Shown here: piece after piece, positions 1 through 32,456 of the stretch | Numbering within the stretch: position 1 is the first letter of the stretch | Layout: every line of letters begins with the position of its first letter | NCBI GenBank assembly: GCA_016765075.1 | Contig: JAESQP010000010.1 | Coordinates: 1-32,456 of the forward strand | DNA from: Gammaproteobacteria bacterium | GTDB lineage: Bacteria > Pseudomonadota > Gammaproteobacteria > GCA-2400775 | Direction: 5' to 3' | Length of the DNA: 32,456 nucleotides | The notes under the pieces: generated by a model | The model's input: the letters and a program-made list of their open reading frames with translations, nothing else | What the model was told of the DNA's origin: nothing | Database searches by the model: none | Program-made: the position numbers and the translations under genes

Positions 1-348
1 ACGTATCGCTGACGCAATTTCGCTACTGCTACATTCCTTGGTGACATAGCCTTTAACGCCCGCCTCGAGCAAGCGTGAAGGATAAGGTTGCTCACCGTGG
101 ACCGTCACAGCGACAACACTCAACGTGGGCGCCAGCCTAAGCAGTCTGCGTGTCGCTTCGACACCACCAATGCCTGGCATGTTGATATCCATCAACACAA
201 CGTCAGGTAAATGCTCTCGAACCAGAGCGAGTGCTTCTTCACCGCTACTTGCCTCGACAACCACTTCGATATCATCGAAATCGCCAAGCAAACGCCTCAC
301 ACCCGCACGAACAAGCTCATGATCGTCAACCAGCATTACCCGAATCAT
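1..348 (-). CDS. uvrY: GacA/UvrY-type response regulator, N-terminal part (truncated by window edge)
   Basis: The first 116 codons are visible, starting at an ATG at 346-348 and running off the left edge. They form a complete receiver domain with the acidic pair D8/D9, phospho-acceptor D54 in a VLMDINMPG context, T82 and K104. The stretch reading IRVMLVDDHELVRAG, and the GIGGVEATRRLL segment after D54, are characteristic of the GacA/UvrY/SirA branch of the NarL family. The C-terminal LuxR-type HTH would lie outside the window. In this family the phosphorylated regulator, driven by the BarA/GacS kinase, activates CsrB-type small RNAs; that role is inferred. uvrC usually follows this gene, which cannot be checked here. 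Confidence 0.85.
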   Translation of the reverse strand, partial: MIRVMLVDDHELVRAGVRRLLGDFDDIEVVVEASSGEEALALVREHLPDVVLMDINMPGIGGVEATRRLLRLAPTLSVVAVTVHGEQPYPSRLLEAGVKGYVTKECSSSEIASAIR

Positions 349-493
349 CTACTTCTACCCTTGGTTTTCGTGGCGCACCGAGCGCAACACCCTAAAATCA
401 TTACGTCAGGCATCAGTCTTGATTTTTAGCTCAATAAGTCTCTTTTCATTAAAAGCAATACTGTCAGCAGTACAGACACTCCATATACTGCCT

Positions 494-516
494 AAAAAAA
501 ACACCTTATCAGGTGT
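494..516 (-). terminator. Rho-independent terminator (distal)
   Basis: On the minus strand a perfect 6-bp stem (ACACCT, loop GATA, AGGTGT) is followed by seven T. It lies downstream of the duplicated tRNA-Ser 3' end and would stop transcription coming from the tRNA side before uvrY. Confidence 0.7.
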
Positions 517-517
517 A

Positions 518-668
518 TTTTCAGATATATGGCGGAAAGGGAGGGATTGCTCGCGTACCCGCTCGCCCTTCGGGTCGCCGTCACCGCGCTCCAAGCCGCT
601 AGGCGTCTTGGTCGAACCACCATTTAGATCCGGGGGTTCAAATCCACCATATACCAACTATCTGAAAA
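518..668 (-). repeat. Decayed duplication of the tRNA-Ser 3' end, with an inverted-repeat border
   Basis: Positions 519-548 match the tRNA-Ser 3' end and its flank at 688-717 in 27 of 30 bases, including the CCA end. Each copy is followed on the minus strand by its own terminator-like hairpin, so tRNA end plus terminator is present twice. The 518-536 end is also repeated in inverted form at 643-668, with a 7-nt insertion. Between the two lies about 95 bp of G+C-rich sequence with a CCCTTCGGG motif and a GGGGGTTCAAATCC stretch resembling a tRNA T-arm. It could be a decayed second tRNA-Ser or the scar of an insertion at the tRNA 3' end. It fills most of the 349-698 gap, and I see no convincing gene there. 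Confidence 0.55.
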
Positions 669-686
669 CACACCCTAGCGGGCGTG
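665..686 (-). terminator. Probable terminator directly after tRNA-Ser
   Basis: The minus strand has a 7-bp stem (CACGCCC/GGGTGTG with one G-T pair) and a GCTA loop, followed by TTTT. It starts 13 nt after the CCA end of tRNA-Ser. The T tract is short, so it may be weak. Confidence 0.5.
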
Positions 687-698
687 CTTTCAGATAGT

Positions 699-786
699 TG
701 GCGGAGAGGGAGGGATTCGAACCCCCGGAAGGTTGCCCTTCAACGGTTTTCAAGACCGCCGCTTTCGACCACTCAGCCACCTCTCC
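699..786 (-). tRNA. tRNA-Ser (anticodon UGA)
   Basis: This is an 88-nt class II tRNA. The acceptor stem GGAGAGG pairs with CCTCTCC, followed by discriminator G and an encoded CCA. The anticodon loop CTTGAAA gives UGA, reading UCA and related serine codons. A long variable arm is present, as expected for tRNA-Ser, and the T-arm contains GGTTCGAATCC. Two terminator-like hairpins and a partial copy of its 3' end follow on the same strand. Confidence 0.95.
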
Positions 787-961
787 GAAACTTTTACTCA
801 AACTTCGAGTCCGAAGAAAGTACTAGGCTTTTTAAGACTTTGCAAGCCAAGACACACTTGAAAGTGACAAAATCGAACATATATTTTTGTCAAGCTTGGA
901 AATGAATTCATTTGTCGATAAAATGAGACGATACAAAACATTATCAACGGAGTACTCAATA

Positions 962-1624
962 ATGAATGTTATAAGTTCTAATGCTGCACTCAGCGGTGTA
1001 GTGGTCAATAAGGTACTGCGTAATACCTTTACGTTACTGGCAATGACTTTGCTGTTTAGTGCCGTCACTGCGGGTGCCTCGATGGCATTGAATGTGCCCT
1101 TTATGGTCAGCCTTGGTTGTTCTGTGGCCGCATTGGGTATGCTGTGGTTCGTGATTCCCCGTGTTGCCAATTCGTCCATGGGGCTGGTTGCTGTGTTTGC
1201 TACCACTGGCTTGCTTGGCTTTGGTCTGGGTCCGATCTTGAATCACTATCTGGCGCTACCTAATGGCAGCCAACTGATCATGACCGCTATGGGCGGCACC
1301 GCTGTTATCTTTTTAGGTCTGGCCGGTTATGCATTAACGACACGCAAAAATTTCCGCTTTATGGGCGCCTTCCTTTTCGTCGGCATTCTCGTCGCCTTCC
1401 TGGCCGGAATTGGCGCAATGGTCTTTAATATGCCTGGCCTGTCCCTGGCTGTATCAGCGATGTTTGTGCTGTTGATGTCTGGCTTGATTCTGTATCAGAT
1501 GAGCGAAATTATACATGGTGGCGAAACCAATTATATTCTGGCAACTGTCACGCTCTATGTGGCAATTTACAATATGTTCACTAGCCTACTACACTTATTG
1601 GGTGCCTTTGGTGGTAGAGACTAA
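962..1624 (+). CDS. yccA: YccA-like Bax inhibitor-1 family membrane protein
   Basis: The protein has 220 residues and about seven hydrophobic segments. It matches the E. coli YccA pattern closely: VNKVLRNTFTLLAMTL near the start, GLGPILNHYL in the middle, TTRKNFRFMG, then SEIIHGGETNYILATVTLYVAIYNMFTSLL at the C-terminus. YccA interacts with and modulates the membrane protease FtsH in E. coli; the same role is inferred here. I chose the ATG at 962 because a CGGAG ribosome-binding site lies about 9 nt upstream and the length then fits YccA (219 aa). An in-frame upstream ATG at 902 would add an untypical tail. It converges on cysG with a shared terminator between them. Confidence 0.9.
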   Translation: MNVISSNAALSGVVVNKVLRNTFTLLAMTLLFSAVTAGASMALNVPFMVSLGCSVAALGMLWFVIPRVANSSMGLVAVFATTGLLGFGLGPILNHYLALPNGSQLIMTAMGGTAVIFLGLAGYALTTRKNFRFMGAFLFVGILVAFLAGIGAMVFNMPGLSLAVSAMFVLLMSGLILYQMSEIIHGGETNYILATVTLYVAIYNMFTSLLHLLGAFGGRD

Positions 1625-1648
1625 ACGCTAACACACTGTAGTAACGGC

Positions 1649-1686
1649 AAAAAGCCCGGCCATTACATAATGAGCTGGGCTTTTTT
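1649..1686. terminator. Bidirectional terminator between yccA and cysG
   Basis: AAAAAGCCCGGC and GCTGGGCTTTTTT form an 11-12 bp stem flanked by A and T tracts on both sides. It can therefore end transcription from yccA (plus) and from cysG (minus). Confidence 0.85.
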
Positions 1687-1729
1687 ATAAGCAGCCGAAA
1701 ATTCGGAAAACCAAAAATTAATCAGCAGT

Positions 1730-3121
1730 CTAGCCACCAAACCAATTCAAACTGCCATGCAAATTTACCACCTCACCAATAATGGTCAGTGTCGGCGCAT
1801 GGATCTCTTTCCCCTCAATCTTATTAGCCAAGCTTGCCAGGGTCGCTATAATCACATCCTGATCAACCGTTGTGCCACGTGACACCAAGGCCACTGGGGT
1901 GTCATGCGACATGCCATGCTCGATTAACTTATTACACAGCACATCGATATTGGTCAAGCTCATATAGACGACGACCGTTTGCTGTGGCTGCACTAATTGC
2001 GACCAGTTAAGCTGTAGCTCGCCTTCTTTCAAATGGCCCGTAACAAACACCACCGATTGTGCATAATCACGATGTGTTAACGGAATGCCGGCATAGCAAG
2101 CACAACCTGAAGCAGCCGTAATTCCAGGCACAATCTGAAAAGGTATGCCTTGCTCTGCCAGCGTCTCTACCTCTTCACCACCGCGACCAAAAATAAACGG
2201 GTCACCGCCCTTAAGACGTAGTACACGCTTACCTTCAAGCGCTAAACGCGCCAAGGTTGCATTAATTTCTTCTTGTCGTACAACGTGATAAGAGCGACGC
2301 TTACCGACGTAGATGCGTTCTGCCTCACGCCTAACCAAGTTTAGAATTTCCGGTGCGATTAATCGGTCATACAAGACTACATCCGCCTGTTGCATCAGGC
2401 GCAAAGCACGAAAACTCAATAAATCAGGATCACCCGGACCAGCACCCACCAAATAGACTTCACCACATTGCACGTCCTTAGCGTTGACCAGCGCTTGCTC
2501 AATTAATTGTTCTGCATCAGCGTCTCGTCCACTGAATACCAATTCACTGACAGGGCCTTGCAACAGCTTCTCCCAAAAGCCACGGCGTGCCTGGGGTAAT
2601 GTTATTTTTTTTCTTAGCTTATGACGAAACTTGGCGATTAACTCCGCCAAATGCCCATAGCGTGAGGGAATCAAGGTTTCCAAGCGTGCGCGCAGCAAAC
2701 GTGCTAAAACTGGAGAGCGTGCACCACTGGACACCGCAATCACAACCGGATCACGGTCAACAATGCTGGGTAATATCACACTGCATAAATCAGGCGCATC
2801 AACCACGTTAACAGGCACGGCAAGCGTATTGGCTTGCGCTGCGACATGTCGATTAACCGCGGCATTATCTGTCGCAGCTATAATCAATCGATAACCACCC
2901 TCGATACTTGTAATATCAGTATCCTGGTATTCGCGCGCGATATAATCTAGCGCCTTACCATCTACCAAAGTTTGTAAGTGAGTCGATAAGTGCGGGGCAA
3001 TGACCGTAATTCTAGCGCCAGCACGCAATAAAGCCACAGCTTTACGTGCAGCAACCGCACCACCACCAACAATCAAACATGGTGTATCAGTCAGCTTGGT
3101 GAATAAAGGGAAATAATCCAT
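1730..3121 (-). CDS. cysG: Siroheme synthase CysG (methyltransferase / dehydrogenase / ferrochelatase)
   Basis: The 463-residue length is typical of the fused enzyme. The N-terminal half (about 1-215) carries the NAD-binding GGGAVAARKAVALL and is the precorrin-2 dehydrogenase/sirohydrochlorin ferrochelatase. The C-terminal half (about 216-463) is the uroporphyrinogen III methyltransferase, with VYLVGAGPGDPDLLSFRA, VLYDRL and LKGGDPFIFGRGGEE. The enzyme makes siroheme, the cofactor of sulfite and nitrite reductases, in the cytoplasm. It is the last gene of the ftsK-to-cysG block, 52 bp after serS, an order also found in Pseudomonas. Confidence 0.97.
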   Translation of the reverse strand: MDYFPLFTKLTDTPCLIVGGGAVAARKAVALLRAGARITVIAPHLSTHLQTLVDGKALDYIAREYQDTDITSIEGGYRLIIAATDNAAVNRHVAAQANTLAVPVNVVDAPDLCSVILPSIVDRDPVVIAVSSGARSPVLARLLRARLETLIPSRYGHLAELIAKFRHKLRKKITLPQARRGFWEKLLQGPVSELVFSGRDADAEQLIEQALVNAKDVQCGEVYLVGAGPGDPDLLSFRALRLMQQADVVLYDRLIAPEILNLVRREAERIYVGKRRSYHVVRQEEINATLARLALEGKRVLRLKGGDPFIFGRGGEEVETLAEQGIPFQIVPGITAASGCACYAGIPLTHRDYAQSVVFVTGHLKEGELQLNWSQLVQPQQTVVVYMSLTNIDVLCNKLIEHGMSHDTPVALVSRGTTVDQDVIIATLASLANKIEGKEIHAPTLTIIGEVVNLHGSLNWFGG

Positions 3122-3173
3122 ACACTTTTAAAATTCTTGGCGTCAAAACGCTCTAGACTAAAACTTTCGAGCT

Positions 3174-4493
<1,320 letters not shown>

Positions 4494-4511
4494 TTATAAG
4501 TTAGCGTACTG

Positions 4512-4775
4512 GTGCTCTATTAATGTGATAATTACGAATTCAGCGTTGCTGTGGGGTTTCGCAGCAAGGCGCAGTGCGAAGGCAAGGGTTGTGCCCTTGT
4601 CGAGCACTGCAACGCAGCGGCGAAACCCCACAGCAACGCCCTTCGGGTTAGCGTGTCAATACCCACGGACTGCGTTACGCCTCTTGATAAGGGAGCCACC
4701 CTTATCTGCAAGACGCGCCTTGCCGTGGGCATTGACAAGCTAACTGAACTCGCAATTATCACATTAATAGAACAC
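4512..4775. repeat. Element A: nested inverted repeat with two hairpin arms and a CCTTCGG linker
   Basis: The outer stem is a 32-bp near-perfect inverted repeat (4512-4543 with 4744-4775). Inside it, arm 1 is a perfect 20-bp stem (4543-4562 with 4620-4639). The 7-nt linker CCTTCGG (4640-4646) leads to arm 2, a 22-bp near-perfect stem (4647-4668 with 4723-4744). The loops contain further small hairpins, for example CAAGGG/CCCTTG. Arm 1 holds AAGGCG and CAACGCAG; arm 2 holds their reverse complements CTGCGTT and CGCCTTG, so the two arms are inverted relatives. The right outer arm contains the last codons and the stop of crcB. The element fills most of the crcB-serS gap. It has the same layout as element B at 28788-29079. 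Confidence 0.85.
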
Positions 4776-5138
4776 TAGACGCGCGACGAAAAACCCTAGC
4801 CATGCTGCAGCAATACAGGTGACGACACTGATAATGCTGTTTAACCCAGCTTTAGCCAATTCACCTGCTTCCAATAAATGCACTGTCTCCAGCGAAAATG
4901 TAGAGAAGGTGGTGAAAGAACCCAGCAGCCCTACCAAAATAAAGCCACGCATCACACTGTCCAAAGCCAGTTTTTCCATCAGAATTATATATACGATACC
5001 AGCCATCAACGAACCAATGACATTAACGAGTAAAGTGCCATAAGGGAAGCCTGTACCCCACATCTGCACCCAGCCAAGCAAAACATAACGTAGCACCGCA
5101 CCTAAAGCGCCACCTATAGCAATCGCGACGATCATCAT
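4764..5138 (-). CDS. crcB: Fluoride channel CrcB/Fluc
   Basis: This is a 124-residue protein with four membrane segments, the usual size of Fluc subunits. Family motifs are GGALGAVLRYVLL near the N-terminus, GTLLVNVIGSL (with the pore Asn) and GLLGSFTTFSTFSLE. Fluc works as an antiparallel dimer that exports F-. The gene starts 13 bp after rarA in the same operon. No crcB riboswitch is possible directly upstream because rarA coding sequence is there. The final three codons and stop lie in the outer arm of repeat element A. Two adjacent ATG codons (5138 and 5135) could both serve as start. Confidence 0.95.
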   Translation of the reverse strand: MMIVAIAIGGALGAVLRYVLLGWVQMWGTGFPYGTLLVNVIGSLMAGIVYIILMEKLALDSVMRGFILVGLLGSFTTFSTFSLETVHLLEAGELAKAGLNSIISVVTCIAAAWLGFFVARLVFY

Positions 5139-5151
5139 ACTGTGATCGTAC

Positions 5152-6492
5152 TCATTTCGCTGATTTATCGAGGCAGCGTAAATACGCTAGGCGCTCGTTA
5201 ATTTTGATCTCCATACCACGATTAACGGGTTCATAATATCGCGGCTTGTGTTTCATTTCTTCAGGAAAATAATTTTCGCCCGCCGCGTAGCCATCAGGCT
5301 CATCATGAGCGTAGCGATAGGCGTGACCATAACCCATGTCTTTCATTAATTTAGTTGGCGCATTGCGCAGATGATTTGGCACTGGGTAAGACGGCTGCGA
5401 TTTTACCTCTCGGCGCGCCTGATTATAGGCCTTGTAGACGGCATTGCTCTTCGGTGCTGAGGCCAGATAACTAATGGCTTGGGCAATAGCCAATTCGCCC
5501 TCCGGACTACCCAGGCGCTCTTGCACTTGCCAGGCGTTGAGCGCCAAATTTAGTGCTCGTGGATCGGCATTACCAATATCTTCGCTGGCCATACGCACGA
5601 CTCGACGAGCGATATAGAGTGGATCACAACCGCCATCAAGCATACGGGCAAACCAGTATAAGGACGCATCGGGGTCTGAACCGCGCACCGACTTATGTAG
5701 TGCGGATATTTGATCGTAGAAGGCTTCACCCGATTTATCAAAGCGGCGTAATTCAGCACTCGCGACTTCATTAAATACCGCCTCATCAATATGCCAAGCT
5801 TGCTCGCCAGACATCACACAGCGTGCTGCCACTTCTAAAATATTGAGTGCGCGGCGGGCATCGCCATCGGCAGAGCGAGAAATTTGTTTGGCGACAGTAT
5901 CTGCTATCGAAACCTGACCAGCAAACCCTCTATCGCAATCGTTCAACGCATGCTGAATTAAATGTACCAGGTCTTGCTCAACCAGAGATTTAAAGACATA
6001 CACTTGCGTACGAGACAACAGTGCATTATTTAAGGCAAAAGAAGGGTTTTCTGTTGTCGCACCGATCAAGATAAAAGTACCGTCTTCAACGAAGGGTAGC
6101 AGGGCATCTTGTTGCGATTTATTAAAGCGATGAACCTCATCAATAAAAAGAATTGTTACGCGTTGATACTGGTCTCGGCTGAGTTGCGCCTGCGAAACCG
6201 CGTCGCGGATATTTTTCACACCCGCCATGACCGCCGACAGCGTGATAAATTGCGCATCGACACATGATGCCATTAACCGTGCGCAAGTGGTTTTACCGGT
6301 ACCGGGTGGCCCCCAGAAAATTATCGAATGCAAGCGACCACTATCGATTAACTGTTTGAGTGGTTTACCGTCTGCCAGTAGGTGTTGTTGACCTGCAAAC
6401 TCATCGAGGCATTGTGGCCGCATTCGATCAGCCAAAGGTTGATCGAAATTAAATAAATCCACCGTGGATTTGGCTGGGGGTTTGGCGGGCAC
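5152..6492 (-). CDS. rarA: Replication-associated recombination protein A (RarA/MgsA)
   Basis: This 446-residue AAA+ ATPase carries Walker [18 protein letters not shown], Walker [21 protein letters not shown], sensor 1 GATTENPSF and an [14 protein letters not shown] arginine-finger/sensor 2 region. The C-terminal tetramerisation part reads [27 protein letters not shown]. RarA acts at stalled replication forks. The start is a GTG only 3 bp after the lolA stop, so translation is probably coupled. Confidence 0.96.
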
Positions 6493-6495
6493 GGC

Positions 6496-7146
6496 TCAAA
6501 ACAGACCAGGATCGCTAATAACCTCGACACCCTCTGGCTGCTGAAATTCGAACTCGTCTTCAGCAAGCGCAATATTGGCTTCGATATCGATAAACTCTAA
6601 CTGGGTGTGATGACCAAAATCATCAGAGAAACGCACCACCTTTAAGCCAGACCCATCAAAACCGAGCTGGATCGATTCATAAGCACTATCTTGATCAAGC
6701 GGTTGCAACAACAACCATTCATGCTCGCTGTCAGCAATAACAAGATCACTTACAATAAAACGCTCAAAAACACTGATATCGCCAGACAAGAGTAATGCGG
6801 GTGTCTGCCCTACTCCAGCCTCATAAGGCTTAATTGTCACCTGATCTAAATCTGGCTCGTAAATCCACAAACGTTTACCGTTGGTAATGATTTGCTGCGC
6901 ATAGGGCAAGGTATAGTCCCAACGAAAACGACCAGGGCGCAACATGGCCATAGTCCCTTCTGACTTATCAACCACGGTGCCATTGTCATCAATAACGGTT
7001 TGTACAAAGCCAGCACGCATACTATTAAGGTCAACCACAAAGCGATCTAACTTATCTTTGGCCTCATCAGCATTCACTGCACTAACCATCAGTGAAAATA
7101 CCAACGTAAGAAATATATACTGACTTATTGAGGTTCTAAATATCAT
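6496..7146 (-). CDS. lolA: Outer-membrane lipoprotein carrier protein LolA
   Basis: The 216-residue protein has a cleavable signal peptide ending near VSAVNADEA. The mature part is a LolA beta-barrel with MRAGFVQTVIDDNGTVVDKSEGTMAMLRPGRFRWDYTLPYAQQIITNGKRLWIYEPDLDQVT, all in family order. LolA carries lipoproteins across the periplasm from LolCDE to LolB. A GAGGG ribosome-binding site precedes the ATG by about 6 nt. It begins 12 bp after ftsK and ends 3 bp before rarA, the conserved ftsK-lolA-rarA order. Confidence 0.93.
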   Translation of the reverse strand: MIFRTSISQYIFLTLVFSLMVSAVNADEAKDKLDRFVVDLNSMRAGFVQTVIDDNGTVVDKSEGTMAMLRPGRFRWDYTLPYAQQIITNGKRLWIYEPDLDQVTIKPYEAGVGQTPALLLSGDISVFERFIVSDLVIADSEHEWLLLQPLDQDSAYESIQLGFDGSGLKVVRFSDDFGHHTQLEFIDIEANIALAEDEFEFQQPEGVEVISDPGLF

Positions 7147-7158
7147 GGCTTACCCTCG

Positions 7159-9459
7159 TTATTTAGGTGGTGGTGGCGCTAACACTTCGCGCGAGCCATT
7201 TGACTGCATTGGTCCTACCACCCCTGTTTGCTCCATGGTCTCGACCAAACGTGCAGAACGGTTATAACCTACTTTTAGACGTCTTTGTAAACCCGATATC
7301 GATGCCCGTCGTGTCTCGGTAACAATCGCCACGGCCTCATCGTAAAGCTCGTCCATTTCGACATCGTCAAACTGACTGCCAAGCGTGATACCTGAATTTC
7401 CGCCCATTAAGGCTTCAACATAATTCGGCGCGCCATTGCTTTTTATTTGTTTAACGACCTTATGTACTTCGTGATCGGCAACAAAGGCTCCGTGAACCCG
7501 AACAGGTATGGCAGTGCCCGGCGGCAAATATAACATGTCACCTTGACCTAACAATTGTTCTGCACCCGTCTGATCAAGAATCGTGCGAGAATCAATTTTA
7601 GAAGACACTTGAAACGCGATACGTGTAGGAATATTCGCCTTGATTAAACCAGTAATCACGTCAACCGAAGGTCGCTGTGTTGCAACAATTAAATGAATAC
7701 CGGCAGCACGTGCTTTTTGCGCCAGACGCGCTATCAATTCTTCAACCTTTTTACCCACCACCATAATCATGTCAGCGAACTCATCGATAACGACGACAAT
7801 ATGCGGTAGATGGTAGAGCATTGGCATTTCTTCACCCGCTGGAACTTGTGTAACCAGTGGATCAGCAATCGGCTCACCCGCATCGATTGCGTCTTTGACC
7901 TTACGGTTGTAACCCGCCAGATTGCGTACACCTAATGCCGCCATGCGTGCATAACGCAGCTCCATCTCAGCGACGCACCAACGCAGGGAGTTGGCCGCCT
8001 CTTTCATGTCAGTAACAACAGGCGCCAATAAATGCGGAATATCATCGTAAACAGAAAGCTCTAACATCTTCGGATCAATCATAATCATGCGTACGTCTGC
8101 CGGTGTCGCGTTATATAACAGACTAAGCACCATTGCATTAACGCCCACTGACTTACCGGAACCCGTTGTCCCAGCAACCAGCAAATGTGGCATACGGGCC
8201 AGATCAACAACGACGGGTTGACCAGCAATATCCTTGCCTAGCGCCAAGGCCAGGGGCGACTTTGAATCGTCGTATTGTTTCGAGCATAATATTTCGCTAA
8301 GGCGCACAATTTCTCGGTGCTCGTTTGGAATCTCCAGACCAATAACCGGTTTGCCGGGAATCACTTCAACGATACGAACACTGGTTACCGATAAAGATCG
8401 TGCTAAATCCTTTGACAGATTAACGATTTTGCTGACCTTAACACCGGCAGCAGGCTGCATTTCATAGCGTGTGACGACAGGCCCAGGCAACACAGAAACG
8501 ACTTCAACATCGACACCAAAATCGCGTAGCTTCAATTCAACCTGTCGCGACATAGCGGCCAGGGATTCATGCGACACAGAGTGTTTTGGCTTTTCTGCCG
8601 CATCCAACAATGATAAGGGTGGCAAATCAGTATTAACCGTCGGCTCAAACAAAGGCACTTGGCGCTCTTTTTCAGGACGCGGGCTTGGCTCTGGTATTGT
8701 CATCACAGGCTCAATACGTACTGGCTGACGTTGCTGGGCACGCTGAGTTTCTTCACGAATCACTTCATCGCGCTGACGCCGCACAGCAAACTGACGCCAT
8801 TGATCGATAGCGCGAAAAAAATAATCTTTCGCAACAACAAAACCACGCAAAGTCCATTGACCCGTGAAGTCGATCAGCCCAACCCAAGACAAGCGCGTAA
8901 ATAACGTCACACCAGCTAAAAACAAAGCCAACAAAAAGAGGGTTGAACCAGTAACTTTGAACAAACCAATCAACTTTGATGAGACTGCATCACCGAGTAT
9001 GCCGCCAGCATCATGCGGCAAACGACCCAAGGCCATACCGAAACGCATCGAGGCTAAGGCCGCGCCAGCAGTTAACGCTAAAAAAAATCCCCCTGCACGC
9101 AACCATAGCTCATTGATATCGAACGCAGCGATTTGATCCTTGCTACCGGAATAGATCAACCAGGCGCTATAGGCAATCATCATCGGCAGCAAATAAGCAA
9201 GATAACCAAACAGATAGAGAAAAACATCGGCAAACCAGGCGCCCACGACACCACCACGGTTAACGATCTCACCGCTACCGCCACTTTGCGACCAACCTGG
9301 GTCGCTGGGATTAAAGCTAACCAGCGCAATCAATAGGTAAGCAGCGATCGCAAGCAGGACAAACAAGGCCCCCTCGCGCACGCCACGACCAATATGCGTG
9401 GTGACTAATTCTGAACGTGCTTTTTTTGGTGTTGCCTGAGCCAAGTTTTTAGGAGCCAA
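7159..9459 (-). CDS. ftsK: DNA translocase FtsK
   Basis: The 766-residue protein has four N-terminal membrane segments (about 30-190), a short Pro/Gln/Arg-rich linker (about 230-290), and the motor domain. Walker A is [14 protein letters not shown] (G430-S437) and Walker B is [11 protein letters not shown] (D559/E560). The C-terminal winged-helix gamma domain at about 695-755 ([26 protein letters not shown]) recognises KOPS sites. It pumps chromosome DNA at the division septum and activates XerCD. The linker is short compared with E. coli (1329 aa). No ATG lies upstream of the first membrane segment. The chosen start is a TTG two codons after a stop; a second TTG at 9444 is equally possible. 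Confidence 0.96.
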
Positions 9460-9541
9460 GTTTTAGTGTGATTCAACGAATGTTTGATACGTAACGTATC
9501 ATCGTATTATATAGCGAAGTCTGACTCTTTGTTGGTCTTAA

Positions 9542-10600
9542 CTAATCTATCAATGCCGAATGAACAATTTTACCCTGATCAACATTAATACCACCGACCA
9601 AATCATGATATTGGCGCCAATTGGCTTGACATAGCCTTAATAGTGGCTCAACGATAACCGCCGACAGCGCCTGACTTGCACTGCGGGGCACTGCACCCGG
9701 TATATTTGTCACAGCAAAATGAATGACACCATCAACAGTATATGTTGGCGCATCGTAGCTGGTTGGCCGTGATGTCTCGATACAGCCGCCCTGATCAATG
9801 GCAATATCGACAATCACACTGCCAGCAGACATCGCTTTAACCGTCTTGGCGCTGACCACATGTGGCGCACGCTGACCAGCAAGCAATACTGCCCCCACCA
9901 CCAAATCAGCACTTATTACCGCTTGTTGCACCGTATCCGGGTAGGCATACAGCGCGGTAACATTCGCAGCCAAAGCACGTGCACGCTCAAGTGGCTGACG
10001 CTGACGATCAAAAACGATCACCTCAGCACCCATAGCTGCTGCCATCGATGCCGCATTAAAACCCGCCGTACCCGCACCAATAATAACCACTCGACCACGT
10101 TCTGAGCCAGCCACCCCGCCCAGCAAAATACCTTTCCCGCCTTGTGAGTAGTGCAGCAAATTGGTTCCAACCTGAATAGCAATACGACCCGCGATATCAC
10201 TCATTGGCGCTAACAGGGGTAGACGACCTGACTCATCGCGTACTGTTTCGAAAGCGATGGCCGTCACGCCTTGACGAGCCAAGGCATTGGCCAATTTGTC
10301 ATTGGTGGCAAGATGCAAGTAACTAAAAAGAAGGTGATCTGATCCTAGGTGAACAAGCTCCTCGGCAATGGGTTCTTTCACTTTAACGATGAGTTGCGCT
10401 TGAGCGTAAAGTGCAGCACTATCACCGACAATCTGAGCACCTGCAACAACATAAGCCGCATTATCGTAACCGCTTAACATGCCTGCATCAGATTCAACAA
10501 ATACCTGGTGACCGGCCACAACTAAACTAGCCACCGCCGCCGGCACTAACGCAACACGCCCTTCTCTTATCTTCAGTTCTCGTGGTATTCCGATTTCCAC
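9542..10600 (-). CDS. ald: Alanine dehydrogenase
   Basis: The 352 residues are slightly shorter than the usual 370 or so. Family motifs are MEIGIPRELKIREGRVALVPAA at the start, KVKEP (substrate lysine), SYLHLA (catalytic His), the NAD-binding VVIIGAGTAGFNAA, VDIAIDQGG (catalytic Asp) and HFAVTNIPGAVPRSAS. It interconverts L-alanine and pyruvate plus ammonia with NAD. The start is GTG with a strong AAGGAG site 8 nt upstream. It lies 82 bp before ftsK on the same strand and is divergent from the DJ-1-like gene. Confidence 0.93.
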   Translation of the reverse strand: MEIGIPRELKIREGRVALVPAAVASLVVAGHQVFVESDAGMLSGYDNAAYVVAGAQIVGDSAALYAQAQLIVKVKEPIAEELVHLGSDHLLFSYLHLATNDKLANALARQGVTAIAFETVRDESGRLPLLAPMSDIAGRIAIQVGTNLLHYSQGGKGILLGGVAGSERGRVVIIGAGTAGFNAASMAAAMGAEVIVFDRQRQPLERARALAANVTALYAYPDTVQQAVISADLVVGAVLLAGQRAPHVVSAKTVKAMSAGSVIVDIAIDQGGCIETSRPTSYDAPTYTVDGVIHFAVTNIPGAVPRSASQALSAVIVEPLLRLCQANWRQYHDLVGGINVDQGKIVHSALID

Positions 10601-10716
10601 TCTAGCGCTCCTTCAAAATCGTCATCTTACTCCTTCTTTTTGCCAAAGCGATGCCGTTAAGTTAGAGCCTGTTGACCAAAACACTCACAAATAATAGCTG
10701 TAGTAACATAGCGCTC

Positions 10717-11388
10717 ATGCCGAACACCCTACTTATTGTTGTGACCAGCTGTGATAGCCTGCGTTCCGGGCGTAAAACAGGTGTTTGGTTTGACGAATTC
10801 GCCATTCCTTATGCTCTGTTTAGAGACAAAGGCTATGTCATCACCCTTGCCAGCCCCAAAGGGGGCATAACGCCTATAGACCCGCAAAGTCTCGATGAAA
10901 GCATTACGCTGCGGGGACATAAAACCAACACACTTAGCGCCAAAACCGCTTTAAACAACACAAAAATACTCGACGAAATCGCCGCCAACGACTTTGATGC
11001 GCTATATATCCCAGGCGGTAATGGCACCATGTATGACTTGAGTCAAAATCAAACGTTAAATCAAATTCTCTTGCGTCGTGATGAAGCAAACCAACTGATA
11101 GCAAGCGTCTGCCATGGCGTAGTTTGTCTTACTGCATTAGAAAAAAATGGTCGCCCATTCGTTCAGCAACGCAAGCTCACTTGCTTTAGTAATGCTGAAG
11201 AGGTGTTAACTGGAGCAGAAGACGAATATGACTTTCTGCTTGAAACGCGATTACGTGAACTGGGGGCAGAAGTGACAACAAACACCCCATGGAGCGAGCA
11301 TATTGTCATGGATGGCAAGCTCATTACCGGACAAAACCCACAGTCGTGCCAACAACTTGCAAAAGTGATTGTTAATTTACTAACCTAA
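10717..11388 (+). CDS. DJ-1/PfpI (Hsp31-like) type 1 glutamine amidotransferase-like protein
   Basis: The 223-residue protein (from the ATG at 10717) has the class I amidotransferase-like fold of the Hsp31/DJ-1 group. Its nucleophile elbow is SVCHGVVCLTALE, with the reactive Cys. A conserved acidic residue sits in VWFDEFAIPYALFRDKGY, and PGGNGTMYDL forms the oxyanion loop region. Members are glyoxalases or protein deglycase/chaperone-like enzymes, and the substrate here is unknown. An in-frame TTG at 10672 would add 15 residues that do not resemble the family start. The FKBP gene follows after about 40 bp, so the two may be cotranscribed. Confidence 0.85.
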   Translation: MPNTLLIVVTSCDSLRSGRKTGVWFDEFAIPYALFRDKGYVITLASPKGGITPIDPQSLDESITLRGHKTNTLSAKTALNNTKILDEIAANDFDALYIPGGNGTMYDLSQNQTLNQILLRRDEANQLIASVCHGVVCLTALEKNGRPFVQQRKLTCFSNAEEVLTGAEDEYDFLLETRLRELGAEVTTNTPWSEHIVMDGKLITGQNPQSCQQLAKVIVNLLT

Positions 11389-11428
11389 CCCACCACTCTT
11401 GAAAATAACCCAAAAAAAGGCTTGGCCG

Positions 11429-12133
11429 ATGAAAATACTACCAATACTTGTTATTTCCCTGCTGCTATCAGCCTCATTCAGTGTTGCCGCAGACAAAGTG
11501 AACAAAAGTATCGTCATCACACCTGACAAAGAACTGAGCTACGCATTGGGTCTAAAAATTGCCCAACAATGGCGAGAAGAAGGCTTTAGCGTCGACCCCA
11601 ACATCGTTGCTTTAGCCATCAATGACACACAGAATTTTGGCCCAAGACGCATGAGCATAGAGGCAGGCAACATCACCATCGGCATTGAAAAAGACCGCAT
11701 ACGTCAAGCCAAGGAGGCCATATGGAAAGCAACAAGAACGGCTGCACGCACTTTTATGGAATCAAACAAAGATAAAGCAGACGTAATCACCACTGAAAGC
11801 GGCCTACAATATGTGTTGCATAATGAAGGCGAAGGAAAATCACCACAATCTGATAGCGTAATTATTGTTAGTTACACCGGCACTTCAGCAACAAAAAGAC
11901 GCATTTTCGGTCGCATCAAGGCACCACAATATGGTTCCGAATTCAACATGGACAAAGTAATTGATGGCTGGAAAGAAGGCCTGCCCTTAATCAAGGAAGG
12001 TGGCAAAATAACGCTCTATGTGCCTGCTCACCTCGCCTATGGCAGAGACGGCGTTCAACACAGAAATCTTTATGTGATCGAACCCAACGACGCACTGGTT
12101 TTTGACATTGAACTAGTCAAGGTCAGTCATTAG
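11429..12133 (+). CDS. Exported FKBP-type peptidyl-prolyl isomerase (Mip/FkpA-like)
   Basis: The 234-residue protein starts with a signal peptide (MKILPILVISLLLSASFSVAA). A short Mip-like dimerisation segment follows (SYALGLKIAQQW), then a long helix and a C-terminal FKBP domain: ESGLQYVLHNEGEGKSP, VSYTGT, VIDGWKEGLPLIKEGGKITLYVPAHLAYG, NDALVFDIELVKV. It is expected to assist folding in the periplasm. The usual DGxxFD loop is replaced by a lysine/arginine-rich stretch (SATKRRIFGRIKAPQYG), so activity may differ. The ATG at 11429 is chosen because it opens a clean signal peptide. Its last bases overlap the end of the convergent gene at 12130. Confidence 0.85.
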   Translation: MKILPILVISLLLSASFSVAADKVNKSIVITPDKELSYALGLKIAQQWREEGFSVDPNIVALAINDTQNFGPRRMSIEAGNITIGIEKDRIRQAKEAIWKATRTAARTFMESNKDKADVITTESGLQYVLHNEGEGKSPQSDSVIIVSYTGTSATKRRIFGRIKAPQYGSEFNMDKVIDGWKEGLPLIKEGGKITLYVPAHLAYGRDGVQHRNLYVIEPNDALVFDIELVKVSH

Positions 12134-12315
12134 GGTCTGTCGGAATTATCTGTCGAGGAACTAGCCTCATTAGCCGCCTTATCTTCTTCATCAAGACGTT
12201 TACTGGCGCGTCTATCACTGACTGCGAGAAACACAACAAATGCTATCAATAAGCAAACGAACACAATTTGCCCAACTATGAACAAATAACTCACATCATT
12301 ATCAGGATCCATCAT
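12130..12315 (-). CDS. Small single-pass membrane protein next to the ion channel gene
   Basis: The 61-residue protein has an acidic N-terminus (MMDPDNDVS), one strong membrane segment (YLFIVGQIVFVCLLIAFVVFLAV) and a charged tail with DRRASKRLDEEDKAANEASSS. It lies 57 bp downstream of the ion channel gene on the same strand, so the two are probably cotranscribed. It overlaps the 3' end of the FKBP gene by 4 bp. I do not recognise a family; a clean TM plus charged tail supports a real gene. It could be an accessory subunit of the channel, which is inference only. Confidence 0.55.
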   Translation of the reverse strand: MMDPDNDVSYLFIVGQIVFVCLLIAFVVFLAVSDRRASKRLDEEDKAANEASSSTDNSDRP

Positions 12316-12372
12316 GGCGTGAAGGATACCTTCATATCCCAGCTTATACCAGTGTCTGGCTCAGGGTGTAAG

Positions 12373-13176
12373 CTAAGCACCGTGTTTTTCCAACGACTTA
12401 CTCAAGCGCGTTAGGGTTTCCTGCGTCGATTTCAACTCTTTAATCAATTCCTCTTTTGATACCGGTGAAATCATTTTCAATAAGCGCTCATTCTTCGCTT
12501 CTTCCAAATTATTAAGCACGACCGCGATAAACAAGTTAATCACTACAAACGTGCAAATAATGACAAAACTGACGAAGTAGATCCATGAATACGGATTCAT
12601 CTCCATAGCCGTATACATCACATCGGTCCAATCTTCCAGGGTCAACACGCGAAACAACGTTAACATCGCCGTCGGTAAATTACGCCAATGTGTTGGGTCA
12701 TGCTCATGAAAAAAATGAAAGCCTGCCACCGCGTACATGTAAAAAATCACGCCAATCAACAGCATGATATTGCCCATGCTCGGAATCGACTTGATCAAGG
12801 TCGCGACAATTAAACGCAACTCAGGAATCACCGTAATCAAACGGAACACTCGCAATAAACGAGCGAGACGCGCGATCATGGCAAATTGGCCTGTGGCAGG
12901 CACCAGCGATAACACAATCACCGAGAAATCAAATAAATTCCAGCCATTGGCAAAATACAAACTAAAACGCGGTGCGACAGCAACGATCTTAATCATCGCT
13001 TCGACAATAAAGACCGCTAATATGAGGCGATTACCCCATTGCAGAAGGTGGCCATAATCCGCCTCAATACTCGATGATGTTTCCAAGCCTAAAATTACGG
13101 CGTTAATAAGAATCAACGCGATAATAAAATATTCAAAGTAACGCGATTTGGCAACGCGCTGCGCCCACTGTCTCAT
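12373..13176 (-). CDS. Voltage-gated cation channel of the bacterial NaChBac/NavAb type
   Basis: The 267-residue, six-segment protein is the size of single-domain bacterial channels. S4 carries four arginines at every third position (R103, R106, R109, R112 in RLARLLRVFR). The pore helix and filter read FRVLTLEDWTD (filter T179-D185). S6 is FVVINLFIAVVLNNLEEA, and the C-terminus has a coiled-coil tetramerisation helix (EELIKELKSTQETLTRLSKSLEK). Sodium channels of this group have TLESWS(M/x). Here Asp replaces the Ser after the filter Glu, and another Asp sits three residues later, positions that favour calcium in engineered NavAb. It probably shares a transcript with the small membrane protein downstream. 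Confidence 0.9.
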   Translation of the reverse strand: MRQWAQRVAKSRYFEYFIIALILINAVILGLETSSSIEADYGHLLQWGNRLILAVFIVEAMIKIVAVAPRFSLYFANGWNLFDFSVIVLSLVPATGQFAMIARLARLLRVFRLITVIPELRLIVATLIKSIPSMGNIMLLIGVIFYMYAVAGFHFFHEHDPTHWRNLPTAMLTLFRVLTLEDWTDVMYTAMEMNPYSWIYFVSFVIICTFVVINLFIAVVLNNLEEAKNERLLKMISPVSKEELIKELKSTQETLTRLSKSLEKHGA

Positions 13177-13392
13177 AAAGCCAAGACCCGTAAATTAAAA
13201 GCGTGGACTTTACCACAGGCTTTACTCAACCCACAGCGCAGAAACGGGCGGCAAGCTCGGATTTAATAGGCATCTTGGCAGAGGGGGTTAAATCGCTGAT
13301 TTTCGTACATTGATACCTAAGTTATAACCCTAGACGTTACCGCTAACGCCTTGATATGGCTATACTCATCAGCAAGTTATAATGAGAAAGTC

Positions 13393-14694
13393 ATGGAAAA
13401 AATTTCCAGCCTGATTAATCGCGCCCTGTGGGACGTCGATATCACCACCTTGCCGCGCTGGCGTGCAGGGCTGCTGCATGCGTTGCGTATCGTTCATAAC
13501 GTCATTGGCGATCTGGCTGATGGTCAACTAACCCTGCGCGCCATGAGCCTTGTTTATACCACCTTGCTGTCACTGGTACCGTTGCTGGCACTGAGCTTTT
13601 CCGTACTCAAAGGCTTTGGTGTTCATAACCAAGTAGAACCCATACTGCTTGAGATGATTTCCCCCCTTGGCGATAAAGGCAGCGAGATCATCAAACAAAT
13701 CATCGGCTTCGTCGACAACACCAAAGCTGGCGTGCTCGGCACACTGGGACTTGCCTTTCTCGTCTATACCGCCGTCTCGCTAGTACAAAAAATCGAACAC
13801 GCCTTTAACCATATTTGGCACATAAGCCGTCACCGCCCGTTGAGCGAACGCTTTAGCGATTACCTTAGCGTCATTATGGTGGGGCCTATATTAATCGTAT
13901 CGGCCATTGGCCTCACCGCATCGGTACAAAGCAACACCGTTGTTGAGGCGCTGTCTGGTATCGAACCCATTGGCAGTATCTTTGCGATCATTGGACACTT
14001 ACTGCCCTACCTGTTGATCATGATCGCTTTCACGTTTATTTATATTTTTGTGCCCAACACCAAAGTGAAACTTCGCTCAGCGCTCATCGGTGGATTCATC
14101 ACCGCCATATTATGGGTCACTATTGGCTGGGCCTTTGCCAACTTCGTTGCTGGCTCAGAAAAATACACCGCCATTTATTCCACCTTCGCCACACTCATCT
14201 TGTTTATGTTCTGGCTCTACGTTGCTTGGCTAATATTGCTCATTGGCTCCAGCATCGTGTTTTATCACCAACACCCCGAAGCACTCACCAGAGACAGCGT
14301 ACCGACAAAGCTGAGCAATCGACACCGAGAACAACTAGGCCTCGCCGTCATACAATTAATTGCTGAACGCTTTTATCGCAATGAACCGCCACTGGGCGAA
14401 CGCGGCTTGATTGACCAACTGTCCATCCCCTCCTATAACCTGGAACGTGTTACCGATTCACTGGTTACAGCCGGACTATTGGTACTCTCAGAAGATGAAC
14501 AATACCTCCCCGCCAAACCCTTTGACACCACACCTCTAGTCGAAGTGCTACACGCGATCAGAGAAAACAGCAACCACGTCCCCGCATTAGCAACCAACCA
14601 TCAATTCACCACCAGCGCAAAATTAAGCGAGCATATCGAATCGCATTTGGATCAAGCGCTGGCAGGGAAAACGATCAAGAGCTTGATAGAGTAA
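13393..14694 (+). CDS. YihY/BrkB family inner-membrane protein
   Basis: The 433-residue protein (ATG at 13393) carries family signatures: LTLRAMSLVYTTLLSLVPLLALSF, FVDNTKAGVLGTLGLAFLVYTAVSLVQKIEHAFNHIW, YIFVPNTKVKLRSALIGG and FATLILFMFWLYVAWLILLIGSSIVF. There are about six membrane segments (to roughly residue 295). A soluble C-terminal extension looks like a winged-helix region (ERGLIDQLSIPSYNLERVTDSLVTAGLLV). The family was formerly called RNase BN by error, and its transport role is unknown. An in-frame ATG 42 nt upstream at 13351 would only add an unlikely tail. Confidence 0.9.
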   Translation: MEKISSLINRALWDVDITTLPRWRAGLLHALRIVHNVIGDLADGQLTLRAMSLVYTTLLSLVPLLALSFSVLKGFGVHNQVEPILLEMISPLGDKGSEIIKQIIGFVDNTKAGVLGTLGLAFLVYTAVSLVQKIEHAFNHIWHISRHRPLSERFSDYLSVIMVGPILIVSAIGLTASVQSNTVVEALSGIEPIGSIFAIIGHLLPYLLIMIAFTFIYIFVPNTKVKLRSALIGGFITAILWVTIGWAFANFVAGSEKYTAIYSTFATLILFMFWLYVAWLILLIGSSIVFYHQHPEALTRDSVPTKLSNRHREQLGLAVIQLIAERFYRNEPPLGERGLIDQLSIPSYNLERVTDSLVTAGLLVLSEDEQYLPAKPFDTTPLVEVLHAIRENSNHVPALATNHQFTTSAKLSEHIESHLDQALAGKTIKSLIE

Positions 14695-14814
14695 AAGGTT
14701 AAAGCGATAGCGAAATGAACCGATTCCAGTGTTACATCTCAACAAACAACCAGCATGTCCATCTAAGCAATTGAAAAACCAAGATATTTGTATTGATTTA
14801 GAGTATTACCGAAA

Positions 14815-14968
14815 GAATGATAACCCGACCCACAAGTGAATTCACTTCCGTTTTAGCATCTGGGAATATAAAGTTATTTTCAGTGTAAGGTATTGAATTA
14901 AGGATATAAATATTAAAAACAAGAGAGTGATTCGAAGAATGATAACCCGACGTGGAATGATAACCCGA
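14815..14968. repeat. Three copies of GAATGATAACCCGA
   Basis: Copies lie at 14815-14828, 14937-14950 and 14955-14968, all in the same orientation. The last is extended to a small palindrome-like GGAAT...ATTCC. The final copy ends 17 bp before the cassette boundary. They resemble short extragenic repeats associated with REP/RAYT-type elements; that link is inferred and no transposase gene is in the window. Confidence 0.65.
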
Positions 14969-15029
14969 TTCCATAGAATAAGCTGTTAGCTGCAAAACAA
15001 TAATCGGCATTGATGAAACTTTAATTTTA

Positions 15030-15080
15030 ATCGTAATACGATAAAAATTTATCGTAAAACAATAATTTATAAGTTATACT
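15030..15080 (+). promoter_or_regulatory. Cassette promoter with two overlapping palindromic operators
   Basis: ATCGTAATACGAT (15030-15042) is a perfect palindrome with a 3-bp centre. ACGATAAAAATTTATCGT (15038-15055) is a perfect 18-bp palindrome overlapping it. A good -10 box, TATACT, is at 15075-15080; the -35 region (about 15052-15057) falls at the edge of the second palindrome. The small HTH protein encoded two genes later is the obvious candidate to bind here and repress its own operon (inferred). Confidence 0.55.
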
Positions 15081-15113
15081 CTGTTTTATTCTTCTAAGAT
15101 GGGGTTCGCAGCA

Positions 15114-15653
15114 ATGAAAAATGAAAATATAGACCGCATACAACGTGTCAGTCATAAATTTAGATTGTTATTTTCGGCTCTAATATTTTGCATCCCTATC
15201 ACTATTTTGATGTATTGGCTTTTTTTTAATCACCTGCCTATTGGGTTTAAAGTCGAACTACCGGTTGCAGTTAATCAAGCACTCCCGTTTGAAACTCTCC
15301 TGCTGGCATTTTTAGTTAGTTTAATTCCTACTTCTGTTGCCATATACGGAATAATAAATCTAAAAGAACTATTCAAACTCTATGAGAAAGCAATTGTTTT
15401 TTCTGAAAAAAATGTTAGATGCTTTCGTAGGCTTGGGTACACTTTAATTTATTGGGTTGTTGCCAATCTAATTTTTGTCATATTGATTAGTATCGTTCTA
15501 ACATTCAATAATACTCAAGATGAACGGATGATAGTCGCTCAGTTTGGAATTTCAGATTTTGGCGCATTAATTATTGGTTCTGTGGTTGTATTGATTTCTT
15601 GGGTTATGAATGAAGCAGCAAAATTAGAAGACGAACAAGCGCACACGGTATAA
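15114..15653 (+). CDS. DUF2975-type membrane protein
   Basis: The 179-residue protein has four membrane segments, roughly LLFSALIFCIPITILMYWLF, TLLLAFLVSLIPTSVAIYGI, LIYWVVANLIFVILISIVL and FGALIIGSVVVLISWVM. The charged start MKNENIDRIQRVSHKFRLL and the C-terminal NEAAKLEDEQAHTV are typical of DUF2975 proteins, which are usually encoded next to a small YozG-like HTH protein, as here. Function is unknown. I start it at 15114 because MKN...RIQRVS fits the family; an ATG at 15099 is also possible. The HTH gene begins 6 bp after its stop. Confidence 0.75.
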   Translation: MKNENIDRIQRVSHKFRLLFSALIFCIPITILMYWLFFNHLPIGFKVELPVAVNQALPFETLLLAFLVSLIPTSVAIYGIINLKELFKLYEKAIVFSEKNVRCFRRLGYTLIYWVVANLIFVILISIVLTFNNTQDERMIVAQFGISDFGALIIGSVVVLISWVMNEAAKLEDEQAHTV

Positions 15654-15659
15654 AACATA

Positions 15660-15860
15660 ATGGCAATAATAGTAAATTTAGATGTGATGCTTGCTAAACG
15701 AAAAATGAAGTCCAATGAGCTGGCTCAGCTAATTGGAATTACGGAACAGAACTTATCTATTTTAAAAACAGGCAAGGCTAAGGCAATTCGTTTAACAACG
15801 TTAGATGCTGTCTGTAAAGCACTTAATTGCCAGCCTGGCGATATATTGGAATATAAATAA
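15660..15860 (+). CDS. Small YozG-like Cro/C1-type HTH regulator
   Basis: The 66-residue protein is almost entirely one XRE-family helix-turn-helix domain. It opens MAIIVNLDVMLAKRKMKSNELAQLIGIT, has the recognition helix in EQNLSILKTGKAKAIRLTTLDAVCKALN, and closes CQPGDILEYK. This is the YozG-type minimal repressor pattern. It follows the DUF2975 gene by 6 bp, the usual pairing. The probable targets are the palindromes at 15030-15055. Confidence 0.88.
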   Translation: MAIIVNLDVMLAKRKMKSNELAQLIGITEQNLSILKTGKAKAIRLTTLDAVCKALNCQPGDILEYK

Positions 15861-15870
15861 GGAGAGAAAA

Positions 15871-16200
15871 ATGAAAAAACTTACGCTAATATTAACGGTT
15901 ATTCTTTCTTTATCTGGCTGTGCAATCGCACCGAAAGTGGATGCCGTTCGCACCGCCGTAGATCGGAGTGCATTTAAAGGACTTGATAAAAATTCCAAGT
16001 TTTCCATTTCGTTACCTAGCTCACATTCAGGGAGATATGATTCAATTGATCAGTTGAACTTTAAAATAGAGGGCGGCAAATATAAAGGAAATAATGCTAG
16101 CGCCCTTGTTGTGAAATCTAAAGATAGTAAAGTCTGGGAAGTATTAATGGTTATGGTCGAAGAAAATGGCAAGTGGGTTAATTTACCAAAGACTGATTAA
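15871..16200 (+). CDS. Putative lipoprotein of the cassette
   Basis: The 109-residue protein starts with a lipoprotein signal: MKKLTLILTVILSLSGC, lipobox LSGC, with Cys17 as the acylated residue. The mature part is a small charged domain (VDAVRTAVDRSAFKGL...KWVNLPKTD) that I do not recognise. A strong GGAGAG ribosome-binding site lies 5 nt before the ATG at 15871. It is 10 bp after the HTH gene and 29 bp before the attC site, so it is the last gene of the cassette. Confidence 0.8.
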   Translation: MKKLTLILTVILSLSGCAIAPKVDAVRTAVDRSAFKGLDKNSKFSISLPSSHSGRYDSIDQLNFKIEGGKYKGNNASALVVKSKDSKVWEVLMVMVEENGKWVNLPKTD

Positions 16201-16229
16201 AATTAAAGGTCTTCTGGCTAATAAATAAT

Positions 16230-16328
16230 GCAGCTAACAAAATGCTCCATTGGACGGGGTAAAGCGTCATGATTTTTGCGGAGCAAAAATACATGCCCCT
16301 TTGCCCCGCCAATGAGCATGGCGTTATG
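16230..16328 (+). other. Integron attC recombination site
   Basis: The R'' box (GCAGCTAAC, 16230-16238) and R' box (GCGTTATG, 16321-16328) flank imperfect arms: ATGCTCCATTGGACGGGG on the left and CCCCGCCAATGAGCAT on the right. The left arm has two extra bases that would stay unpaired, as extrahelical bases do in attC. The centre folds further (ATGATTTTTGC with GCAAAAATACAT around GGA). Recombination is expected between G16323 and T16324. Confidence 0.75.
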
Positions 16329-16347
16329 TTTCATCCAGCATTAAGCC

Positions 16348-16539
16348 ATGGTTAGCAAACCTATGTGCGAATTAAAAAATATTGGTAAAACTGTGTCTAC
16401 TCGACTACACGGAATTGGCATTACTAATGAAGTTAAATTGAAAAGGTTGGGGGCAGAAAAAGCCAAACCAATATTTTCAGAGGCAAATTCGAACAAATTC
16501 GGGGTCAAACAAATTCGGGGTCTACCATTGGATTTGTAA
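16348..16539 (+). pseudogene. Truncated TfoX C-terminal-domain protein
   Basis: The first 40 or so of 63 residues read ELKNIGKTVSTRLHGIGITNEVKLKRLGAEKAKPIF, which matches the helix-hairpin-helix-like TfoX C-terminal domain found as a stand-alone protein. The usual following segment (LPVCYYLYSL-like) is missing; the frame instead enters AAATTCGGGGTC repeats and stops. The ATG at 16348 is only 24 bp after the attC crossover point, so this may be the gene of a second cassette, destroyed by the repeat array. Confidence 0.55.
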
Positions 16540-16618
16540 GTGACAAGAGCGCTATTAAAGGATAAAGTCATCAAAATTCGGGGTCCAAAATTCGGGGTCA
16601 GGGGCAAAATTCGGGGTC
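16495..16618 (+). repeat. Five direct copies of AAATTCGGGGTC
   Basis: Copies are at 16495-16506, 16511-16522, 16574-16585, 16588-16599 and 16607-16618. The same motif occurs near REP/RAYT-type transposase genes in other gammaproteobacteria, to my recollection. No transposase is present here. The array interrupts the TfoX-like reading frame. Confidence 0.85.
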
Positions 16619-16676
16619 AGGTCTTTGATTTATGATTGCTATTTTGTTAGAGGCCATAAATCAAAGACCTGACTCC
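16613..16676. repeat. 22-bp inverted repeat closing the GGGGTC array
   Basis: GGGGTCAGGTCTTTGATTTATG (split here as GGGGTCAG at 16613-16620 plus GTCTTTGATTTATG) is mirrored at 16655-16676 with one mismatch, with a 20-nt loop. It could fold as a single hairpin and may be the end of a small non-autonomous element, or act as a terminator-like structure. Confidence 0.8.
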
Positions 16677-16726
16677 AATCCACTCTAAAACCAGTGGGCT
16701 CAGACGTTATGACTCTAATAAGGAAT

Positions 16727-17560
16727 TTAGGCTCTAGCCAATTTCTTACGATACATTCTAAGATCTTTAGCGCAATCAAAACTCATCTCAAACAAGCCTG
16801 ATAATTTACGCAAAATAGCGGTCACCACTTTGTCTTCCCAGCCCTTATCAAACTTGATTTGCGTATTTAGCCAATTCTCTAACCATTCTGGATCAGGCAT
16901 TCTGCTTTGCACAGTATCGTTAGGGAAAAAAGCTTCGCTCACGTGCAGGTTTGTGGGATGCATCGCACGCGATGTTTTGGTGTTGGTCATGAGCACACCA
17001 ATTTTAGCGTACGCTAAACGCGCTTCGTCACCCAGCTTATCAATTGCTTTACGCATATAGCGCATATAACAGGAGGCATGTCGTGCTTCGTCAGCAGACA
17101 ATAGGTTATAAATCTTTTTGATAACAGGCTCGGTATGCCATTCAGCCGCGCAGCGATACCAATAAGTTAAGCGTATTTCACCACAAAAATGCAGCATTAA
17201 GGTTTCATTGGCAGGGGCTGCGTCAAATTGAAAGCGAACATTATCTAGTTCTGCTTCGGTTGGCATCATGTCTGGCCTGAAGCGACGCAAATACTCAATC
17301 AAAGACAAAGCATGCTTTTGCTCTTCATAAAACCAAACTGATATAAAAGCTGAAAAGTCTGAGTCATTATGATTGTCACGCAAAAACATTTCCGTCGCAG
17401 GCAGTGCTGACCATTCGGTGATAGCATTATGTTTAATCGATAACGCTTGTTCATCGGTAAGTTTATCCGTATCAAATTGATCCCACGGAATATCTTTTTC
17501 CATATTCCAACGGACACTCTCTAGCGATTTATAAAGCTCTGGATAAAGCATTTCTGACAT
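16727..17560 (-). CDS. Ferritin-like diiron protein (acyl-ACP desaturase-like)
   Basis: The 277-residue, mostly helical protein has the diiron-carboxylate ligand pattern of the ferritin/acyl-ACP desaturase superfamily: E49 in ITEWSALPATEMFLRD, E80 and H83 in VWFYEEQKHA, E128 in HFCGEIRLTYWY, and E158/H161 in LSADEARHASCYMRYM. The length matches soluble desaturase-like proteins of gammaproteobacteria. The substrate is unknown, and a fatty-acid role is only an inference. The neighbouring adk gene is on the same strand 150 bp upstream. Confidence 0.75.
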   Translation of the reverse strand: MSEMLYPELYKSLESVRWNMEKDIPWDQFDTDKLTDEQALSIKHNAITEWSALPATEMFLRDNHNDSDFSAFISVWFYEEQKHALSLIEYLRRFRPDMMPTEAELDNVRFQFDAAPANETLMLHFCGEIRLTYWYRCAAEWHTEPVIKKIYNLLSADEARHASCYMRYMRKAIDKLGDEARLAYAKIGVLMTNTKTSRAMHPTNLHVSEAFFPNDTVQSRMPDPEWLENWLNTQIKFDKGWEDKVVTAILRKLSGLFEMSFDCAKDLRMYRKKLARA

Positions 17561-17710
17561 TGATATGACCTTGCTCGGATATTGTTAATTCGATTAAACG
17601 ACAGTTTAACCTGGCTGGTGGCGAAACAATACTAAACTTTTTTGACACTACTAACTCTAGGAGCCTGTCGGATTTAGGGAATCCAACATATTCCATGCCG
17701 TTGCTCTAAA

Positions 17711-18367
<657 letters not shown>

Positions 18368-18400
18368 CTAAATAAACTGTGTAATCTATGGGTTTCTTAC

Positions 18401-19801
18401 CTAGGATGACCTTGAATCATTATCGGCCGTTAAATCACTCAGCTCAGCGGGTTTACACATCAGCAACCAAATACTGCCCACGATGCCGGCGGTCAGCGAT
18501 GCGATAAGCACACCGGTTTTTGCCATCAATAAGGCTTCGTCCTGACCAACAAAAGCCAGTTCGGCGATAAAAATCGCCATGGTAAAGCCGATGCCCGCTA
18601 ATAATGCAACACCAGCAATATGGCGTAGCGCAACACCTTTGGGTAATTGAACAATACCAAGTTTTAAGGCAATAAAGACGAAGCCAAAAATACCAATAAG
18701 TTTACCGCCAACCAAACTAACAATAATAGCCAGTGTGATGGGGTGGGCAATAATTTGATCCAGGGTGGAAAAATCAATGGGAATACCCGCATTAACCAAT
18801 GCAAAAAGGGGAATAATGAAAAAACCAACGGGGATATGAAAGCTATGCTCTAAACGCTGCAAGGGTGTCCCTGCCATATGAATGCTGTTGCCCATGGTTT
18901 GCAAAACTGATCGTTGTTTTTCATTTCGCATAATGCCAACGCCTTTGCGATAGGCGCTACTAAACCTATCAACCAAATCACGCATATGATCAGCAAACAA
19001 GCTTGGATCGTATTTCGACACAGCAGGGATGGTTAGTGCCACCAAAACACCCGCCAATGTCGCATGAACACCCGATTTCAACATGGCGAACCACAGCACA
19101 ACACCGATTAAAAAATAGGGCAGTGGATGTCGTAAGCCAAACAAGTTGAACGCAACCAGTATGGCGAAAGAGATACCAACCAGAATCAACGCGGAAACCG
19201 ATATGGTCTCAGTGTAAAACAAGGCAATGACAAGCACTGCAACCAGATCATCAACAATGGCCAGCGCGACCAGAAACATCATTAACGCCGCTGGCACTCG
19301 CTTACCCAACAAAGCCAAAACACCAATGGCAAAGGCGATATCGGTCGCCATAGGAATGGCCCAACCCGCTGCTCCTTCGCCTTCTGGCACCATCGTGACA
19401 TACAAAAATGCTGGCACAACCACGCCACCGATTGCCGCCGTTATTGGCAATATGGCATTGCGTACTGAAGATAATTCACCGACCAGGATTTCGCGTTTTA
19501 TTTCCAGCCCAATAAGAAAAAAGAACAAGGCCATGAGGCCGTCGTTAATCCAGTGATGCAGGGTTTTTTCCAGTACGAAATCACCAATACCAATACTCAA
19601 TGGTGTCGCTACAAAATGATGGTAGCCCTGCGCATAAGTCGAATTTGCCAGCACCAATGCAATGATGGTGACCACCATCAAGACAATACCACTGCTCGTT
19701 TGGTTGTGAATAAACTCTTCAAACGGTGTGCTGAGTTTATTGAAAGCACGCTCCCATGGTGCAATATAGCTTGCCTTAGTATTGAATTTTTCTGCTGCCA
19801 T
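18401..19801 (-). CDS. nhaA: Na+/H+ antiporter NhaA
   Basis: The 466-residue membrane protein has core motifs FFFLIGLEIKREILVGELSSVRNAILPI, the assembly-linked ATDIAFAIGVLALLGKRVP (D154), and the paired ion-site aspartates D184/D185 in LAIVDDLVAVLVIALFYT. The later PLQRLEHSFHIPVGFFIIPLFALVNAGIP is also typical. It is about 80 residues longer than E. coli NhaA because of an N-terminal soluble stretch, a long loop near RSVLQTMGNSIHMAGT and a C-terminal tail. It exports Na+ or Li+ in exchange for protons, consistent with a marine or saline habitat. Confidence 0.96.
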   Translation of the reverse strand: MAAEKFNTKASYIAPWERAFNKLSTPFEEFIHNQTSSGIVLMVVTIIALVLANSTYAQGYHHFVATPLSIGIGDFVLEKTLHHWINDGLMALFFFLIGLEIKREILVGELSSVRNAILPITAAIGGVVVPAFLYVTMVPEGEGAAGWAIPMATDIAFAIGVLALLGKRVPAALMMFLVALAIVDDLVAVLVIALFYTETISVSALILVGISFAILVAFNLFGLRHPLPYFLIGVVLWFAMLKSGVHATLAGVLVALTIPAVSKYDPSLFADHMRDLVDRFSSAYRKGVGIMRNEKQRSVLQTMGNSIHMAGTPLQRLEHSFHIPVGFFIIPLFALVNAGIPIDFSTLDQIIAHPITLAIIVSLVGGKLIGIFGFVFIALKLGIVQLPKGVALRHIAGVALLAGIGFTMAIFIAELAFVGQDEALLMAKTGVLIASLTAGIVGSIWLLMCKPAELSDLTADNDSRSS

Positions 19802-19944
19802 GCTTCTCTCTACTTGCCTTTTTGTTTATGTTTACCCAAGGTAATCGAACATTATAACGAACAGAAGGCAATCAGAACAGATAAGATGTCTTCGTGTTAC
19901 AACAGATAAACTCTAACGATTGCGGGTTAAGGCTAACTCAACGC

Positions 19945-21669
19945 TTATCGATGACTTCGTAACAAGCTAATATTGCTGGCTTGGCGCGGCAAATCAGCCA
20001 ACACAACACCTTGTGAATAGTAACTGCCCTGGGCAAGCTGGCAACCTAAGCTTCTAATGTAAGTGTCTTGTTCGGCAGTTTCCACGCCTAATGCAACACA
20101 ATCGAACTCCAGGTCAGAGATCAAACCGATAATAGCCTTAAGTATACGGCTATCAGATTTATTACTATTTATATCGCAGAGGTAACTGCGGTCGATTTTA
20201 ACGGCATCAATGGCAAAATCAACGGCTTTTAGATAGGAAAAAGAGGCATGGCTTGCGCCAAAGTGGTCGATAATACACTTGATTCCATGTTTATTAAGTT
20301 TTCTGATTGCCGATACCACTGCTTTTTTATCGCGCGCAATTTCCAACTCGGCAATTTCGACGTAACATTCGCGACCAAAGTTATTCCATAACGTGTTGAT
20401 CTCAGCCAGCGCTTCAACAAAACCATTGTGGCGCAATTGCCCCACATTACAGTTCACAGTCAAACGTTTAACACCAGACTGTACTAAGCGCTCCATGTCG
20501 GCACCAAGCTTTTCAAGCATATAGTGACCTAAACGAACAACTAAACGGCCATCTTCTGCGGCTTGAAAAATTTCGCCATGCGCCATATCACCACCTTCGC
20601 AACAGCGCGGCCAATGCAGCAGTACTTCAATGGCATACAAAGAGTCGTCTTCAAGCTGTATTATCGATTGGTAGTGCAAATCCAATTCCTGCTTATCAAT
20701 TGCATCACGCAGATCATTTTCTAATTGGCGTCGACGCTGGCGCCCGTCTGTCATTGATTCACGAAAATAGCGAATACGATTACCACCCTGTTCTTTCGCC
20801 TCAAACATAGCAAGATCAGCAAAGTGCATTAAATTATGCCGTGTGGTCGCATCCTTTGGATACGAAGCAACTCCAATACTGGCAGTGACTGAAGATGTCA
20901 GACTTTGATATATGACTGGCTCTGATATTACGCGTTTAATATTTTGTAAAACTTGATCGAGATTCATGACATCGTCACAGCGTGGCAATAACACAGCGAA
21001 CTCATCACCGCCAATACGGGCCAGGGTGTCGGATTCACGTACTTGATTATGAATGCGACGCGCCACCGTTGATAAAACAAAGTCGCCAACATCATGGCCT
21101 AAGCCATCATTTACTGGCTTAAAACCATCCAGGTCAATATACACTAAGGCCAATGAATCACCGTGACGGTCAGCATGTGATAACGCATGATTGAGCCGAT
21201 CAAGAAACAGTAGGCGGTTTGGGATATCGCAAACCACATCATGTGTTGCCATACGCTCATGTTCGGCACAAGCCCGGCGCAGCTGCTTCTTAATACGATG
21301 ACGCTCAATAGAAAAGCTTATGGTTTTATACAGCAACTCAATGTCATTGAAGTAATCTTTGACAAAACAATCTTCAATACCTGCGCTAATCGCCATTTGA
21401 CCAATACGTTGGTCACTAATATTGGTTAACATGATAATAGGGATAATCTCTGCATAGCGGCCTAGTCTAGATACAGTGCTTATCGAGCTGCTGTCAGGAA
21501 GATTGAGATCAGAAATAACCAAATCAAAGCGTTCACTATCAATCATTTCAATCGCCTCATCAAGACGACATGCCCGAGTAATAGTAAACTGCTCGTAGTC
21601 ATGACAACGTAATGCGTTGACTATCATCGCATAATCATTGTCATCCTTATCGACTAGCAATAGATTCAA
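19945..21669 (-). CDS. Receiver-GGDEF-EAL c-di-GMP signalling protein with degenerate EAL
   Basis: The 574-residue protein has three domains. The receiver (1-120) has phospho-acceptor D54 and K104. The diguanylate cyclase domain (about 145-305) has an intact RIGGDEFAVLLPR (GGDEF 220-224) and the inhibitory RESD (211-214) five residues upstream, so it looks active. In the EAL domain (about 315-565) the signature EAL is EVL (348-350) and the metal-binding DDFG is DHFG (468-471), so hydrolysis may be lost. The start is TTG; a stop lies four codons upstream and the next ATG would cut into the receiver. There is no nearby kinase. Confidence 0.92.
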   Translation of the reverse strand: MNLLLVDKDDNDYAMIVNALRCHDYEQFTITRACRLDEAIEMIDSERFDLVISDLNLPDSSSISTVSRLGRYAEIIPIIMLTNISDQRIGQMAISAGIEDCFVKDYFNDIELLYKTISFSIERHRIKKQLRRACAEHERMATHDVVCDIPNRLLFLDRLNHALSHADRHGDSLALVYIDLDGFKPVNDGLGHDVGDFVLSTVARRIHNQVRESDTLARIGGDEFAVLLPRCDDVMNLDQVLQNIKRVISEPVIYQSLTSSVTASIGVASYPKDATTRHNLMHFADLAMFEAKEQGGNRIRYFRESMTDGRQRRRQLENDLRDAIDKQELDLHYQSIIQLEDDSLYAIEVLLHWPRCCEGGDMAHGEIFQAAEDGRLVVRLGHYMLEKLGADMERLVQSGVKRLTVNCNVGQLRHNGFVEALAEINTLWNNFGRECYVEIAELEIARDKKAVVSAIRKLNKHGIKCIIDHFGASHASFSYLKAVDFAIDAVKIDRSYLCDINSNKSDSRILKAIIGLISDLEFDCVALGVETAEQDTYIRSLGCQLAQGSYYSQGVVLADLPRQASNISLLRSHR

Positions 21670-22167
21670 TATTTTGTCTTATTGATTAATGTATGGTTTA
21701 GCATAGTGTTGGCATTGACAAGAATTCCGTTTTTGTTGTCTTTTTCGTTTTTGATCCCAATAGCACATTAACTCAGCAACGTGTTTTTATAGGTTCAAAT
21801 ATCGGCGTAAAACGCAATATGTTTAATGAGATTAGCTTACATCTATTAAGCGAATGCCAATAAGGTGATGTGCCTCATAAGCAGAGAGTATTAAGCAGTA
21901 ATAATCCACACGGAAAAAAGGAAATACAGCGACTACATAAGGAATTTTGGCGATTTACCCACAGCATTGCTCATGGCTTTATGACGTCAATACGTCACGC
22001 TATGTAATGTTCCATTGCTGCTTGACTGCGCCTGTTTAGCCCATACTTCTCGGCAGAAGCGAGGTGGTTTCACCCTAAGACTCAACCCCCTAAGGGGGTA
22101 TTTTCCTCACTACCCCTCGTGGAGTAAACATCAAGTAATGGCTCATCATTTTAGTGAGCCATACGGG
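21670..22167. other. Gene-free gap with hairpins
   Basis: I see no convincing gene in these 498 bases. They hold a C5/G5 hairpin with a TAA loop at 22086-22098 followed by TATTTT on the plus strand, and a perfect 8-bp hairpin after the TrpD2-like gene. The GGDEF gene promoter should lie near the left side. Confidence 0.6.
22138..22162 (-). terminator. Hairpin just after the TrpD2-like gene
   Basis: ATGGCTCA and TGAGCCAT form a perfect 8-bp stem with a 9-nt loop, 5 bp past the stop codon of the TrpD2-like gene. No T tract follows, so it may be a 3'-end stabilising structure rather than a Rho-independent terminator. Confidence 0.4.
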
Positions 22168-23283
22168 CTAAGCCTGTTGCAGTGCCTTAAAATGGTTGGC
22201 AGCAATCCCGTTATCGATAGCCTGCGCCACTTGTTCTGCTGCTTCCATGTGACTAGCCGCCCGACCACAATGCCACAAGATTAGTGCAGCGCCATAAACA
22301 AGTGCGTCACGCGCCATGCTCGGCTCGCCTGATAAAACGGCCAAACCTGACTCAAGCACTGTTTGCGCCAACGCTTTGCGCTGCCTTGTATTGAGAGAGA
22401 CCCCATCAATACCTGCAAACTCTGCAGGCAAAGCAACAGCTCGCTGTGACTGTTCAATACTAAAATTTGCCGGCTCAAGCACTAAGTCCGTGATGGACTC
22501 ATCGACTAAGCGATGTACCTTGGCATTCTGACGTAGTGATGGCACTACTCCTCCTTCCACGCCTCGAATCACCAATGCCGAGCTATAACCCACCGTTCGC
22601 GCCAACTCGAGATAAATCGGTGGATAGGCCTTATGCACATAACCGGTAACCAAATGTGTTTGTTTGCGCCCGGTCAGCGCACCGGCAAACCCCTCAACAG
22701 TAGTCAAAATACTGCGCTTTACTATTTTATGCCGCAGGTCTGACAAATCACTTAACTGTGGGCAAAATTGAGATTGCGACACATAAGCCCAAGCGATATC
22801 GGGTGAGGCCAAATTCATTGCAGCCTCATCGACAGGCAATGCAACATTAATTCCTGCTGCTGCCATCACCTCTTCATGTGTCACACCATATTTAGGCCCA
22901 ACACGCTCAATACCATGGCTATAGCAAGGCAGACCGCAGGCAGCCAGAACACAGGGGATAAAGGGTGACATGGGCAAACAACGAATATATCCGTTATACG
23001 GGTCAAATAGATCGACTACCTCATCGACCGCAGCAACACAATGGCGAGTGGCTTGACGAATCGCCCGTAACACACCGATATTCTCATCATCGGTTTCACG
23101 TTTCATACGTAAAGCGATAAAAAAGATAGCTGCGTGAATCGGGTCGGCTTGCTGCCTCAACACCTGCTGCATTGCCTGCTCGGCTTGCTCTGCTGACAAA
23201 TCCTTGCTCAATGCAGGGCCTGTTGCAATACGCTGAATCACTTCTCGCATTAAAGTATCATTTGTTTTTTTAAGACTGACCAT
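22168..23283 (-). CDS. TrpD2-like (anthranilate phosphoribosyltransferase family) protein
   Basis: The 371-residue protein has the TrpD fold order: an N-terminal helical domain (MREVIQRIATGPALSKDLSAEQAEQAMQQVL...DPIHAAIFFIALRMKRET), then the alpha/beta core. The PRPP-site motif GTGGD is replaced by DPYNGY, and KHGNR is replaced by SHGIERVGPKYGVT, as in TrpD2-type paralogues not devoted to tryptophan synthesis. GVEGGVVPSL matches the family's G-EGGxxP-type segment. Its substrate is unknown. ATG 23283 has a TAGGAT site 7 nt upstream and is preferred to the adjacent TTG. No trp genes are nearby. Confidence 0.75.
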   Translation of the reverse strand: MVSLKKTNDTLMREVIQRIATGPALSKDLSAEQAEQAMQQVLRQQADPIHAAIFFIALRMKRETDDENIGVLRAIRQATRHCVAAVDEVVDLFDPYNGYIRCLPMSPFIPCVLAACGLPCYSHGIERVGPKYGVTHEEVMAAAGINVALPVDEAAMNLASPDIAWAYVSQSQFCPQLSDLSDLRHKIVKRSILTTVEGFAGALTGRKQTHLVTGYVHKAYPPIYLELARTVGYSSALVIRGVEGGVVPSLRQNAKVHRLVDESITDLVLEPANFSIEQSQRAVALPAEFAGIDGVSLNTRQRKALAQTVLESGLAVLSGEPSMARDALVYGAALILWHCGRAASHMEAAEQVAQAIDNGIAANHFKALQQA

Positions 23284-23428
23284 CAAATATCCTAATTATT
23301 TTATGCGGCAGATAAACCAAAAATCCCTGCAATAAGTATATGCCACTGCACATAATATAGCCGTCCGCGCATTAAAATCGCCTATGGTTTAACATTATTG
23401 ATCAAGGCTTACTGATAGAGTCAACATT

Positions 23429-24052
23429 ATGACATTAAATCTACTTGCTGCAATTCTTCTCGCTATTAGCCTTCTTTTATTGGTTATTACGATTCATTGC
23501 TGTCGCCGCAAGCAATGGTTACGAGGTAGCTTCAACGCATCGCTCACACTTAGTTTGATTATGCTATCAATTGCATTACTACTGCTCGCGAGCAATCTAT
23601 ACGGTTACCAACGACTGACCTATGAACAACATTTAGCCGATATCCACATCAAAAATATAAGTGAACAACACTATCAACTCACTCTTGACCTGCCACAGCA
23701 AGAACCAAAGCAGTTCAAAATATTAGGCGATGACTGGCAGGTTGATGCGCGAGTATTAAAATGGCATCCCTATGCCAACTTGTTGGGGCTAGACTTACAA
23801 TACCAATTAGAACGCCTTAGCGGCCGATTCACCGATATTGCGCAAGAAAAGTCTGAACAACGTAGTATTTATACGCTTAGCGCCAATAATCGCGTCGATA
23901 TATGGCAACTCGCGCGACATTACCCGGCTTGGCTACCATTTATCGATGCAGTATATGGCAGTGCCGCCTATGTACCGCTTAGCGATGGCGCACATTATCA
24001 ACTGTTTGCAACACAAAGCGGCTTAGTGATTCGTGCAGCCAATGAAGGCTAA
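23429..24052 (+). CDS. Uncharacterised membrane-anchored protein
   Basis: The 207-residue protein has two N-terminal membrane helices (NLLAAILLAISLLLLVITIH and LTLSLIMLSIALLLLASNLYGY), then a soluble domain of about 150 residues with QHYQLTLDLPQQEPKQFKILGDDWQVDARVLKWHPYANLLGLD and YRLERLSGR-like content. I recall similar gammaproteobacterial proteins listed as 'cation/multidrug efflux pump', but nothing here supports transport. It is followed 200 bp later by a small membrane protein in the same direction. Confidence 0.7.
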   Translation: MTLNLLAAILLAISLLLLVITIHCCRRKQWLRGSFNASLTLSLIMLSIALLLLASNLYGYQRLTYEQHLADIHIKNISEQHYQLTLDLPQQEPKQFKILGDDWQVDARVLKWHPYANLLGLDLQYQLERLSGRFTDIAQEKSEQRSIYTLSANNRVDIWQLARHYPAWLPFIDAVYGSAAYVPLSDGAHYQLFATQSGLVIRAANEG

Positions 24053-24253
24053 CATGGCCTTGGGTGTATAGAGGCACACCGATGCTGCGAAGCACAGGAA
24101 GGTGCGAGGGCAGCTATTGTGTAAGGACACGCCGGTACCACAAACACAAAGAAGCGAACGTGTGGCCATAACAAACTGGCGCTAAGGCGTCATCATTTGC
24201 TACAGTCGCCACACACTCACTATTACGCACCACCAAGCGAGAACATAAAAGCG

Positions 24254-24490
24254 ATGAAATGGCTCGATAAAATTCCCTTACCCATTCTAGCAATTGTGAC
24301 ACTGCCTTTGGCGCTGGCACCGTTTAAACCGCCCCATGTCTATGAAAAGCTGCAAATGCTATTTACTGGCAACCTAAGTGGCTTAACCGATATTTTTGAT
24401 CTATTGCTTCATGGCATACCGGCCATCATCTTTCTACTCAAACTTGTGCGAGTACTGAGGAAAAAATCAGCCCAAGCAAGCAACAATTAG
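24254..24490 (+). CDS. Small membrane protein, RND-transporter-like annotation family
   Basis: The 78-residue protein reads MKWLDKIPLPILAIVTLPLALAPFKPPHVYEKLQMLFTGNLSG, then LLLHGIPAIIFLLKLVRVLRKK. The two hydrophobic stretches flanking a conserved PHxxEKLxML segment recur in small gammaproteobacterial proteins often misnamed RND transporter. Function is unknown. The ATG at 24254 is chosen because homologues start MKWLDxIPLP; an upstream in-frame start at 24197 adds an unlike tail. Confidence 0.7.
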   Translation: MKWLDKIPLPILAIVTLPLALAPFKPPHVYEKLQMLFTGNLSGLTDIFDLLLHGIPAIIFLLKLVRVLRKKSAQASNN

Positions 24491-24527
24491 CAAGCTGGCT
24501 AAGCAAACTCTGAACACAAGAATGCCG

Positions 24528-25091
24528 TTAAGGGCGGTATTCCACCGTTTCGCTCTGTATCACAACACCGTCTTCATCGACGACGGAAACGCTCCACTGT
24601 CCGACCCAACGTGGCAATAGACTTTTCTTTGACCAGACACGCCAACGCGACCCACCAACTTGAAACTCAACATCAGCCATCACCTCGCCTTGATATATCC
24701 AGCGATGACGAACCATGGTGCCTTCAAGACCACTTAACTCAGTAAAATAGTAAACGCTGCCTGTGCTGACAACGCTGACCTCATCAACCGGCTCACGGTC
24801 TATCACAGCCAGTGCAAAGGCAGAACGGATGACATTATCTGATTGTGTTGTTGGCGAGCTAACTGAGTGGCGATCAATCACACCTGAATTTGTCGCATTG
24901 TCATCTGCGGGCGAAATAAGTGGTGTTTCTTCGGCCAAGATATCCGTTTCCTCAGACATCAGCTTCTCGATGAACTCTGCCTCTTCAAGAAGCTGCTCAT
25001 CATGCAGTGCGTCATGATCCACTGCATTCACTACCAAAGGTAACATCAGCAATAAGGGCGCTAACCGAAAATATAAGATTGTGTTGGCCAT
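24528..25091 (-). CDS. DUF2914 domain exported protein
   Basis: From ATG 25091 this is a 187-residue protein with a signal peptide (ILYFRLAPLLLMLPLVVNA), an acidic linker rich in Glu, Asp and Ser (to about residue 85), and a C-terminal DUF2914 domain: AFALAVIDREPVDEV, VYYFTELSGLEG, VRHRWIYQGEVMADVEFQVGGSRWRVWSKKSLLP, GQWSVSVVDEDG. The domain is beta-rich and found in exported proteins of unknown function. An ATG at 25106 is in frame, but GGAG sits 9 nt before 25091. It converges with the small membrane protein gene. Confidence 0.85.
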   Translation of the reverse strand: MANTILYFRLAPLLLMLPLVVNAVDHDALHDEQLLEEAEFIEKLMSEETDILAEETPLISPADDNATNSGVIDRHSVSSPTTQSDNVIRSAFALAVIDREPVDEVSVVSTGSVYYFTELSGLEGTMVRHRWIYQGEVMADVEFQVGGSRWRVWSKKSLLPRWVGQWSVSVVDEDGVVIQSETVEYRP

Positions 25092-25379
25092 TGCAGTCAT
25101 CTCCATACTGGCGAATTCAAAATCAATGGCAACATTGTAGGTGGTTTATTGAAGTGATGGTAGCAAAGATCACAAATTATTCGAGCCATATCACACTATC
25201 GACGTTGGTCTTGCTTTAACCAGGAAAATCAAGGCTTTACGCCATCACTTTGCAATTTTTAACGCCAGCCCCACTATCGCTACTTGCATTGCGCAAGTCA
25301 AAGCTATCATAGGAGAGTATACAAAAACGCCCACAATACCTTCAAGATAGAGCAGGCGTTGTAACTTCATTCAAAATGA

Positions 25380-25832
25380 TTAAGCAAGCATTTCCTTGAC
25401 GCGACTCTGGCGGAAATGAATCGCCATTTCACGTGCCTCAGCATCACCGTATTTGTGCGCGGAAAATGTTTTCTTCTGTTGGTGATAAGGTTTAGGGCAC
25501 CAGCTCACTACATAATGCTTGTATTCATACTCACCTTTGCAAATCCATTGCGTGGTCACACCGACAACACCCGTGGTGTTGTTTTTATGAGTGAAGCGGA
25601 TTGTGCGTCGGTTACTTGGGTTAATACCTTTCTTTTTAAAGATTGTGTTACGCCATTCCTCAGCAATCTTTAGCGCCTTACGGCCGCTACCATGAACACC
25701 ATCCGCAAAAAAACGGGTTTGCGGGCTATGTTCAAAGGGCACTCTTACCTGATATCCATGTGTGCTTTTATGGTCAATACACACAATTGCAGGCTTACTC
25801 TTTGGATTACGCTTTCTTTTCTTAACTGCCAT
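25380..25832 (-). CDS. AP2-like DNA-binding protein with two related domains
   Basis: The 150-residue, strongly basic protein starts with MAVKKRKRNPKSK. Two stretches share the AP2-like layout of three strands and a helix. The first (about 20-65) is THGYQVRV...FFADGVHGSGRKALKIAEEWRN. The second (about 85-145) is TGVVGVTT...HYVVSW...KTFSAHKYGDAEAREMAIHFRQ. AP2 domains in bacteria are usually in homing endonucleases or integrases; no nuclease domain is seen here, so it may be a stand-alone DNA-binding protein. The N-terminal domain is the more diverged. It stands alone, with long gaps on both sides. Confidence 0.7.
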   Translation of the reverse strand: MAVKKRKRNPKSKPAIVCIDHKSTHGYQVRVPFEHSPQTRFFADGVHGSGRKALKIAEEWRNTIFKKKGINPSNRRTIRFTHKNNTTGVVGVTTQWICKGEYEYKHYVVSWCPKPYHQQKKTFSAHKYGDAEAREMAIHFRQSRVKEMLA

Positions 25833-26219
25833 GAGACTATTTTTACCTACGTTATATAAAATATTTTAGTGTGAAAATTCGATATTTAGGCAACTTCGCC
25901 AATACCAAGCTCATCGCCCTGTGTTATCGCAAGGCCACTGGAACTCCACTCGAGTCAGGTTGAATGTACACGCATGAAATTGTGACTTCCTAACAATATT
26001 CTAACAAATATAAGAATCATAGGCCAGTAAAGAGCGATTCTATGTGTACTTACGGGCTCTGTCTTACAGGCGAGCCCAGGATCACCAACAGTAGGCGCTT
26101 TAGGCGAGGCATCATTACCAAGGCATGCTGGTTGCACGTCGAGGAATGATAACGCTGAGCCTGGGCTCGTCTGTAAGTTTCACAGAGATTGTAAGTACAC
26201 ATAGAACCGCCCTTGAGTC
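25833..26219. other. Gap dominated by a nested palindrome
   Basis: No gene is seen. The left 200 bp is featureless A+T-rich sequence that should contain the AP2-like gene promoter. The right part is element C. Confidence 0.6.
26034..26210. repeat. Element C: nested inverted repeat
   Basis: The outer arms match at 19 of 20 positions (26034-26053 with 26191-26210). CTCTGT pairs with ACAGAG inside them, and a second 18-bp pair with one mismatch lies at 26063-26080 with 26160-26177. The remaining 79-nt centre contains AACAGTAGGCGCTTTAGGCGAGGC (here split as AACAGTAGGC and GCTTTAGGCGAGGC), also found in degenerate form in element D. The right arm ends 9 bp before the stop of the next minus-strand gene. 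It lacks the CCTTCGG linker and two-arm layout of elements A and B. Confidence 0.8.
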
Positions 26220-26504
26220 TTATTCGTCAATCCATTGCTCCAAAGCAGTGATGATCTTGCGCGCCTGGTCAGCACTGGAAATATTAAATTTAGATTTTTG
26301 TTGGTATTCACCATTACGCTTCTGGTAACGCCTAATAGTATATTTATCCGGACCGTACTCATCCGTTTTACGATTCAAATCCTGATAACGATAAATCAGC
26401 GTCGCCCAAGCACCCTTGGTCAAAACAATCTTATCGAGCTCTTTAACCGTTATAACACCATCATCTGTATATTCCACCGACAACCCATCAACTGTTTCAG
26501 CCAT
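26220..26504 (-). CDS. Conserved small protein of unknown function
   Basis: The 94-residue acidic/polar protein contains EYTDDGVITVKELDKIVLTKGAWATLIYRYQDLNRKTDEYGPDKYTIRRYQKRNGEYQQKSKFNISSADQARKIITALEQW. A strand-rich first part is followed by a C-terminal helix, faintly like PC4-type proteins, but I cannot assign a family. A clear AGGGG ribosome-binding site lies 7 nt before the ATG, which supports a real gene. Confidence 0.75.
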   Translation of the reverse strand: MAETVDGLSVEYTDDGVITVKELDKIVLTKGAWATLIYRYQDLNRKTDEYGPDKYTIRRYQKRNGEYQQKSKFNISSADQARKIITALEQWIDE

Positions 26505-26681
26505 ATATTTCCCCTAGAAAAAGTCTAAAAAACCATTGAAAAGCGCTGGTTATACCCCACATACGTCATTAAGCCAAGACCTATCTGGATATTGCAGTTT
26601 GCAATACGCCAGAACACCCGACCACCGTATATACTTATTCGAAACCAAACAGAGAAAACCTTGTGTCGAGAAAAACATAAA

Positions 26682-27113
26682 ATGAGCCGTACACGCTATA
26701 ACACCTCGCACGAGGCAGAAGAGGCATTTTACCGGGCTTTTGAGCAGGCAAATTTCGATTTAATGGCCTCAGTTTGGCGCGATGCCGATCATATCGAGTG
26801 TATCCACCCGCTGTCCGATCGACTAAGTGGCACTAAAGCCGTACACGAAAGCTGGCGCTCAATGTTTCAACAGCCGCCAGGGATCGCCATCAAAATCGGG
26901 GCACAACGCCACAACATCGGCACAACGCTTGCCGTTCATAGTGTTGACGAGCATATTACTTTGATCGAAGGTGACCGTATGACGCAATCTGTCATTCACA
27001 CCACCAATGTCTATCAATATGTCGATTCCAGCTGGCAGATGATTTTGCACCACGCATCACCCTCACGACAGCCTCAGAAAATACAAAACATCAGCAGCGA
27101 AGCCATCCATTAG
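26682..27113 (+). CDS. SnoaL/NTF2-like (ketosteroid-isomerase-fold) protein
   Basis: The 143-residue protein from ATG 26682 has the NTF2-like pattern: helix HEAEEAFYRAFEQANFDLMASVWRDADHIECIHPL, then DRLSGTKAVHESWRSMFQQPPGIAIKIGAQRHNIGTTLAVHSVDEHI, and strands ending NVYQYVDSSWQMILHHASPS. Such small proteins are enzymes or binding modules with varied ligands, and the substrate is unknown. An upstream TTG at 26592 would add 30 unlikely residues. Confidence 0.8.
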   Translation: MSRTRYNTSHEAEEAFYRAFEQANFDLMASVWRDADHIECIHPLSDRLSGTKAVHESWRSMFQQPPGIAIKIGAQRHNIGTTLAVHSVDEHITLIEGDRMTQSVIHTTNVYQYVDSSWQMILHHASPSRQPQKIQNISSEAIH

Positions 27114-27118
27114 CTAGC

Positions 27119-27290
27119 GCTCTATTCATGTAATAATTACGGGTTCAGCGTTGCCACCCCATCGGGTCGGGCACTAACAGTAGGCCGCTTTAGGCGGGGC
27201 GCGAGGAGAAAATTTAGTGGCTCTAAATAAACAACGAGCTAGGCACCCTTGGGGTACAACCCGAAGCGACGGCGATGATCGCTGCTATGT
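27119..27290. repeat. Element D: degenerate mosaic relative of elements A, B and C
   Basis: 27119-27155 matches the left end of element A (4514-4550) in 32 of 37 bases. 27176-27200 is close to the element C core at 26087-26110. About 27196-27238 resembles the reverse complement of 28954-28996 in element B, and CCCTTGGGGTACAA (27246-27259) is an exact reverse-complement match to 28997-29010. An ACCCGAAG follows. No full outer inverted repeat is left. It sits directly after the SnoaL-like gene and upstream of the vWA gene. Confidence 0.55.
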
Positions 27291-27319
27291 TTATCGTATT
27301 AACAGACCCTGGTCTCATC

Positions 27320-32456: not shown

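Follow-up and report, generated by a model that had tools for sequence, protein, structure and literature searches.

A MITE-like element with two inverted hairpin arms and terminal inverted repeats between crcB and serS of a gammaproteobacterium

The window analysed here is a stretch of 32,456 nucleotides from a gammaproteobacterium (contig JAESQP010000010.1, assembly GCA_016765075.1), in which crcB and serS form a tandem pair on the minus strand with a 264-bp folded repeat, element A, between them (Table 1). An earlier note on this DNA had observed that the outer arm of the repeat ends inside the coding sequence of crcB; the element now supplies the last codons of that gene together with its stop (L V F Y stop). 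The CrcB C-terminus reads ...RLVFY in the window, ...RAWYGNL in the congener G002 and ...RIWFRAL in the congener G003. In both congeners serS adjoins crcB with no element between, providing the empty sites that the note had proposed to look for in relatives. The old crcB tail lies on the far side of A and is homologous to the G002 and G003 ends. Because the congener sites are empty, the present end of crcB belongs to the element and the former tail persists as a relic, A landed in the 3' end of crcB. The empty sites are diverged, so that a duplication at A itself cannot be read from them.

Table 1 Coordinates of element A with its parts and neighbours, and of the other copies in the window
Feature	Position	Strand	Basis or remark
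serS, next gene downstream of element A	3174..4463	-	Pfam Seryl_tRNA_N and tRNA-synt_2b
Relic of the old crcB 3' end, TAC GCT AAC TTA TAA (Y A N L stop)	4494..4508	-	Homology to intact crcB ends
Left target-site dinucleotide TG, read as decayed TA	4510..4511	.	Family rule TA; sequence
Element A, complete two-arm MITE-like copy	4512..4775	.	264 bp; folds, related copies, empty sites
Left terminal inverted repeat, half of the outer stem	4512..4541	+	Repeats, fold
Arm 1, ~20-bp stem bearing the core hairpin AAGGCG...CAACGC	4543..4639	+	Repeats, fold, model R1
Linker CCCTTCGGG, mini-hairpin at the junction between the arms	4639..4647	.	Fold
Arm 2, inverted relative of arm 1	4647..4744	-	Model R1
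Right terminal inverted repeat, half of the outer stem	4746..4775	-	Repeats, fold
crcB	4764..5138	-	Pfam CRCB, E 1e-27
Right target-site dinucleotide TA, within CTAG 4775-4778	4776..4777	.	Sequence; family rule
One-arm relative, single long hairpin with diverged core	26030..26214	+	Model R1; fold z -8.2; left TA 26028-26029
Decayed copy; scrambled remnants of the arms follow an A-type left terminal repeat	27114..27290	+	Right end uncertain
Element B, second complete copy, two-armed, terminal repeat unlike that of A	28788..29080	.	Model R1, sequence, repeats

Element A folds over its whole length. The outer arms (4509-4543 and 4744-4778) are 89% complementary across 35 nt, and the stem of arm 1 (4543-4565 and 4617-4639) shows 96% complementarity. 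The folding energy was -168.8 kcal/mol as RNA (z -13.6) and -98.8 as DNA (z -13.3), and no shuffled sequence reached either value. With G4512 paired to C4775 and z about -13 in both forms, the extent 4512-4775 given in the earlier note is exact to the base. That note had also described an exact three-way junction; the outer stem and the two long arms were recovered, but the outer stem is imperfect and the junction holds the mini-hairpin of the linker, CCCTTCGGG; a CCCNNNGGG linker is found again in other copies and in other species. As had been claimed, each arm is an inverted relative of the other, for one covariance model (R1) matches both on opposite strands: arm 1 at 4557-4625 on the plus strand (74.9 bits, E 2e-18) and arm 2 at 4662-4730 on the minus strand (61.4 bits, E 1e-14). 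There is no ORF of at least 100 aa inside the 264 bp, and an Rfam search of the window returned tRNA only, with no match above the gathering score for the element.

The window carries other members of the family. Element B is flanked by TA on both sides (28786-28787 and 29081-29082), and R1 matches its arms at 28833-28901 on the plus strand (59.2 bits) and 28939-29007 on the minus strand (44.3 bits). It lies within the TAG stop codon of the ORF 28027-28788; the stop survives because the TA is duplicated and the element starts with G. Through CTAG targeting, the 3' ends of genes may be tolerant insertion sites. The one-arm relative matches R1 at 26099-26165 on the plus strand (30.1 bits, E 4e-6), and the decayed copy is 85% identical to 4509-4549 over 41 nt, with no significant arm match by R1 (6.8 bits). 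Also in the window, two direct repeats of 53 nt (81%) that contain inverted repeats lie at 496-717, near a tRNA gene (702-786, minus strand), and a cluster of AAATTCGGGGTC repeats at 16488-16676 has an inverted pair, GGGGTCAGGTCTTTGATTTATG and CATAAATCAAAGACCTGACTCC, which recalls the GGGGWSAS terminal repeats of Y1 (RAYT-like, TIRYT) genes (PMC3733652).

Copies are abundant elsewhere. The same genome has a second copy of the A type (contig C106, ~90% identical), and the genome G001 has one at 85%. The 2.0-Mb genome of the window has ~48 arms; a pattern of the arm motif gives 55 matches there, many of which are paired inverted arms inside an outer stem, whereas the reversed control gives 6. 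Several contigs of the assembly terminate in a copy. The element is present in roughly a third of the sampled proteobacterial genomes: the arm model has matches in 37 of the 114 genomes examined from the class and, in a sample of the phylum, in 32 of 100. A pattern scan of GTDB returned at least 120 stretches; among the matches listed, most are from beta- and gammaproteobacteria, including Pseudomonas, Azotobacter, Serratia, Vibrio, Delftia, Acidovorax, Halomonas and further genera, and Streptomyces and MAGs assigned to other phyla are represented by single matches. Viral contigs gave 18 pattern matches, and the E. coli chromosomes searched with the Intestinirhabdus element gave none. In the genome G149, where the arm model finds 112 arms, 28 pairs are in plus/minus order, and in 24 of these the arms are 104-105 nt apart; a one-arm form of ~166 bp occurs as well. 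In the complete genome G201, many near-identical copies look like recent activity, and copies from two distinct element families adjoin there with one end in common (L293, L294). Loci from Streptomyces and Kitasatospora (L057, L082, L115, L157) score weakly to moderately with the arm model (27-37 bits); the genome of L157 has another copy close to an IS5 gene (L252).

To see what is kept in the interior, we used an alignment of 70 arms from many genera (A2). Because AAGGCG and CAACGC were part of the pattern that selected its rows, the invariance of the AAGGC/AACGC letters is built in, whereas the covariation of the stems is not. In the three helices, 79.3% of cells are paired compared with 48.7% when partners are shuffled, doubly changed cells number 537 against 206 in shuffles, and the covariation score is 0.713 against 0.196; the signal is specific to the register and is lost on sliding. 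Element A compared with relatives at 70-85% identity likewise shows 10-19 compensated and 5-10 broken pairs. Orthologous copies in three Pseudomonas species are too alike to show upkeep of the structure after insertion. The interior is thus kept as a structure, in which covarying stems of free sequence surround a fixed internal loop, AAGGC/AACGC, and each arm keeps a single strand orientation.

The mismatches that remain in the stems carry a strand preference. Read on the AAGGCG...CAACGC strand, G.T outnumbers A.C by 65 to 8 at stem positions 2-7, those closest to the core, and by 52 to 17 in the inner stem, while the outer part of the arm stem has no bias (45 to 38); these counts are drawn from related copies, whose kinship makes p-values too small. 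Since G.T on one strand is A.C on the other, the bias means that one particular folded strand is kept near the core, and it suggests selection on a folded strand, either RNA or single-stranded DNA, and not on mere duplex DNA.

This strand-specific wobble is compatible with an RNA role of the arms but no proof of it; the earlier note had offered a transcript-processing or attenuation device as an alternative. It is possible, at clearly less than even odds, that the interior is kept mainly because read-through RNA folds, which would make insertions in operons or at 3' ends tolerable or let them be processed; the same has been proposed for ERIC and Correia repeats. The G.U-type bias near the core fits such a role, as do the positions of A in the crcB-serS pair and of B at a stop codon, and ERIC is known to alter mRNA stability in an orientation-dependent manner (review PMC2229807). 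On the other hand, the one-arm elements of G149 in tandem contexts are antisense to both neighbour genes in 15 cases and sense in 5 (p ~0.04, with a small sample and crude ORF calls), which is the opposite of the simplest expectation. We consider it somewhat less probable again that the upkeep is purely mutational, the core reflecting ancestry only. Perfect outer stems would require no selection if template switching at hairpins during replication maintained the long inverted repeats together with their covariation; the unbiased outer arm stem agrees with this, and so do the 55-bp deletion forms consisting of terminal repeats only. Such upkeep accounts poorly for the fact that, across classes, the stems are wholly replaced while core, inner stem and spacing (104-105 nt) persist, and for the strand-biased wobble beside the core.

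How the element inserts can be read from filled and empty sites. In many copies the ends follow the consensus YTA-G...C-TAR. A site just upstream of an lptF-like gene is filled in two Pseudomonas species as CCC TA [GGGGGCG...CGCCCCC] TA GGTTG and reads CCCTCGGTTG in an empty relative with 96% identical flanks; a second Pseudomonas locus reads GCCCTAGGCGCC when empty. These comparisons show that the element inserts at the TA inside CTAG and that the TA is duplicated. For a Variovorax copy, the two flanks form a single open frame when they are joined with one TA removed. An IS630 (L194, 320-1505) on a plasmid of Azotobacter chroococcum sits in the CTAG at the end of a copy, as element ends offer a CTAG target. 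This IS630 was considered as a mobiliser and rejected, being itself an insertion into the terminal CTAG of the element.

A search for an autonomous copy with the terminal-repeat pattern in six genomes returned mostly pairs ~268 bp apart, together with the 55-bp forms and an IS5 in Halomonas. The 55-bp forms are two terminal repeats with the arms deleted, for example in Azotobacter (L212, ~1501). Halomonas sp. M20 has eight terminal-repeat matches per strand; most belong to element pairs, and one belongs to an 860-bp IS with an IS5-family transposase (NF033580, E 1.6e-81). In four other genomes, an IS5-family IS bears the terminal repeat of the local element at both ends, 854-888 bp apart. Against a baseline of ~22-26 of 32 letters for most unrelated pairs, the repeats of IS and element agree at 32/32 and 29/32 letters for two IS copies in Vibrio salinus, 31/32 in Halomonas, 30/32 in Stutzerimonas stutzeri and 27/32 in Comamonas composti, and the Vibrio IS repeats are closer to the Vibrio element than to the Halomonas-type repeat. 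A PF13340-type transposase is present in 16 of 35 element-bearing or related genomes, and in only about half of the element-bearing ones tested. In the genome of the window, profile searches with DDE_Tnp_1 and DDE_3 found no intact IS5 or IS630 transposase, and a DUF4096 search found one damaged IS5 N-terminal fragment, the surroundings of which do not match the local terminal repeats; the mobiliser may have been lost from this assembly of 163 contigs. An IS5-type mobiliser is well supported in other genomes, and for A in its own genome we infer it.

The element has the characters of a MITE, being non-coding and below ~500 bp, with terminal inverted repeats, a TA duplication and many dispersed copies. 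With the IS5-family IS (NF033580 type) it shares a ~18-bp terminal repeat, identical or nearly so, and the CTAG/TA target, whereas arms are absent from the IS, and the element, which lacks a gene, has a conserved interior that bears no relation to the IS. The copies, the empty sites at crcB-serS and in Pseudomonas and the duplication show that it is mobile, and the shared IS-type repeats point to movement in trans; the non-autonomous mobile element proposed in the earlier note is thus borne out. We conclude, with a probability of about 0.8, that it is a non-autonomous transposable element (MITE) of ~265 bp, made of two inverted half-units that each consist of a terminal repeat and a hairpin arm, and moved in trans by an IS5-type DDE transposase. 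The transposase would bind the terminal repeats, excise or copy the double-stranded element and join it to a new TA. With lower confidence, the core of the arm may be where a host or transposition factor recognises a folded single strand, either RNA or single-stranded DNA, and the two inverted copies of the core would present a correctly oriented arm whichever strand is read. A recognition site read in this form is our best guess for the function of the arms.

The earlier note had suggested, as one possibility, movement as folded single-stranded DNA. The TA duplication in CTAG and the terminal repeats common to IS5-family IS argue instead for a double-strand route by a DDE enzyme, making it very improbable that a Y1/HUH transposase of the REP/RAYT or IS200/IS605 type moves the element with the arms as its hairpins. 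The genome does have two RAYT-type Y1 transposase genes (L051, G000:C135; L052, G000:C67), and the bias for a folded strand and the paired inverted hairpins recall REPINs; yet no copy among the fetched loci has a Y1 gene between its ends, and the two genes were not seen linked to the element. REP/REPIN sequences with RAYT are also high-copy inverted pairs of conserved hairpins, but they are 20-40 bp palindromes with a GTAG tag and without a long terminal repeat (PMC3733652). When this tag was sought in the element the result was negative, AAGGC/AACGC lying inside ~20-bp stems flanked by TA/CTAG; in the absence of a GTAG-type tag beside a 20-40 bp palindrome, identity with REP/REPIN was rejected, and the same absence speaks against a Y1 enzyme. 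Finally, an ordinary local structure that belongs to the crcB-serS operon itself, such as an attenuator or a terminator, for which very stable hairpins between two genes might be taken, is refuted by the empty congener sites, the many copies elsewhere and the interrupted crcB; the earlier note had reasoned that a local structure would show the same stem at the same locus in relatives and nowhere else in their genomes, and the opposite was found.

Among known kinds, the nearest in form is ERIC (IRU, RU-1), a non-coding repeat of 127 bp with TA termini, target duplication and an RNA fold over its whole length (PMC2229807). All of these properties except the length are common to both, and ERIC resembles the one-arm members found here; it differs in having one arm, ~60 nt between the motifs against 38 nt in the element, and the terminal repeat TATACCC, and no IS matching it is reported in the review (PMC2229807). 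Both AAGGCG and CAACGC occur exactly, in a like-placed internal loop of the single hairpin, in 11 of 30 ERIC copies, and the others often have TAGGCG with AACAACGC. A motif score of 11-12 of 12 is reached by 15 of the 30 copies and by 12 of 3000 shuffles (0.4%) in this post hoc comparison, while R1 gave no significant match on 13 ERIC-bearing loci. A kinship of ERIC with the element, as the motifs may suggest, is unproven. We raise as a tentative idea, which we regard as doubtful, that the arm core is an ancient selfish module (two-arm, one-arm and perhaps ERIC) that successively took up the terminal repeats of different IS5-type IS and spread among proteobacteria, and now and then outside them, because its folded single strand recruits a conserved cellular or transposition factor.

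Other repeats are more distant. RUP of Streptococcus pneumoniae is likewise a MITE with TA insertion and repeats like those of the resident IS630-Spn1 (PMC2229807), but it is 107 bp long, confined to one species and has no described conserved folded core. The Correia/NEMIS repeats of Neisseria are also flanked by TA and fold as RNA, but they are ~107-155 bp and lack a two-arm core (PMC2229807). CIR, the CcrM-associated intergenic repeats of Caulobacter, form a two-arm RNA joined by a linker (PMC2229807); unlike the element they are alphaproteobacterial, show no 5'-3' end pairing and hence no outer stem, and carry a GANTC motif. The R178/R200 repeats of P. fluorescens are known to us by description only, as the text gives no sequences (PMC2718517). 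We found no description of the element family in the open-access papers searched.

Bacterial MITEs are usually viewed as defunct IS termini that enclose meaningless sequence. In this family it is the enclosed part that is conserved: a structured core persists across classes, and by pattern matches into other phyla, whereas both the stems and the terminal repeats change. The new feature is this interior, with its paired inverted hairpins around an AAGGC/AACGC loop, free stem sequences and strong covariation. Our analysis supplies a likely mobiliser for a repeat family at whose copies assemblies break, together with a possible relative of ERIC, and it makes testable whether a working RNA or DNA device is part of such elements.
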